Source of the DNA: Fundidesulfovibrio agrisoli
Lineage (GTDB): Bacteria > Desulfobacterota > Desulfovibrionia > Desulfovibrionales > Desulfovibrionaceae
Direction of reading: 5' to 3'
DNA: 64,000 nt
Assembly: GCF_022808715.1 (NCBI RefSeq)
Contig: NZ_JAKZKX010000001.1
Span: forward strand, 62,001-126,000
Below are positions 1 through 64,000 of this stretch, piece by piece. Every line of letters begins with the position of its first letter. The stretch's first letter is position 1. The notes under the pieces are model-generated. The model saw only the letters and a program-made list of their open reading frames with translations. It did not search any database and was not told the origin of the DNA. The translations under genes and the position numbers were made by a program.

Positions 1-253
1 TTGTAATAATCTTTGTATTCCACGAGAGTGCCCTCTGTTAGATGGAGCGGGATGCCGCCGCCAAGTTTACATAATAATCTGGTCAGGTGGCCCGTCAAGG
101 CGTCTTCCGAATATTCGGGCCAAGCGCGCAATTGGCCTTGTTTACGGAATTTTCAGCCTGAATGCCAGCCTCGGCGGATGCGGCGGCGCGCCTCGGCGCG
201 GAGCGCGGATGGGGAGCATTGCCATCCGGTCCCGGAGACGTTAGCACGCCTTC

Positions 254-958
254 ATGGCAAAAGACACGTTCAACAATCCCTTCGAGAAGCTGAGGGGCGT
301 CAAGGTCAAGAAGGCCAAGCCCGCGCCCCCGCCGCCTCCCAAACCGAAGCCCGCGCCCCCCGAGACCCCGCAGGACGAGGAGGACCTCTTCAGCATGGCC
401 ATGAGCGGGGTCAACCGCATGTCCGGGCAGGAGTCGGGCAGGCAGGTTGTGGCGACCAAGCCCGCCGCAGAGGTGCAGCCGCATGACCCGGAGGCCGAGG
501 CCCGGGCCAAGCTCTACGACCTGGTGGCCGGAAAGGTGGAGTTCGAGCTGGAATACACCGACGAGTACGTGCAGGGCTTCGTCAAGGGCATGGACCAGAA
601 GATCTTCCGCCAGCTCAAGGCCGGGCAGCTCAGCCCCGAAGCCCACCTGGACCTGCACGGCCTCAATTCGGACCAGGCTTTCGAGAGCCTGCTGACCTTC
701 ATGCGGGAGCAGTATTTCCAGGGCAAGCGCTGCCTGCTGCTGATTCCGGGGCGGGGCATCAACTCCCCGGGCGGCAACCCCGTGCTCAAGCAGGAGCTCA
801 AGGGCTGGCTCACGCGCGACCCGCTCAAGCGCGTGGTGCTGGCCTTCAGCACGGCCCAGCCGCGCCACGGCGGGGCCGGGGCGCTCTACGTGCTGCTCAG
901 GCAACGCCGCAAGAACGAGGGGCGCATCAAGTGGGAGAATTTGTGGGGGGATGATTGA
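254..958 (+). CDS. Smr-domain protein (MutS2/Smr-type nuclease-like)
   Basis: 234 residues. The C-terminal half (about 135-225) is an Smr domain: it has the LDLHGL signature followed by a helix and the conserved LLLIPGRG-type strand and loop, ending near a basic RQRRK stretch. Smr domains are found at the C terminus of MutS2 and in stand-alone proteins and are linked to nucleic-acid cleavage, including of mRNA on stalled ribosomes. The N-terminal 90 residues are proline- and lysine-rich low complexity, typical of stand-alone Smr proteins, and probably flexible. A clear terminator follows about 80 bp downstream. The start codon has no strong ribosome-binding site, but the residues that follow (MAKDTFNNPFEKL) look like a normal N terminus. 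Confidence 0.85.
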   Translation: MAKDTFNNPFEKLRGVKVKKAKPAPPPPPKPKPAPPETPQDEEDLFSMAMSGVNRMSGQESGRQVVATKPAAEVQPHDPEAEARAKLYDLVAGKVEFELEYTDEYVQGFVKGMDQKIFRQLKAGQLSPEAHLDLHGLNSDQAFESLLTFMREQYFQGKRCLLLIPGRGINSPGGNPVLKQELKGWLTRDPLKRVVLAFSTAQPRHGGAGALYVLLRQRRKNEGRIKWENLWGDD

Positions 959-1038
959 GGCCTAGCGCTCCACGCACCTGGCCCAGTCACCCTGTGCCAT
1001 GAGGTCAACTCGTTTTGGGCGTCAGAGCAAAGTCCTTT

Positions 1039-1064
1039 AAGCCCCGCCCGCGCGGGGCTTTTTC
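1039..1064 (+). terminator. Rho-independent terminator after the Smr gene
   Basis: A 9 bp GC-rich stem (aagccccgc / gcggggctt) with a ccgc loop is followed directly by a T-run. It lies between the Smr gene and the HicA gene. Confidence 0.85.
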
Positions 1065-1077
1065 TTGCCTGATGCGC

Positions 1078-1105
1078 TTGACGTTGGCCCTGTATGCGGT
1101 ACTGT
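1078..1105 (+). promoter_or_regulatory. Candidate promoter for the HicA/HicB pair
   Basis: TTGACG at 1078 matches the -35 consensus in five of six bases. A weak -10 (TACTGT, 1100-1105) follows at 16 bp. The predicted transcript would have a very short leader before the HicA start, so the -10 assignment is doubtful. Confidence 0.3.
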
Positions 1106-1120
1106 CATCAAGTGAGCACG

Positions 1121-1357
1121 ATGGAAAAAACTGTCGCCAAGATGCGGCGCAATCCTCGCGATTGGCGCATTGAGTCGTTGATTTCGGTAGCGGAACATTA
1201 CGGCCTGACTGTCCGCAACCCAAAGGGGAGCCATGTCGTCTTCTCATTTCCCGGCGTGCTCGGCGAAGCGTCCGTTCCAGCCCACAGGCCGATCAAGCCC
1301 ATCTATGTGGGACAGTTTCTCGCCCTGCTGGATGCGGTGCTCGCCAAGGAGGAATAG
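1121..1357 (+). CDS. hicA: HicA-family toxin
   Basis: 78 residues from the ATG at 1121; in-frame starts at 1094 and 1112 are possible but longer than the family needs. HicA toxins are small dsRBD-like mRNA interferases whose catalytic histidine lies in a G-S-H motif. Here NPKGSHVVF matches that motif, and a C-terminal segment (PIKPIYVGQFLALLDAV) corresponds to the helix that closes the fold. The next gene, one base downstream, encodes a HicB-type antitoxin, which supports the call. The first ~20 residues (NPRDWRIESLISVAEHYGL) are the variant N terminus seen in HicA proteins that recognise only part of the classical profile. Confidence 0.8.
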   Translation: MEKTVAKMRRNPRDWRIESLISVAEHYGLTVRNPKGSHVVFSFPGVLGEASVPAHRPIKPIYVGQFLALLDAVLAKEE

Positions 1358-1358
1358 C

Positions 1359-1712
1359 ATGGATTTTCACGGATACCCCTTCAATCTCACCCCCCTGTCC
1401 GATGAGGACGGCGGGGGCTGGCTCATCGTTTTCCCTGACTTCCCCGGTGCGGTCATGTCCGATGGAGAGACCCCCGAAGAGGCCTTGGCAAACGGCCGGG
1501 ACGCCCTCGAATCCGTCATCGCCGTATACAAGGAAGACGGGCGTGAACTTCCCGCCCCGTCCAGCGGCGGCGTGTCGGGCAAGTTCAACCTGCGCGCGCC
1601 CAAGCGCCTCCATGCCATGCTCAATAGAGTAGCCAGACAGGAGGGCGTGAGCATGAACACTCTGGCGGTCGCCCTGCTGGCCGAGGGGCTTGGCAGGCGC
1701 GAAGCCAGATAA
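1359..1712 (+). CDS. hicB: HicB-family antitoxin
   Basis: 117 residues, starting one base after the HicA stop, so the two are translationally coupled. The N-terminal part (to about residue 60) is the HicB partial RNase-H-like fold, with the typical FPDFPGAVMSDGETPEEALANG run. The C-terminal 45 residues (LRAPKRLHAMLNRVARQEG...) form a ribbon-helix-helix DNA-binding domain of the Arc/MetJ kind. HicB binds and neutralises HicA, and its RHH domain normally represses the operon. The toxin-first order is normal for hicAB. The frame is open upstream into HicA, but the ATG at 1359 gives the family N terminus. Confidence 0.85.
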   Translation: MDFHGYPFNLTPLSDEDGGGWLIVFPDFPGAVMSDGETPEEALANGRDALESVIAVYKEDGRELPAPSSGGVSGKFNLRAPKRLHAMLNRVARQEGVSMNTLAVALLAEGLGRREAR

Positions 1713-1739
1713 GTCACCGAGTCGCAGCGAAAAACAAAA

Positions 1740-1776
1740 CGCCGCCCGGAGCATCCTCCGGGCGGCGTCATTTTTT
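1740..1776. terminator. Bidirectional terminator between hicB and the MptE-like gene
   Basis: A perfect 11 bp stem (cgccgcccgga / tccgggcggcg) with a 6-base loop has a T-run on the right and an A-rich stretch on the left. It serves two convergent genes. Confidence 0.9.
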
Positions 1777-1797
1777 CGTCGGGGTGGGCGGGGCGGC

Positions 1798-3585
1798 CTA
1801 GGCCACTTTCACGCTACGGTCCAGGCTGGAGGTGCCGAACACCTGGTCCACTCGTTTGACCTTGCTCAGCGCCCGCTTGAGGATGTCCTTGTAGTCGCGC
1901 AGGTCCGAGACGGCGTAGCGCTCCTTGAGGTTGGCCAGGGCGGCCATGTCCATGACCTCGTTGAACAGGTAGGGCAGGTAGAGCGGGTCCTGCTTGAGGA
2001 ACTGGAGCACGTTCAGGAGCAGCTGCTTGATCTCGGCCTGGTTGCGGCCCGGCTTCTTGAGCAGCTTGTCGAAGCGCTTGGTGGCGTGGCGCAGGGAGTC
2101 GTTCCAGACGCCGAAGCGCGCCTGGTACACCGGGCGCACCCGGGGCTGGTTCACGCGGCGCAGCGCGCCCAGGAAGCGCTCCTTGGCTCCCGGCTGGGAG
2201 GCAAGCAGGCCCTTCTGGTGGCATTCCTCCACATCCACAACGCGGCTGCCCTCGATCTCGGCGCCGCCGCCGTAGATGTTGTAGACCGGCAGCTGGGCCT
2301 TGCGCAGGTCCTTCTCCAGGTCGCGCTTGGCCGAGAGGTAGCCCACGTTGGAGAAGATGGTCTCGCCGTGGAGGTTCATGAGCTTCACGTCGCCCCGGGC
2401 CGGGTCGAAATTCTGGACGTTGCCGTGGGCGTGGTGGCCGGGCGCGTGGCTGCGCTCGGCGGGCCAGGCGAAGTCCTGCCCGGCCAGCAGGATGCGGCTC
2501 ACGCCGCACCAGGTGAGGAAGCGCGCCAGGGTGACGCCCACGTTGCCGCCCGCGTCCAGCACCAGCTCGTGCTCGCTGAACACGTAGGTGGCCATGCCGC
2601 CCATGGTCCACAGGGGGATCTTGGGGCCGGGGTAGCGGGCCACCACCTCGGGGTCGAGCTTGGTGGAGTAGATCAGGGGCAGGTCGCTAAGCCAATTGAT
2701 GTCCTTGATGCCGTCGTAGAGGCGCATCATCTCGTGGCGGAAGTCGATGGCCATGCAGAAGTCGGGCTTGAGGCCGATGCGCTCCAGCGCGGGCAGGGTC
2801 TGCAGGGCCGAAGCGTATAGGGCGTGTCCCGGGCGTTCGACCAGCTGCGGGCCGGTCTGCGCGAGCGACGGCCCCGCGCCCAGGATCACCGCCGTGACGC
2901 CGGAGGCGCAGCCCCGCATGGGCAGCAGGCTGCCGTTGTTCATGGCGTCGTGGAAATTCTGCAGCTCGTTGCCCACCATGACCTCCTGCTTCAGGCGCAG
3001 GGTGGCCATCTCCACCGAGAAGTTCTCCAGCTTGCCGCGCAGGATGCCGCTCCAATGGGCGTACTCCGGGCCGACCTGCTGGGAGGGCAGGTCGTTGCGC
3101 AGGTGGATGTTGCCGTAGAGCAGGTTCAGGTCCAGCCGGTGCAGGGCCTTTTCGATGATGTCGTGGTCCGGCACCAGGAAGCGCAGCCGCCCGGCCTTGA
3201 GGAATGGGCGGTAGTCCGTCTCGCCCAGGCAGGCCAGGAGCATGTCCGGCCGGGGCTCCACCACCAGCACCCGGTGCGTGTTGGGCGTGCCGGTGAGCAC
3301 GTGGTTCAACCCGTAGCCCAGGTTGCAGCCAAGGATCACGGTGGCGTCCTTCTCCGGCGTGTTCTTGGGCCGCCACTCCTGGTAGAGCACCGGCAGGGGC
3401 GGGCAGCGCTCGATGACGCCGCCGCCGTCGTCCATGCGCCAGTCCAGCAGGCCCATGCCGTTGACGAAAACACGGGAGAGCGCGCCCTCGATGTCCGCGA
3501 TGGACTGCGCCAGCCAGGTGGCCACGGGTTCCTTGAGCTCCGCCAGGGTCTCCAGATTGCCGGTGAGGAATTGGTGCATGTTCAT
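1798..3585 (-). CDS. MptE-like / DUF115 protein (motility-associated factor type)
   Basis: 595 residues. The central part (about 195-370) is the MptE-like (DUF115) domain, recognised by VILGAGPSLAQTGPQL followed by the alternating hydrophobic strands ALYASALQTLP and KPDFCMAIDF and the conserved GGNVGVTLARFL region. In Desulfovibrionaceae and Campylobacterota such proteins are annotated as motility-associated factor (Maf) glycosyltransferase-like proteins; some modify flagellin with nonulosonic acids. No flagellar gene is adjacent, so the substrate is unknown. The ATG at 3585 gives MNMHQF; the frame stays open upstream but runs into the promoter region of the divergent cysteine synthase gene. 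Both genes probably share the 60 bp intergenic space for promoters. Confidence 0.8.
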   Translation of the reverse strand: MNMHQFLTGNLETLAELKEPVATWLAQSIADIEGALSRVFVNGMGLLDWRMDDGGGVIERCPPLPVLYQEWRPKNTPEKDATVILGCNLGYGLNHVLTGTPNTHRVLVVEPRPDMLLACLGETDYRPFLKAGRLRFLVPDHDIIEKALHRLDLNLLYGNIHLRNDLPSQQVGPEYAHWSGILRGKLENFSVEMATLRLKQEVMVGNELQNFHDAMNNGSLLPMRGCASGVTAVILGAGPSLAQTGPQLVERPGHALYASALQTLPALERIGLKPDFCMAIDFRHEMMRLYDGIKDINWLSDLPLIYSTKLDPEVVARYPGPKIPLWTMGGMATYVFSEHELVLDAGGNVGVTLARFLTWCGVSRILLAGQDFAWPAERSHAPGHHAHGNVQNFDPARGDVKLMNLHGETIFSNVGYLSAKRDLEKDLRKAQLPVYNIYGGGAEIEGSRVVDVEECHQKGLLASQPGAKERFLGALRRVNQPRVRPVYQARFGVWNDSLRHATKRFDKLLKKPGRNQAEIKQLLLNVLQFLKQDPLYLPYLFNEVMDMAALANLKERYAVSDLRDYKDILKRALSKVKRVDQVFGTSSLDRSVKVA

Positions 3586-3645
3586 GGTGCCGTACTTTAA
3601 GCAAGTTCCTTGCCAGTACAGCGGGTTTCCCCTAAATCCAGGGGC

Positions 3646-5931
3646 ATGGCACACGCAGACATCCTCTCTCTCGCGGGCGACACCCCGCTGGTGACCATCC
3701 GGCGCCTCAACCCCAATCCGGACGTCACCCTGCTGGTCAAGCTGGAGGCCAAGAATCCGGGCGGCTCCATCAAGGACCGCGTGGCCCTGGCCATGATCGA
3801 GGCGGCCCAGGCATCCGGGGAACTCACCCCGGGCAAGACCGTCATCGAGGCCACCTCGGGCAACACCGGCATCGGCCTGGCCATGGTCTGCGCCGTGAAG
3901 GGGCTCAAGCTCACGCTGGTCATGCCGTCCTCCGCCTCGGAGGAGCGCAAGCGCATCATGCGGGCCTACGGGGCCGAGCTGCTGCTCACCCCCGGGCACC
4001 TGGGCACGGACGGGGCCATCGAGGAGGCCTACCGCCTGGCCCGCGAATACCCCGAACGTTACGTGCTCATGGATCAGTTCAACAATCCCGCCAGCATAGA
4101 GGCCCACTACCGGGGCACAGGCCAGGAAATCTGGGACCAGACCGGGGGCGCGGTCACCCACGTGGTGGCCACCCTGGGAACATCGGGAACCGCCATGGGC
4201 ATCGCCAAGAAACTCAAGGAATTGAACCCCGCCGTCAAAGTGGTGGCGGTGGAGCCCAGGCCCGGGCACAGGATACAGGGGCTCAAGAACATGCAGGAGT
4301 CCTACCCGCCGGGCATCTACGACAAGCGGGCGCTGGAGGTTGTGCGCGTGGAGGACGAGGAAGCCTTCGACATGGCCAGGCAGTTGGCGCGCCAGGAGGG
4401 CATCCTGGCGGGAATGAGCGGCGGCGCGGCCATGGCCGCGGCGGCCAGCCTCTGCCGGGAGCTGGTCTCCGGGCTGGTGGTGGCCATCCTGCCCGACGGC
4501 GGCGAACGCTACCTCTCCACCGAACTGTACGCCGCGCAGGAGCAGCGCGGCGTGCGCCTGCGCACCGTGGAGACCGGCAAACACGTTCACCTGCCCCCCG
4601 GCGCGGCCGGATTCTACACCCCCGGCCCCAGCCTGGACGCCACGGCCGACGCCGAATGCTGGCGGCGCATCGTGCTTTTGGACGTGCTGGCCCGGCACGG
4701 GCGCGGGCGGGACGCGGCCTCCTCCGTGGTGGTGGGCCTGGCCGACATGGACGATCGCGCCCTGGCCGCATCGCGCGCGGCGGGGCTTTCGCGGGAGGAT
4801 TTCGCCCGCCAGGCCCTGGACGGGCTCGGCAGGCTGGCGGCGCAACTGCGCGTGGAGGCCAGCTTCGCCATGGCCTCGGCCTCGCTGGAGCGCATGCTGG
4901 ACATGACCAGGGCGCTCATGCGCAAGGGCTACAGCTACGAGCGGCTGCGCTCGGTGTATTTCGACGTGGCCCGCGACAAGGGCTACGGGGCGCTCTCCCA
5001 CGCCAACCTGGGCAAGCTGGCCCTGGGCAAGACCGTGGACCTGGCCGCCTACCTCAAGGACCACCCGCAGGACTTCACCCTGCTCAAGCGCGTGAGCCTG
5101 CAGGATCTCAAGCTCGGCCAGGTGGTGCAGACCGAGTGGGGGGCCGTGCGCCCCAGCTGGTTCCTGCAGATGGCGGCCTGCCCCCTGGAGCGGCTGCCCA
5201 AGCTCTCGGCGGTGCTGGCGGGCGAGGGGCAGTGCTTCCCCATGCTCGAGAACCTGCGCGCCATCTGGAACCTGACCGGCGTGGCGCGCCCGGCGGCCTG
5301 GCTCACCAGCGGCGTGGTCAAGGGTTCGGGGGATTCCTGCGACCTGGCCGAGGTGGCCCGGAGCATGGGCGGGTTCCAGGCGGCCAGGCTGTGGCTGCTC
5401 TCGCTGCACTACCGCAGGCCGCTGGACGTTTCGGAGAAGACGCTCTCCATGTGGGCCAGGAACTGGCGCAAGCTCCAGGACACGGCCGTGAACCTCTCGC
5501 ACTGCGCCGTGAACGATTCCGTGGCCTCGGCCGACGCGGCCCAGGCCGTGGAGACCTTGCGCGCCGAGCTGGAGCAGGCCCTGGACGACGACCTGGGGCT
5601 GCACCGCTTCTGGCCGCAGCTCTTCGCCTATTGCCGCCGGGCCAACGCGGCCGCCGGAACGCGCGGCCCCACCCCCGGGGACGCGGCCATCTACCTGGAG
5701 GGCCTCAAGGCCGTGAACGCGGTTCTGGGGGTGATGGACGAATCGCGCCTGCCCCTGGCCAGGCAGGCCTGGCCGGGTTTGGCCCAGAGCATGGTGGAGA
5801 AGCGCGAGACGGCCCGCTCCGCCAAGGATTTCGACCTGGCCGACACCCTGCGGGAGCAGCTCGGGCTCATGGGCCTCCGGCTGGAGGACACCTCCGCAGG
5901 GCCGCGGCTCTTCACCGTCAGCCCGGAATAG
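3646..5931 (+). CDS. cysK: Cysteine synthase fused to a degenerate cysteinyl-tRNA-synthetase-like domain
   Basis: 761 residues in two parts. Residues 1-300 are a complete PLP-dependent O-acetylserine sulfhydrylase: PLP lysine K43 in SIKDR, substrate loop TSGNTG (70-75), phosphate loop GTSGT (178-182) and PDGGERYLS (283-291). It should make cysteine from O-acetylserine and sulfide. Residues 305-761 align along their length with cysteinyl-tRNA synthetase, but the active sites are gone. The zinc-cysteine/HIGH segment is FYTPGPS... (323 on), the KMSKS loop is KGSGD (559-563), and the HHENE zinc site is MLENL (533-537). The domain is therefore unlikely to charge tRNA. Similar fusions are annotated as cysteine synthase in sulfate reducers. 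The start at 3646 gives MAHADILSL, the usual CysK beginning. Confidence 0.88.
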   Translation: MAHADILSLAGDTPLVTIRRLNPNPDVTLLVKLEAKNPGGSIKDRVALAMIEAAQASGELTPGKTVIEATSGNTGIGLAMVCAVKGLKLTLVMPSSASEERKRIMRAYGAELLLTPGHLGTDGAIEEAYRLAREYPERYVLMDQFNNPASIEAHYRGTGQEIWDQTGGAVTHVVATLGTSGTAMGIAKKLKELNPAVKVVAVEPRPGHRIQGLKNMQESYPPGIYDKRALEVVRVEDEEAFDMARQLARQEGILAGMSGGAAMAAAASLCRELVSGLVVAILPDGGERYLSTELYAAQEQRGVRLRTVETGKHVHLPPGAAGFYTPGPSLDATADAECWRRIVLLDVLARHGRGRDAASSVVVGLADMDDRALAASRAAGLSREDFARQALDGLGRLAAQLRVEASFAMASASLERMLDMTRALMRKGYSYERLRSVYFDVARDKGYGALSHANLGKLALGKTVDLAAYLKDHPQDFTLLKRVSLQDLKLGQVVQTEWGAVRPSWFLQMAACPLERLPKLSAVLAGEGQCFPMLENLRAIWNLTGVARPAAWLTSGVVKGSGDSCDLAEVARSMGGFQAARLWLLSLHYRRPLDVSEKTLSMWARNWRKLQDTAVNLSHCAVNDSVASADAAQAVETLRAELEQALDDDLGLHRFWPQLFAYCRRANAAAGTRGPTPGDAAIYLEGLKAVNAVLGVMDESRLPLARQAWPGLAQSMVEKRETARSAKDFDLADTLREQLGLMGLRLEDTSAGPRLFTVSPE

Positions 5932-6013
5932 GGCGGCTCAGGGCCTCGGGCTGGGCACCCGTCTCCGGCTGGCGCAATCGCCGCCCGATGCGAGGCTCAG
6001 TGGCCTCGCAGCA

Positions 6014-6985
6014 TCAGGTGCAGGTTTCGTGTTCCGGGGCCATGCCGTTCTTGCGGGGCCACAGCTCCGACAGCAGCATCCCGGCCAGCATCAGCGCGCA
6101 GCCGGCCATGCCGCGCGGGGTGAGCGTCTCCCCGATGAGCAGCCAGCCGCCCAGGGCCGCGAACACCGATTCCAGGCTCAGGATGATGGCCGCGTGGGAG
6201 GGGTTGGCGTCGCGCTGAGCCACCAGTTGCAGCGTGTAGGCCAGCCCCACCGAGAGCAGCCCGCCGTAGAGGATGGGCACCGCCGCGTCCATCAGCCCGT
6301 CCAGCGCGAAGGATTCCCCCGTCACCACCGCGAAGATCAGGCTCAGCACGGAGCAGACCGCATATTGGCCCACGGCCAGGTGGATGGGGTTCATGCGCGG
6401 CGCGAACCAGGCCGCCACCAGCACGTGCCCGGCCCAGAAGAAGGCTCCGATGAGCTCCATGAGGTCGCCGGGGTTGATGCGGAACTGCTCGTTGATGCTC
6501 AGCAGATACATGCCCGCCACGGCGCACAATGCCCCGAGCACCGTGCCCAGCGGCGTGCGCCTGCCCAGCAGGGCGGCGAAGAGGGGCACCAGGATCACGT
6601 ACAGGCAGGTGATGAACCCGGCGTTGCCCGCCGTGGTGTGCAGCATGCCGATCTGTTGCAGGCTGGCCCCGGCGGTCAGCGCGGCGCCGGCGCAGAGGTA
6701 GCCAAGCCAGGCGGGCGCGTTCGAGCACTCCCTGGGGAAGATGCGGCCCGTGGAGCGGATGGCCAGCGGCAGCAGGGCGCAGGCGCCCAGGGCAAAACGA
6801 ACGCCGTTGAAAACGAAGGGCCCCACGTGCTCCATGCCCACGCGCTGCGCCACGAATGCGAAGCCCCAGACGAGGGCGGTGATGAGCAGGAGTATGTCTG
6901 CCCGAAGTGACCTGGATATGGCGATGCTCCTTCCCGGGGCCTTCTCCCGTGGCGGGGGCGGACGCCGGATTCCTACGGATTGCAT
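6014..6985 (-). CDS. EamA/DMT-family permease
   Basis: 323 residues with about ten hydrophobic segments arranged as two EamA repeats: ILLLITALVWGFAFVAQRVGM begins the first, and LMELIGAFFWAGHVLVAAWFA the second. Proteins of this drug/metabolite transporter superfamily are inner-membrane exporters of amino acids, metabolites or drugs; the substrate cannot be read from sequence. The ATG at 6985 leaves a 25-residue basic, proline-rich cytoplasmic N terminus. An upstream start at 7039 is open but would add a polar extension. The gene lies alone on the minus strand, 80 bp downstream of the cysK-fusion stop and convergent with it. Confidence 0.85.
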   Translation of the reverse strand: MQSVGIRRPPPPREKAPGRSIAISRSLRADILLLITALVWGFAFVAQRVGMEHVGPFVFNGVRFALGACALLPLAIRSTGRIFPRECSNAPAWLGYLCAGAALTAGASLQQIGMLHTTAGNAGFITCLYVILVPLFAALLGRRTPLGTVLGALCAVAGMYLLSINEQFRINPGDLMELIGAFFWAGHVLVAAWFAPRMNPIHLAVGQYAVCSVLSLIFAVVTGESFALDGLMDAAVPILYGGLLSVGLAYTLQLVAQRDANPSHAAIILSLESVFAALGGWLLIGETLTPRGMAGCALMLAGMLLSELWPRKNGMAPEHETCT

Positions 6986-7052
6986 AGGAATTTCCGAGGA
7001 TTGTCCCTCCGCGAAGGCCGTCCGGGCACTTAGCCGCAAGCCGGAGCAAAGA

Positions 7053-8084
7053 TCAAGCGCCTTGGGCCTCCCCGCCTTCCTGTTCCAGTTCGGCGAGCAT
7101 CTGGTCCGCTTCGGTGAATTCTGGCCGGATGGCCAGGGCCTGGCGCAGATGATCCCTGGCTTTTTCCCGCCGGGAGGCGTGCACGTAGGCCTTGGCGATG
7201 TTGTAGTGCAGGTTCTCGTCGCTGGGAGTGAGGATCAAGGCCTGGGTGTAGGCGTGCAGCGCGCCGGAGAGGTCGCCCGAGCGGCGCAGCCGAACGCCCA
7301 GGCTGTTGTACGGGTTGACGGCGTCCGGGTCCTGCTCGAGGATTTCCGCGAAGAGCTCCTTGAGCTCCTGGAGCTTGTCCTGGATGGCCAGGATGTCAGC
7401 GCAGCGGTTGAGGTACTCCAGGTACTTCTCCTGTTCGCCCAGGCCCTTGTGGGCGTGGGCCAGGCCCTTGTAGGCCTCGGCGAACATGGTGTTGATGGCC
7501 AGGGCCTGGTTGAAGGCCTGGATGGCCAGCCCGAACTCCTGCAGGCGCAGGTGCTCCAGGCCCTGGTTGAACAGGTCCATGGCCTCGTTGCGGGTCTGGG
7601 TCACGCTGGAGTAGGCGGCCGCCGCCTGGGCGTGGTCGCCCGCGGCGGCCAGCTCATCGGCCTGGGCCATCCGCTGGGCGCGGTCGTCGTCGGGGTGGGA
7701 GGACTCCCAGGCGGAGCGCAGGTGCCGGGCGCAGGTCTGAGGCGTGTAGGGCCGCAGCACATAGCCGCCGCACCCGGCGGAGACGGCCTCCAGCACGCGC
7801 TCGCGGCGGCACTCCGCCGTGAGCATCACCACGGCCTTGTGCTGGAGAGTTTTGTCGCGCTTGATGGCCCGCAGGCATTCGATCCCGGAGAGGGCTCCGG
7901 TGCGGTCGCCCAGGAGGATGAGCCCCACGCCCTCGTCGCCCAGGTGCGGCCGGGCCTCGACCAGCGAGGGGAACAGGCGTATGCTGCTGTAGCCCATGTC
8001 TGAAAGGGTGCGCCTGTCCTTGGCCACCAGGGCCGCGTCGGAATTGATGAGGGCGAGGCCGACTGTCGCGGGATTGTAAACCAT
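7053..8084 (-). CDS. Receiver-like domain plus TPR repeat protein
   Basis: 343 residues. Residues 1-120 resemble a response-regulator receiver, with alternating beta strands and helices and the end motif GGYVLRPYTP. The phospho-acceptor position reads LLGD instead of LLD, and the conserved lysine is an arginine, so phosphorylation by the usual mechanism is doubtful. Residues 140-330 are TPR repeats (NQGLEHLRLQEFGLAIQAF, AEAYKGLAHAHKGLGEQEKYLEYL, NPYNSLGVRLRRSGDLSGAL, ENLHYNIAKAYVHASRREKA), which usually bind protein partners. A similar design occurs in deltaproteobacterial regulatory proteins of unknown pathway. No ribosome-binding site separates the ATG at 8084 from the one at 8093. Confidence 0.75.
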   Translation of the reverse strand: MVYNPATVGLALINSDAALVAKDRRTLSDMGYSSIRLFPSLVEARPHLGDEGVGLILLGDRTGALSGIECLRAIKRDKTLQHKAVVMLTAECRRERVLEAVSAGCGGYVLRPYTPQTCARHLRSAWESSHPDDDRAQRMAQADELAAAGDHAQAAAAYSSVTQTRNEAMDLFNQGLEHLRLQEFGLAIQAFNQALAINTMFAEAYKGLAHAHKGLGEQEKYLEYLNRCADILAIQDKLQELKELFAEILEQDPDAVNPYNSLGVRLRRSGDLSGALHAYTQALILTPSDENLHYNIAKAYVHASRREKARDHLRQALAIRPEFTEADQMLAELEQEGGEAQGA

Positions 8085-8140
8085 TCGCCACACGTAGCAC
8101 CGGCCAGATGGGCTGGCAATACGCGGCGAGGAGGGGAAAA

Positions 8141-8842
8141 ATGGCGGGAAAAGCTGCCGGAAAATGGCTGACTGCCCTTGGCGCGGCGCTGGCCGTGGGC
8201 GCGTTCTTCTGGCTGGGCGGCCCGCGGTACTTCAACCTGGAAACCCTCAAAACCTCTCGCGACGGGCTCCAGGCGCTCTACGCCACGCATCCGGCGTCCA
8301 TGCTCGCGGGGTATTTCGCGCTCTACGTGGCCGCCGCGGCCCTCAACCTGCCGGGCGCGGCCGTGCTGACTCTGGCGGGCAGCGCCGTCTTCGGGTTCTG
8401 GTCGGGGCTGGCGTCCGTCTCGTTCGCCTCCAGCGTGGGGGCCACGCTGGCCTGCGCGCTCTCGCGCTACCTCCTGCGGGACTGGGTGCGCGGCCGCTTC
8501 GGGGCCGTGCTGGACAAGGTGGACCGGGGCCTGGCCAGCGAGGGGGCCTGGTACCTGGCGTCGCTGCGCCTGGTGCCCGTGATACCCTTCTTCCTGATCA
8601 ATCTGGTCATGGGCCTGACCAGGATGCCCCTGGGCAAGTTCTACCTCGTCTCCCAGTTGGGCATGCTTCCGGGGACCATCGTGTTCGTCAACGCCGGAAC
8701 GGAGCTCGGCCGTATCGACAGGGTCGGCGACATCCTCTCGCCCGGGGTGCTCGGCTCGCTGGCCCTGCTGGCGCTGTTTCCCGTGCTGGCCAAATGGGCC
8801 CTGCGCCGGTTCAGGCGCGTGAAGGACGTCCCCCCGGCCTAG
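8141..8842 (+). CDS. TVP38/TMEM64-family inner-membrane protein (VTT domain)
   Basis: 233 residues. A strong ribosome-binding site (gaggagggg, 8128-8136) fixes the ATG at 8141. The protein has an N-terminal membrane segment, then the VTT (DedA-superfamily) core: an ALNLPGAAVLTLAGSAVFG re-entrant segment, a glycine-rich FASSVGATLACALSRYLLRD stretch, and LRLVPVIPFFLINLVMGLTRM. DedA-superfamily proteins are proposed to move phospholipids or undecaprenyl phosphate across the inner membrane. The stop overlaps the convergent histidine-kinase stop by 3 bases. Confidence 0.85.
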   Translation: MAGKAAGKWLTALGAALAVGAFFWLGGPRYFNLETLKTSRDGLQALYATHPASMLAGYFALYVAAAALNLPGAAVLTLAGSAVFGFWSGLASVSFASSVGATLACALSRYLLRDWVRGRFGAVLDKVDRGLASEGAWYLASLRLVPVIPFFLINLVMGLTRMPLGKFYLVSQLGMLPGTIVFVNAGTELGRIDRVGDILSPGVLGSLALLALFPVLAKWALRRFRRVKDVPPA

Positions 8843-10806
8843 CGGCCACGGGCCAGCGCTTTCTCGATGGCCGAGGCGAGGTCGGCCGCCTTGAAGGGCT
8901 TGGTCACGAAATCGTTCATGCCTTCGCGCAGGAAGCGGAGCCTATCCCTGTGGGTGGCGTAGGCCGTCAGCGCGATGATGGGTATGGCCCGGTCAACGGA
9001 GTGCAATTCTCCGTTGCGGATGAGCCGCGTGGCCGTGATGCCGTCCATGACGGGCATCTGGATATCCATGAGGACCACGTCCACCGGGTTCGTGCGCAGC
9101 ATCCGCAGGGCCTGCTGGCCGTCCTCGGCCTCCAGCACGGTGTAGCCCCGGGCGCTGAGCATCCTGGCCGCGGTGACGCGGTTGGTGTGTTCGTCCTCCA
9201 CGATGAGCACCCGGGCGTCGCCGCATTGGCCGTCCACATGTCCGGCCAGCACGTCCTGTACGTCCTCTCCCGGCTGCCAGAAGGATACGGTGAAGCTGAA
9301 GGCGCTGCCCGCTCCGGGCGTGCTCTCCGCCCAGATGCGCCCGCCCAGCAGCTCGACCAGCCCCTTGGCGATGGCCAGCCCCACGCCCGAGCCGCTGTAG
9401 CGCTTGGTCAGGGTGTCCTCGGCCAGGGAGAAGCTCTCGAAGATGTGCGGCAGCCTGTCCGCCGGGATGCCCACGCCCGTGTCCTCCACGGTGAAGAGCA
9501 GCGGCAGCCCGCCCTCGCAGGTGAAGAGGCTCTCGCCGTGCAGGTCGATGGACTCGATGCGCGTGAGCGAAAGCAGCACGTGCCCCGCATCGGTGCACTG
9601 GATGGCGTTGGAGAGCAGGCTCACCAGCACCTGGCGCAGGCGGAACTCGTCCCCGGCCACGACCACGGGCACGGAAGGGTGGATCTCGGCCGAGAGCTCC
9701 AGCCCCTTGAGCCGGGCCTGGACCGTGAAGTTCCTCACCACCGAAGCCACGCAGCGGTGCAGGTCGAACGGCTTCATGGAGGCCTGGAGCGCGTGGGAGG
9801 AGATGTCCGCCAGGTCCAGCAGGGAGTTGATGGCCTGCAGCAGGCGCTCACCCGAATCCCCGACTATCCGCCACAGTTCGGCCTGATCCTCGCTGAGCGG
9901 TTCGGAATGGGCCAGTTGCGCCGCGCCCAGAATGCCGTTCAAGGGGGTGCGCAGCTCGTGGCTGATGTTGGCCAGGAACTGGGTCTTGGCCACGAAGGAG
10001 GCCTCGGCACGCTCCCTGGCCTTGATGAGCGCCCGCTCCATGTTCTTGCGCTCGGTGATCTCGCGGGAGAAGGAGGCCAGGCGCGTGACGGCGCCCTTGG
10101 AATCAAGCACCGGGTAGATGCTCACCATGAAGATGCGGCCCTTGATCTTCTCCTCGTATTGGACCGGGCCTGACCCGGCCAGCACCTTCTCGCACATGGC
10201 GCGCCGGAACAGCGAGACCTCCGGGTCAAGGTACTTGTAGATGCTCTTGCCCAGGAGTTCGTCAACGGTCATGGAGCGGCGTCTGGCGGCTTCGTCGTTG
10301 AGGGCCACGAAACGGCCGTTGGCGTCGATGAGCACGGCCGAATCCGTGGTGGCGTTGAGCAGGTCCCGCAGGCGGTTGTGTTCGCTGAGCGCCACGCGCT
10401 CCATTTCGACCCAGCGCGTCACGTCCTCCCGGATGACCACCGCGCCGCACAACTCGCCCTCCTTGAGCACGGGGGTGGCCCGGATGGTCTGGTAGCCGGA
10501 TTGCCCCCCGCTGAACTCGGGGGTGAAGACCTTTTCCAAAAGGACGTCGTCGCCATCGAAGACCGAGGCGAGCCTCCCCGCGACCCCGGCCGAATCGATG
10601 CCCGGCAGTGAACTGAGGGGCTTGCCGATGAAGTAGTCCTTCTCGTGCAGGCCGCGCGCGAAGTGGGCGAGGTGCCAGTCGTTGACGTAGGAGACGAGGC
10701 CCTGCCTGTCGACGTGCATGACCGACACGGGCGCGCGCCTGGCGAGAGTCTTGAATTCAGCCGGCAGGCCGTTGGCCGCCGGGGAAGGGGGGGGCTGCTG
10801 ATCCAT
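8839..10806 (-). CDS. PAS-containing hybrid histidine kinase with C-terminal receiver
   Basis: 655 residues with no clear membrane segment, so probably cytoplasmic. Domain order: PAS at 20-130, a second PAS at about 145-255, HisKA dimerisation domain with the phospho-histidine H283 in SHELRTPLNG, HATPase (VEDTGVGI and SGVGLAIAKGL boxes), and a receiver whose acceptor aspartate is in LMDIQMPVMDG, with the lysine in VTKPF. This is a phosphorelay sensor, but no dedicated output gene is adjacent. It sits beside a chemoreceptor and CheV. Two starts are plausible: 10806 (MDQQPPP) and 10836 (MAAWDKD); neither has a strong ribosome-binding site. Confidence 0.88.
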   Translation of the reverse strand: MDQQPPPSPAANGLPAEFKTLARRAPVSVMHVDRQGLVSYVNDWHLAHFARGLHEKDYFIGKPLSSLPGIDSAGVAGRLASVFDGDDVLLEKVFTPEFSGGQSGYQTIRATPVLKEGELCGAVVIREDVTRWVEMERVALSEHNRLRDLLNATTDSAVLIDANGRFVALNDEAARRRSMTVDELLGKSIYKYLDPEVSLFRRAMCEKVLAGSGPVQYEEKIKGRIFMVSIYPVLDSKGAVTRLASFSREITERKNMERALIKARERAEASFVAKTQFLANISHELRTPLNGILGAAQLAHSEPLSEDQAELWRIVGDSGERLLQAINSLLDLADISSHALQASMKPFDLHRCVASVVRNFTVQARLKGLELSAEIHPSVPVVVAGDEFRLRQVLVSLLSNAIQCTDAGHVLLSLTRIESIDLHGESLFTCEGGLPLLFTVEDTGVGIPADRLPHIFESFSLAEDTLTKRYSGSGVGLAIAKGLVELLGGRIWAESTPGAGSAFSFTVSFWQPGEDVQDVLAGHVDGQCGDARVLIVEDEHTNRVTAARMLSARGYTVLEAEDGQQALRMLRTNPVDVVLMDIQMPVMDGITATRLIRNGELHSVDRAIPIIALTAYATHRDRLRFLREGMNDFVTKPFKAADLASAIEKALARGR

Positions 10807-10954
10807 AACTGTAGAGTCTTTATCCCATGCGGCCATCGGGGTCGGAGGCCTGTGCGTTGCTGTTTGCGGTCTCCTCAAAGGATTGGACGCCGCCGTGCCG
10901 GATGAAGTTACTCTCCAGGCGAGGGGACGGCCCCGGGCCGTTCTTCGCTCCCGC

Positions 10955-12778
10955 TCAGCCCCGCGCCAGCGCGCTCCGGCCGCCCGGCAGGGCCGCCTGA
11001 CCGTCCGCAGAGCTATCCGCCGGGGTGTTCTGCAACTCCATCACGAGATTTCTGAGCTCCTGGGCCTGGGCGGCCAGCTCCTGCACAGCGCTGGCCGACT
11101 GCTGCATGGAGACCGCCGTATCGTTGGAGACGCGGCTGACGTCGTCGATGGAGCGGGCGATCTCCTCGCTGGCGGCGGACTGCTCCTCCGAGGCGGTGGC
11201 GATGGACGCCACCTGGTCGCTGGTGATCTCCGCCAGCTCCACGATGCGCGTCAGGGCTTCGCCGGACTGCCCGGCCATTTCCGTCGCCTCGCCGATCCTG
11301 GCCACGGCGCCGTCCACGCTTTCGATGCTGTGGCGGGTGCTGGCCTGGATGGCGCGGATGGCGTCGCCCACTTCCTTGGTGGCGGTCATGGTCTTCTCGG
11401 CCAGCTTGCGCACCTCGTCGGCCACCACGGCGAAGCCGCGCCCGGCCTCCCCGGCCCTGGCCGCCTCGATGGCGGCGTTGAGCGCCAGCAGGTTGGTCTG
11501 GTCGGCGATGTCGGAGATGACCCCCAGTATCTGCCCGATACCCTGGGCCTGCTTGCCCAGGTCCGTCATTTCGTCCTTCAGGGAGAGGGCCTGCTGCTGC
11601 ACCTCGCCGATGCCGGCGATCACCCTGCCCACGATGCCCGCGCCGTCCTCCGCCTGCGAGCGGGCCTTGCCCGACATCTCCGCCGCATTGCCGGCGTTGC
11701 GGGCCACGTCCAACACGGTGGTGTTCATCTGCGAAACGGCGGCGGCCGTCTCGCCGATGCGCTGCGACTGCACCTCGCTGCCCCGGGAGGACTGCTCGAT
11801 CTGCTCCGAAAGCTTGTCCGAGGCGGAGGTGACAACCGCCACCACGCCCTCGATGCGCCGCGCCGCCTGCAGCATGCCCTCGGCCTTGGCCAGCTCGGCC
11901 TGGGCCCTGGCCGCATCGGCCTCCCTGGTGGCCTGCTCGGCCTCCTGGGTGCGCAGGCGGGCCTGCTCGGACTGCTCGTTGGCGTGGGCGATCATCTCCT
12001 TGAGGCTGGCGACCATGGTGCGCAGGCTCTGGGCAAGCTGGCCAACCTCGTCCTTCTGGTCGATGTCGAGGCGTTCGTCCAGTCGGCCCGCGGCCACGGC
12101 CCCGGCGAACCCGACCACGCGCTTGAGCCCGCCGGAAATGGCCCTGGCCGCGAGCAGCGAAAGCAGGATGGAGAGCGCCGCGCAGCTCAGGGCGGTGATG
12201 GTCAGGAACCGTTGGGAGGCCTTGCCGTCAGCCACGGAGCTGTCGACCGTGGTCCGGGCTTCGTCGGTGTTGTACTTGACCAGGGCGTCCAGCTTGGCGG
12301 CCACGGACCGGAACGCTTCGCGGCCCTTTGAGCCGGATTTGCCCATGGCCAGGGTGCGCTTGCCTTCCTTCACCAGGCCCAGCACCTCGAGCTGGAGCTT
12401 CTCCATCTCGGCGATGCCCGCCTTGGCGTCGGCCCATTCGCGCTTCTCGCGCTCGTCCATCTCCAGGGCGTCGTAGGCGCTCACGCCCGCGCGGACCCGC
12501 TGCCAATCCTTGTCGAACATGGCGGTACGGCTGGCGATTTCGTCCTTGGTGGACAGCTCGGGTATCAGCAGGCTCTGTTCGATGCGCCTGGCCGAGACGA
12601 TGCCGTCCTTGCATTCGGAAAGGGCGCTGACCGAGGGGAACGTATTGGTGGCGAAGCTCTCCAGCGACTTGTTGGCCTTGTCCAGGCCCACCCAGCCGCT
12701 CATGCCCACCGCGGCGGTCAGCAGGGAGGTGATGATGGCGATTCCGCCAAGCTTTACGAGGAGGGAGGTGTTCTTCAT
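10955..12778 (-). CDS. Methyl-accepting chemotaxis protein (transmembrane, helical-bundle sensor)
   Basis: 607 residues from ATG 12778 ([12 protein letters not shown]). A signal-anchor helix (about 8-28) and a second membrane helix (about 190-212) flank a helical periplasmic domain resembling a four-helix-bundle sensor; the ligand is unknown. A HAMP domain follows ([18 protein letters not shown]). The cytoplasmic signalling hairpin has an intact tip, [21 protein letters not shown], and the helix [18 protein letters not shown]. The tip binds CheW and CheA. A longer N terminus, starting at 12826, is possible but adds no recognisable sequence. The neighbouring CheV suggests a chemotaxis cluster separate from the one at 33-39 kb. 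Confidence 0.92.
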
Positions 12779-12984
12779 TCGGTCGCCCAGTTGAATAAAA
12801 GGTTCGGTATACGCACGAACGTTCAATCGACATTCCGGCGATGCTGGCTGGATGTGGTGAGCTCGCGTTGATATGGCGAACAGGTGCCATATTCCCGGAG
12901 CGAGAACAAGTATGGAGGTGGGCCTATGGACAAGGCCGGATCGGATGACTATTGCTGCGGCTGAGATTCAGCGAGGAGGACGCC

Positions 12985-13221
12985 ATGAAGGCGAAAGAGA
13001 GCATCGTCATCCGGCAAGAGGAGCTCCCGGCGGTGCGCAAGCGCCAGCCCCCGCCGGGGAAGGCCATGGACGGCAAGGAAAGGTACACCAGAAAGCGCAA
13101 ACACCCCAAACGGGAAGGGATCGAGGGTGAAAACGAAACGCCCGGAGGCGAAAGCCTCCGGGCGTTGTTGCATTCTGGCGGGCGCGTGGCCGGGTTCAGG
13201 CCCCGAGGCGCTGCTCGATGA
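12985..13221 (+). CDS. Small basic hypothetical protein
   Basis: 78 residues with a good ribosome-binding site (gaggagg, 12973-12979) before the ATG. The first 50 residues are charged and basic (RKRQPPPGKAMDGKERYTRKRKHPKRE), with no membrane segment or known motif. The frame runs on through the terminator hairpin at 13137-13166 and ends inside the convergent CheV gene. An mRNA stopping at the hairpin would therefore lack a stop codon. The well-placed ribosome-binding site argues for translation, but the function is unknown. Confidence 0.4.
   Translation: MKAKESIVIRQEELPAVRKRQPPPGKAMDGKERYTRKRKHPKREGIEGENETPGGESLRALLHSGGRVAGFRPRGAAR
13137..13166. terminator. Hairpin terminator downstream of cheV
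   Basis: A perfect 13 bp stem (aacgcccggaggc / gcctccgggcgtt) closed by a gaaa tetraloop lies just past the CheV stop. It would stop minus-strand transcription of cheV and possibly the convergent small gene. Confidence 0.8.
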
Positions 13222-14161
13222 TGGTCTTGGCGCGCAGGGCCAACTGGCTCACCTCGGGCTTTGAAATCTGGTCGTCGGCGCCCACGGCCTCGCCTTTGTG
13301 GCGCAGCTTGTCCGTGATGAGCGAGGAGAACAGCAGCACCGGCAGCTTGCCCAGGGCGTTGTCCTCCTTGATGCGCTTGGTGAGGTTGTGGCCGTCCATG
13401 GTGGGCATCTCGATGTCGGAGACGACCACCTGCACGTAGTCCGTCACGTCGGAGTTGTTCTCCTCGGCCAGTTGCTTGATCTGCAGCAGGCGCTCCCAGG
13501 CCTGGAGCCCGGTGTTCACCACCTCCACGTCGAAATTGGCCTTCTCCATCAGGTCGCGCAGCATCTCGCGCACCAGGGCGGAGTCGTCCGCGATGAGCGC
13601 GCGGTAGCGCTTGCTGGCCCGCCAGTCCACGGTGGTGTCCAGCTTGAGGCCCAGGGCGGGGTTCAGGTCGGCCACGATCTTTTCCAGGTCGAGCAGGAAG
13701 ACGATGCGGTCCTCCAGTTTGACCACGCCGGTGATGGAGTCGCCGCTCAGGGTGGAGACGTAGTTGTTGGGCGGCTCCACGGCCTCCCAACTGAGCCGGT
13801 GGATGCGCGTGACGCCCGTGACCAGGAAGGCCGTTGTGACCTTGTTGAACTCCGTGACGATGACCTTGGGGGACTCAGTGTCCTCGCGCTGCTTGTCCAG
13901 CCAGACGGAAAGGTCCACAAGAGGGATGATGTGATTGCGCAGGTTGAACGCACCCAGAACGGAAGGGTGGGCCACCTCGGGCAATTCGGTGACTCTGGGC
14001 AGGCGGATGATCTCCAGCACCTTGGCCACGTTGACCCCGTAATAGCCTTTGTACGTCGAGAGCCCGGAGGGATCGCCCTCCGGCACCTGTTCGTCGAGGT
14101 AGAATTCGACGATTTCGAGCTCGTTGGTGCCGGATTCGAGCAGAATGTTGGTCTGGGCCAT
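13196..14161 (-). CDS. cheV: CheV: CheW-receiver chemotaxis coupling protein
   Basis: 321 residues. Residues 1-165 are a CheW domain (YYGVNVAKVLEIIRLPRVTELP, LGAFNLRNHIIPLVDLSVWL, GVVKLEDRIVFLLDLEKI). Residues 185-315 are a receiver domain beginning RALIADDSALVREML, with the acceptor aspartate in VVSDIEMPTMDGHNL, the threonine/serine position at LFSSL and lysine in ISKPEV. CheV couples chemoreceptors to CheA and adjusts receptor sensitivity by phosphorylation. Its position next to a transmembrane receptor fits. The gene is 15 bp downstream of ispH on the same strand, so cotranscription from upstream is possible. Confidence 0.93.
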   Translation of the reverse strand: MAQTNILLESGTNELEIVEFYLDEQVPEGDPSGLSTYKGYYGVNVAKVLEIIRLPRVTELPEVAHPSVLGAFNLRNHIIPLVDLSVWLDKQREDTESPKVIVTEFNKVTTAFLVTGVTRIHRLSWEAVEPPNNYVSTLSGDSITGVVKLEDRIVFLLDLEKIVADLNPALGLKLDTTVDWRASKRYRALIADDSALVREMLRDLMEKANFDVEVVNTGLQAWERLLQIKQLAEENNSDVTDYVQVVVSDIEMPTMDGHNLTKRIKEDNALGKLPVLLFSSLITDKLRHKGEAVGADDQISKPEVSQLALRAKTIIEQRLGA

Positions 14162-14176
14162 CAGGTCCCTCCGAAG

Positions 14177-15028
14177 TTACAGCTTCAGCAATGCGGTTTC
14201 CACCGCGTCGATGATCTTTTTGGGGGTTGAGGCTCCCGCTGTCAAGCCAATGCGGGCGAGGCCGCGCATCTTTTCCAGGGGCAGTTCGTCGGCCGTCTCC
14301 ACATGCACGCAGGGCACCCCCCTGTCCTGGGCGACCTTGGCCAGGCGGCGGGTGTTGCCGCTGTTGCGCCCGCCCACCACCACGATCATGTCCACCGTGC
14401 CGGCCAGGGCGATGACCTCCTCCTGGCGTTTCTGCGTCGCGTCGCAGATGGTGCGCAGCACCGGTATCTCGCGGCCCAGCAGATGGAACAGCCGCTCCCT
14501 TATGCGCTCGAAGCCCGCGTCGTCCTGGGTGGTCTGGGCCGCCAGGAAATAGGATTCCCTCGGGTCCAGCGTGTCCTCCGGCAATTCCTCCAGGCTTCCG
14601 AAGACGATGGCCCCGTTGGCCGCGTGGCTCAAAAGCCCGCGCACCTCGGGGTGGTCCTCCTCGCCGTAGAGCAGCAGGATGCCCCCCTTGGCGGCCTCCT
14701 TGGCGATCAGGCGCTGGGCCTTCATCACTTTGGGGCAGGTGGCGTCGGCCACCTTGAGGCCGCTTGCGGCCAGGCGCTCGTACACCAGGCGGGGCACGCC
14801 GTGGGCGCGGATGAGCACGATGGACCCGGCCTCTATCTCCTCGGGGTTCTCTGAGCAGGCCACGCCCAGCTCCTCGTACTCCTTGAGCACCTGGGGGTTG
14901 TGGATGAGGGGTCCGAAGGTGCAGATGGGGGCGGAGAGGGACTGGTCCGCAAGCAGCTCGTCGAGCTTGCGCAGGGCCAGGCCCACGCCCATGCAGAATC
15001 CGGCCGATTTAGCCCTGATGACTTCCAT
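14177..15028 (-). CDS. ispH: 4-hydroxy-3-methylbut-2-enyl diphosphate reductase
   Basis: 283 residues, usual for IspH. It performs the last step of the MEP isoprenoid pathway, reducing HMBPP to IPP and DMAPP with a [4Fe-4S] cluster. The three cluster cysteines are visible: C12 in SAGFCMGV, one in DATCPKVMKAQ and one in TICDATQKRQEE. Conserved HGV, EEDHPEVRG and GGRNSGNTRRL motifs are also present. The start at 15028 (MEVIRAKSAGFC) has a strong ribosome-binding site (ggaggag) and overlaps the end of the upstream dus gene by 20 bases, which implies translational coupling. Confidence 0.96.
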   Translation of the reverse strand: MEVIRAKSAGFCMGVGLALRKLDELLADQSLSAPICTFGPLIHNPQVLKEYEELGVACSENPEEIEAGSIVLIRAHGVPRLVYERLAASGLKVADATCPKVMKAQRLIAKEAAKGGILLLYGEEDHPEVRGLLSHAANGAIVFGSLEELPEDTLDPRESYFLAAQTTQDDAGFERIRERLFHLLGREIPVLRTICDATQKRQEEVIALAGTVDMIVVVGGRNSGNTRRLAKVAQDRGVPCVHVETADELPLEKMRGLARIGLTAGASTPKKIIDAVETALLKL

Positions 15029-16013
15029 CGCGCTCCTCCTGGTGGTGGCCTTCGCTGGGCGCGCACTGCGCCTGGGCCACCCGCTCGACGATTTCCGAAA
15101 GATGCTCCCACGAGGCGCACGAACCCACTTCCTGGCGCAGCACACGCGCCCCCAGCAGGTTGCGGATGTAGCGGGGCACGATGGAGCGCATGCGCAGGAT
15201 GGCCTTCTCCGGCCTGCCGAAGCGCCGGATGTAGGCAGCGTGGCGCTCGATCATGCGGGCCACCTCCGGCCCGGAGGGGGCCTGGGGCGCATCGCTCAAA
15301 AAGTGGCTGAACACGGCCGGGTCGTACATGGCCCCGCGCGCGAACATCACGCCGTCGGCCCCTGTCCGCTCCAGGCAGCGCCGGGCGTCGGCGGCGCTGA
15401 ACAGGTCGCCGCTGGCCAGCACCGGGATGCCCGCCTCCTGCTTCAGCCTTGCCACCTGGGACCAGTCCGCCGTTCCGGAATAGCCCTGCCTGGCGTGCCG
15501 GGGGTGCAGGGTGAGCCAGGCCGCGCCCAGATTCTCCAGTTCGCGCGCCACCGGGAACACTGCCTCGTCGCCGGCGGCCCAGCCGGTGCGCAGCTTCACG
15601 CTCACTGCCCCGGGGCCCGCCTTGGCCACCATGACCTTCACGATGGCGTAGAGCAGCTCCGGGGTGCGCAGCAGGGCTGAGCCCGAGCCGGATTTGACCA
15701 CCTTGGGCACGGAGCAGCCGCAGTTGAGGTCGAAATAGCGGAAGCCGCGCTCCAGGAGCATGTCCATGGCCCGGGCGAACATCTCCGGCTCCGCGCCGAA
15801 GAGCTGCACCACCAGGGGAGAGTCCTCCGGGCAGGTGGCGAGCAGGTCCTTGGTGCCGGGGCTGTGATAGACCATGCCCTTGGCGCTGACCATCTCCGTG
15901 ACGGCGCAGGCCGCGCCGTAGTCGCGGCAGAGCATCCTGAAGGGGAGGTCGGAGTATCCTGCAAGGGGGGCCAGCCAGGGAAAGCCTGGGCCGATGGGGG
16001 GCGTGGTGCTCAT
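15009..16013 (-). CDS. dus: tRNA-dihydrouridine synthase (DusB-like)
   Basis: 334 residues. It is an FMN-dependent TIM-barrel enzyme that reduces uridine to dihydrouridine in tRNA D-loops. The flavin-binding start APLAGYSDLPFR, the EMVSAKG motif, the active-site segment FDLNCGCSVPKVVKSGSGSALL containing the catalytic cysteine, the VKLRTGW strand and the LASGDLFS/ADGVMFARGA phosphate-binding turns are present. The start at 16013 (MSTTPPIGPGFPWLAPLAG) places the barrel at the expected distance. The 3' end runs 20 bases into ispH. The last 25 residues are polar and probably not part of the fold. Confidence 0.93.
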   Translation of the reverse strand: MSTTPPIGPGFPWLAPLAGYSDLPFRMLCRDYGAACAVTEMVSAKGMVYHSPGTKDLLATCPEDSPLVVQLFGAEPEMFARAMDMLLERGFRYFDLNCGCSVPKVVKSGSGSALLRTPELLYAIVKVMVAKAGPGAVSVKLRTGWAAGDEAVFPVARELENLGAAWLTLHPRHARQGYSGTADWSQVARLKQEAGIPVLASGDLFSAADARRCLERTGADGVMFARGAMYDPAVFSHFLSDAPQAPSGPEVARMIERHAAYIRRFGRPEKAILRMRSIVPRYIRNLLGARVLRQEVGSCASWEHLSEIVERVAQAQCAPSEGHHQEERDGSHQG

Positions 16014-16181
16014 GGGCTGATGTCCAATACGCACGGGGAGGCCGCTTGGCAATGGCCGGAGACCTGGGAAGAGAGGGCGCGGCAGCTCCGGCGAGGCCTA
16101 TCCGCGCTTCCTGGCGGGCACGCGCCCGCGCTGCCGCCGTAAGGCGGCGCTGCGCGTGGCGCGTGCGTTCCCCGGGCCTTC

Positions 16182-16210
16182 TTGACCTGGATGGGGCTTT
16201 TGTCTAGCCT
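16182..16210 (+). promoter_or_regulatory. Candidate sigma-70-type promoter of ilvE
   Basis: TTGACC (16182-16187) and TAGCCT (16205-16210) are 17 bp apart. The predicted start lies about 60 bp before the ilvE ATG, leaving room for the purine-rich ribosome-binding site near 16260. Confidence 0.45.
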
Positions 16211-16274
16211 GCCCGTTTCGAGCCCGGGACGCTTCCCGCGCCAGGAATAGTACGTATAAGGAAGGACCGTCTCC

Positions 16275-17201
16275 ATGTCGCCCAAAACCGAGCTGATCTG
16301 GTTCGACGGCGCGCTCGTCCCCTGGGATGAGGCGCGCGTTCACGTGATGACCCACACCCTTCATTACGGCGTGGGCGTGTTCGAGGGCATCCGTGCATAC
16401 AAGCAGGCGGGCGGCGGTTCGGCCGTGTTCCGCCTCAAGGAGCACGTGCGCAGGTTGTTCGAGTCCGCCAAGATCGTCGAGATCGCCATGCCCTTCACCC
16501 AGGAGCGGATCGTGGAGGCCATCCTTGAAACGCTCAAGGCCAACAAGCTGGAGGAGGGCTACATCCGGCCCATCACCTTCATCGGCACGGGCATGTCCTT
16601 CGGGGTGAGCCCCGGCAAGAACCCCATCCACAACGCCATCTGCGTGTGGCCCTGGGGCGCGTACCTGGGCGAGGAGGCCCTGGAGCTTGGCATCCGTATC
16701 AAGACGTCCTCCTTCGCCAGGCACCACGTCAACGTGATGATGACCAAGGCCAAGGTCTGCGGCAACTACGTCAACTCCGTGCTGGCCAAGACCGAGGCCC
16801 TGGCCGACGGCTACGACGAGGCCATGCTTCTGGACACCGACGGCTTCGTCTCCGAGGGCTCGGGCGAGAACATCTTCATGGTCAAGGACGGGGCCATCAA
16901 GACCCCCCCGCTGACCTCGGTGCTCTCGGGCATCACCCGCGACGCCATCATCACCCTCGCCCGCGACCTGGGCATCCCCCTGCGCGAGGAGCGCTTCACC
17001 CGCGACGAGCTCTACACCGCGGACGAGGCTTTCTTCTCGGGCACCGCGGCGGAGATCACCCCCATCCGCGAGATCGACCGGCGCGTCATCGGCCAGGGCA
17101 GGGCGGGGGAAGTGACCAAGCTCCTGCAGAAGGAGTTCTTCCGCATGGTCAAGGGCGAAAACCCCGCGTACGCCTCCTGGCTGCACGGATACACCGTCTA
17201 G
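16275..17201 (+). CDS. ilvE: Branched-chain amino-acid aminotransferase
   Basis: 308 residues, a normal class IV PLP aminotransferase. It interconverts Val, Leu and Ile with their 2-oxoacids using glutamate/2-oxoglutarate. The PLP lysine is K160 within [11 protein letters not shown], matching the family position, followed by the conserved NSVLAKTEA helix and the SEGSGENIF motif. [16 protein letters not shown] near residue 30 is the usual N-terminal substrate-binding turn. A purine-rich ribosome-binding site (aaggaagga) precedes the ATG. The gene is 42 bp upstream of dnaX on the same strand, and readthrough is possible because no clear hairpin lies between. Confidence 0.95.
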
Positions 17202-17243
17202 CGATTTTCCATCGGGGGGCCTGGCGGCCCCCCGGGCGAAACC

Positions 17244-19193
17244 ATGTCAGCACCGAGCCTCACATCGAAATACCGGCCCCAGCGCTTCAGCGACGTGGCC
17301 GGCCAGGAAGCGATCAAGCGCATCCTGTCCAAGGCGTCCGCCGAGGACAAGATCGCGCCCGCCTACCTCTTTTCCGGCACGCGCGGGGTGGGCAAGACCA
17401 CCCTGGCCCGCGTGCTGGCCAAGGCGCTCAACTGCGTGACGGCCCCCACGGCCGAGCCGTGCAACGAGTGCTCCCAGTGCCGCCAGATCACGGCCGGGGT
17501 CTCCCCCGACGTCATCGAGATCGACGCCGCCACCCACGGCAACGTCGAGGAAGCCCGCCGCCTCAAGGAGGACATCGGCTACGCCCCGCTGCAGAGCCGC
17601 TACAAGGTCTTCATCATCGACGAGGCGCACATGCTCTCCAAGGCGGCCTTCAACGCGCTGCTCAAGACCCTCGAGGAGCCGCCTGGCCGCGTGACCTTCA
17701 TCCTGGCCACCACCGAGCCCCACAAGATACTGCCCACCATCATCAGTCGCTGCCAGCACTATGTGTTCAAGCGCCTGATGCAGCCCGAGCTGGAGGCCCA
17801 CCTGAGCGGCCTGCTGAGCCGCGAGAATGTGGCCTACGAGCAGGGGGCCGTGAGCCTCATCGCCCGGCGCGGCGCGGGCAGCGTGCGCGATTCCATGTCG
17901 CTGTTGGCCCAGGTGCTGGCCATGGGCGGGGAGAGCCTGCGCGAGCAGGACGTGCGCGACGTGCTGGGCCTGGCCGGGCAGGACGTGTTCCTCACGCTCA
18001 TGCAGGCCTTCAAGGATCAGGACTGCCTGGCCGTGAGCGAACTCCTGCGCAACGTGCTGGACCGCGGCCTGGACATCGGCTTCTTCCTGCGCGAGCTGGC
18101 CTCCAGTTGGCGCAACCTGTTCCTGCTCAACCAGGCCGGGGAGAAGGCCCTGGGTTCCCTGGAGCTCTCCGAGGAGGAGGGCCGCCAGTGGCTCGGCTGG
18201 GCCAGGGACTTCGAGGCCCGGCACATCCACGCCTGCTGGCAGATGACCCTGGAAGGCCAGCGCCGGGTGATGACCAGCCTGGAGCCAGCGCTGGCCCTGG
18301 AGCTTCTGATGCTCAACCTGGCCTACGTGCCGCGCCTGCTCTCCCTGGAGGCCATGAGCGCCGGAGCCTGCCCGCCCGCGCGGCCCTCAGGCCCCAGCGG
18401 CGGCCCCGGCGGAAGCTACGGGGGCGGCCCGCGACCCGGCCCCTACGGCAACCCGCCCCAGGGGGCGGCCCAGCAGTACGGTGGGGCGCAATCCGGCGGC
18501 GGACAGCAGGGTCCGCAGGGCTGGCGTCCGCCCCAGGCCGCGCCCGCATCTGCACCCGCTTATGGCCCGGAATCCGCCCCGCCCAGAGCCCCGCGCCCGG
18601 CGCCCGGCTCCGAGAGCAACGAGGGACAGCACCAGTCTCCGGCTCCGCGTCCTGCGCCGCAACAGGCCCCGTATCAGGCTCCGCAACCGGGCCAGGCATC
18701 GGCCCCGTATCAGGCCCAGCCTGCTGGGGGTCCGGCCTCTGCCGGTCCCGCGCCTGGCCCGAACAGCCAGAATGCGTCAGGCCAGACGCCGCCCGCTCCC
18801 GCCGTGGAGCGCCCGCGCGGGCCGCGCACCTGGAAGGCCTTCCACGACTACGCCCTGCACGCGCTCAAGAACCATCCGCCCCTGCGCGTGGCCTTCGGGC
18901 AGCTCGCCGGGGGGGCTCTGGACGCCGGGGACAGGGGCGACGTGCTGCGCCTGAAGTGCAAGAACGAGTTCATGTACGGGCAGATCACCGGCAAGCCCGA
19001 ATCCGTCGCCGTGCTGCGCGGCCTCGTGCACGACTATTTCGGCCCTGACACGGGCCTCGATTTCGACGTGGAGCGCACCGCCCAGCGCAAGCCCACGCAG
19101 GAGCTGCGCGCCCAGGTGGAGCAGAGCCCGCTCTTCAAGGAGGCCCAGGAGACGCTCGGGGCCTACATCATCGACGTGCAACACAAATCGTGA
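17244..19193 (+). CDS. dnaX: DNA polymerase III subunit gamma/tau
   Basis: 649 residues. The N-terminal 230 residues are the AAA+ clamp-loader ATPase: [18 protein letters not shown], Walker [10 protein letters not shown], the four-cysteine zinc module (the ALNC cysteine plus CNECSQC), Walker [11 protein letters not shown] and sensor 1 [10 protein letters not shown] collar domain follows. Residues about 375-520 are proline-, glycine- and glutamine-rich with imperfect repeats, a flexible linker. The last 130 residues form a small C-terminal tau-like domain. I saw no obvious A-run slippage site, so a separate short gamma product is not evident. It heads a dnaX-ybaB-recR-recD2 run, the widely conserved dnaX-ybaB-recR arrangement. 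Confidence 0.96.
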
Positions 19194-19215
19194 ACCTGAT
19201 TTCCCGGAGGAAGAT

Positions 19216-19527
19216 ATGAAAGGCATGGGAGATATGCTGCGCCAGGCGCAGATGATGCAGCGCAAGATGCAGCAGATGCAGCAGGATCTGGCCAACCGCC
19301 AGGTCGAAGCCACCGCCGGGGGCGGCATGGTCACCGTGAAGGCCACCGGCTCCCAGGAGATCATCTCCGTGACCATCGACAAGGCCGTGGTGGACCCCGC
19401 CGACGTGGAGATGCTCCAGGATCTGGTGCTGGCCGCCGTCAACGACGCGCTCAAGAAGGCCCGCGAACTCCAGCAGTCCGAGATGGCCGGGATCACCGGC
19501 GGCCTGAACATCCCGGGGCTCTTCTAG
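19216..19527 (+). CDS. ybaB: YbaB/EbfC-family nucleoid-associated protein
   Basis: 103 residues. YbaB proteins are dimeric DNA-binding proteins that coat and bend DNA. The N-terminal helix is rich in methionine and glutamine ([19 protein letters not shown]), followed by the beta-strand core with [20 protein letters not shown] and the [27 protein letters not shown] helix typical of the family. A good ribosome-binding site (ggagg) precedes the ATG. It is 22 bp after dnaX and 3 bp before recR, the conserved order. Confidence 0.95.
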
Positions 19528-19530
19528 CGC

Positions 19531-20139
19531 ATGGCCGGACTGCCCAAGCCGCTCGCCGACCTGGTGGGCGAACTCTCCAAGCTGCCGGGCCTGGGGCCCA
19601 AGTCCGCCCTGAGGGCCGCGCTGACCCTGCTCAAGTGGCCCGAGGAGCGCACCCGGGGCCTGGGCCGCTCCATCCACGACCTGCGCGACAGCCTGCACAT
19701 CTGCTCGGGCTGCGCGGGGCTGGCCGAATCCGACCCGTGCCCCATCTGCGCGGACCCGCGCCGCAGCCAGGAGTCGCTGTGCGTGGTCAGCGAGTGGGAC
19801 TCGCTGCTGGCCCTCGAGGAGACCGGCCTGTACAAGGGCCGCTACCTGATCCTGGGCGGGCTCATCTCCCCGCTGGACGGCGTGGAGCCGGGCAGCCTGG
19901 AGATCGAACGCCTCCAGGCCCGCCTTAGCGAGGGCCAGGTGGGCGAGGTCATCCTGGCCCTGGGCACCACCCTGGAGGCCGAGGCCACGGCCAGCTACAT
20001 CAAGAACCTGCTGGAGCGCCAGTATCCGGGCGTGCGCCTGACGCGCCTGGCCCAGGGCATACCCTTGGGGGCCGAGGTGAAGTACGTGGACAAGGAGACC
20101 CTGCGCCAGTCCATGGTCCACCGCCAGGAGCTCGGTTGA
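19531..20139 (+). CDS. recR: Recombination protein RecR
   Basis: 202 residues, the full family length. RecR acts with RecF and RecO to load RecA at gaps. It shows the N-terminal helix-hairpin-helix (LSKLPGLGPKSALRAAL), the zinc finger CSGC...CPIC (about 55-75), and the Toprim domain starting LCVVSEWDSLLALEETG, with the Walker-B-like segment near VILALGTTLEAEATA. The final base of its TGA is the first base of the recD2 ATG, so translation of the two is probably coupled. Confidence 0.96.
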   Translation: MAGLPKPLADLVGELSKLPGLGPKSALRAALTLLKWPEERTRGLGRSIHDLRDSLHICSGCAGLAESDPCPICADPRRSQESLCVVSEWDSLLALEETGLYKGRYLILGGLISPLDGVEPGSLEIERLQARLSEGQVGEVILALGTTLEAEATASYIKNLLERQYPGVRLTRLAQGIPLGAEVKYVDKETLRQSMVHRQELG

Positions 20140-22355
20140 TGGCGCGCGAGGGCAGGGGGAGCCTGGTGGAGCGGCCGACGCCGCCCGCCGAGCTGACCTG
20201 CGAGGTGCACACCGTCACCTTCTTCTCCGAGTCCACAAGCTATCTGGTGGCCAAGGTGCAAGCCAAGGGCGAGCCCGGCGTGGTGACCATCGTGGGCACC
20301 ATGGGGCTGGTCTCCCCCGGGGAGACGCTCTACCTGCGCGGGCAGTGGACCACCCACTCCCAGTACGGCCGCCAGTTCGCGGTGGAGTACTTCGAGCAGC
20401 GCATGCCGGCCTCCCTCACGGGCATCAAGCGCTACCTGGAGTCAAAGCAGATCAAGGGCGTGGGGCCCGTGCTGGCGGGCAAGATGCTGGCCGAATTCGG
20501 GGACAGGGTGCTCGACGTGCTGGACGAGGCCCCGGAGAAGCTCCTGGCGGTCAAGGGCATCACCCCCAAGGTGCTGGAGAAAATCACGGCCAGCTGGAAC
20601 GAGCAGCGCGAGGTGCGCGGCCTGATGCTCTTCCTGCAGACCCACGACGTGCCCACCACCTTCGCCCAGCGCATCTTCAAGCATTACGGCTCCGGGGCTG
20701 TGCAGAAGCTCAAGGACAACCCCTACGGCTTGGCCTACGACATCCACGGCATCGGCTTCAAGACGGCCGACGCCATGGCCCTCAAGCTGGGCTTCGCCCC
20801 GGACTGCCCCCAGCGCCTGGAGGCGGCCATCATCTACGGGCTCTTCACCCTGGGCGACGCCGGGCACCTGTTCTACCCGCGCGACGAACTGCTGGAGCGC
20901 GTGGACGCCATGCTGGGCGGCGTTGGCCTGCACCTGCTGGCCGAGGCCCTGGAGAACCTGGACCTGCAGAAGAAGGTGCGCATCGAGCGCCTGCCCCAGC
21001 AGGACATCGAACACGCGGTCTACCTGACCCATTTCTACAACTGGGAGCGCGAGATAGCCGAGCGGCTCTGGGCCATATCATCCCACCCGGCGCCCATGCC
21101 CGCGGACAAGGTGGCCAAGATCATGCCCTCTGTGGAGGCCGAATGCGGCATCACCCTCTCCAGCGAGCAGCATCTGGCCGTAACCCAGGCCTGCACAAAC
21201 AAGACCTTCATTATTACGGGCGGCCCCGGCACGGGCAAGACCACCATCACCAAGGCCATCGTGCGCGCGCTGGACAAGCTGGGCTACAAGGTGCGGCTGT
21301 GCGCGCCCACGGGCCGCGCGGCCAAGCGCATGACCGAGGCCACCGGCTTCCCGGCCTCCACCCTGCACCGGCTGCTGGGCTCCAACCCCGGGGGCGGCTT
21401 CGCCCACAACGAGGAGCACAAGCTCAAGGCCGACGTGGTGCTGGTGGACGAGGCCAGCATGCTCGACGTGCAGCTGCTCCTGAGCCTGCTGCGCGCCCTG
21501 CCGCTGACCTGCCGCCTGGTGCTGGTGGGCGACGTGAACCAGCTTCCCTCCGTGGGGCCGGGCAACGTGCTGGGCGACATGCTCGATTCCGGCTCCATCG
21601 AGCAGGCCCGGCTCACGCACATCTACCGGCAGGCGCTGGAATCCATGATCGTGGTCAACGCCCACCGGGTGAACGAGGGCCAGTTCCCGGTGCAGTCCGT
21701 GAAGAAGCCCCCCCAGGCGGACTTCTTCTGGGTGGAATGCGACGACCCGCAGCAGGTGCAGGAGAAGATCGTGGACCTGGTGGCGGAACGCATCCCGCGC
21801 ACCTACGGCTTCGACCCCAGGCGCGACATCCAGGTGCTCTCGCCCATGCACAAGGGCGAGGTGGGCACCCAGGCGCTGAACGAACTGCTCCAGGCGCGCC
21901 TCAACCCCTCCGGCAGGGAGCTGGTTCGGGGAAAAAATAGGTTCCGCCAGGGCGATAGAGTCTTGCAGACGAAGAACAACTATGAAAAGGACGTCTTCAA
22001 CGGCGACCTGGGGTGGATCGTGGACGTGAACCCCCACGCCGTCGAACTCAGCGTCGACTTCGACGGGCGCATCGTGCCCTACGAGAGCGCCGACCTGGAC
22101 GAGCTCGCCCTGGCCTACGCCGTGAGCGTGCACAAGTCCCAGGGCAGCGAATACCCCGTGGTGGTCGTGCCCATCGTCACGCAGCACTTCGTCATGCTCA
22201 AGCGCAACCTCATCTATACAGCCCTCACGCGAGCCCGGAAACTGGCCGTGATCCTGGGCGGAAAGAAGGCCCTGGGCATCGGCCTCGGCGCGGTTGGCGC
22301 CACCAAGCGCTTCACGCACCTGCGCTATCGGCTGCAGGAAACCTTCAACCGCTAG
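20139..22355 (+). CDS. recD2: RecD-like DNA helicase (RecD2/TraA type)
   Basis: 738 residues. RecD2 is a 5'-3' superfamily 1B helicase found without RecBC and implicated in DNA repair. The N-terminal OB-like region (ELTCEVHTVTFFSESTSYLVAKVQ) and helix-hairpin-helix repeats (IKGVGPVLAGKMLAEFG, AVKGITPKVLEKI, YDIHGIGFKTADAMA) precede the motor. Walker A is TGGPGTGKTTITKAI, Walker B VVLVDEASMLD, motif III LVLVGDVNQLPSVGPGNVL, and the terminal motif VSVHKSQGSEYPVVV with the YTALTRARK helix. The ATG at 20139 overlaps the recR stop by one base. The genome also has an AddAB-like pair at 41-47 kb. Confidence 0.95.
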   Translation: MAREGRGSLVERPTPPAELTCEVHTVTFFSESTSYLVAKVQAKGEPGVVTIVGTMGLVSPGETLYLRGQWTTHSQYGRQFAVEYFEQRMPASLTGIKRYLESKQIKGVGPVLAGKMLAEFGDRVLDVLDEAPEKLLAVKGITPKVLEKITASWNEQREVRGLMLFLQTHDVPTTFAQRIFKHYGSGAVQKLKDNPYGLAYDIHGIGFKTADAMALKLGFAPDCPQRLEAAIIYGLFTLGDAGHLFYPRDELLERVDAMLGGVGLHLLAEALENLDLQKKVRIERLPQQDIEHAVYLTHFYNWEREIAERLWAISSHPAPMPADKVAKIMPSVEAECGITLSSEQHLAVTQACTNKTFIITGGPGTGKTTITKAIVRALDKLGYKVRLCAPTGRAAKRMTEATGFPASTLHRLLGSNPGGGFAHNEEHKLKADVVLVDEASMLDVQLLLSLLRALPLTCRLVLVGDVNQLPSVGPGNVLGDMLDSGSIEQARLTHIYRQALESMIVVNAHRVNEGQFPVQSVKKPPQADFFWVECDDPQQVQEKIVDLVAERIPRTYGFDPRRDIQVLSPMHKGEVGTQALNELLQARLNPSGRELVRGKNRFRQGDRVLQTKNNYEKDVFNGDLGWIVDVNPHAVELSVDFDGRIVPYESADLDELALAYAVSVHKSQGSEYPVVVVPIVTQHFVMLKRNLIYTALTRARKLAVILGGKKALGIGLGAVGATKRFTHLRYRLQETFNR

Positions 22356-22378
22356 CGCGCTGTAAAAAGCCCCCGCAG

Positions 22379-23431
22379 ATGATCGTAAAGAAAACCGTCA
22401 GCTTCGTCCTGCGCCTCGTCTTCGTCGCGGTGTGCCTGCTCTACGCCCTGTGCGACATCAACACGGAGGCCTTCAAGCTGGCGGCCTCCCACGGCGACTG
22501 GCTGGCCATGCTCGGAAGCGTCCAGTTCCAGGATTTCGACAAGCTCCGCCAGGCCTTCGTCCAGTTCGACTCCACGGCCATCGTGGTCACCACGCTGCTC
22601 TCCTTCCTGGGCTACGCGGTCATGGCCCTGCGCATGAACTTTCTCTCCGGGTACGATTGCGGCAACTGGGTGGGCCTCAAGTCCTTCCTGCTGTCCATGG
22701 CCGTGAACAACGTGGCCCCGGCCAAGCTGGGCGAACTGGCCAAGTGCTTCTACCTGCGCCGCCAGTGCGGCTACTCCCTGGGCCAGACCATCAGCATGGT
22801 CTTCTGGGAGCGCTTCTTCGACCTGAACGCCATCCTGGCCATGGGCCTGGTGGTGGCCTTCCACTTCAAGCTCAAGATGGCCTTCTTCCCGCTGGCCGTG
22901 GGCGTGGGCTCCATCTGGGCCTGCCTGTTCGTGGTGCGCAAGTGGCCCGCCCTGGCGGACCGCGTCATCGCCGTCATCCCCGTTGAGCGCCTGCGCGAGT
23001 TCATCATCGAGGTCAAGCTGCAGCTGGTGCACGGCGTCACGCTGCGCTACCTGATCGTGCTCATGATCTACACGGCGCTGGTCTGGCTGCTCTACGCCAT
23101 CCCCACCTTCCTCACGGTGCTGTGGGTGGCCGGGCTCAAGCTGACCATGGGCCAGACCCTGGCCGTATTCATCCTGTCCGCCCTGGGCATGGCCATGCCG
23201 TCTTCCCCGGGCGCGGTGGGCGTGTTCGAGGCCGCGGTGATCTTCGGGCTGGGCCTGTTCAAGGTGGACAAGGAGCTGGCCCTGGCCATCGGCTTCCTCA
23301 TCCACATGATGCAGTACATCCCCACCACGCTCACCGGGCTGCTGGTGCTGGCCAGGAGCGGCCTCTCGCTCAAGTCCATCCGCCATAGCGAAGAAGCCAT
23401 GGACGAAGCCGAGGAGAGCGCCCAGGCATGA
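22379..23431 (+). CDS. Flippase-like / lysylphosphatidylglycerol synthase TM-family protein
   Basis: 350 residues with about eight membrane segments. It matches the UPF0104/LPG-synthase transmembrane family: an early [14 protein letters not shown] segment, [22 protein letters not shown], the [14 protein letters not shown] motif, and the late [24 protein letters not shown] segment. Family members include the membrane half of MprF and AglD-type proteins; a lipid-flipping role is proposed, with no proven substrate here. There is no catalytic aminoacyl-transferase domain. The gene starts 23 bp after recD2 and overlaps thiD by 4 bases (ATGA). Confidence 0.85.
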
Positions 23432-24234
23432 GCGCCCCCGCCTGCGTTCTTACCATCGCCGGGTCGGACAGCGGCGGCGGGGCCGGCATCCAGGCCGACC
23501 TCAAGACCTTCATGGCCCACGGCTGCTACGGCGCCAGCGTCATCACCGCGCTCACGGCCCAGAACACCCAAGGGGTGACCGGCATCCACGCCCCGGATGC
23601 CGATTTCGTGGCCCTTGAGCTGCGCACCGTGCTGGAGGATATCCCCTTCCGCGCCGCCAAGACCGGGATGCTCTTCAGCGCGGAGATCGCCCGGGCCGTG
23701 GCAGAGGGCCTCGAGGACCGCGATTTCCCCCTGGTGGTGGACCCGGTGTGCGTTTCCCAGAGCGGGCACAGGCTGCTGCGCGAGGACGCCGTGGAGGCCA
23801 TCGTGCGCCACATTCTGCCCCAGGCCGACCTGCTCACCCCCAACCGGCCCGAGGCCGAACTGCTGGCGGGCATGCCCATCGAGGACGAACAGACACTGTT
23901 CGCGGCCATGGCGAAGCTGCTCTCCATGGGGCCGAAGGCGGTGCTCATCAAGGGCGGCCACATGGAGCAGAGCGGGGGGCAGTTGACCGACTGGCTCGGT
24001 CTGCCCGGGCGCGAACCCCTGGCCCTGCCTGTGCCGCACGTGGACACACCCCACACCCACGGCACGGGCTGCACGCTCTCGGCTGCCATCACCGCCGGGC
24101 TGGGCAAGGGCCTGCCCCTGGAGGAGGCCGTGCGGGCCGCGCAGAGATATCTCAACCGGGCGCTCGCCTCGGGCTTCCCCGTGGGCAAGGGGGCCTCGCC
24201 CCCCAACCACATGGCCGGGCTGTTCGGAGGCTGA
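23428..24234 (+). CDS. thiD: Hydroxymethylpyrimidine/phosphomethylpyrimidine kinase
   Basis: 268 residues, normal for a bacterial ThiD. It phosphorylates HMP and HMP-P for thiamine synthesis. The ribokinase-fold signature [20 protein letters not shown] is at the N terminus, with [19 protein letters not shown] next and the ATP/anion-hole motif [16 protein letters not shown] near the C terminus. The start overlaps the preceding membrane-protein stop by four bases. No thiamine (TPP) riboswitch is visible upstream, and no other thi gene is in the window, so it probably rides on the upstream transcript. Confidence 0.94.
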
Positions 24235-24264
24235 ACGGCGGAGCGCGCTATGGCCTTCAACCGG

Positions 24265-24291
24265 TTGGCATCGAAATCGTTTCGGTATATT
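24265..24291 (+). promoter_or_regulatory. Candidate promoter of tRNA-Leu
   Basis: TTGGCA (24265-24270) and TATATT (24286-24291) are 15 bp apart in a locally AT-rich stretch, 60 bp upstream of the tRNA. The spacing is short, but both hexamers are good. Confidence 0.45.
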
Positions 24292-24350
24292 TGCACCACT
24301 GCGCGCTTGCCGGTCCTCGACGGCGGGCGCCGCGCCTCCTGCCCGATCAT

Positions 24351-24433
24351 GCGAGAGTGGCGGAATTGGTAGACGCACCAGATTTAGGATCTGGCGGGCA
24401 ACCGTAGGGGTTCGAGTCCCCTCTCTCGCACCA
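24351..24433 (+). tRNA. tRNA-Leu (anticodon UAG)
   Basis: An 83-nt cloverleaf with encoded CCA. The acceptor stem gcgagag pairs with ctctcgc (24423-24429); the discriminator base is A, then CCA (24431-24433). The D-arm contains the usual AATTGGTAGAC. The anticodon stem is ccaga/tctgg with loop tttagga, giving anticodon TAG, and the T-arm is ggggttcgagtcccc. The variable arm (gcgggcaaccgt) is of the long class II type expected for leucine. Confidence 0.97.
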
Positions 24434-24519
24434 CCCCCTCAAGAACGTCCTGCAACCATCTACTATTTTTACGAATTCACAGATGCCGGGCACGCCTGCG
24501 CCCTGCATCGGCGGGCGCG

Positions 24520-25668
24520 TCATTCGTGCAGCGTGGGGCCTTGGGCTTCCTTGGCTTTCGCAAGGTACATGGCGGCGTCCGCGAGCGTGAGCAGGGTGTC
24601 GAGCGCCCTGGAATGGTCCGGGAAGAGCGACACGCCGATGCTCGCGCTGATGTTAATGGAAGATCCTTCGATCTCCACCGGCGACTCCAGCGCCCTGGAG
24701 AGCTTGCCGGAAACAAGGGCTGCGTCATCCGGCGTGGCGATGTCCCTGATGACGGCCACGAACTCGTCCCCACCCAGGCGGGCCACTATATCCGCCCCCC
24801 TTACTGTCCGCCGCATGATGTCCGCGGCCGCCACAAGGGCCTTGTCCCCGACCTCGTGGCCGTATCTGTCGTTGATCTGCTTGAAATCGTTCATGTCTAT
24901 GAACAGGACGGCCAGCCTGGCGTCATTGCGCTCGGCTTCGTCCGCAGCCTGGGCGAAGAGTTCCGCCAGGAGCCTCCTGTTGGGCAGCCCCGTGAGGTCG
25001 TCGCGGTTGGCCAACTCCTGCAGGTCTTTTTTTGCGGATTCGAGGTTCTCGATGAGCTCCGCGTTCTCGAATTTCGCCGTAAAGAGCTCCCGGGAGCCTC
25101 TCGCCGTTTTGACGCTCACCGACATGATGTAGGCATAGAATGTTATGATGCTGATGATCGCCGTTACAGGAATTGGTGTCATCCTGATGGACATGGCCGC
25201 AATTATGGAGGCGATGGGAAGCGTGGCGATGATCGCCATGCAGACCATGTTTCCGAGGTAGGTATTGACAGAACCGGAAATGATGCCGCTTATGATAAGT
25301 ATGACTGTCGCCAGTTCCACAGGGTGGTCGCAGTCGACGAACACCATTGGCATGCTCCACAAAATGCCGGTCGAAGCAGCGCTGGTGACTATCAACCCGC
25401 CGCGTGTCCGCAGGGATGTCGCTTTGAACCGTTCATAGCGGCGGTAGCATGATAGAAAAGCCTTATACGCGCTGGCCAGGAACACGAGGACAGTCCATGC
25501 TATCGCCGTGGGAAGGATATGGTCGCTGGAGATGGTCAGCGTGATGAGTATGGAGAGAAAGGCGGTGGAAACAGCTCCGAGAGACTGTTGTTTTTCCACA
25601 ACATCGAGAATTGATCGCTTAACCTGCTCTTGCGCAGCGGGCGATGTTTTCAGGTCAACAGTGTCCAT
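24520..25668 (-). CDS. Membrane-bound diguanylate cyclase (GGDEF)
   Basis: 382 residues from the ATG at 25668. The N-terminal ~200 residues hold about six hydrophobic helices in three pairs (AFLSILITLTI, TAIAWTVLVFLASAY, ...), a membrane sensor of no recognised named type. A short coiled segment precedes the GGDEF domain: DDLTGLPNRRLL, FIDMNDFKQINDRYGHEVGDKAL, and the active-site RLGGDEF. The RxxD inhibitory site (RGAD) lies five residues before GGDEF, so product inhibition is expected. It should make cyclic di-GMP, which fits the motility genes of the window. The frame is open further upstream, but that stretch is proline-rich and unlike protein. Confidence 0.9.
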   Translation of the reverse strand: MDTVDLKTSPAAQEQVKRSILDVVEKQQSLGAVSTAFLSILITLTISSDHILPTAIAWTVLVFLASAYKAFLSCYRRYERFKATSLRTRGGLIVTSAASTGILWSMPMVFVDCDHPVELATVILIISGIISGSVNTYLGNMVCMAIIATLPIASIIAAMSIRMTPIPVTAIISIITFYAYIMSVSVKTARGSRELFTAKFENAELIENLESAKKDLQELANRDDLTGLPNRRLLAELFAQAADEAERNDARLAVLFIDMNDFKQINDRYGHEVGDKALVAAADIMRRTVRGADIVARLGGDEFVAVIRDIATPDDAALVSGKLSRALESPVEIEGSSINISASIGVSLFPDHSRALDTLLTLADAAMYLAKAKEAQGPTLHE

Positions 25669-25803
25669 GGAGTCGCGCCCCGGCCGGACAGCCTGACACG
25701 AAGGCTGTCTGGGCCTTCGGTTGATATATACCCCGGGGGGCTTGTAGTCGAGGGCGGCATATTCGGCCCGGCACGGGGAGGTCTCATGGGGCGGCTGAAA
25801 ACA

Positions 25804-25832
25804 GACGCCCCGGGTTTCCCCGGGGCGGCCTG
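25804..25832 (-). terminator. Terminator downstream of the 77-residue gene
   Basis: On the minus strand, cgccccgggg-aaa-cccggggcg is followed by a T-rich run (tctgtttt). It lies 24-50 bp past the stop of the gene at 25856. Confidence 0.65.
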
Positions 25833-25855
25833 ACGGAAATGCTCGTGGAGTTCGC

Positions 25856-26089
25856 CTAATAGAAGCGCCATTCCCCGGGGCCTTCGCGCATCTCCTCGTC
25901 GAACTCCTCGGAGATGCCGACACGGATCTCCTTCTCTCCCTCGGCAGTGGTGACGTTCTTGGCGGGGTCGAGCCCCTGGTCCAGGGCGACCTCCTCCCAG
26001 TGTTTGCGGATGGCCGCTGCCGCCTGCCTCACCTCGGCCTCTTTGCCCGCGCTCTTGAGCCAGCGGGCGACCCAGATCCACGTGGTCAT
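25856..26089 (-). CDS. Small conserved-looking hypothetical protein
   Basis: 77 residues, soluble and acidic at the C terminus, beginning MTTWIWVARWLKSAGKEAEVRQ. A consensus ribosome-binding site (aggag) sits 8 bases before the ATG and a terminator follows, so it has the layout of a real single gene. No motif is recognised. Its tryptophan-rich N terminus and EEFDEEMREGPGEWRFY tail could serve as a search tag. It is divergent from the cardiolipin synthase gene. Confidence 0.65.
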   Translation of the reverse strand: MTTWIWVARWLKSAGKEAEVRQAAAAIRKHWEEVALDQGLDPAKNVTTAEGEKEIRVGISEEFDEEMREGPGEWRFY

Positions 26090-26245
26090 GTCGATTCTCC
26101 TGTCTGCAGGGTTGGGGGACCGCAACCAGTATGAGCCATCATCGGCCCCGGAAGTCAATCCGAAGAACCGGCCGGGCGGCCACTGCGCCGCTGGCCGATT
26201 CTGCCGTTGACGGAAGTGCACTCGTGTCTGTAACAACTGTTCGCA

Positions 26246-27700
26246 ATGGCTGGTGAAAGTCTGCTCTTCGCGCTGGGCACGGGGCTGCTTTGGGCCGTGC
26301 ATCTGGTCTTCATGGGCCGGGCCATTCTGCGCCCGCACAGGGAGCCTGCGTCCCGCGTGGCCTGGGTGGTGGTGATGGTGGCCCTGCCCGTTGTGGGCAT
26401 CCTGGCCTACCTGCTACTCGGCGAGACCAACATCGGCAACGCCAGGGTGGAGAAGGCCCTCAAGGCCCGGGAGAAGCAGCCGGATCTGAAGGGCACCCCC
26501 GGCGCGGCGGAGCCCTGCTACAAGCCCGGCGCGGACACCCGCTACCCGCACCTGTTCCAGATGGGCCACTCCGTGAACGGCTTCCCGCCGGTGGGCGGCA
26601 ACCAGGGCTGGCTGTTCACCGACTCCAACGCCAGCATCGACTCCGTCGTGGCGGACATCGACGCCGCGAAGGACCATGTGCATCTGGTGTTCTACATCTG
26701 GCTGCGGGACAACAACGGCCTCAAGGTGGCCGAGGCCCTGATGCGGGCGGCCCGGCGCGGGGTGACCTGCCGGGTCATGGCGGACGCCCTGGGCTCGCGC
26801 AAGATGATACGCTCCAAGCATTGGCGGGCCATGCGGGAGGCCGGCGTCCGCACGGCCACGGCCCTGCCCATCGGCAACCCCCTGCTGCGCATGCTACGCG
26901 GGCGCATCGACCTGCGCAACCACCGCAAGATCGTGGTGATCGACAACTTCGTCACCTACTGCGGCAGCCAGAACTGCGCGGACCCCGAATTCAGGATCAA
27001 GGCCCGGTTCGCGCCCTGGGTGGACGTGCTCATGCGCTTTGAAGGCCCGGTTGCCCGGCAGAACCAGAGCCTCTTCGCCGGGGACTGGATGAGCATGGTG
27101 GACGAGGACATCACCCCGCTGCTCAGGCAGCCCCTGCCGCCCGGCCAGCCCGGAGTCACCGCCCAGGTGATAGGCACCGGGCCCACCATGCGGCAGTCCG
27201 CCATGCCCGAGGTTTTCGCGAACCTGATGTTCGCGGCGCGGCGCGAGCTGTTCATCACCACGCCGTACTACGTGCCGGACGAGGCCATGCAGGCCGCGCT
27301 GTGCGCCTGCGCCCGCCGTGGCGTGGCCACCACGGTTGTGTTCCCCGCGCGAAACGACTCCTGGGTTGTGGGGGCGGCCAGCCGCAGCTACTACCCCGAG
27401 CTGCTGGAGGCCGGGGTGCGGATCTACGAGTACGAGGGGGGGCTCCTGCACGCCAAGACCCTGACCCTTGACGGCGAGATCACCCTCATCGGCTCCGCCA
27501 ACATGGACAGGCGCAGCTTCGAGCTCAATTTCGAGAACAACGTCCTCTTCCACGACCCGTCCCTGACGTCCGAGGTGCGCCGCTGCCAGCAGGCCTATCT
27601 CGGGCGCTCGCACCAGGTCACCGCCGCCCAGGTGGAGCAGTGGTCCACGGCGCAGCGGCTCTGGGGCAACACCATCGCCATGCTCGGCCCAGTGCTGTGA
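26246..27700 (+). CDS. cls: Cardiolipin synthase (phospholipase D family)
   Basis: 484 residues. Two N-terminal membrane helices (about 5-22 and 34-54) precede two phospholipase-D catalytic motifs: HRKIVVIDNFVTYCGSQN around residue 228 and HAKTLTLDGEITLIGSANMDRR around residue 402. Each has the HxK(x)4D signature, so the enzyme should be active, condensing phosphatidylglycerol (or PE plus PG) to cardiolipin at the inner membrane. The length and two-helix anchor match the bacterial ClsA type. The frame starts 156 bp from the divergent small gene. The ATG at 26246 gives a hydrophobic N terminus soon after (LLFALGTGLLWAVHLVFMG). Confidence 0.93.
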   Translation: MAGESLLFALGTGLLWAVHLVFMGRAILRPHREPASRVAWVVVMVALPVVGILAYLLLGETNIGNARVEKALKAREKQPDLKGTPGAAEPCYKPGADTRYPHLFQMGHSVNGFPPVGGNQGWLFTDSNASIDSVVADIDAAKDHVHLVFYIWLRDNNGLKVAEALMRAARRGVTCRVMADALGSRKMIRSKHWRAMREAGVRTATALPIGNPLLRMLRGRIDLRNHRKIVVIDNFVTYCGSQNCADPEFRIKARFAPWVDVLMRFEGPVARQNQSLFAGDWMSMVDEDITPLLRQPLPPGQPGVTAQVIGTGPTMRQSAMPEVFANLMFAARRELFITTPYYVPDEAMQAALCACARRGVATTVVFPARNDSWVVGAASRSYYPELLEAGVRIYEYEGGLLHAKTLTLDGEITLIGSANMDRRSFELNFENNVLFHDPSLTSEVRRCQQAYLGRSHQVTAAQVEQWSTAQRLWGNTIAMLGPVL

Positions 27701-27802
27701 GCGGGCGCCCGCCAATTTTCCTGTGACCCCTCACCGCAAATTCACGTCCGAAGAAGTGCGGAACGCAGAGGCCGACCCCGCCCGCGAAGGAGAGATGAGC
27801 GC

Positions 27803-28801
<999 letters not shown>

Positions 28802-28904
28802 GCACGGGAGGAGGCCTTCCCCGGCGGATGCGGGGCGGGAGCTCCGTCACCGGCGGCCGGATGAGCCCCGCCGGCTAGCCCCGGCTGACGCAGGGCGGGC
28901 CGGG

Positions 28905-28994
28905 CTAGAGGTTTTCGAGCAGGATCATGCTCAGAAGGCCAAAAATGAAAACATAGTACAGGACATCCATCGTTACGGCGAATGCGCGTTCCAT
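28905..28994 (-). CDS. 29-residue single-span membrane peptide
   Basis: A short frame encoding MERAFAVTMDVL followed by a hydrophobic stretch YYVFIFGLLSMILLENL. A good ribosome-binding site (gaggga) lies 6 bases upstream of the ATG, and the only hydrophobic block is about the length of one membrane helix. Such peptides often regulate membrane complexes, but no homologue is recalled. It is isolated between the aldo/keto reductase and a minus-strand hypothetical gene. Support is the ribosome-binding site plus the composition only. Confidence 0.45.
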   Translation of the reverse strand: MERAFAVTMDVLYYVFIFGLLSMILLENL

Positions 28995-29100
28995 GGCTGG
29001 TCCCTCGTGTTCGGCTGCGATGTTGCTCATGAACACGAGACGTGCCTCCGGGGCCGCCGGTTACACCAGGGGGGAGGAGTGAACGAGGGGGAGCGCCTCG

Positions 29101-29355
29101 TCAGCGCGCCTCCCCCTGCATGATCTTGAGCACCTTGGCCTTGTGCGTTTCCAGGATGAGCAGGAGCACGTCCGCGCCCCTGCGCCGGGAGTCCCACCAT
29201 TCGGGGTCGGCAAGCGCAAGGATGGCGTCGGCCACGGCCTCGCGCCTGTCGCGGGGCAGGGCGCGCAGGCGGGTGAGGCACATCTCCCTGGCTTCGGCCA
29301 TCTTCGCGGCCTTATCCGCTACGCCTGGCGCGGCGTCCTTGGCGGGCATCCTCAT
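29101..29355 (-). CDS. Small hypothetical protein
   Basis: 84 residues from the ATG at 29355, preceded by gggagg seven bases upstream. It is helical and charged, with the recognisable stretch LTRLRALPRDRREAVADAILALADPEWWD. There is no membrane segment and no known domain. It stands alone between the 29-residue peptide and a chemoreceptor, all on the minus strand. A longer frame to 29451 exists, but the added N terminus is arginine-rich and unlikely to be translated. Confidence 0.6.
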   Translation of the reverse strand: MRMPAKDAAPGVADKAAKMAEAREMCLTRLRALPRDRREAVADAILALADPEWWDSRRRGADVLLLILETHKAKVLKIMQGEAR

Positions 29356-29503
29356 GGCATCCTCCCGGTCAGTCTCAGTCAGGGCCGTCTTCGTCCGGCC
29401 CCGGGCGAACCCCGTCGGCCGGGGCCGTTTCCGTAATCGCGCGCATTGCACGGAAACGGCCGCGCTTCATGCCGGAACAGGCCCGGCCTTTCAGTGGCCG
29501 GAT

Positions 29504-31633
29504 CTAGCGCGGGAGCGCCTTCCCGCCCGGGGCCAGGGCCTGCGCCCCGCCCCCGCCTTCGCTCTGCATGTCCTGGATGATCCCCCGCAGCACCTGGGCC
29601 TGGTGGGCCATCTCGGAGACGGCCTGGGCCGCCTGGGTCATGGCCTCGGCGGTCTGGGCGGAGATGGAGTTGATCTCGTCGATGGAGTGGTTGATCTCCT
29701 CGCTGGCCGAGGACTGCTGCTCCGAGGCCGTGGCGATGGAGCGGACCTGGTCTGTTGCGGCGTCGATGAGCGTGACGATCTCGCCCAGGGTCTCGCCGGA
29801 CCGGGTGGCCAGGGTGGTGGTCATCTCGATGGTCTGCACGGTCCTGTCCACGTTGCCGATGTTCTTCTGCGTGCCGGACTGGATGTCCCGGATGGCGTCG
29901 CCCACTTCCTTGGTGGCGGTCTGGGTCTTTTCGGCCAGCTTGCGCACCTCGTCGGCAACCACGGCGAAGCCGCGCCCGGCGTCGCCGGCGCGGGCCGCCT
30001 CGATGGCGGCGTTGAGGGCCAGCAGGTTGGTCTGGTCCGCAATGTCGGAGATCACGTTGAGAATCTGCCCGATCCCCGCGGCGAGTCTGCCCAGGGAGTC
30101 CATGTCGGTCTTGAGTTCCTGGGCGTGGGCCTGCACGCCGCCGATGCCGTCCACCACCTTGCCCACGATCTCCGCGCCCTGCTGGGCCTTGGCCCTGGCC
30201 TGGTCGGCGGTCTGGGCCGTGCGGGAGGCGTTCCTGGCCACCTCCAGCACGGTGGCGTTCATCTCCTCCATGGCGGTGGCCGTCTCGGATACGCGGGATG
30301 CCTGGAGCTCGCTGCCCCGGCTGGACTGCTCGATCTGGGCGGAGAGCTCCTCCGAGGCGGAGGAAACCACATCCACGATGCCCTCCAGCTTGCCCGCCGC
30401 CTGGCGCATGCCCTCAACCATGGCCAGCTCAGCCCTTTGGGTGGCCTTCTCGGCCTCGAGCGTGGCCTTGCGGGCTATCTCGGCCTCGCGGGCGGCCGCC
30501 TCGGACTGCTGGTTGGCTTCGGCGATCTTGGCCTTCAGGAAGTCGAGCATTGTCTTCAGGGAACCGTACAGGGTCAGGAGCTCGCCGAAGAATGTCCTCT
30601 CCGGCGGGAACTGGGCCTCGAAGTCCCCCTGGGCCACCCGGCCGGAGGTGTCGGCGATGCTCACCAGCGGCTTGGTGATCCTGCGGATCATAATCATGGT
30701 CCCGGCGATGATGACGACCCCCAAGCCAAGCACGATGAACAGCAGCGGGGTGGCGATGTGGCCCTGCGCGGTGTAGTTCTCGTCCGTGCTGTTGAGCACG
30801 GCCATCAGGCCGAAGACCTCGGAATCCTTCATCAGGGGCTTGTACGTGGAGTAGTATTCCTGGCCATGGATCATCAAGGTCGTGGTGAACGGCTTGGCCT
30901 TGGCAACGACGTTCTGGAGCACCTCGGCGTTGTCGAGCCTGGTGCCTGTATCGCGCTTGCCGGCCTTGTCTTTCAGGGTGCTCTGGTGGCGGATGAACTC
31001 GCCCGCTTCGTTCTTAACCATCAGAGTGATGTCCGCCCCGCCGGTGACGGCCTTCATGGCGTCGATGAACGTCTCCGTGCCCAGGTCGTACCCGGCGGTG
31101 AACACGCCGACGAGCTTGCCGTCCTTGTCGGTGATGGGGAAACGGCAGACAAAGAGGAACGGGATGGCGCGGGCCGTATCGAACCCGATGAACGGCTTGC
31201 GCGTGGTGAACACCTTCTGCATTCCGAAGAGGTTGAAATTGCTGTCGCCGTTCTGGCCGGGCTTTTTGCCTCTTGCCAGCACGATGCCCTTGTCGTCTGT
31301 GAAGGTGACGGCGCCGAGCTTGAACTGCTCGTACACCTCGTCGGCCACCGTTTGCAGCGCATCCTTGTCGATGGGGTTCGTAGCGTAGGAGCCTTGAACG
31401 CGCCTGAGTTGCTGGACCATCTCCGCTACTGCGAGGCAATATTGGCCTTTGTCCTTCAAGAACGCATCGATGGTGTTCACATCGCCGGAAAGGTCGGAAT
31501 AGGCCTTCTCCGTGAGTGTTTTGTTGATGAGATATTTCGCTGATATGTAGATTGATGCCGAAAGGGCGAGAATGCCAAGGGCTATGAAAGTGCTCAGCCG
31601 CCAGAAAATTGAAACGGTCCTGAATTTCGACAT
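29504..31633 (-). CDS. Methyl-accepting chemotaxis protein with periplasmic Cache-type sensor
   Basis: 709 residues. The membrane helices are at about 8-30 and 300-325. The periplasmic region between them has the Cache-like pattern: long helix ([23 protein letters not shown]), beta strand [37 protein letters not shown], and a second strand set. It would sense small ligands directly. A HAMP domain follows ([25 protein letters not shown]), then the signalling hairpin with intact tip [21 protein letters not shown]. No C-terminal CheR-binding pentapeptide is seen. The gene faces a 600-bp intergenic region that probably contains its promoter. Confidence 0.93.
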
Positions 31634-32233
31634 CGTTCATGCCCTCCCGGCTTGAGGTGTCGCTGCCAACAAAGCTGCCTCGTGCATTGCTCCCGCAAAC
31701 GAATCCGCATCGGATATCGAGATTGGATCCTGATAATTTTATTGTAGTTGCAAATAAGCAAAGTCGCAACATCAAGATTGTTGGACGCAGCGTTCTGTTT
31801 TGTCAGCGTGACAGACGCCATTGGTGAATCAGTTGCGTGTTGATGATGTATTGTGATGGTCACTCGCGTGTGTAAATGCATGTGCGATCTTGTGTGGTAC
31901 TGTTTTCATGTGCATGGATCACAAGTGTGGGATGAGTGTGCTGCCTGAGGTGCCCGGGAATGTGGCGGAACGGTGTGTTTTGGGCCGAAATAAATGGAAA
32001 TCGTGGCGATCGGGTGGCGATTGTGTGAGGTGGTTGCCGGTGACGCGCGAATGAGCCGCCTCCGCAGATTATGACAAGGGCCTGTGACCCTCGCGGGGTC
32101 CGGGCGGAGATATGGATGGACAGAAAGGGGAGGGCCGCATAATCATTCCACGCCTGAGGCATTCGGGCAACGCCGCGGCGGACGCGCTCGGCCTAGCCTC
32201 TTCAGAACCCAATTCAAGCAGGTTGCGCCAAAC
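31634..32233. other. 600-bp AT-richer intergenic region between divergent chemoreceptor and DedA genes
   Basis: GC content falls clearly compared with the flanking genes, with many TG/GT steps around 31850-32000. No convincing coding frame, tRNA or repeat is visible. It must hold the promoters of both flanking genes. On the minus strand near 31715-31741 a TAAA...CGATA pair resembles a sigma-28 (motility) promoter, but the spacing is about one base too long. Confidence 0.5.
31714..31741 (-). promoter_or_regulatory. Weak candidate sigma-28 promoter for the Cache chemoreceptor
   Basis: On the minus strand TAAAATTA is followed, after about 12 bases, by CTCGATAT. The FliA consensus is TAAAGTTT-N11-GCCGATAA, so the match is partial. 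It is offered because receptor genes are often FliA-dependent. Confidence 0.25.
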
Positions 32234-32866
32234 ATGTTGGAAACTCTTGAAGGCCTTATAAGCAGTTACGGTTATCTCGCTCTTTTTGTCGGCACCTTCC
32301 TCGAAGGGGAGACCATCCTCCTTGTGGCCGGTTTTCTGGCGCACAGCGGTCAGCTCGACATTTCGTTGTGCATTCTGTGGGCATTCCTCGGCAGCCTCTG
32401 CGGCGACCAGGCCGCCTTCTATGTGGGCCGGTTCAAGGGCAAGAAGTTCGTGGAGAACCGCCCCAAGTGGAAGTGCCAGGTGGAACGCGTTCACGCCATG
32501 CTGGAGCGCTTCCACGAGGCGCTGATCCTCTCGTTCCGGTTCTTTTACGGTCTGCGCAACCTGACTCCGTTCATCCTCGGCACCACCGACATCTCGGGGT
32601 TCAAGTTCTTCGTCCTCAACGCCGTAGGTGCGGGCATCTGGGCGGTCTGCTTTGCCTACGCCGGATATTTCTTCGGCACCATGGTGGCTAACGTCCTCAA
32701 GGACATCCACCATATAGAGATGATTATCCTCATCGTGGCGATCGTAGTTGGTGCAGTCGTATGGTACCTCCGGCACCGCAAGCGGGTCCGCCAGCGGCAG
32801 GAAGCCGCCCCGGAAGGGGAGTGCGCGGCCCCGGCCGCTGAATCCACGCCAGAGCAGAACAAATAG
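32234..32866 (+). CDS. DedA-family inner-membrane protein
   Basis: 210 residues. It shows the DedA core: ALFVGTFLEGETILLVAGFLA near the N terminus, a GDQAAFYVGRFKGKKFVE loop, and RFFYGLRNLTPFILGTTDISGFKFFVLN with the conserved arginines and glycines. DedA proteins of this kind (YohD/DedA) support membrane energetics and envelope stress resistance and are candidate undecaprenyl-phosphate flippases. Together with the TVP38-like gene at 8.1 kb, the window has two VTT proteins. The start at 32234 gives MLETLEGLISSYGY; the region upstream is open but not protein-like. The C-terminal 40 residues are charged. Confidence 0.9.
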   Translation: MLETLEGLISSYGYLALFVGTFLEGETILLVAGFLAHSGQLDISLCILWAFLGSLCGDQAAFYVGRFKGKKFVENRPKWKCQVERVHAMLERFHEALILSFRFFYGLRNLTPFILGTTDISGFKFFVLNAVGAGIWAVCFAYAGYFFGTMVANVLKDIHHIEMIILIVAIVVGAVVWYLRHRKRVRQRQEAAPEGECAAPAAESTPEQNK

Positions 32867-33033
32867 TCCCCCGTCCCCCTGCTGACCGGGCATATCCGAA
32901 TGTGCTGTTAACTATGGGTGTCGGCTTGCCTTTTTTTCACTCTTCGGCGAGATTGGCCCTTCGTGACCATATGCCATGCCATGAAGTAGCCGGTATCGGC
33001 TGAACCAGCATATTATCGCAAGCATGGAGTGAT

Positions 33034-34824
33034 ATGGCTGCTATACCCCAGTCTGAAGGCGACAACCTTCTGCAGGCCGCCCAACTCTGCGCTGGAGGCC
33101 TTGAAGGTCTTGGCCTCGGGTTCCTGAATTCCTTCCACGGGACCGAGAAAGACTTCCTGCGCCTGGGGGCCCAGCTCGAGGGGTTCAGTTCCCGCTCCTC
33201 GCAGACGTCGGCGCTGGCGGCCGGCCTCACGGAGCTGACCTCGGGCGAGGCCGTCGCAGAGGCTTCCGCCAAACTCGCCGCCAACCTCGAACGCCTTGGA
33301 GGCATCTGCGACGTCGCAGCCACCGACCGGCAGCTCGCCGAGCTTGGCAGGGTGGGCTCCATGGGCGCGAAGCTTGGTGAAATAATGAATGATTTCGCCA
33401 GGCTCGTGAAGCATTTAAGCATGCTCGGCGTTTCCACCCGCATCGAAAGCGCCCGCCTGGGCGACCAGGGCGCCGGTTTCGCCACCCTGGCCGACGATGT
33501 TGAGAAGCTGGCGGGCAAGATCGGCGAGTCCTCCGGGAAGATCCTCGTCAGCGCCAATGAACTCAGCAACCAATGCCGGAGCGCCTCGATCAGCCTGAAG
33601 CAGATGGACGAGGCCCGCAAGGGATGCTCCATCTCCGCCCTCAGCCTGCTCGAAGCGGACCTGAGCGCCCTCGAAGGCCTCACCCGCGCCTCGCGCGAGG
33701 CGGCCGATTCGGTATCCTCCCTCTCCCGCAGCGTGGTGAGCAGCATTTCGGAAGCCGTGCTCTCCATGCAATTCCACGACATCATCCGCCAGCAGCTCGA
33801 ACATGTGGCCGAGGCCGCCGAAGAGGCGCGCGACATCGCCCGCAGCGGGCCCGGCGAGGGCCTCGCGGCCGAGGCGGCCGACTGGGAGGAAGTCTGCGAC
33901 TGGCTCCACAGCATAGCGGACCTGCAGCGCTCGCAACTCGGCAACGCCAGGACCCGCTTCGCGAAGGCCATGCAGACCCTGGAGGACAGCCTGGCCTCCA
34001 TAGGCAGCCAGGTGCGCGAGATGGCCTCGGGCGCGGCTTCGCTTGCCGCCAAGGAAGCGGGCCAGGAGGGCGTTCTCGCCCAGATCGAGGCCGGTGTGGG
34101 GCAGATCGCCGCATCATTGCGCGAATACTCCCAGCTTGAAACCGGCATGGGCTCCATCATGGCCCAGGTGGCGGAATCCATCGCCGGCATGTCCTCCATT
34201 GTGGGCGAAATCGAGGAGGTGGGCTCCGAGATCGAGCTCATCGCCATCAACGCCAGCATCAAGGCCGCCCACACCGGCGACGAGGGCAAGGCCCTCGGCG
34301 TACTGGCTTCGGCCATCCAGAAGCTCTCCGTTGACGCCAGAGGGCAGACGGCACGCATTCTGGAGCTTCTCGGCTCGGTGGACGCCGCCACCTTCAGCGC
34401 CAACGCCCAGGGGGACCAGGGCGCGCGGTTGGAGGCGGTGGTGAGCGGCTTGGACGCCGAAGTGGCCAGCATCAAGGCCCTGGACCACGAGGCCGCCACG
34501 CAGGCGGCCATGGTGCAGTCCGCGGCGGAGGAGCTTTCTGGAGACATCGCGGCCGCAGTGGCCTCCCTTGACTTCCGCTGGGACCTCATCGACGCGGTCA
34601 CCGCCGCCGAAACGAGGCTCCAGGAGCTCGTGGACGAACTCGGTGCGGCGCTCCCGCCCGGTCACAGGGCCTCCCGGGCGCCGACGCTCATGCAGATGCT
34701 GCAGCGCTACACCATGGACGAGGAGCGCCTGGTGCACGAGCAGGCCCTCGGCCTCAGCGGCTCCGTCACCACCACCGCTTCCGGGGACGACGACGGCCTG
34801 GGCGACAACGTGGAACTTTTCTGA
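33034..34824 (+). CDS. Soluble MCP-like protein with two degenerate signalling-tip segments
   Basis: 596 residues, almost entirely helical, with no membrane segment, HAMP or sensor domain. Two segments resemble the chemoreceptor tip. Residues 128-160 have STRIESARLGDQGAGFATLADDVEKLA, and residues 400-431 have IELIAINASIKAAHTGDEGKALGVLASAIQKL. Both keep the [17 protein letters not shown] outline but lose core residues such as QTNLLALN. A central SMQFHDIIRQQLEHV motif (245-257) and a C-terminal DGLGDNVELF tail are also present. It heads an operon with STAS, CheY, CheA, CheR and CheB and could organise CheA without a transmembrane receptor. The ribosome-binding site (ggag) is clear. Confidence 0.75.
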   Translation: MAAIPQSEGDNLLQAAQLCAGGLEGLGLGFLNSFHGTEKDFLRLGAQLEGFSSRSSQTSALAAGLTELTSGEAVAEASAKLAANLERLGGICDVAATDRQLAELGRVGSMGAKLGEIMNDFARLVKHLSMLGVSTRIESARLGDQGAGFATLADDVEKLAGKIGESSGKILVSANELSNQCRSASISLKQMDEARKGCSISALSLLEADLSALEGLTRASREAADSVSSLSRSVVSSISEAVLSMQFHDIIRQQLEHVAEAAEEARDIARSGPGEGLAAEAADWEEVCDWLHSIADLQRSQLGNARTRFAKAMQTLEDSLASIGSQVREMASGAASLAAKEAGQEGVLAQIEAGVGQIAASLREYSQLETGMGSIMAQVAESIAGMSSIVGEIEEVGSEIELIAINASIKAAHTGDEGKALGVLASAIQKLSVDARGQTARILELLGSVDAATFSANAQGDQGARLEAVVSGLDAEVASIKALDHEAATQAAMVQSAAEELSGDIAAAVASLDFRWDLIDAVTAAETRLQELVDELGAALPPGHRASRAPTLMQMLQRYTMDEERLVHEQALGLSGSVTTTASGDDDGLGDNVELF

Positions 34825-34839
34825 CCCTGGCGGGAACAC

Positions 34840-35175
34840 ATGGGATCGACGCGGCAACATCTGGACGCCGATGGGCGTGTGGCGCTGGAGCTCTCCGGGG
34901 GCTTCGGCCTGGCTGATTCGGAGGAGCTGAAGCAGGCCCTCTCCGGCGCCCTGGACGCCAGCACCGGCGTGCTTGTACTGGACATTTCCCAGGTTGACGC
35001 GGCCAACCTGACATTTTTCCAATTGCTCTTCGGGCTCGCGGCGCAAGCCCGACTGGATGGCAAGGCAGTAGCCCGCAGAGGCGGTCTGCACCCCGCGTGC
35101 AGCGGGGCGGCCGCGGAGATGGGCATCACCCAGCAGGACTTCGACCAGGCCTTCGCGCCAGAGGAAACACGATGA
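34840..35175 (+). CDS. STAS-domain protein of the chemotaxis operon
   Basis: 111 residues, a single STAS fold: beta strand RVALELSGGFGLADSEELKQAL, then VLVLDISQVDAANLTFFQLLFGLAAQA. In anti-anti-sigma STAS proteins the D-S-S-G loop carries a phosphorylated serine. Here the position reads DAANLT, so phosphorylation by an SpoIIAB-like kinase is unlikely. STAS proteins of this shape occur in chemotaxis operons of several proteobacteria with unknown role. The stop overlaps the cheY start by four bases (ATGA). Confidence 0.8.
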   Translation: MGSTRQHLDADGRVALELSGGFGLADSEELKQALSGALDASTGVLVLDISQVDAANLTFFQLLFGLAAQARLDGKAVARRGGLHPACSGAAAEMGITQQDFDQAFAPEETR

Positions 35176-35531
35176 AAACCATCATGACCGTTGACGATTC
35201 CGCGAGCGTACGCCAGATGGTGGCGTTTACCCTCAAGAACGCAGGATATTCCGTGATCGAGGCTTCGGACGGCAAGGACGCGCTCTCCAAGATCGGCGCC
35301 AAGGTGGACATGGTCATCACCGACCTGAACATGCCCAACATGGACGGCATCTCGCTCATCAAGGCCCTGCGCGCCATGCCCGCCTGCAAGTTCATCCCCA
35401 TCATCATGCTCACCACCGAATCCCAGGCCGGGAGAAAACAGGAAGGCAAGGACGCCGGCGCCACCGGCTGGATCGTCAAACCCTTCAAGCCGGAACAACT
35501 GTTGAGCGTGGTGCAGAAGGTGCTGCGCTAG
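35172..35531 (+). CDS. cheY: CheY-type single-domain response regulator
   Basis: 119 residues, one receiver domain. Acidic pocket D8/D9, phospho-acceptor D51 in ITDLNMPNMDG, T81/T82 in MLTTE, lysine K103 in IVKPFKP. CheY-P binds the flagellar motor switch or acts as a phosphate sink; which one cannot be told from sequence. The start overlaps the STAS stop, and the gene ends 13 bp before cheA, so the three are surely co-translated. Confidence 0.95.
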   Translation: MKTIMTVDDSASVRQMVAFTLKNAGYSVIEASDGKDALSKIGAKVDMVITDLNMPNMDGISLIKALRAMPACKFIPIIMLTTESQAGRKQEGKDAGATGWIVKPFKPEQLLSVVQKVLR

Positions 35532-35544
35532 CAAAGGCACCAAC

Positions 35545-37647
35545 ATGGAAGATATCCACCGCCAAGCCTTCCGCGATGAGGCGGCCGATCTGCTGGCCGA
35601 ACTGGAGACGGCCCTGCTGGAGCTCGAAGACGCCCCGCAGGACTCCGGGCTTGTGAACAGGATCTTCCGGGCCATGCACACCCTCAAGGGGTCCGGGGCC
35701 ATGTTCGGCTTCGACGACATCGCCCAGTTCACCCACGAGATCGAGACCGTCTTCGACAAGGTCCGCGACGGCCTGCTGCCGGTCACCAAGCCATTGCTCG
35801 ACCTCACCTTCCAGGCCAAGGACCATGTCCGCCTGCTCTTCGAGAACGACGGGGGCGACATCTCCGGCTACCTGGCCTCAGGGACCGCCATCCTGGAGGG
35901 GTTCCGGGCCCTGGCCGGAGGAGGCGGCGACCATGCGGAGGCTCCCGGGGCGCAGGCGGGCGCCGTCCCGGCCCAGGAGGCGGACCGCGAGAGGATGTTC
36001 AGGATACGCTTCAAGCCGCGCCCCGGCATCTATTCCACGGGAAACAACCCCGAGTACTTTCTGGAGGACATCAAGTCCCTCGGTCCCGCCAGGGTGTTCG
36101 CCCACTTCGAGGACGTGCCCCCCCTGCGCGAACTCGACCCGCAAAGCTGCCACATCTGGTGGGACATCCTGCTGGCCACCTCCTCAACAGAGTCCGCCGT
36201 CCGCGACGTGTTCATGTTCGTGGAGGACGAGTGCGACCTGAGCGTGACCCCGATGGAGGCCACCTGCGACGACAAGGTGCCCATGCTGGGCGAAATCCTC
36301 GTGGAGCGCGGCGACATCAGTGCCGACCAGATCGAGCGCGCGGTCGCCGGGCAGCGCAGGCTCGGCTCCATCCTTGCGGAGTCCGGCGTGGTGGCCGCCA
36401 AGAGCGTCGAGGCCGCGCTGGCCGAGCAGTCCATCGCCCGCGACCGGCAGGACTCCAGGAAGTCCGCACCCGAGGCGGCCTCCAGCCTGCGCGTCTCCGC
36501 CGACAAGCTGGACCGCCTGCAGGACCTGGTTGGCGAGCTGGTGATCGTGCAGGCCCAGATCAAGCAGGCCGCCGCGCTGCTGGGCAACGAGGCCGTGGTG
36601 AACCTGGCGGAGGAGCTGGAGCGCCTGAGCGACGACATCCGGGACTCCACGCTCTCCATCCGCATGCTTCCCATCGGCTCCACCTTCAGCACCTACCGCC
36701 GCCTCGTGCGCGATCTCTGCGCCTCCCTGGGCAAGGAAATCGACCTCGTGACCACCGGCGAGGACACCGAGCTGGACAAAACCGTGCTGGACAGGCTGGC
36801 CGACGCCCTGATCCACCTGCTGCGCAACAGCATCGACCACGGCATCGAGCTCCCTGCGGAGCGGGAAGCCGCGGGCAAGCCCAGGAAGGGGACCATCCGC
36901 CTCCAGGCGGAGCATTCCGGGGGCGACGTGGTCATCGAGGTCATCGACGACGGCAAGGGCATCGACCCCGCCAGGGTGCGGGCCAAAGCCCTGGAGCGCG
37001 GCCTCATCACCGAGCACACGGAGCTGAGCCCGCAGAAGACGTTGGAACTCATCTTCCTGCCCGGCTTCTCCACGGCCGAGGCCGTATCCAACGTCTCCGG
37101 GCGCGGGGTGGGCATGGACGTGGTCAAGGGCGTGGTGGAGTCCCTGCGGGGGAGCATCGCGCTCTCCAGCGAACTGGGGCGGGGTTCGCGCGTGACCGTG
37201 CGGCTGCCGCTGACCCTGGCCATCATCGAGGGCCTCCAGGTGCGCGTGGGCGACCAGGGCTACGTGCTGCCCCTGGAGCTCGTGGAGGAGTGCGTGGAGC
37301 TGGACAAGCAGGACCTGGAGGTCTGCACCCGCAAGCGCATCGTGAACCTGCGCGGCCAGGTGGTGCCCTACATCTCCCTGCGGGAGTGGTTCAGCTTCCC
37401 CGGGCCGGTCCCGTCCATCGAGCAGGTGGTCATCCTGGGCATGAACGGCCAGCGGGTGGGCCTCGTGGTGGACAATGTAGTGGGCGAGCACCAGACGGTC
37501 ATCAAGAGCCTGGGCCCCGTGTTCCGCAAGCTCGACGGCTTCTCGGGCGCGACCATCCAGGGCGACGGCAGCATGTCCCTGATACTCGACGTCAAGCGCA
37601 TCGTGGACATGGCCCTGGAACAGGCCGGCCGGGAGTCGGAGCGCTAG
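35545..37647 (+). CDS. cheA: Chemotaxis histidine kinase CheA
   Basis: 700 residues. HPt domain with phospho-histidine H45 in AMHTLKGSG; a second region at 150-237 ([16 protein letters not shown]...[13 protein letters not shown]) of the kind seen in deltaproteobacterial CheAs in place of a classical P2; a helical segment at about 246-295 ([23 protein letters not shown]) like the GspE/MshE N-terminal repeats; dimerisation domain; HATPase with [15 protein letters not shown] (N box), IDDGKGID and [11 protein letters not shown]; CheW-like regulatory domain from 562. CheA phosphorylates CheY and CheB. It is central in the operon, with no cheW nearby. Confidence 0.95.
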
Positions 37648-37649
37648 GC

Positions 37650-38504
37650 ATGGCGTTGCAGCCCCAGGGGCGGTCCGCGCCATCCGGCCTTCCGGAAAGG
37701 GAATTCAGGCGGCTGGCCGAGTTCATCTACGCCGAGTGCGGCATCAAGCTGCCCCCGGCCAAGAAGACCATGCTGGAGGCGCGCCTGCACAAGCGCTTGC
37801 GCGCCCTGGAGCTCGAATCCTACTCCACCTACTGCGATTATCTGTTCTCTCCCAAGGGCACCGAGCTGGAGCTGGTGAACCTCATCGACACGGTGACCAC
37901 CAACACCACGGAATTCTTCAGGGAACCAAAACACTTCGATGTCCTCAGCGGCAAGGTGCTTCCGGGCCATATCCGCAAGCAGGGCGTGACGGAGAGCTTC
38001 AGGCTCTGGAGCGCGGGCTGCTCGACAGGAGAGGAGCCCCACACCCTGGCCATGGTGCTCTCGGAGTTCGCGCGCCTGAACCAGGGGTTCCGCTTCTCGA
38101 TACTGGCCACGGACATCTCCACCCAGGTGCTCAAGCGGGCCATGCGCGGCGTCTACCCCGAGGACAGGACCCACGCCATCCCCCTGGAATACAAGAAGCG
38201 CTACATGCTGCGCGGCAAGAACCGCTCCGCCGGGCTGGTGCGCTTCAACGAGGAGCTCCGCAGGCTCATCACCTTCCAGCGGCTCAACTTCATGGAGGAG
38301 TTCGCCTTCAAGAAGCCCATGCACGTCATTTTCTGCCGCAACGTGATCATCTATTTCGACCGTCCCACCCAGCACGGGCTGCTCAGCCGCTTCTGCACCT
38401 GCCTGGCCCCCGGCGGGCACCTGTTCATCGGCCATTCCGAGAGCATCACCGGCATGGACCTGCCCCTGGAACCCGTGGCGCCAACAGTCTACAGGAAAAA
38501 ATAA
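37650..38504 (+). CDS. cheR: Chemotaxis protein methyltransferase CheR
   Basis: 284 residues. It transfers methyl groups from S-adenosylmethionine to receptor glutamates. The N-terminal helical CheR_N domain ([36 protein letters not shown]) and the SAM-binding domain with [25 protein letters not shown] and [12 protein letters not shown] are all present and intact. It starts two bases after the cheA stop. No TPR extension. With CheB downstream it forms the adaptation pair of the operon. Confidence 0.95.
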
Positions 38505-38515
38505 CGGAGCGGCGC

Positions 38516-39595
38516 GTGAAGGAAGGCAAGATCAAGGTTCTCATCGTCGACGATTCGGCCCTGGTGCGCCAGGCGCTCATGGACGTGCTCTCCCACGATC
38601 CCGAGATCGAAGTGATCGGCGCCGCCTCGGACCCGTTCCACGCGGCCGCGCGCATGGCCGAGGAAGCCCCGGACGTCATCACCCTGGATATCGAGATGCC
38701 GCGCATGGACGGGCTGACCTTCCTCAAGAAGATCATGACCCAGCACCCCATCCCGGTGGTCATCTGCTCCACGCTGACGGAGTCCGGCTCCGAGACAACG
38801 CTCAGGGCCATGGAGTACGGCGCGGTGGACATCATCACCAAGCCGAAGCTGAGCACGCGCCAGTTCCTGGAGGAGTCGCGCATCCGCATCTGCGACGCGG
38901 TGAAGGCGGCCGCGCGCTCCAAGCTCAAGGCCCTGCCGCAGATTTCCGCCATGCGCGTGGAGCCCAAACTCTCGGCGGACGCCATGCTGCCCGGCCCCAC
39001 GGGCAAGGCCATGTTCGGCACCACGGAGAAGGTGGTGCTGGTGGGGGCCTCCACCGGCGGAACCGAAGCCCTGCGCGTGTTCCTGGAGTCCCTCCCGCGC
39101 GACTGCCCGGCCATCGCCATCGTGCAGCACATGCCGGAGCAGTTCACCGCGGCCTTCTCCAAACGCCTGGACTCCATCTGCCGCGTGACAGTCAAGGAAG
39201 CCCAGGACAACGACACCATGCTGCGCGGCCAGGCGCTCATCGCGCCGGGCAACAAGCACATGCTGCTCAAGCGTTCCGGCGCGCGCTACTACGTTGAGGT
39301 CAAGGACGGCCCCCTGGTGCGCCGCCACCGCCCCAGCGTGGACGTGCTCTTCCGCTCCGGGGCGCGCTACGCGGGCAAGAACGCCGTGGGCGTCATCATG
39401 ACCGGCATGGGCGACGACGGGGCCGAAGGCATGCGGGAGATGAAGGAGGCCGGGGCCTACACCATCGCCCAGGACGAGGCCAGCTGCGTGGTGTTCGGCA
39501 TGCCGCAGGAAGCCATCAAGCTGGGCGGCGTGGACAAGGTGCTCTCGCTTACGGATATCGCCCGCGACGTGTTGCGGGCCTGCGCCCAGGGGTAG
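38516..39595 (+). CDS. cheB: Chemotaxis methylesterase/glutamine deamidase CheB
   Basis: 359 residues from a GTG start at 38516, the only start near the cheR end that begins right at the receiver domain (cggagc lies upstream). The receiver has acceptor D58 in [12 protein letters not shown]. The esterase triad is S179 in VGASTGG, H205 in VQHMPEQF and D301 in [11 protein letters not shown]. It removes methyl groups from receptors and is activated by CheA. It ends the chemotaxis operon. A 124-bp inverted-repeat element starts in its stop codon. Confidence 0.94.
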
Positions 39596-39718
39596 CAGCC
39601 TGTTGAAAAATCCTCGCTGGCTGCGTTGCCGCGAAAAAGTCAAACCCTCACGTATGCCAAATACGTATCGGCCTTGACTTTTTCTTGCGCCTTGCCATCG
39701 AGTTTTTGACCAGGCTGC
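39595..39718. repeat. MITE-like inverted-repeat element
   Basis: 124 bp flanked by terminal inverted repeats: GCAGCCTGTTGAAAAAT on the left and the reverse complement of GCAGCCTGGTCAAAAAC on the right. An inner imperfect palindrome (gaaaaagtcaa ... ttgactttttc) surrounds a TACGTA-type core. It is AT-richer than its surroundings and has no coding frame. The pattern recalls dispersed miniature elements in deltaproteobacterial intergenic regions; that it is dispersed here is memory, not seen in this window. It may also terminate the chemotaxis transcript. Confidence 0.65.
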
Positions 39719-39757
39719 GAAATCCAACTGTATCGACGGGTGCTAAGGGGTAGGGGC

Positions 39758-40369
39758 ATGGCCAGGGAGTTGGAGGCGAAATTCACGGTGCAGGGGTTCG
39801 CCGCGGTGCGGGCGGCCCTGAAAGGCATGGACGCGCGGTTCACGGGCAACCGCTTCGAGCGCAACGTGGTCTTCGACACCCCCAGGCGCGAGCTGCAGGC
39901 CCGGGGAGAGCTGCTCAGGCTGCGTCAGACCGGGCATGTGACCCTGACCTTCAAGAAGCCCAGCCCTGAGCCCGCGCCCGCCGGGGTCAAGGCCATGGAC
40001 GAGATCGAGACCCGCGTGGAGGATTTCGACGCCACGCGCCGCATCCTGGCCGGACTGGGGTACGTGGAGGCCCTCTGGTACGAGAAATGCCGGGAGGTAT
40101 GGCGGACCAAGGACGCCGTGGTCTGCCTGGACCTGCTGCCCTTCGGCACCTTCATGGAGATCGAGGCCGAACCCGAGGCCATCGCCCGCACGGCCGAAGC
40201 CCTTGGCCTGAATATGGCCGACGCCAGCGCCGTGACCTACCACGACCTCTTCCAGCAGCACCGCGCCAAGCTGGGCCTGCCGCCCGAAGACAGCTTCACC
40301 TTCGAGGACAAGGACAAGAAGTGCGTTGAGGCCTTCCTGGCAGAAGGAGGGGGGATTCAAGAGAAGTAG
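39758..40369 (+). CDS. Class IV adenylate cyclase / CYTH-domain protein
   Basis: 203 residues. It opens with the CYTH ExExK signature (ELEAKF) and continues with the tunnel-lining basic residues (RFERNVVFDTPRRELQARGELLRLRQ, KKPSP, EIETRVEDF, YEKCREVWR, EIEAEPEAI). CYTH enzymes hydrolyse or cyclise triphosphate substrates; the CyaB-like group is annotated as class IV adenylate cyclase, but tripolyphosphatase activity is equally possible. The ribosome-binding site (aagggg) is about 10 bases upstream. A monocistronic gene. Confidence 0.85.
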   Translation: MARELEAKFTVQGFAAVRAALKGMDARFTGNRFERNVVFDTPRRELQARGELLRLRQTGHVTLTFKKPSPEPAPAGVKAMDEIETRVEDFDATRRILAGLGYVEALWYEKCREVWRTKDAVVCLDLLPFGTFMEIEAEPEAIARTAEALGLNMADASAVTYHDLFQQHRAKLGLPPEDSFTFEDKDKKCVEAFLAEGGGIQEK

Positions 40370-40468
40370 CAGACACGAGTCCCAGAAAGCAGAGGCGTGG
40401 CCGCGCCAAGTGCGAGAGCCGCGGCATGGTGCCCATTCTGCAAGCATGCAGAACAATAAGTCACAGAG

Positions 40469-40900
40469 CTAGTTTTTCAGCCTCTCACGTATGATCCGGC
40501 ACAGGTTTTCTGACCCAGCTGGACATTGATTCACGGCGTTCTTGAGTATCGTCTCCCCGCCTTCCATGGAATACGCTTCATTGACATGCCTGATTATGAA
40601 TGCGTTGAACGCAGGGTCTGCTGCCATGATGCTGTTCAGCGTACTCACCTTGTCCCACTGCGAGATGAACAATGCTTCTATGATGTCGTCAATGTCACTA
40701 GCCATGTAGCCATCGTCACAATCAGAAAACTTTGTAAAAAACACATGTAGATGGTTCCAGTCTGTTATGGAGGCCACAGCATAGTCTGCAGCGTCTATCT
40801 TTTCTCTTGGGCAGGCTGCTGTGACACGTGATGCCAGCAGGAGTGACAAGATGATACAGAATGTTGGCAATATGGCCGATGCGGACAAGTGCCTTGTCAT
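40469..40900 (-). CDS. Secreted orphan protein with lower GC content
   Basis: 143 residues. The N terminus is a signal peptide (MTRHLSASAILPTFCIILSLLLASRVTA, cleavage likely after VTA), giving a mature protein with four cysteines that could form two disulfides. The body is helical and acidic (SDCDDGYMASDIDDIIEALFISQWDKV). I recall distant uncharacterised proteobacterial secreted proteins with a similar CDDG and NQCP pattern, but no function. GC and codon use are distinctly poorer than in neighbours, including the 160-bp flanks, suggesting horizontal acquisition. Confidence 0.7.
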   Translation of the reverse strand: MTRHLSASAILPTFCIILSLLLASRVTAACPREKIDAADYAVASITDWNHLHVFFTKFSDCDDGYMASDIDDIIEALFISQWDKVSTLNSIMAADPAFNAFIIRHVNEAYSMEGGETILKNAVNQCPAGSENLCRIIRERLKN

Positions 40901-41060
40901 TGTGCTGGCCTTTGTGGAGGGGTTCGGAGTTCTATAGCGCGGCGTATGTTCTCTGGCTGTGTGGTATGGAAGGCAATTGATGCGTGGTCATCGCCCAGTT
41001 GCCCCCCGCACGGACCAAGAAACATGGCCGTAAGATCCTCGTCAGGCCGTCAATCATGAA

Positions 41061-44030
41061 CTATCTCTCCGCCGGCTCCTTTCCGCACACCCGCGCATAC
41101 GCGCACCAGCTACACCCGCGCGAGGGCAGGGGGGCGAAGCGCGGCGTCTCCAGCATCATGCGCACGATGAAGCCCGCGAGCAGGGGCGTCTTCTCCCGCA
41201 CGCGCTCCTCGCGCTCCTCCTCGCCGATCTTGGGCCCGAACAGGGCCGCCTCCTTCCCGCCCATGCCCAGGCAGACGTAGGCAGCGTCGGCGGCGTCCAG
41301 CCCGGTGGCCTTCCAGTAGGCGTGCAAATACAGCGGCATCTGGATGGAACCCAGCCCCGCGCCGATGCGGTCCAGCATGTTGAGCCCCGATTCCACGTCG
41401 CCCGCGGCCACGGTGTCCCAGATGTCCTCGTCGTCCCAGAAGGTTGCGGTCTGCTTGCGGGGCTTGCCGGTCTTGTAGTCCAGGATGACCATGCCCTCGT
41501 CGCGCTGGTCCAGCCTGTCGATGACGCCGTTGAAGCCGTAGCGCGCGCCGCCCAGCTCCAGGGTGGTGTCCAGGCGCATCTCCAGCTGGGTGGGGATGCA
41601 GGCCGGGCTGGTCCTGGCGAACTCCTCCAGGCGGCGCAGGGCCGTGCGCTCAAGCATCAGGCGCGCCTGGGCGGGCATCTGGGCGAAGAAGGGCTCGCTT
41701 CGCAGCCTGCGGGAGAACATGCCCGTGAGCTTGGCCGCGTCCAGGCCGCCAGCCTCCACCCGCGTGCCCAGCAGGGGCTGGAAGAAGTCCTGCAGCACGG
41801 AATGCACCAGCTGGCCCAGGGCCGGCGGGTCGCCGTCCTCCGCCACTTCGTCCAACGCTTCCAACGGCGTGAGATATTTGTAGAAGAAGGCCAGGGGGCA
41901 GGCCAGGAAGCTGTCCAGCAGGGAGGGGTTCACGCCCCGGTAGCGCAGCCTCGTCTCCAGCTTGAGGCGGCAGGCCCGGGAGTTCTCCACCGCCGGGGAG
42001 TGAGAGCGCACCCCGCGCATGGGCAGGGTGATGAGCCTGCGCGGGCCCTCGCCGGGCTTGAGCAGGGCCTGGAGGCGTTTCTCCTCCTCCCATATGAGCT
42101 GCTCCACGTAGCGGCTGGGCAGGCTCTTGCCGTCCAGCACGCCGGGCTGGATGCCAGAGGAATAGAAGATGCCCACCTCGCGCGCGCCCTGGATCAGTCG
42201 GTAGAAAGTGTGGGCGGCGGTCATGTCGCGGGTGCGCTGGTCCGGCAGGCCCAGCACCTGGCGCAGGGGATCGGGCAGCAGAGGGTCGGGCCGGGGCACG
42301 CCGGGAAGCACGTCCTCGCCCGCGCCCAGGATGAACACCCGCTCGAAACTGAGCAGGCGCGTCTCCAGCATGCCCAGCACCTGCAACCCCGAGAGGGGGT
42401 CGGCCTCGAAGGGCACGCGCTGGCGGTCCAGCATGCCACGGGTCATGGCGCGCACAGCCTCGGGCTGGAAGGTCTCCTGGCTGATGGCGCTGTCGTGCAG
42501 CTCGGGGATCACCTGGTCGATCAGGCGGGAGAGGCAGGCCGCGTCGATGACGAAGCGCTCCCAGCGGCCCCCGGAGTGCTCCGGGTCCAGCAGCAGGCGG
42601 GCCAGCCCGAGCAGGGCCAGGGCCATGGCCCGGGGGCTGTCCGTGTTCTCGAAGGCCGTGAAACAGACATCCACCACGCGCGCGCAGAGCGCGGCCACTT
42701 CGGGCGCGGCGTGGGTGGGCGCCTCGGCCGGGTTCCAGGCGGCGGGGTCCAGGTGCTTTTCGCCCTGGCGGATGGCGGCTTCCCAATCGTGGAAGGCCAT
42801 GCGCAGCGGGGTCTCGTCCCCGAGACGCAGCAGCTTGATGAGCGGGTGGCGCAGCAGGGCGATGACCTCGCGCCAGTGGTACCCGCCGGGCATGCGGCCG
42901 TCCTGCAGGCGCAGGATGGTCTCGATGAGGCTGTGCAGCGGGGAGCGCTTCAGGGCGAAGCCCATGGAGATGTTCACGTCGCGCCGGGGCAGGTGGTGCA
43001 GCACGGGCATGAGCATGCTGGTGTCCGGCAGGACCACGGCGAACCCGGCGGTTTCGGCGCTGGCGTCCAACTCGCGGCGCAGGGCCACCAGCTGGGAGTG
43101 CAGGTCGAAGCCCTGGTGGAAGACGATCTTGGCCCGGCTGGCCGGTTCCTGCGCGGGTTCCGCCGCGAAGAGGCTCAACTGGTCGGTGCGCTTGCGCCAG
43201 GCGGGCAGGGGGGAGCGCTTCTCGTCCGTAAGCAGCACGGCGCGGGCCTTCCAGTGCTTGAGCCACTGGGCGTGCTCCTCGCAGGACCAGTGGGGCGAGC
43301 CCCCGGGCGTGGCCACGGCGGGGTCCGTGTGCCAGAGTATGTCCGCGCGGCCCTTGCGCCACAGGGCCTTGAGCAGCTTCTCCTCGCTGCCGGAGAGGGC
43401 GTGGAAGCCGCAGGCCAGCACGGTTTGGCCTTCCAGCAGCTCCACGGCCTCGGCGGTCCGTTCGGCCACGATGGAGCGCAGCAGGCCGGGCGTGGCCGTG
43501 GCGGAGCCGAGCAGCTCCTCGCGGTAGGCCTTCTGGATGGATTTCAGGCTGCCCAGCAAGGCGGCGGCGGTGGGCAGCACCTGGTCCTGCACGTGGTCCA
43601 GGTCGGAGGCGGCCACGCCGTGCTGGAAAAGTTCCTCCATGAGCTGGGCCAGGCGCAGGCCCCAGGGGAAGAAATCCTTGATCTCGGCGGGGAAGGCGTT
43701 GTCCGGCCCGCGCAGCCCCACGCCCAGGCGCGTGACCACGGCGTGCGCCACGCCCACGCGGTCAAGTTCCGTGAGCTGGCGCAGCGGGGTGGGGTGCAGC
43801 CTGCCCGCGAGCTCCGCGAAGAGCTCGTCGATGGAGAGGATGCGCGGCAGCAGGCAGGGCTTGGGCAGGCGGTCGTCGGCGGCCAGCTTGTCCAGCAGGT
43901 AGCGCTTGGGGCGGCGGTGCGGAAACAGCACAAGCGTGGACTGGAAGCGGTCCTGAAAGTTCTCCACCAGGTGGGTGGCCAGGCCGGTGAGGAAATCACG
44001 GTCCCAGGGGATCACCGAAACGGGGTTCAC
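41061..44030 (-). CDS. addB: AddB-like PD-(D/E)XK nuclease/helicase-like subunit
   Basis: 989 residues from a GTG (44030) whose last two bases are part of the upstream gene's TGA, so the start is fixed by a 4-base overlap. AddB-type proteins act with AddA in double-strand-break processing. The C-terminal nuclease is visible: FNGVIDRLDQRDEGMVILDYKTGK. The iron-sulfur-staple cysteines are one in LACPLAFFYKYL and three in CSWCAYARVC at the far C terminus. The helicase half (LDSFERVFILGAGEDVLPGVP-like motifs) has no Walker A, as in other inactivated AddB subunits. Subunit naming is by family resemblance. Confidence 0.85.
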   Translation of the reverse strand: MNPVSVIPWDRDFLTGLATHLVENFQDRFQSTLVLFPHRRPKRYLLDKLAADDRLPKPCLLPRILSIDELFAELAGRLHPTPLRQLTELDRVGVAHAVVTRLGVGLRGPDNAFPAEIKDFFPWGLRLAQLMEELFQHGVAASDLDHVQDQVLPTAAALLGSLKSIQKAYREELLGSATATPGLLRSIVAERTAEAVELLEGQTVLACGFHALSGSEEKLLKALWRKGRADILWHTDPAVATPGGSPHWSCEEHAQWLKHWKARAVLLTDEKRSPLPAWRKRTDQLSLFAAEPAQEPASRAKIVFHQGFDLHSQLVALRRELDASAETAGFAVVLPDTSMLMPVLHHLPRRDVNISMGFALKRSPLHSLIETILRLQDGRMPGGYHWREVIALLRHPLIKLLRLGDETPLRMAFHDWEAAIRQGEKHLDPAAWNPAEAPTHAAPEVAALCARVVDVCFTAFENTDSPRAMALALLGLARLLLDPEHSGGRWERFVIDAACLSRLIDQVIPELHDSAISQETFQPEAVRAMTRGMLDRQRVPFEADPLSGLQVLGMLETRLLSFERVFILGAGEDVLPGVPRPDPLLPDPLRQVLGLPDQRTRDMTAAHTFYRLIQGAREVGIFYSSGIQPGVLDGKSLPSRYVEQLIWEEEKRLQALLKPGEGPRRLITLPMRGVRSHSPAVENSRACRLKLETRLRYRGVNPSLLDSFLACPLAFFYKYLTPLEALDEVAEDGDPPALGQLVHSVLQDFFQPLLGTRVEAGGLDAAKLTGMFSRRLRSEPFFAQMPAQARLMLERTALRRLEEFARTSPACIPTQLEMRLDTTLELGGARYGFNGVIDRLDQRDEGMVILDYKTGKPRKQTATFWDDEDIWDTVAAGDVESGLNMLDRIGAGLGSIQMPLYLHAYWKATGLDAADAAYVCLGMGGKEAALFGPKIGEEEREERVREKTPLLAGFIVRMMLETPRFAPLPSRGCSWCAYARVCGKEPAER

Positions 44031-47000
44031 CGCGAAGCCTCCGGCAGGATTTCGCGCACGAGGCGCTGGTCGAGATAGGCCAGGATGCCGCGCGCCGGGC
44101 GGCCCTCGCAGGCGGGCAGGGCCTGCACCAGGCGCAGGTAGCGTTGCACCTGCAGGGCGTGGGCCGGGTCTTCGCGGCCGGTCTTGTAGTCGATGACCAG
44201 GGTCTGCGTGGGCGCGAACACGATCAGGTCCGGGCGGTGCACGGTGCCGTCCTCGTCCATGATCTCGGCCTCGCGCAGGCCCAGGTGGCGGCCCTGGGCG
44301 TAGAAGGGCTGGGCGGCCAGCCAGGCGAGGTTCTCGGCCAGCGCCGGCTCCAGGGATTCGTCCTGCAGGCCGCAAAAGGCCAGGGCCTGGCGCACTGCGC
44401 GCAATGCTTCCCGTTCAAGACCGGCGGCGTCCGAGGCGTCTTCAGGCAGCGCCAGCAGCTCAAGGGCTTTGTGGGCCACCACGCCCCGGACGCGCTCGCT
44501 CAGGCGCAGGCGTTGCTCGGGGTCGCCCAGTTCGCTGCGGGCGATCTTGAGGCCGGGCAGCCAGTCAAGCGGGGGCGAGGCCTGCAGCGGCTCCTGGGGC
44601 TGGGGCGCGGGCTGCGCGGCCTGCTGCGGCGGGGACGCGGGCAGCAGGGCGGCCTGGCTGGGAAGCGGCGCGCCGAAGGCCACCTCGTGCTCGCCCACGG
44701 GGATGCCCGCGGCCTCGAAGATGATGTCCACGGCCTTGGCCAGGGGGTAGCGGTTGGCCAGCTTCTCGCCGGAGTGCAGGAAGAGGTGCAACTCCTGCTC
44801 GGGGCGGGTCCAGGCCACGTAGAGCAGGTTGATCTGCTCCAGGAGCGTCCTGGCGCGGGCGGCGTGGTAGGGTTCGCCCAGCTCCTTGCACAGGGGCAGG
44901 GTCAGCGCCAGGCCTTGGCACTCGGCGCTGCACAGCTCCGTGTCCGGCGGGGCGGAGAAAAGATGGAACGGGGCCACGGCCACCGGGAACTCCAGACCCT
45001 TGGCCTTGTGGATGGTCAGAACGCGCACGGCACGGGCGTCCTCGGGCTGGGGGATCTTCTCCTCCCGGCCCTTGGCCCGCCAGAACTCCAGGAAGGCGGA
45101 AAGGGAGCCGTGCCCCTGGGTCTCGGCGTTGTGCACCAGCTCCAGGAAGCGCCGCAGGAAGACCTCGTCGTCGGGGTAGGCCTCGAACACGCCGCAGGCG
45201 CTGAACAGCTCGTGCACCAGGTCGTAGGGGCTGGCAGGGCCAGCGCCGCGCAGGAAGGGCTCCACCAGCCGCTGCCAGGCCTCGGGGAAGTCCCGCTGGA
45301 ACTTGCGGTGCAGGGGGCCTGCGGACTGTGCGGCCAGCCAGTCCGAGAGGGCGTCGCGGTCCAGCAGCTGTGAGCGGCAGAACAGCTCCCGGCAGGAGAG
45401 GAAGCCCCACAGGGCCATGTTGTCCGGCGGGTAGTCCAGGAAGGCCAGGAAGCTCACCGCGCCCTGCACCACGGGGTGCTCGGCCAGGCGCAGGCTGTTC
45501 TCCGTGACCACGGGGATGCCCATGTCCACCAGCCACTGGGCGGCCAGGGCCGCCTGACCGTTGGTGCGGGTGAGCACCGCGATCTCTGACCAATCGCGCC
45601 GCACGGACAGCTCGTCCCTGAAAAGTTCCTCGAAGGCCTGGCGGGCCTGGGCGGTGTATTCGCCGGGGGTGTCGGCCTCAAGACGCAGGATGCGCACGAA
45701 CCCGCCAGCTGGCTCGCGGCCCGGCGGCAGCTCCTGGGCGCAGCCCTGGAAGGATTCGCACAGGGAGCGCGCGAAGTCGCCCTCCGCGGCCATCGAAGCC
45801 CCGGAGAGCATGGCCCGGGCCACGCGGGCGCAGACCTCGGGGTCTTCCAGCGCGCTGAACACGGTGTTGTTGAAGCCCACGATCTCGGCCGCGCTGCGCC
45901 AGTTGTGGGCCAGCACCTCGCGCCGGGGCTGGGCCAGCCGGGTCAGCTCGGGGCTTGCGGCCGCACGCTCGAAAAGCTCGGCCTCGCCGCCGCGCCAGGA
46001 GTAGATGGCCTGCTTCACGTCGCCCACGTAGAAGAGCGACCCGCCCTTGGAGAGGCACTCCACGGCCAGCTCCTTGAGCACGTCCCACTGGCTGACGCTG
46101 GTGTCCTGGAATTCGTCGATGAGCAGGTGGTTCAGGCGCGAGCCCATGCGGCAATAAGCCTCGGGCACGCCGCCGCCCTCGTCCAGCAGGCGCGCCACCT
46201 GCCCCGGCAACTGGGAGAGCAGGGCCAGGGCCTTGTCGCGCCGGTAGGCCTCGAAGGCCTCCATGAGCAGTGCGCCGAACTCCAGGAAGGGCTGCCAGGC
46301 CAGTGCCTTGGAGAGCAGCGCGCCCTGGGTCTTGGCCGTGAGGTAGCTTGCGCGGAAGGCCTGGAACAGGGCCTCCATGTCGGGGGTGATCTGGGCCTGT
46401 GTGTTCACCCTGACGCTCTGGTCCAGGCTGGATTTTGCCGCGTAGGCCGAATCGCTCAGGGAGGCGAGGGGCCTGCCGGACACCAGCCCGGCCAGCAGAG
46501 TCTCGAAGGCCGCCATGGGCTTGACCCCGCCCGCCAGCATGGCCTGGCGCAGCTTCCCGGAATTGGCCGACAGCTCGGCCTGCATTGCCTCCAGACGGGC
46601 GTTCAGTGCGGCCGGATCGCAGGCCGGGGCTTCGGGATTGTCCAGCAGGTGGCCGAACACCTGGCGCAGCCGGGCCTCCACCTTGCCCGCCAGCCAGAAG
46701 CCGTCCCGCCCTTCAAGAATCGTCAGGGCGTCGGCCATGCGCGCGGTGAGCTCCTCCAACTGCGGGTCCGGCCCGGCGGAGCGGGCGTTCACGGCGTCGT
46801 GCAGGGCCTCGAAGACCATGTCCTCGTCGAGGCTGGTCTCGAAATCGGGGGGCAGGCCCAGCTCCAGGGCGAAAAGGCGCGCCAGTTGGTTGAGCAGGCT
46901 GTCGATGGTGCGGATGTTGAGCGTCTGCAGGTGGCGCAGGGTGCGCTCCAGCCAGGAGCGGGCCACGATGCGGGCGTCGGAGGCCTTGAAATCCGGGTCG

Positions 47001-47230
47001 GGCTGGCCCAGGGCCAGGGTCTTGAGCGCGGCGAGCACGCGCTCCTTCATCTCGGCGGCGGCCTTGTTGGTGAAGGTGATGGCCAGGATGCTCTCCGGCC
47101 CGTAGCCCTGGCCCGGAACAGGGCCGCACGAGGGCGCGGAGCCGCCCGAAGCCATGAGCAGGCCCAGAAAACGCCTGGTGAGGCGGTATGTCTTGCCGGA
47201 ACCGGCGGAAGCGTGCAATTGTTCGATCAT
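44027..47230 (-). CDS. addA: AddA-like UvrD-family helicase/nuclease
   Basis: 1067 residues. A superfamily 1A helicase with Walker A ASAGSGKTYRLT right at the N terminus, ILAITFTNKAAAEMKERV (motif Ia), LLIDEFQDTSVSQWDVL (Walker B), VGDVKQAIYSWRGGE, VLTIHKAKGLEFPV (motif V) and LLYVAWTRPEQEL (motif VI). The C terminus is a PD-(D/E)XK nuclease, RPDLIVFAPTQTLVIDYKTGRED. It is the motor of a RecBCD/AddAB-type recombination complex. It precedes addB with a 4-base overlap. The ATG at 47230 gives MIEQLHASAGSGKT; no good ribosome-binding site is seen. Confidence 0.92.
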   Translation of the reverse strand: MIEQLHASAGSGKTYRLTRRFLGLLMASGGSAPSCGPVPGQGYGPESILAITFTNKAAAEMKERVLAALKTLALGQPDPDFKASDARIVARSWLERTLRHLQTLNIRTIDSLLNQLARLFALELGLPPDFETSLDEDMVFEALHDAVNARSAGPDPQLEELTARMADALTILEGRDGFWLAGKVEARLRQVFGHLLDNPEAPACDPAALNARLEAMQAELSANSGKLRQAMLAGGVKPMAAFETLLAGLVSGRPLASLSDSAYAAKSSLDQSVRVNTQAQITPDMEALFQAFRASYLTAKTQGALLSKALAWQPFLEFGALLMEAFEAYRRDKALALLSQLPGQVARLLDEGGGVPEAYCRMGSRLNHLLIDEFQDTSVSQWDVLKELAVECLSKGGSLFYVGDVKQAIYSWRGGEAELFERAAASPELTRLAQPRREVLAHNWRSAAEIVGFNNTVFSALEDPEVCARVARAMLSGASMAAEGDFARSLCESFQGCAQELPPGREPAGGFVRILRLEADTPGEYTAQARQAFEELFRDELSVRRDWSEIAVLTRTNGQAALAAQWLVDMGIPVVTENSLRLAEHPVVQGAVSFLAFLDYPPDNMALWGFLSCRELFCRSQLLDRDALSDWLAAQSAGPLHRKFQRDFPEAWQRLVEPFLRGAGPASPYDLVHELFSACGVFEAYPDDEVFLRRFLELVHNAETQGHGSLSAFLEFWRAKGREEKIPQPEDARAVRVLTIHKAKGLEFPVAVAPFHLFSAPPDTELCSAECQGLALTLPLCKELGEPYHAARARTLLEQINLLYVAWTRPEQELHLFLHSGEKLANRYPLAKAVDIIFEAAGIPVGEHEVAFGAPLPSQAALLPASPPQQAAQPAPQPQEPLQASPPLDWLPGLKIARSELGDPEQRLRLSERVRGVVAHKALELLALPEDASDAAGLEREALRAVRQALAFCGLQDESLEPALAENLAWLAAQPFYAQGRHLGLREAEIMDEDGTVHRPDLIVFAPTQTLVIDYKTGREDPAHALQVQRYLRLVQALPACEGRPARGILAYLDQRLVREILPEASR

Positions 47231-47307
47231 GAGTGATTTGAGCCTGTGTGCCCGTGAGCTTGTAATCCGTTCGGGCCGGTTGGGCAATCGCCGGGAGGTG
47301 TTCCTTT

Positions 47308-47327
47308 TTGTAAACCGTGTATTACAA
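47308..47327. promoter_or_regulatory. Candidate operator palindrome between divergent addA and small gene
   Basis: TTGTAA and TTACAA are separated by eight bases, an exact inverted repeat of six bases, centred in the only AT-rich patch of the 186-bp divergent spacer. No regulator can be named. Confidence 0.35.
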
Positions 47328-47353
47328 TTTTGAGGTGCGATCGCCGGAAAAGC

Positions 47354-47380
47354 TTGGAATCGTGTAGCGGCATGTATTTT
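47354..47380 (+). promoter_or_regulatory. Candidate promoter of the 105-residue gene
   Basis: TTGGAA (47354-47359) and TATTTT (47375-47380) with a 15-bp spacer lie about 40 bp before the ATG. The spacing is short. Confidence 0.35.
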
Positions 47381-47416
47381 GCTTACTATGAGGCATTCGA
47401 CGAAAGGAGGCGGACC

Positions 47417-47734
47417 ATGAAAGAATCTCCCCATGCCCCGCATTCCGCGAGGCCCGAACTGTCCATCCGCATCGCCGCGAGCCTGGGGCTTGCGGGCAGC
47501 ATCCTCAACGAAGTCGACCTCGACGACCTCTCCGTGTCCGACAGCGTGATGGAGACCCTTGAGGACATCAGCGCCAACATCATCAGCAAGAACCCGGAGG
47601 CCGAAGCGGGGCTGAAGGCCTACTGGATCGAGAAGTCCGACGAACTCGTGCTCTGCGCCGCCTCCGAGGGCAACCTGCACCTGGTGCGCGTTCCAGGCAG
47701 GCATTGGGCAGTGAAGCCGCACACCTACCACTAA
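47417..47734 (+). CDS. Small hypothetical protein
   Basis: 105 residues with a near-perfect ribosome-binding site (aaggagg, 47404-47410). The N-terminal 65 residues are helical and acidic (ILNEVDLDDLSVSDSVMETLEDISANIISK), followed by a small beta segment (GLKAYWIEKSDELVLCAASEGNLHLVRVPGRHWAVKP). There is no signal peptide, membrane segment or known domain. It is bounded by its own candidate promoter and a shared terminator, so it is monocistronic. Confidence 0.75.
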   Translation: MKESPHAPHSARPELSIRIAASLGLAGSILNEVDLDDLSVSDSVMETLEDISANIISKNPEAEAGLKAYWIEKSDELVLCAASEGNLHLVRVPGRHWAVKPHTYH

Positions 47735-47754
47735 CCCGCCAACAGCCAAGCAAA

Positions 47755-47790
47755 AAGCCGTAGCCGGAGTCATCCGGCTGCGGCTTCTCA
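47755..47790. terminator. Bidirectional terminator between the small gene and asmA-like gene
   Basis: A 13 bp stem with one G-T wobble (aagccgtagccgg / ccggctgcggctt) and a six-base loop is flanked by an A-run on the left and a T-rich run on the right. It serves two convergent genes. Confidence 0.85.
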
Positions 47791-47804
47791 TTTCCGAACA
47801 AGGG

Positions 47805-49937
47805 TCACTTCTTCTGGGGCTTGCCCAGGAATCCGCCTACGGCGTCCAGTGCGCCCTTGCCCAGGTTGCCGGGCGCCTTGAGAACTTCCTTGGGCGCATT
47901 GACCACGGATTCCATCATGCCCTTGGCCAGGGCCGCCCTGTCCAGTGAAATGGACGGGTCGTCCATCTTGCCCTCGACATGGATCGGTACGGCGGGCAGC
48001 TTCACGAAGCTGGCCATCAGGTGCATGTCCAGGGTCTGGCCGGGCAGGTTCACCCAGCCCTGGCCCGTGATTTTGTGCGGGGACATGGCCACCAGCAGGT
48101 CGGAGGTGTGGGCCACGCCCCCGCTGATGGCCGCGCTGGCGGAGACCTGTTCAAAAGAGGTGCGGGCCTGGGGCTTGGACCTCCCGGTTCCGCTCTCGAG
48201 CGCCTCGGGCGTGACCTCCAGGCCGAGCAGCGCGCCGTCCCGCACACCGAATGCGGCCTTGCCGCCCAGCGTCGGAAGCGCCTTGGCCGGGTCCAGGCCC
48301 GTGGCGGTCACGGCCGCGCTGGCCGTAAGCCGCCCGGAGACGCGGGCGTTGCCCGTGGCGTCGCGCAGGAGCGGCTCCAGCTGCACGCCGTCGATGGCGG
48401 CGTTGACGGCCAGGGGCGCGTTTGGCCCCTTGCGCAGGTCTGCCCGGAGCGTGGCCTTGAGCGCGCCCTGGTAGAGCGAGACCTGCACCGGGTCCGCCGT
48501 GAGCACGCCTTCCCTGAGGGCCGCCTTGGCGGTGACCGGCCCCATGTGCAGCTTGGAGGCCACGAGGGAGCCCATCTCCACTTCCGCCTCCACGTCCATG
48601 GGCAGGGCGGGGGGAGCGGGGGCGGATTCATGCTTGCCCTTCTCGGCCTCTTTTCCTGCCGGGGCCTGGTAATGGTCCAGGTTCAGGGCGTCGGCCTTCA
48701 GGGCCAGCGACAATTTGGGTCGGCTTTGGCCGGCGGCGGGCGTGTAATCGGCAGCGAGGCTCAGCTTCGTGGAGTCGAACTCCAGCCCCTTGGAGCGCAG
48801 GGATGCCGCTTTGCCCTTGGCCTTGATCGCGAAGTCGCCCTGCAGCGCGCTGAGCGTCCCCTGGCCGGCGGTCGCGGGCAGGCTCACGCCCAGCGCGGCC
48901 AGCACGTCGCGCGGGTTCGTCCTGGGCAGGGACAGCTCCGCCTCCGCCGATGGGGAGCCGGTCAGGCCCGCCACGCGCGCCCAGCCCGTGAGCGTCATCC
49001 CTTTGGAGGCGGCAGTGAGGTCTTTGACCTCCAGCGTGTCGGACTTCTGGCTCAGCAGGAAGTTCAGGCCCAGGCTGAGCGGGGTCTGCCCGAATCCCTT
49101 GAGCGACGTGTTCAGGCCGTCGCCGCGCAGGGTGCCCGCGTTGCCGTCGAAGGCCAGGGAGCCGCCGCTGGCCGATTCGAGCGCATCCACGGGCAGGGCC
49201 GAGCCTTTCGCTGTGACCTTGAGGGCGATCTTGTCGAAGGCGTAGCGCACCGCCTCGGGCGCGGCCGTGGCCTTGCCGTCGAGCTGGATGTGCCCGGCCA
49301 CCTCCGGGGAGGTGACGGAGTAGTCCAGACCCAGGGACACGTCGAAGGGCTGGCCGCGCTTCACGGCCCCGGAACGCAGGGAGAGGCCGGAGATGCCCGC
49401 CTTGAAGCCGCTGCGCTGATCCTGATAGTTCACGCGCGCACCGGAGACGTCGAGACCAGCGATCTCGTAATCGATGCGGAAGGTCGTGTCGTCCTCGGTG
49501 GTGACCACCACGTTGCGGCCCTCCACCTTGACGTCCTTGATCTTGAGCTTGGGCAGGTTGAGCTCACCGGCTGCGTCGCGCACAAGGTTCAGCTCCATTC
49601 CCTCGAAGGTCAGTTTGCCGGTCTCCACCCGGCCGGTCATCAGGGGATACAGGCGCAGGTTCACGTCGGCGCGGTCGATGCTGACCAATGGCGGCGCCTC
49701 GGCTCCGGCGGGGGAGGCCACCTTCACGGAGCGCAGCTCGATGCCGATCCAGGGAAACCAGCGCAGGCTCACCGGCCCATGGAAGGAGACGTCCAGCCCG
49801 GTGGTGTCCTTGATGATGAGGGCGACGCGCCCGGTGATGGCGTTCTTGTCCAGGCTGAGCATCGCCCCGGCCAGCAAAGTCGCCGCCAGCACGGCGCAAC
49901 CGAGGACCTTGAAGAGGATGTTGGTGGTGCGCGTCAT
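47805..49937 (-). CDS. AsmA-family protein
   Basis: 710 residues. An N-terminal membrane helix (about 8-28) is followed by the AsmA N-terminal domain (AITGRVALIIKDTTGLDVSFHGPVSLRWFPWIGIELRSVKVA), a long repetitive beta-rich region, and the C-terminal AsmA segment (LRADLRKGPNAPLAVNAAIDGVQLEPLLRDATG... GKAAFGVRDGALLGL). AsmA-like proteins belong to the bridge-like lipid-transfer protein group proposed to move phospholipid between inner and outer membranes; direct function here is not shown. A strong ribosome-binding site (aaggag) precedes the ATG. It diverges from the pseudouridine synthase gene. Confidence 0.9.
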   Translation of the reverse strand: MTRTTNILFKVLGCAVLAATLLAGAMLSLDKNAITGRVALIIKDTTGLDVSFHGPVSLRWFPWIGIELRSVKVASPAGAEAPPLVSIDRADVNLRLYPLMTGRVETGKLTFEGMELNLVRDAAGELNLPKLKIKDVKVEGRNVVVTTEDDTTFRIDYEIAGLDVSGARVNYQDQRSGFKAGISGLSLRSGAVKRGQPFDVSLGLDYSVTSPEVAGHIQLDGKATAAPEAVRYAFDKIALKVTAKGSALPVDALESASGGSLAFDGNAGTLRGDGLNTSLKGFGQTPLSLGLNFLLSQKSDTLEVKDLTAASKGMTLTGWARVAGLTGSPSAEAELSLPRTNPRDVLAALGVSLPATAGQGTLSALQGDFAIKAKGKAASLRSKGLEFDSTKLSLAADYTPAAGQSRPKLSLALKADALNLDHYQAPAGKEAEKGKHESAPAPPALPMDVEAEVEMGSLVASKLHMGPVTAKAALREGVLTADPVQVSLYQGALKATLRADLRKGPNAPLAVNAAIDGVQLEPLLRDATGNARVSGRLTASAAVTATGLDPAKALPTLGGKAAFGVRDGALLGLEVTPEALESGTGRSKPQARTSFEQVSASAAISGGVAHTSDLLVAMSPHKITGQGWVNLPGQTLDMHLMASFVKLPAVPIHVEGKMDDPSISLDRAALAKGMMESVVNAPKEVLKAPGNLGKGALDAVGGFLGKPQKK

Positions 49938-49988
49938 CGCATGCTCCTTGGAAAGAGTCTGATTGTCCTATAAACTCAGGCCGTGGAC

Positions 49989-50873
49989 ATGACAAAGGAA
50001 AAAGCTTTCCGCGTGGGGAACGAAGCCGGCGGCGAGAGGCTGGACGCCGTTCTCGCCGCGCAGCTTGGACTGGGCCTGCGCGCGGCCAAGCGCCTCGCCG
50101 TGGAGGGCCGCGCCCTGGTGGACGGGGTGCCCAGGCCCCCGGCCTACAAGCTGCGCCCCGGCCAGGGCGTGACCCTGCTCGACGCCCCCAAACCGCAGGA
50201 GCCTCCACGGATTGAGGTGCTGGCCAGGGGCGGAGGCTTCGCGGCCCTTCGCAAACCGGCCGGGCTGCACACTGCCGCGCTGGAGGGCGGCGGCGGGGCC
50301 AGCCTGGAGGCGGCCCTGGAGACGCTGTTCCCCAGCGGCGGGGCCGTGCTGGTCAACCGCCTGGACAGGGACACCTCCGGCATCGTGCTGGCCGCGCTCG
50401 ACCGGGATGCGGCGACGCGCTACAAGCTCCTGGAGGACGCCGGGGAGGTGGACAAACGCTACCTGGCCGTGGTCTACGCCCGCCTGGAGGCCCCCCTGCT
50501 GCTGCGCCGGGAGATCGACATGGCCCGGCGGGCCAGGGTGAAGGTGCTGCCGGGCGACAGCCCCGACCCGCTGCGTGTCACCAATGTGCGGCCCTTGGGC
50601 GCGCAGACTCTGGGCACGGGCGAGGGCTTCACCCTTGTCGAGGCGCGCATCGCCAAGGGGGCGCGCCACCAGATCAGGGCGCACCTGGCCGCCGCGGGGC
50701 ATCCCATCGTGGGGGACGCGCTCTACGGCGGCCCCGATGCCGCCCCGGGCCGGAGGTTGCGGCTGCACCACTGGCGCGTGAGCCTGCCCGGGCTGTGCGC
50801 GGCCTGCGCGCCCGGCTGGAAAGAATTTCAAGACGTCATCCAACGCGTGATGGAGGAGAACCCATGCGCCTGA
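49989..50873 (+). CDS. RluA-family pseudouridine synthase
   Basis: 294 residues. An S4 RNA-binding domain (GGERLDAVLAAQLGLGLRAAKRLAVEGRALVDGVP) is followed by the RluA catalytic domain with the active aspartate in VNRLDRDTSGIVLAA and the late GARHQIRAHLAAAGHPIVGDALYGG motif. It isomerises uridine in 23S rRNA or tRNA; the target position cannot be assigned. A GTG six bases upstream (49983) is an alternative start. The 3' end overlaps the lipoprotein gene by 10 bases. Confidence 0.9.
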   Translation: MTKEKAFRVGNEAGGERLDAVLAAQLGLGLRAAKRLAVEGRALVDGVPRPPAYKLRPGQGVTLLDAPKPQEPPRIEVLARGGGFAALRKPAGLHTAALEGGGGASLEAALETLFPSGGAVLVNRLDRDTSGIVLAALDRDAATRYKLLEDAGEVDKRYLAVVYARLEAPLLLRREIDMARRARVKVLPGDSPDPLRVTNVRPLGAQTLGTGEGFTLVEARIAKGARHQIRAHLAAAGHPIVGDALYGGPDAAPGRRLRLHHWRVSLPGLCAACAPGWKEFQDVIQRVMEENPCA

Positions 50874-51364
50874 TTCTCGTGGCCGCGCTCGCGCTGGCCC
50901 TTACCGGCTGTTCCATGTTCGGCGGGGGCAAGCCCCAGCAATTGGCCAGGCAGGACCGCGTCCTGGAGTTCCTGGACGCGGGCAAGCCTAAGGCCGCCCT
51001 GGTCGTGGCCGACGAGTTGGTTGCCGAGGCCCCGGACGACTACCGCAGCTACCTGACCCGCAACACGGTGTATCTCGTGCTCAAGGATTTCGCCGCGGCA
51101 ACGGCGGACAACGAGAAGGCCTTGCAGGTCTACGAGGCCAACCAGAACCGCTACCCCCAGAAGGAGCGGGCCTACAGGCTGGCCAAGGTACAGGAGAGCT
51201 TCGCCCTGACGGCCCTGCTGGCCTCCCGCCGGGCCACCGATCCGGCCGAGCGCAAGCGCCTGGAGGACGAGTTCGAGGCGCGCGCGGCCAAGGTCAAGGA
51301 TCTGGACGAGGAGACCTGGGTCAACCTGCGCGGCATCGCCGGGCAGCCCGTGCCGCAGAAATGA
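50864..51364 (+). CDS. Small helical lipoprotein
   Basis: 166 residues. MRLILVAALALALTGC is a lipoprotein signal with an LTGC lipobox; the mature protein begins C16-S-M, and serine at +2 is compatible with outer-membrane sorting. The rest is helical with TPR-like pairs (DAGKPKAALVVADELVAEAPDDYRSYLTRNTVYLVLKDFAAATADNEKALQVYEANQ). The ribosome-binding site (ggagga) overlaps the pseudouridine synthase gene. It lies 104 bp before the FtsX-type permease, so it may be an accessory of that ABC system or just part of an upstream operon. Confidence 0.8.
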   Translation: MRLILVAALALALTGCSMFGGGKPQQLARQDRVLEFLDAGKPKAALVVADELVAEAPDDYRSYLTRNTVYLVLKDFAAATADNEKALQVYEANQNRYPQKERAYRLAKVQESFALTALLASRRATDPAERKRLEDEFEARAAKVKDLDEETWVNLRGIAGQPVPQK

Positions 51365-51467
51365 CGGAAAGTGGGGCCGCCTTGCCACCCCGGGCTTGTG
51401 CTCGGGCGGCGAAGTGGGCTAAGTGGTTGACTCATCGGAAACTCAAGCAGATGGGATTTTGTACGCA

Positions 51468-52181
51468 ATGGCCCAGAAACCTCCCGCACAACGCCCCTTC
51501 GCCCCCTCAGGCGAACATGTGGCCCGCCAGGTGCGGCTGCCCATGGGCAAATCCTTCGAGATCAGCGTCAAGAGCCTGAGGGTCCGCTTCTCCCGCTCGC
51601 TGATTACGGTGATGAGCCTCGTGCTGGCCGTGGCCTTCCTGGGCTTCACGCTCATCGGGCACGACGTGGCCATGGGCCTGCTGGCCTCGGGCAGCGCGAG
51701 CCTCCAGTCCGAGCTGGTCAAGGCCGGGTTCGACCTGGCCCCGGGCCGTTACCCCGGCACCTACGAGGTGGCGGCCAGCGCCAAGGACCGCTGGATCGTC
51801 ATCCTCTCGCTGCTGGTCTGCGCCGTGGGCATCGTCAACGCCCAGCTCATGGCCGTCACCGAGCGTTTCCGCGAGATCGGCACCATGAAGTGCCTGGGCG
51901 CGCTGGACAGCTTCGTGCTGCGCCTCTTCCTGCTGGAGGCCGGAATGCAGGGCCTGGCGGGCTCGCTCATCGGCGCGCTCATCGGCGCGCTGGCCGGGGT
52001 GCTCATGGGCATGGCCCGGTTCGGCTTCGCGGCCCTGAAATACCTTCCCGCCGCCGACGCCCTGGCCAGCCTGGGCATCGCCGTGGGAGTAGGCTTCCTG
52101 CTCAGCCTCGTCGGCGTTTCCTACCCGGCCCTGGTCGCTTCCCGCATGCCCCCGGTGGTGGCTATGCGGGCCGAGGAATAG
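51468..52181 (+). CDS. Compact FtsX-type ABC permease
   Basis: 237 residues. It has an N-terminal membrane helix (LITVMSLVLAVAFLGFTLIG) and three C-terminal helices with the FtsX-domain signature VERFREIGTMKCLGALDSFVLRLFLLEAG. The periplasmic insertion between helix 1 and 2 is only about 45 residues, far smaller than in MacB, LolC or LolE. Such a small permease may pair with the large one at 52925 to make the transmembrane heterodimer; this is inference from gene order. Two other in-frame starts exist (51423 GTG, 51543 ATG); the chosen ATG has a neutral N terminus. It is three bases upstream of the ATPase gene. Confidence 0.8.
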   Translation: MAQKPPAQRPFAPSGEHVARQVRLPMGKSFEISVKSLRVRFSRSLITVMSLVLAVAFLGFTLIGHDVAMGLLASGSASLQSELVKAGFDLAPGRYPGTYEVAASAKDRWIVILSLLVCAVGIVNAQLMAVTERFREIGTMKCLGALDSFVLRLFLLEAGMQGLAGSLIGALIGALAGVLMGMARFGFAALKYLPAADALASLGIAVGVGFLLSLVGVSYPALVASRMPPVVAMRAEE

Positions 52182-52183
52182 TC

Positions 52184-52924
<741 letters not shown>

Positions 52925-55900
52925 ATGAGGCGGACGGCAGCGACAGTCCTGCTTCTGCTGGCCGCGCTGTTCCTGGCGGCCCAGCCCGGTTGGGCCAAGA
53001 AGCCCTCGTCCCGGGCTGAAGCGCCCCAGGCGGACCCGGCCCTGCTGGCGGCCTTCGACGCCGACCCCGTGGCCGCGCTGGCCTCCCTGGGCGACAGGAG
53101 GAGCGGAACGCCCGGAGCCGCCAAGGCCGCCGCCGTGATCCAGGCCTGGTTCGAGGGCCTGGGCGCGGGCAAGGCCGGGCGGCAATCCTTCCAGATGCCC
53201 GTCAAACAGACCGGCGAGGCCGTGCTGCGGGTGGCCGGGCGCAGCGTGAGCGTGCAGCCCACGGACCTGAACGCCCTCTCCACAGATGCCGCCCCGGACA
53301 TCACCGGACCGCTCATCGACGGCGGCGCGGGCGAACTGGCGGACTTCAACGGCAAGGACGTGGCCGGGGCCATCGTGCTCATGCGCCTGGACTCCGGCAA
53401 GAACTGGATCAACGCGGCCCTGCTGGGCGCGCGCGCCGTCGTCTACGAGGACAGGCCCCTGGAGGACGGCAAACCCGCCTCCAAGGTGTTCTACCGCGAC
53501 AAGACCGAACTCACCCCCGTGCAGTTCCCCCGCTTCTGGATCGAGGGCGACCGGGCGCGGCGCGAGCTGGCCGGGGTTCTTGGCCAGACGGCCACGCTCT
53601 CCTGCGCGTCTGTTTGGCGCCAGGCCCTGCACGACAACGTCTACCTCTACATCGAAGGATCGGACCAGAACCTCGCCAGGCAGGTGGTGGCCTTCGAGGC
53701 TTTCTACGACACCCGCGCCTACGTGTCCGGGCGCGCCCCGGGCGCTGACGAGGCTGGCTCCATGGCCGCGCTTGTCCGCCTGGCTCGCAACTTCGCCCAG
53801 AACAAGCCCAAGCGCGGCGTGTTGCTGGTGGCCACCTCCGGGCACGCCCAGTCCCTGGCCGGGTGGCGCGAATTCCTGGCGGCGTTCAAGGTCAAGGGCA
53901 AGGAGCTGCGCACCCAGCGCAAGGAGCTCTCCGAGAAGCAGGAGAACGCCTCCCAGGTGCTGGCACTGCTGGAGAAGGGCCAGCACCTGGGAGGAGCTCC
54001 CCTGGGCGACCCCCTGCTGGCCCCGGGCCTGGACGTGGCGCTCAAGGACGAGGTGGACCGCGTCTCCACCCGGCTCATGCGCCTGCGCCTGGAGGGCCGC
54101 GCCGAGACCCAGCAGGAGGTGGCCGAATACTCCGACCGCCGCCAGAAGCTGCGCACGCTCAGCTGGCGCGGGGGCTTCTCCGGCCTGAACCCGGAGGAGA
54201 CGTCGCTCCTCGAAGGGCTGCTGCCCACGGTGCGCGAGCGCTACATGGACATCCAGGCCGACGCCTCCCGGCAACTGGCCGAGGTGGAGACAAGCCGGAC
54301 GCTGCGCCAGATGCTCGGCGACAGCGAGATCGTCTCGGCCGTTTCGCTGCACATCTCCAGCCACGGCGACGGCATCGGGGCCGTGAACGACGGCTGGCTC
54401 TACGCCCTCAAGCCCGAGATCAACCGGGTGCAGTCCTACTCGGGCATTTCCGGCTTCCTTACTGAGGCCGCCGCCAAGCTGGGCTACCCCAAGGATGATT
54501 TGCGCTTCGTCAACGGCTTGCGCGCCGACCGGGTGCGCCCCTGGCGCAGCTATTTCGTGGACGCGCCCCAGCTCGGCGGCGAGGTGAGCGCCATGGCCGG
54601 GCTGCTGGGGTTGACCCTGGCCACGGTCAACGACGGCAGGTTCCTCTGGGGCACCCCGCACGACCTCCCGGCGTCCGTGGACCGCGAGAACCTGCGCCGC
54701 CAGTGCGACCTGGTGGCCGGCCTTGCCGGGGCCATGGCCGACGGCGCCTGGGAGCCGCCCGCCACCATGCCGCGCAACGGCTTCGCCACCTTGAACGGCC
54801 GCGCGCGCTTCATCCGCCAGGGCGAGCTCTTCCCTGACAGGGCCGCGCCCGGGGCGGTGTTCCTGGTCTACCAGGGCGAATCCCGCTTCCTGGCCGCCGC
54901 CGGGGCCGACGGCTCTTTCAGGGTGGCCGGGCTGGCCGACGGCAAGCACGTGCTGGACAAGGCCGTGGTGGAGGGGTTCCGCTTCTCTCAGGATACGGGC
55001 GAGGCCGAGTGGGCCATCGACAAGAAGCAGACCGTCAAGGACAACTACCGCGTGCGCCTGCGCCGCCTGGTGAGCGAAACCGACCTGACCATGTTCGCCT
55101 GCCGCCAGAGCACGGGCTTCTCCGCCTTCGACCCGCGCACCTTCCGCTATTTCACCAAGCTGGAGCTGCTGGACGCCCGGCGCGAGGCCGAGCCCACGCA
55201 CTACTGGTTTTCGCGCCTGGATACCCTCAGCTCCACCTGCTTCAGCCTGTTCATGGAGCCGGGCAGCCGCTACAAGCTCATCCTCTCCGACTCGGTGTTG
55301 GCCAGGAAGATGCTCCTGCTGGACTCCACGCCGGAGAATCCCACCGGTTCGGGCTACTCGGTGGACAACTGGCCCCTGCTCTCCTGGACGGAGCTGCGCG
55401 CCGCCCGCGACATGTGGGACCTGCTGGAGCCGCGCATCGCCAACCTGGAGACCCACGGCATCTTCAACGAACGCATCCGCGAGATGCGCGACAGGGGCCG
55501 CGGCGAGCTGGACAAGGCCGAATCCCTGCGCGCGGCCAAACGCTACGACGAGGCCATGACCCAGGCCCGCTCCTCTTGGGCTTACGCCACCCGCGTCTAC
55601 AACGACGTGGAGAAGACCCAGAAGGACGTGCTCATCGGCGTGCTGTTCTACATCGCGCTGTTCATCCCCTTCGCCTACTGCATGGAGCGCCTTGTCTTCT
55701 CCTTCACGGACATCCACAAGCGCATCCTCGGCTTTTTGGGCATCCTGGCCACGGTCATCGCGGTGATCTACAACGTGCACCCGGCCTTCAAGCTGACCTA
55801 CAGCCCCATGGTCGTCATCATGGCCTTCTTCATCATCGGGCTGGCCCTGCTTGTGGGCTTCATCATCATCATGCGCTTCGAGCAGGAGATGGAGGAGCTG

Positions 55901-57748
55901 CAACGCCGCTCCAAGCACGTCAAAGCCTCGGAGATCGGCAAGCTCAAGGCCTTCGCGGCCTCCTTCGCCATCGGCGTCACCAACCTGCGCCGCCGCAAGA
56001 TCCGCACCTCGCTGACCTGCGCCACCCTGGTGATCCTCACCTTCACGGTGATGAGCTTCACCTCGGTGCGCAGCGCCCGCACGGACCACGCGGTGCGCTT
56101 CTCGGAAACCAGCAGCTACCAGGGCGTGATGCTCAAGAACCTGGGCTGGAAGTCCATCCCCGTGGAGGCCGAGAACGTGCTCTCGGACCAGGCGGGGCAG
56201 GGCAGGGCGGCCCCGCGCGCGGTGATCGAGTCGCGCGACCGGGTCAGCGCCTTCGTCACCCAGGTCAGCGGGCCCAGGCGGCACGAAACCGTGCAGGGGG
56301 TGCTGGGCCTCTCCTACGCGGAGCCCGCCGTCTCCAGGATGGACCGCATCCTCACCGAGGGCCGCTGGTTCAGGGAGAACGAGCGCGAGGCGGTGCTGCT
56401 GCCCGACGCCCTGGCGGCGCGCATCGGGGCGGTGCCCGGCACCTGGGTGACGCTGTGGGGCAGGCCCTTCGAGGTGGCGGGCATATTCTCCGGCAAGGAG
56501 CTTGAGCGCGTCTCCGACCTGGACGGCGAGCCCCTGACCCCCGTGGTCTACCCCAGCGAGACAGCCGTGGAGGTCACGGAGAGCGAGAAGGAGGCCATCG
56601 ACTCCGGCGAGGACATCGTGACCTACCAGGGCCGCTACCAGCACGTGCCCGGCGAGCAGGTGGTCATCCTGCCCTATGAGACGGCCATGGGCATGGGCGG
56701 ACAGCTCAAGAGCCTGGCCCTGCAGGACGGCGCCTCCGGCGAGCTGGCCGGCAACCTGGCCGACCGCTTCGGGCTGACCATCTACGCCGGCCTGCCCGCA
56801 GGGACCTTCGTGTTCCAGTCCTCCGACACGATCAACTACGCGGGCGTGCCCAACATCATCATCCCCCTGGCCATCGCCATGCTCATCGTGCTCAACACCA
56901 TGATCGGGGCCGTGTTCGAGCGCAAACGCGAGATCGCCGTGTACACCGCCGTGGGCCTGGCCCCCACGCACGTCTCCTTCCTGTTCATCGCCGAGGCCCT
57001 GGCCTTCGCGGTGATATCCTCGGTGATGGGGTACCTGCTGGCCCAGGTGGCGGCGGAGTTCCTCTCCGGCACGTTCCTCTGGAAGGGCATGACCGCCAAC
57101 TACAGCTCTCTCTCGGGCGTGGCCGCGCTGGGCCTGGTGATTCTGGTTGTGCTGCTTTCGGTGGTCTACCCCTCGCGGGTGGCGGCCAACATCGCCATCC
57201 CGGACGTGAACCGCTCCTGGACGCTGCCCGAACCCAAGGGCAACACCATCCAGGCCGTGCTGCCCTTCCTGATGCACATCCGCGAGCAGGACTGCGCGGG
57301 CGGTTTCCTGCTGGAATACTACAAGGCCCACCAGGACGTGTCCCACGGGCTGTTCTCCACGGGCGAGGTCACGCAGGACTTCGTCTGCCCCTGGAACGAG
57401 CCGGACAAAGGCCCGCACCCCAAGGAACTCCACGGGGAGTTCTGCTCGCTGGAGTCCTGCCTGCGCATCCAGGCCCGGGTATGGCTCGCGCCCTTCGATT
57501 TCGGCATCAACCAGCGGGTGGTGATCTCCTTCACGCCCGCCATGTGGCACCCCGGCTACCTGGAGATAGAGGTGACCCTCACCCGCGAGGCGGGCGAAGC
57601 CGGGATGTGGAAGCGGCTCAACAAGGGCTTCCTGGACGACCTGCGCAAGCAGATGCTCGTCTGGCGCTCCCTGGACCAGGAGCGCCGCGACTCGTACCAG
57701 GCCAGCATCGACACAAGCACCAAAAACCCTCCGGACGCACGGGATTAG
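52925..57748 (+). CDS. M28-like pseudopeptidase fused to FtsX-type permease
   Basis: 1607 residues. Signal peptide 1-24. Residues 40-605 have the outline of a periplasmic M28 peptidase with a PA-like part, but metal ligands are altered. The AHYD site reads AFYD (259-262), GADD reads GADE (273-276), and the GGEE site reads SGHA (305-308); only the late histidine of TPHD (H579) remains. A charged helical insert fills 325-460. A beta-rich part follows (615-880). Three membrane helices lie at about 902-920, 934-949 and 962-983, another at 1027-1046, a periplasmic domain at 1050-1300, and the FtsX core at 1305-1425 (AVFERKREIAVYTAVGLAPTHV). The C-terminal ~165 residues are unidentified. It is probably the large permease of the ABC unit. 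Confidence 0.8.
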   Translation: MRRTAATVLLLLAALFLAAQPGWAKKPSSRAEAPQADPALLAAFDADPVAALASLGDRRSGTPGAAKAAAVIQAWFEGLGAGKAGRQSFQMPVKQTGEAVLRVAGRSVSVQPTDLNALSTDAAPDITGPLIDGGAGELADFNGKDVAGAIVLMRLDSGKNWINAALLGARAVVYEDRPLEDGKPASKVFYRDKTELTPVQFPRFWIEGDRARRELAGVLGQTATLSCASVWRQALHDNVYLYIEGSDQNLARQVVAFEAFYDTRAYVSGRAPGADEAGSMAALVRLARNFAQNKPKRGVLLVATSGHAQSLAGWREFLAAFKVKGKELRTQRKELSEKQENASQVLALLEKGQHLGGAPLGDPLLAPGLDVALKDEVDRVSTRLMRLRLEGRAETQQEVAEYSDRRQKLRTLSWRGGFSGLNPEETSLLEGLLPTVRERYMDIQADASRQLAEVETSRTLRQMLGDSEIVSAVSLHISSHGDGIGAVNDGWLYALKPEINRVQSYSGISGFLTEAAAKLGYPKDDLRFVNGLRADRVRPWRSYFVDAPQLGGEVSAMAGLLGLTLATVNDGRFLWGTPHDLPASVDRENLRRQCDLVAGLAGAMADGAWEPPATMPRNGFATLNGRARFIRQGELFPDRAAPGAVFLVYQGESRFLAAAGADGSFRVAGLADGKHVLDKAVVEGFRFSQDTGEAEWAIDKKQTVKDNYRVRLRRLVSETDLTMFACRQSTGFSAFDPRTFRYFTKLELLDARREAEPTHYWFSRLDTLSSTCFSLFMEPGSRYKLILSDSVLARKMLLLDSTPENPTGSGYSVDNWPLLSWTELRAARDMWDLLEPRIANLETHGIFNERIREMRDRGRGELDKAESLRAAKRYDEAMTQARSSWAYATRVYNDVEKTQKDVLIGVLFYIALFIPFAYCMERLVFSFTDIHKRILGFLGILATVIAVIYNVHPAFKLTYSPMVVIMAFFIIGLALLVGFIIIMRFEQEMEELQRRSKHVKASEIGKLKAFAASFAIGVTNLRRRKIRTSLTCATLVILTFTVMSFTSVRSARTDHAVRFSETSSYQGVMLKNLGWKSIPVEAENVLSDQAGQGRAAPRAVIESRDRVSAFVTQVSGPRRHETVQGVLGLSYAEPAVSRMDRILTEGRWFRENEREAVLLPDALAARIGAVPGTWVTLWGRPFEVAGIFSGKELERVSDLDGEPLTPVVYPSETAVEVTESEKEAIDSGEDIVTYQGRYQHVPGEQVVILPYETAMGMGGQLKSLALQDGASGELAGNLADRFGLTIYAGLPAGTFVFQSSDTINYAGVPNIIIPLAIAMLIVLNTMIGAVFERKREIAVYTAVGLAPTHVSFLFIAEALAFAVISSVMGYLLAQVAAEFLSGTFLWKGMTANYSSLSGVAALGLVILVVLLSVVYPSRVAANIAIPDVNRSWTLPEPKGNTIQAVLPFLMHIREQDCAGGFLLEYYKAHQDVSHGLFSTGEVTQDFVCPWNEPDKGPHPKELHGEFCSLESCLRIQARVWLAPFDFGINQRVVISFTPAMWHPGYLEIEVTLTREAGEAGMWKRLNKGFLDDLRKQMLVWRSLDQERRDSYQASIDTSTKNPPDARD

Positions 57749-57754
57749 CCGGAC

Positions 57755-59734
57755 ATGAAACCAAGCAGCATCCGTTTGCGCGCCGTGGCCGCGGGCCTCC
57801 TGTCCGGAGCCCTGCTGTGCCTGGCCACGCCGTACAACAACATGTACCTGGCGGCCACGCCTCTGGGCGGCGGCCACTTCCCGCTGGCCCCGTTCATCCT
57901 GTTGGTGTGCATGACCGTGTTCGTGGCCTCGCTGGCGCGCCTCACCCGCACCAAACCCCTGTTCACCGGGGCCGAACTGCTCACCGCCTGGATGCTCTGC
58001 GTGGTGGTCTCCGGCCTGGCTTACACCGGGCTCATGCGCACGTTCCTGATCAACATCACGGCCCTGGAGCACTTCGCCAGCCCAGGCAACCGCTGGGCCG
58101 AGACCCTGGCCCCGCTCATGCCCAAGGCCTGGACCGTGAGCGACCCCGCCGCCGTGGACCTGCTCTACAACGGCCTGCCCGGCGGCAGGCGGCTCGACCT
58201 GCTCCAGGTGCTGGAGGCCGTGCCCTGGAAGGCCTGGGCCGCGCCCCTGGCGGCCTGGGGCAGCTTCATCGCCTTGTGCGTGCTGGTGATGGTCTGCACG
58301 GTGAACATTTTCAGCCGCCAGTGGATCGTCAACGAGCGCATGAACTTCCCCCTGCTGCGACTGCCCTACCTCATGGAGGAGTCCTTCCAGGAGGGCAGGG
58401 TGGGGCGCTTCTTCTCGGACCGCTTCCTGCTGCTGGGTCTGGCCATTCCTGTGCTGCTGCACACCCTCAACGGCCTCTCGCTCTACCTGCCCACCGTGCC
58501 GCAGGTGCCCACCGTGCTGCTGGCCGGGCCGTATTTCGCCAAAACGGGCCTGTTCTCGGGGTTCTCCAAGCTCAAGCTCTACTTCATACCGGCCTACATC
58601 GGCTTCGCATTCCTGACTTCGCGCCAGATTTCGCTGAGCTTCTGGATGTTCTTCATCATGGGCGGGCTGCTCACGGGCGCCCTTTCCATGGTGGGGCTGC
58701 AGGTGCCCCAGTCCGCACTGGGCGTCACCTTCGGGCCGACTCTCACCCTGCCCGAGGAGACTCAGATGATCGGGGCCTACGGGGTGTTCTTCCTGTTCAT
58801 CGTCTGGCTGGCCAGGCACCACCTGCTGGAGGTTCTGCGCGACGCCTTCGGCAAGGGCCGCAGCGTACCCAAGGAGTCCGAATGGATCTCGGCCAGGGCC
58901 TCCTTCTGGGGCTTCGCTCTGGGCGGGGCTGGGCTCACGGCCTGGTGCGTCTGGTTCGGCATGCCCCTGGCCCAGACGGTGCTCCTGCTGGCGATCTTTT
59001 TGGTGGTGCTGGTGGTGGCCACGCGGGTCATCTGCCAGGGCGGCCTGGCCTATTTCACGCTCACGGCCGCGCCCATGGACGGTCTGCTGGCCGTGTTCGG
59101 CTCCGGTTTCATGGGCGGTGCGGGCCTGCTCATGGCGGCGGTGATGCAGAAGGTTCAATTCCTGGACCTGCGTGAATCCCTGATGCCCTCCTTGGTGCAC
59201 GCCTCCAAAGTGGGGGAGAACATAACGCGCAAGCGTCTCTATTTCCTGGGCATCTGCGTGGTCATCGGGGTGGGCATCGTGGCCTCGTTCGCCGCCATGC
59301 TGGTGCTTTGCCACAAGGTCGGCGTGCGCGACATGCAGGTGGAGTGGGAGACCGCCTCGGTGCTGCGCGTCTACGAGGACGTGCAGAAGCTGCTGGAGGC
59401 CCCCGTCGGCCGCAACAACTGGATTCTGGCCTTCGCCTCCGTGGGCGCGGCCGTGATGCTGGGCCTGGTGCTCTGCTTCCAGCGCTTCTACTGGTGGCCG
59501 CTGCACCCGGTGGGCTACCTGACCATGTACAGCTCCTCCATGCGTATCCTCTGGTTCAGCTTCTTCCTGGGCTGGCTGTGCAACCAGGTGACGCTGCGCT
59601 ACGGCGGGGTGGAGCTTTTCAACCGTGTGCGCATGTTCTTCATCGGCCTCATCCTGGGCGACTTCCTCATGGGCGGCGTGTTCGCGGGGGTGGGGCTGTG
59701 GATGGGGCAGAGCTACCAGGTGCTGCCGTCATGA
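57755..59734 (+). CDS. DUF6785-type polytopic membrane protein
   Basis: 659 residues with about 14 hydrophobic segments. The segment LFTGAELLTAWMLCVVVSGLAY followed by LEHFASPGNRWAETLAPLMPKAWTVSDPAAVDLLYNG matches my recollection of DUF6785-family proteins (the aSPxNRWxE and WLxVSDPxAV pattern). These are uncharacterised membrane proteins distantly resembling OPT transporters. It starts 6 bp after the M28/FtsX gene stop and ends 12 bp before the OPT-like gene. The neighbours suggest a coupled transport or envelope role; the substrate is unknown. Confidence 0.7.
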   Translation: MKPSSIRLRAVAAGLLSGALLCLATPYNNMYLAATPLGGGHFPLAPFILLVCMTVFVASLARLTRTKPLFTGAELLTAWMLCVVVSGLAYTGLMRTFLINITALEHFASPGNRWAETLAPLMPKAWTVSDPAAVDLLYNGLPGGRRLDLLQVLEAVPWKAWAAPLAAWGSFIALCVLVMVCTVNIFSRQWIVNERMNFPLLRLPYLMEESFQEGRVGRFFSDRFLLLGLAIPVLLHTLNGLSLYLPTVPQVPTVLLAGPYFAKTGLFSGFSKLKLYFIPAYIGFAFLTSRQISLSFWMFFIMGGLLTGALSMVGLQVPQSALGVTFGPTLTLPEETQMIGAYGVFFLFIVWLARHHLLEVLRDAFGKGRSVPKESEWISARASFWGFALGGAGLTAWCVWFGMPLAQTVLLLAIFLVVLVVATRVICQGGLAYFTLTAAPMDGLLAVFGSGFMGGAGLLMAAVMQKVQFLDLRESLMPSLVHASKVGENITRKRLYFLGICVVIGVGIVASFAAMLVLCHKVGVRDMQVEWETASVLRVYEDVQKLLEAPVGRNNWILAFASVGAAVMLGLVLCFQRFYWWPLHPVGYLTMYSSSMRILWFSFFLGWLCNQVTLRYGGVELFNRVRMFFIGLILGDFLMGGVFAGVGLWMGQSYQVLPS

Positions 59735-59746
59735 CGGGGTCCGGCA

Positions 59747-61702
59747 ATGTATGACGACAAAGAACTGAAAGAATACCGCGACCTTCTGGAAACCCCCACG
59801 CATTTCGAAGAGGGGTTCAACTGGAAGACCATCGCCGGGGCCATCTTCATCGGCTTCCTGATGATGCCGGGGTCCATGTACCTGAACCTGGTCATCGGCG
59901 CGGGCATCGGCCCGGCCGCGCGCTGGGTGACGATCATCCTCTTCGCCGAGGTGGCCAAGCGCGCTTATTCCGACCTCAAGCAGCAGGAGGTCTTCCTGCT
60001 GTACTACATGGCGGGCGCGGCCATGCACTCGCCATTCCAGGGCCTGCTCTGGAGCCAATACCTTGTGCAGTCGGACGCGGCCAAGATGCTGGGGCTGACC
60101 GAGTTCATCCCCTCCTGGGTGGCGCCGGGCCTGGGCTCCGAGTCGCTCTCCATCCGTACGTTCTTCCACAAGGACTGGCTCATGCCGGTGCTGCTGCTCA
60201 TCGGCTCCCAGTTGGTGCAGCGCGTGGACCACTTCGGCCTGGGCTACGCCCTGTACCGCATCACCTCCGACGTGGAGAAGCTGCCCTTCCCCATGGCTCC
60301 GGTGGGCGCGCTCGGAACCATGGCCCTGGCCGAGACCACCGAGGAGCGCAAGACCGGCTGGAAGTGGCGGGTGTTCTCCATCGGCGGGGTGATCGGCATC
60401 CTCTTCGGCGGGATATACGTGCTCTTCCCGGTGCTCTCGGGGCTCATCTTCACGGAGCCGGTGCGCCTGATCCCCATCCCCTGGATCGACCTGACGCGCC
60501 ACACCGAGGACGTGATGCCAGCCGTGGCCACGGGCCTTCAGCTTGACCTGGGGCTGGTGTTCACCGGCATGGTCCTGCCGTTCTGGGCCGTCATCGGCGG
60601 GCTCATCGGCCAGATCATCACCTTCGTGGCCAACCCCATCCTCTACGAGCACGGCATCCTGCACCGCTGGCACAAGGGCATGGGCACCGTGGACACAGTG
60701 TTCGCCAACAACTTCGACTTCTACCTGAGCTTCGGCCTGGGCCTGGGCCTGGCCATCGGCGTCATCGGCGTGTGGCAGGTGGTCAAGAGCTTCCGCAAGG
60801 GGCCGGGCGGGGTCAGCTACCGCGACGTGTTCAAGAGCCACCCCGGGCGCGGCGACATCAACTTCTGGGTCTCCATCGCCATCTACCTGGCCTCCACCGC
60901 CGCGTACGTGCTCATGTGCCGCTGGCTCGTGCCGGACTTCCCCTGGATCTTCTTCGTGCTCTACGGCTTCATCTACACCCCGGTGATCTCCTACATCACG
61001 GCGCGGATGGAAGGCATCGCGGGCCAGTTCGTGAGCCTGCCCCTGGTGCGGGAGGCCAGCTTCATTGCGGGGGCCAAGTTCTTCGGCTACCACGGCATCG
61101 AGATTTGGTACGCCCCCATCCCCATCCACAACTACGGCAAGGCCACCGTGGACTTCCGCGAGATCGAGCTCACCGGCACCAACCTGCGCGGGATCATCAA
61201 GGCCGAGATCGTGGTCTTCCCGGTGGTCATGATCGCGAGCCTGCTGTTCTCGCAGTTCATCTGGCAGCTGGCCCCCATCCCCTCGGCCAGCTACCCCTAC
61301 GCGCAGGAGCTCTGGCACCTGCAGGCCCTCAACAGTCTGCTCATGCAGACCTCCACCCTGGAGGGCAACTCCCTGTTCTTCCAGGCGCTCAATGGGGGCT
61401 ACCTGGGGGCGGGCCTGGGGCTCGGTCTGGTGACCTACGCGGTGCTGAACATGTTCGGGCTGCCCGTGCTGCTGGTCTACGGCGTGGTGCGCGGCCTGGG
61501 GCAGCACATCCCCCACGGCCTCATCCTGGAGGTGATCGGGGCCTTCCTGGGCCGGTACTACTTCCACAAGAAATACGGCAAGATGTGGCGTCAGTACGCC
61601 CCGGTGCTCCTGGCGGGGTTCTCCTGCGGCATGGGCCTCACGGGTATGTTCGCCATGGGTTGCACGCTCATCCTCAAGAGCCTGGGCAAAATGGCCTATT
61701 GA
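59747..61702 (+). CDS. OPT-like polytopic membrane transporter
   Basis: 651 residues with about 14-16 membrane segments, rich in glycine and aromatic residues. It begins with a short acidic cytoplasmic tail then WKTIAGAIFIGFLMMPGSMYLNLVIGAGIGPAARWVTI, a re-entrant pattern like OPT-family starts. Further family-like segments are SDVEKLPFPMAPVGALGTMAL and FYLSFGLGLGLAIGVIGVW. OPT-like proteins usually import oligopeptides or metal chelates; assignment here is by overall architecture rather than a decisive motif. It is the last gene of the five-gene run, followed by the rpoZ promoter. Confidence 0.65.
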   Translation: MYDDKELKEYRDLLETPTHFEEGFNWKTIAGAIFIGFLMMPGSMYLNLVIGAGIGPAARWVTIILFAEVAKRAYSDLKQQEVFLLYYMAGAAMHSPFQGLLWSQYLVQSDAAKMLGLTEFIPSWVAPGLGSESLSIRTFFHKDWLMPVLLLIGSQLVQRVDHFGLGYALYRITSDVEKLPFPMAPVGALGTMALAETTEERKTGWKWRVFSIGGVIGILFGGIYVLFPVLSGLIFTEPVRLIPIPWIDLTRHTEDVMPAVATGLQLDLGLVFTGMVLPFWAVIGGLIGQIITFVANPILYEHGILHRWHKGMGTVDTVFANNFDFYLSFGLGLGLAIGVIGVWQVVKSFRKGPGGVSYRDVFKSHPGRGDINFWVSIAIYLASTAAYVLMCRWLVPDFPWIFFVLYGFIYTPVISYITARMEGIAGQFVSLPLVREASFIAGAKFFGYHGIEIWYAPIPIHNYGKATVDFREIELTGTNLRGIIKAEIVVFPVVMIASLLFSQFIWQLAPIPSASYPYAQELWHLQALNSLLMQTSTLEGNSLFFQALNGGYLGAGLGLGLVTYAVLNMFGLPVLLVYGVVRGLGQHIPHGLILEVIGAFLGRYYFHKKYGKMWRQYAPVLLAGFSCGMGLTGMFAMGCTLILKSLGKMAY

Positions 61703-61778
61703 CGGCTTGACCGGCCGCCGGTGTTCGTCTAAAAAATTCTGTTCGTTTCGCAGGGAAGGAGATTTTGCCTCCAACCCC

Positions 61779-61806
61779 TTGACGAATCATCCCGGCTGCT
61801 TATTTT
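61779..61806 (+). promoter_or_regulatory. Candidate promoter of rpoZ-dnaJ-moaC
   Basis: TTGACG (61779-61784) and TATTTT (61801-61806) are 16 bp apart, in an AT-rich patch about 50 bp before the rpoZ start. Both hexamers match the sigma-70 consensus well. Confidence 0.55.
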
Positions 61807-61856
61807 TTGAAATCGGGCCGGTGCAACCAGCGCCGGCAGCTCATACGAGGGACCAT

Positions 61857-62084
61857 ATGGCTCGCATCACCGTTGAAGACTGCCTGGAAAAGATCAACAA
61901 CCGCTTCATGATCGTGCAGATGGCCATCAAGCGCGTTCACCAGTATCGCGAAGGCTACGACCCCCTGGTCGAATGCAACAACAAGGAAATCGTCACCTCC
62001 CTGCGCGAAATCGCGGGCGAAAAGGTGCTTCCGGCCGAATCCATCGAGGAGGCCGGGATCTACGTTCCCGAGCAGAAGCAGTAG
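61857..62084 (+). CDS. rpoZ: RNA polymerase omega subunit
   Basis: 75 residues, the normal size. MARITVEDCLEKINNRFMIVQMAIKRVHQYREG carries the conserved helix that wraps the beta-prime C terminus, followed by VECNNKEIVTSLREIAGEKV. Omega helps RNA polymerase assembly and, in many bacteria, binds ppGpp. Start at the ATG 61857; the upstream part of the frame is promoter. dnaJ follows after 6 bp. Confidence 0.95.
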   Translation: MARITVEDCLEKINNRFMIVQMAIKRVHQYREGYDPLVECNNKEIVTSLREIAGEKVLPAESIEEAGIYVPEQKQ

Positions 62085-62090
62085 CAGAAC

Positions 62091-63212
62091 ATGTCCAAGG
62101 CCGATTATTACGACGTTCTGGGTGTTCCCCGGGAGGCGACCGAGGATGAGATAAAGAAGGCCTACCGTCAGCTGGCTTTCAAATACCATCCCGACCGCAA
62201 CCCCGGCGATGCCGAGTCCGAAGCGAAGTTCAAGGAGGCCGCCGAGGCCTACGAAGTGCTGCGCGACCAGCAAAAGCGCGCCCGCTACGACCGCTTCGGC
62301 CACCAGGGCCTGGGTGACACCGGGTTCGGCGGCTTCTCCAATGCCGAGGACATCTTCAGCACCTTCTCGGACATCTTCGGGGAATTCTTCGGGTTCGCCG
62401 GCGGCGGCGCTCGCGGGCGCGGCCCCAGGCCCCAGCCCGGCAACGATCTGCGCTACGACCTTCGCGTCTCCTTCCGGGACGCGGCCAAGGGCACCGAGGC
62501 CAACCTCAAGATCCCCAAGCACGTCCCCTGCCCGGACTGCGAAGGCACCGGCGCCGCCCCGGGCACCAAGCCCGAGACATGCCGCCATTGCGGAGGCATG
62601 GGCCAGGTGCAGCAGTCCCAGGGCTTCTTCCGCATCGCCGTGGCCTGCCCGGTCTGCCGGGGCGAGGGCACGGTCATCGCCAGCCCGTGCCCGCGCTGCA
62701 AGGGCAGGGCGCTCCTGCAGGAAGTGCGTGAGCTCAAGGTGCGCATCCCCGCCGGCGTGGACGACGGCTCGCGCCTGCGCCTGCGCGGCGAGGGCGAGCC
62801 CGGCCTGCACGGCGGCCCTCCGGGCGACCTCTACGTTGTCGTCTACGTCGACGAGGACAAGACCTTCCGCCGCCAGGGGCAGGATCTCGTGGTCACCCTG
62901 GATATCGGCATGGTGCAAGCCTCCCTGGGCGACAAGGTCAAAGTGCCCACCCTCGATGGCGAGGAGACCATGGACATCCCCAAGGGCACCCAGTCCGGCG
63001 AGGTGTTCTCCCTGCGCGGCATGGGCCTGCCGCATCCCGGGCGCAACCAGCGCGGCGACCTCCTGGTGGAGGTGATCGTGCACACGCCCAGGAACCTCTC
63101 CAAGAAGCAGGAAGAGCTGCTGCGTGAGTTCCTTGAGTTGGAGAGCGGCAAGCCCCTCAACAAGGTCAAGGATTTCTTCAAGAAGGCCAAAGACAAGGCC
63201 ATGGGCTCCTGA
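62091..63212 (+). CDS. dnaJ: Chaperone protein DnaJ
   Basis: 373 residues, a type I J-protein. J domain with HPD (YHPDRNPGD) near residue 35, glycine/phenylalanine-rich region ([28 protein letters not shown]), four zinc-binding repeats ([24 protein letters not shown], and CPRCKGRA, the last deviating from CxxCxGxG at its end), then the two C-terminal substrate domains. It stimulates DnaK. It lies between rpoZ and moaC, with a one-base overlap with moaC. No grpE or dnaK is in the window. Confidence 0.95.
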
Positions 63213-63721
63213 TGGGCGGCGCGGACGGCTTCACTCATCTGGACGAACAGGGCCAGGCCCGCATGGTGGACGTGGGCGGCAAGGCCGTGACCGCCCGCGT
63301 GGCCGTGGCCGAAGCCGTGGTGCGCCTCTCCCCCGAGACATTCGCCCGGCTGACCAGCCGGGACATCCCCAAGGGCGACGCCCTCGCCACCGCCAGGATC
63401 GCCGGAATCCTGGCCGCGAAGAACACGGCGGGCCTCATACCCTTATGCCACCCGCTGGGGCTTGATTCCGTGGATGTTCGCTTCCATCTGGACGACGCCC
63501 GCCACGCCGTGCGTGTGGAGGCCGAAGCCCGGGTGACCGCCCGTACCGGCGTCGAGATGGAGGCCATGACCGCCGCCAGCGTAGCGGCCCTGACAATCTA
63601 CGACATGTGCAAGGCCGTTCAGAAGGATATTGTCATCGATTCCGTCCGCCTGCTCTACAAGTCCGGAGGCAAGAGCGGTGAATTCCGTGCCTCGGCCCCG
63701 GAGGACTCTCACTTCCCCTGA
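63212..63721 (+). CDS. moaC: Cyclic pyranopterin monophosphate synthase MoaC
   Basis: 169 residues. With MoaA it converts GTP to cyclic pyranopterin monophosphate in molybdopterin synthesis. The characteristic segments are [34 protein letters not shown] and [30 protein letters not shown]. The start overlaps the dnaJ stop by one base (TGATG). A terminator follows about 80 bp downstream. Molybdopterin enzymes such as formate dehydrogenases are common in sulfate reducers, but no other moa gene is here. Confidence 0.95.
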
Positions 63722-63799
63722 ATCACTCCGCCATCTGGCGAACCTCCGGCTGGACGTAGCAAGGCTCGGCAGCGTTCGGAGACATCCGGACAACATTGA

Positions 63800-63827
63800 C
63801 CGTAGACCATCGTCTGCGGTTTTTTTG
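63800..63827 (+). terminator. Terminator of the rpoZ-dnaJ-moaC transcript
   Basis: An 8 bp stem with one wobble (ccgtagac / gtctgcgg), a catc loop and a run of seven T residues, 80 bp after moaC. Confidence 0.9.
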
Positions 63828-64000
63828 TTGTCGCACGCTTATTCATACCGCAATGGTATGAAAAGAGGAAGTTCTTTCCTTTTCTGTTCAATTATTTTAT
63901 GAGCCAAACAAATTAGAGAGTGGCGGCCGCACCTTTCGGGGTGCCTGGCGGATTCTTGAAGCTGTGCGGGGGGCATCACGCTGAAAGGATGCGCTTTTTT
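63828..64000. other. Intergenic end of window with second hairpin, no gene seen
   Basis: After an AT-rich stretch (to about 63915) with a small tataccgcaatggtat-like inverted repeat, a GC-rich block 63918-63990 can fold into hairpins (gcacctttcggggtgc). It ends at a gcatc-N10-gatgc stem followed by a T-run at the window edge. It could be a leader RNA or attenuator for a gene beyond the window; I cannot identify a riboswitch class. Confidence 0.35.

Follow-up and report, generated by a model that had tools for sequence, protein, structure and literature searches.

A cysteine synthase joined to a CysRS-derived module

The window analysed here is a stretch of 64,000 nucleotides from Fundidesulfovibrio agrisoli, and its forward strand, on which all features given below with coordinates lie, carries an open reading frame encoding 761 amino acids (positions 3646–5931; ATG at 3646, TAG stop codon at 5929–5931), in agreement with the frame and coordinates of the first-pass annotation. 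The product, as that annotation had also proposed, is an intact CysK/CysM-type cysteine synthase (residues 1–297) covalently joined to a full-length CysRS-derived module (residues 318–755): profile matches, phmmer and structural alignment all agree on this architecture. Residue numbers refer to the window protein unless E. coli CysRS numbers are stated. The fusion gene stands without a partner at the locus, with an MptE-like gene diverging upstream and an EamA transporter gene converging downstream.

The PLP-dependent synthase domain (3646–4536) has its catalytic residues intact, as judged by TIGR01136, conserved residues and the structural model. It matches the NCBIfam profile cysKM (TIGR01136) over residues 7–295 with 358.5 bits, above the cut-off of 344.15, and Pfam PALP scores 257 bits on the window protein; the PLP lysine Lys43 and the SGNTG loop are present in all 105 fusions of our alignment. 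The nearest PDB chains are of the CysM/OASS-B type (2jc3, E 3.5e-75; 2bhs, E 5.7e-75), and residues 4–296 of the AlphaFold model superimpose on CysM 2bhs with Z 36.0 and rmsd 2.1 (283 residues aligned). The fold is common to M. tuberculosis CysM as well (PDB 3dki; Z 35.4, rmsd 2.3, 287 aligned).

The earlier statement that the second half aligns with CysRS throughout holds, as the cysS profile TIGR00435 matches residues 322–755 over positions 23–463 of its 466, nearly end to end, at 117.9 bits, below the cut-off of 340. Pfam tRNA-synt_1e gives 71.9 bits on the window protein and Pfam CysS_C an E value of only 0.1, while phmmer reaches the PDB entry of CysRS 8qhp at E 7.2e-26, far beyond chance. 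The AlphaFold model (mean pLDDT 78.4, pTM 0.59, built from 8 sequences) aligns with CysRS 8qhp over residues 301–703 (Z 36.6, 372 residues, rmsd 3.0) and with the tRNA-bound CysRS 1u0b over residues 302–758 (Z 35.2, 409 residues, rmsd 5.7), in both cases by pairwise structural alignment, the best 50 rows of Foldseek all being matches to the synthase half. The MshC profile TIGR03447 matches residues 312–761 at 30.9 bits, short of its cut-off of 485.1.

Poor conservation among relatives, which would have spoken against the first-pass annotation, is not what we find: 28 of 39 genomes of relatives, that of F. agrisoli included, encode the full-length fusion, and within the order 96 of 150 genomes match it at E≤1e-120 (four are cut short). 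Two of the seven genomes of the genus lack it, one of them only 66% complete. Across the phylum, 156 of 395 sampled Desulfobacterota genomes carry the fusion, some of them in partial form, counted as genomes with a best E value of 7e-137 or lower (the next weaker being 6e-111) and with two candidates per genome scored. A non-exhaustive contig scan with six peptide patterns found full-length relatives in seven records, six of Desulfovibrionales type and one of Desulfobacteraceae. None of 61 Gemmatimonadota genomes had the fusion at E≤1e-100; matches there were to the CysRS part and once to the synthase half alone.

Misassembly is ruled out by the 105 sequences, the window's included, which share the same architecture in many genomes and MAGs, and a pseudogene by the open frame and by the purifying selection on the tail described below. 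Inspection by eye of the nearest same-strand ORFs at 40 loci (within 250 bases) gave no functional pointer. MurJ-like and Memo-like genes recur beside the fusion in some lineages.

Within the words searched, we found no account of this fusion in the open-access literature. The CysRS paralogues MshC and CysRS* are reviewed in PMC9437257, from whose passages on CysRS paralogues the fusion is absent, and a passage of PMC3431258 lists the D. vulgaris cysK gene DVU0663 as raised in biofilm. New here are the phylum-wide fusion, the graded decay of its tail and the fusion genomes that have no detectable serine acetyltransferase (SAT).

Graded decay and conservation of the tail

Profiles and alignments delimit a CysRS-like catalytic-domain remnant (residues 318–600; 4597–5445) from which HIGH, the zinc ligands and KMSKS have been lost. 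Alignment to intact CysS places the former zinc cysteine and HIGH in the segment FYTPGPSLDATADAEC (residues 323–338; 4612–4659), the former FPHHENE zinc motif in CFPMLENL (residues 530–537; 5233–5256) and the former KMSKS loop in KGSGD (residues 559–563; 5320–5334). The replacement of these motifs, reported at first pass, is borne out by the genome's own intact CysS, which reads YVCGIT..CHIGHAR, HLECS, FPHHENE and KMSKS where the window protein reads FYTPGPS..DAECWR, FLQMA, FPMLENL and KGSGD. We take the zinc ligands of E. coli CysRS to be Cys28, Cys209, His234 and Glu238, the histidine being the first of FPHH (numbering from an alignment of the window protein to E. coli CysRS); their places are occupied by P326, M509, M533 and L537, and none of the four ligands is present. 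Lacking every catalytic motif, the CysRS module of the window seems to have given up adenylation chemistry. That the window encodes an active CysRS is ruled out, all motifs being gone and a separate cysS being present.

To place this loss in context we compared 105 fusions, 34 from the window's clade (Desulfovibrionales) and 71 others, with 32 standalone canonical CysS proteins. The outside fusions are L013, its 30 best matches and 40 hand-picked sequences (mostly one or two per family), a non-random set with near-duplicates included; two contig-cut pieces, L014 and L016, were omitted from the alignment. The CysS reference set consists of the 30 best-scoring standalone matches, L082 and the CysS of F. 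agrisoli itself, and, with L083 and the HIGN-type proteins L161–L164 excluded, it leans canonical. Every counted motif residue is present in 32 of these 32 proteins. Both zinc cysteines, the zinc glutamate, the first and fourth histidines of HIGH and KMS(K/R)S are each found in 0 of the 34 sequences of the window's clade, with the glycine of HIGH surviving in 4 and the zinc histidine in 31 (it is Met in the window protein). Outside the clade, the first zinc cysteine is kept in 62 of 71 fusions, the second in 65, the histidine in all 71 and the glutamate in 47, the four occurring together in 44; the first histidine of HIGH is present in 44, its glycine in 52 and KMS(K/R)S in 19, the fourth histidine in only 7.

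These counts bear on the earlier suggestion that the tail senses cysteine. According to this explanation, the CysRS pocket would bind cysteine through a zinc-thiolate contact and inhibit the synthase, in the manner of HisZ, with the pocket rebuilt in the window's clade. Four zinc ligands in 44 of 71 outside fusions together with a fourth HIGH histidine in 7 are what binding without activation would leave behind, and in the dead clade W505 (at the place of E. coli W205, which we presume to be a pocket residue) and R502-P503 are found in 34 of 34 sequences and the zinc histidine in 31. The loss of both zinc cysteines and the glutamate from the entire clade, and of the histidine too from the window protein, weighs against it, and we hold such feedback to be unlikely overall. 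For the window protein, sensing by the old zinc pocket is accordingly improbable; other lineages of the phylum that have retained the site may detect cysteine with it.

A smaller group of outside fusions, 14 of 71, combines all zinc ligands with H.G of HIGH and KMS(K/R)S; five of the 14 (L065, L071–L073 and L075) belong to one genus, and in place of the fourth residue of HIGH 4 of the group carry Asn and 10 carry Ile, Val or Leu. In one genome, G199, the only separate CysRS is of the HIGN type, so Asn at this position is compatible with function. Such fusions, along with G199, could speak for a bifunctional enzyme that makes cysteine and then activates it, for tRNA or, like MshC, for another acceptor, in lineages outside the window's clade only. 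Given that the window protein is without every catalytic motif and that nearly all fusion genomes have a separate CysRS (64 of 67, see below), we consider this very improbable indeed. Some fusions pass the TIGR00435 cut-off, L061 with 461 bits, and may be annotated or counted as CysRS, of which annotators should be warned. With tails ranging from near-intact to dead, the fusions also form a natural set in which zinc binding, ATP binding and tRNA binding can be tested for loss one at a time.

In a tree of the CysRS halves, the 105 fusions form one clade with support of 0.61, inside which the 34 are nested with support of 1.0. Adding the HIGN-type CysRSs lowers the support for the fusion clade to 0.28, which leaves a single origin less than firmly established; the fusions, L161–L164 and L083 together separate from canonical CysS with support of 0.98. 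The mean root-to-tip distance is 2.97 for the window's clade, 1.09 for the other fusions and 0.96 for CysS. Most simply, the two halves would have fused once and HIGH would have begun to erode early, with what remained of the active site disappearing in the window's clade.

Despite its decay, the tail is under purifying selection and has been kept. We compared six pairs of relatives: the dN/dS of the tail is 0.11–0.26 in five of them, while one is saturated and gives no finite estimate, and the values come with the caveat that synonymous sites approach saturation in several pairs. Columns at least 90% conserved in the clade include Y431-E432, S436, Y438, Y447-G448, K471, P474, D476-F477 and K481-R482, further W498-G499, R502-P503, W505, F531-P532, N536, W552 and R581, with R720, D733, R736 and D748 in the anticodon domain. 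The first group lies within a stretch conserved among the fusions, YE(K/R)LRS.Y.D...YG ... TVDL..Y.K..P.DFTL.KR (residues 431–482; 4936–5091), and positions conserved specifically in fusions are P328, R341, E432, S436, T463, Y469, R482 and K489. Residues 429–477 form the longest low-confidence stretch of the model (pLDDT <50) although they overlap some of the best-conserved columns; a ligand or partner may order them.

Conservation of this kind could also come from a purely structural or interface role, in which dimerisation or folding of the synthase came to depend on the tail and no ligand is bound. The tail does evolve faster than the synthase half (1.7- to 3.2-fold higher dN/dS in the five pairs), the root-to-tip distance of the dead clade exceeds those of the other fusions and of CysS, and part of the best-conserved stretch is fusion-specific, all of which would fit. 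The near-invariant residues of the anticodon domain, however, would hardly be needed by a bare tail unless they are structural themselves, and we rate this explanation as unlikely.

The anticodon-binding domain is of the CysRS type (residues 715–755; 5788–5910) and was located by alignment to 1li5, in which R724, F729, D733 and D748 correspond to E. coli R427, W432, D436 and D451, residues that presumably contact or read the GCA anticodon. Within the clade, R724 is kept in 30 of 34 sequences (and is Lys in 3 more), Phe or Tyr at 729 in 34, D733 in 34 and D748 in 33 (with one gap). Of the positions invariant in CysS, the clade keeps 6 of 10 in the anticodon domain versus 29 of 97 in the catalytic domain (Fisher p 0.076), and the window protein by itself 8 of 10 versus 42 of 97 (p 0.043). 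The dN/dS of the segment is 0.39 in the closest pair (5 synonymous and 6 nonsynonymous changes) and 0.075–0.63 in four other pairs, under the same saturation caveat; as a whole the segment is no more constrained and is only weakly enriched relative to the catalytic domain, and the residues that were kept could be structural. The tRNA-binding role floated at first pass thus receives some support, in that residues of the anticodon domain were kept while the active site was lost, tempered by the weakness of the enrichment, and tRNA-Cys binding may survive in the tail.

Separate CysRS, CysK and SAT in fusion genomes

The genome of F. agrisoli has an intact cysS (CHIGHAR, FPHHENE, KMSKS) on contig 12, away from the fusion; its absence would have refuted the first-pass annotation. 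The ORF preceding this cysS resembles a fused IspD/IspF (by eye). A separate cysS above the family cut-off is found in 64 of 67 fusion genomes, the exceptions being G061, with a cysS fragment of 100 positions, and G043 and G255 (79% and 82% complete), with none. The genome of L013 yielded matches to the fusion and to the paralogue L083 but to no canonical cysS, which we count against the explanation preferred below. Normally, then, the fusion is not the cell's CysRS. The true CysRS in 64 of 67 genomes, the shared amino acid and tRNA family and the retained anticodon domain would suit a scaffold, a role also floated at first pass, in which the tail keeps tRNA-Cys or the true CysRS close to the synthase and newly made cysteine passes on to charging. 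We think this quite improbable: among the nearest same-strand ORFs of the 40 loci (within 250 bases, first 70 residues, by eye) no CysS was recognised.

Contig 23 of the same genome carries cysK followed directly by an adjoining SAT gene, and the fusion is therefore a second synthase in F. agrisoli. We searched for such genes elsewhere with a CysK query (E≤1e-35) and with the EpsC of F. agrisoli as SAT query (E≤1e-12). Among 46 phylum genomes at least 90% complete, 23 had the fusion alone and 23 the fusion with a separate CysK; SAT was found in 0 of 23 of the former and in 22 of the 22 examined of the latter. Seven of the 28 fusion genomes among relatives lacked a second close CysK match, and here SAT was found in 0 of 6 searched, as against 21 of 21 with a second CysK. 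Combined, SAT is present in 0 of 29 fusion genomes without a second CysK versus 43 of 43 with one, in what is a chosen, not random, set of 72. As CysK and SAT genes are often adjacent, the joint presence in 43 of 43 is expected, and the weight of the argument lies with the 29 genomes.

A search of these 29 with TIGR01172 (E≤1e-5), which matches all 14 control genomes and gives the SAT of F. agrisoli 164.9 bits (below the cut-off of 210.65), found SAT-like ORFs of 82–120 bits in three, G018, G036 and G090; in the other 26 it found nothing, or matches with E of 7.7e-13 or higher, most of which fall in the repeat-rich C-terminal region of the profile. The SAT-like ORFs of the three genomes adjoin apparent polysaccharide genes (by eye). 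No link between the absence of SAT and the intactness of the tail was seen by eye in the scores. In most of the 29, with no second close CysK and no SAT, the fusion is left as the sole candidate for a cysteine synthase, and no supplier of O-acetylserine is evident. O-phosphoserine is an intermediate of serine synthesis and would be the obvious alternative substrate, as for M. tuberculosis CysM; the SAT-free organisms could also be cysteine scavengers. Under annotation rules that make SAT a requirement, such bacteria would be scored as cysteine auxotrophs.

The synthase half offers one residue that bears on the substrate. Alignment of the fusions with CysK and CysM chains shows a loop, HRIQGLKNMQESY (residues 208–220; 4267–4305), that holds Lys214, invariant in 105 of 105 fusions, at the place of Arg220 of M. 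tuberculosis CysM (numbering of chain 3dwi) and of a gap in the CysK chains. We take Arg220 to be the phosphate-binding residue for O-phosphoserine, and PDB entry 3dki is titled as an O-phosphoserine-dependent enzyme. Chains of E. coli-type CysM are basic at this place too (GIRRW), so Lys214 does not settle the substrate, and for C. jejuni CysM a passage of PMC9855970 gives O-acetylserine as the sole substrate. O-phosphoserine use by the fusion is indicated by a single aligned residue, Lys rather than Arg, which we count against the substrate claim.

A putative tRNA-Cys-responsive synthase and its known counterparts

What stands of the earlier interpretation as a whole is the fusion of a synthase to a dead CysRS, the true CysRS encoded elsewhere and a measure of support for tRNA binding; what does not, for this protein, is cysteine sensing by the zinc pocket. 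The explanation that we prefer, tentatively and at somewhat short of an even chance, is that of a SAT-independent synthase, probably using O-phosphoserine and sulfide, with a tRNA-Cys-binding regulatory tail that derives from a CysRS paralogue. The synthase half would convert O-phospho-L-serine and sulfide to cysteine without serine acetyltransferase. Its tail, in the window's clade, has kept the CysRS fold and anticodon domain and shed the activation and zinc-cysteine motifs; it would bind tRNA-Cys, perhaps in the uncharged form, and this binding would tune or localise cysteine synthesis at the sole cysteine-specific step. Cysteine feedback usually acts on SAT; the route from O-phosphoserine to cysteine bypasses that enzyme and would leave the synthase as the place for control. 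A CysRS bound both cysteine and tRNA-Cys, which would make a tail built from it a fitting controller with HisZ in histidine synthesis as precedent, and with the zinc site gone and the anticodon domain kept, tRNA-Cys is the likelier ligand in the window's clade.

A more daring version, to which we give little credence, is tRNA-coupled synthesis, with the tail holding tRNA-Cys and cysteine being made from O-phosphoserine for it or in response to it; this would be convergent with archaeal SepRS/SepCysS, and the series of tails would record a make-and-charge ancestry. Should the preferred explanation of a regulatory, tRNA-Cys-binding tail be true, many members of the phylum would control cysteine supply via a tRNA synthetase put to new use, and a sizeable share (29 of the 72 chosen fusion genomes) would make cysteine without a recognisable SAT.

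Among known systems, M. tuberculosis CysM is the counterpart of the synthase half: both have the insertion with a basic residue (ALRNM there, GLKNM in the fusion; LRN/LKN), but CysM has Arg220 and no CysRS tail, whereas the window fusion has Lys214 and the tail. Canonical CysRS (1li5, 1u0b, 8qhp) shares with the tail its fold and residues of the anticodon domain; unlike canonical CysRS, the tail has lost the zinc site, HIGH and KMSKS and sits behind a synthase. MshC, the mycothiol ligase, is not known to have an anticodon domain. CysRS* of Desulfobacterales lacks the domain according to a passage of PMC9437257, and the two resemble the tail in being CysRS paralogues with a new job (PMC9437257, same passages). 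Both are active enzymes, and the tail is the reverse, having lost the catalytic motifs and kept the anticodon domain. The closest parallel in arrangement is HisZ, the regulatory subunit of the HisG ATP-phosphoribosyltransferase, which a passage of PMC9437257 describes as a paralogue of HisRS that lacks adenylation activity and through which histidine synthesis is feedback-regulated. Like HisZ, the tail is an aaRS paralogue that has lost its catalytic motifs and is joined to the biosynthetic enzyme of its own amino acid. While HisZ derives from a class II HisRS and acts as a separate subunit at the first step, in histidine feedback, the window fusion joins a class I CysRS derivative covalently to the enzyme of the last step, with a regulatory role that is putative.

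The fusion and a pair of small ORFs

Within the CysRS-derived tail of the 761-aa cysteine synthase fusion, residues 429–477 of the whole protein (window 4930–5076) are well conserved, yet AlphaFold gives them low confidence (pLDDT under 50). One genome of the same order, G507 (89% complete, 5% contaminated), carries two full-length fusions. Elsewhere in the window, two small forward-strand ORFs look, as judged by sequence, like a HicA/HicB toxin-antitoxin module: the HicB-like one (1359–1712) is matched by the Pfam HicB models PF05534 and PF15919, and the HicA-like one (1094–1357) was named by eye only, the Pfam search giving nothing for it at E ≤ 0.01.

Genomes without the fusion, and SAT-like acetyltransferases

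Two genomes of the same order, G016 and G029, have neither the fusion nor a close CysK match, and querying them with the serine acetyltransferase (SAT) of the window's own genome, EpsC, at E ≤ 1e-12 found none; given these absences, both look like cysteine auxotrophs or users of another route. In G029, the TIGR01172 family search scored one SAT-like match at 104 bits. SAT-like acetyltransferases of about 170–195 aa each were also located at three loci from other genomes, L158 (at the start of a 576-aa ORF, 1309–3039), L159 (785–1366) and L160 (1289–1795), where they adjoin genes that by eye are polysaccharide-like.

Separate CysRS-like proteins

An additional CysRS-like protein of the HIGN type (Asn at the fourth position of HIGH), continuing in frame into a domain named by eye as glycosyltransferase-like, is found in G058 and G096. 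These two proteins are encoded on L163 (1505–3691, forward strand; 728 aa; HLGN at the HIGH position) and L164 (842–3013, reverse strand; 723 aa; HIGN). G199 and G143 each have a single separate CysRS (L161 and L162), and the tree places both among the HIGN-type proteins; L161 has HIGN and KMAKS. L013 is a fusion from outside the window's clade; its genome, in which no canonical cysS was matched, encodes a separate 433-aa CysRS-like protein, L083, with HVGN and KMSKS. Since its CysRS match ends before the C-terminus, L083 is a candidate CysRS*, the Desulfobacterales paralogue described in PMC9437257.
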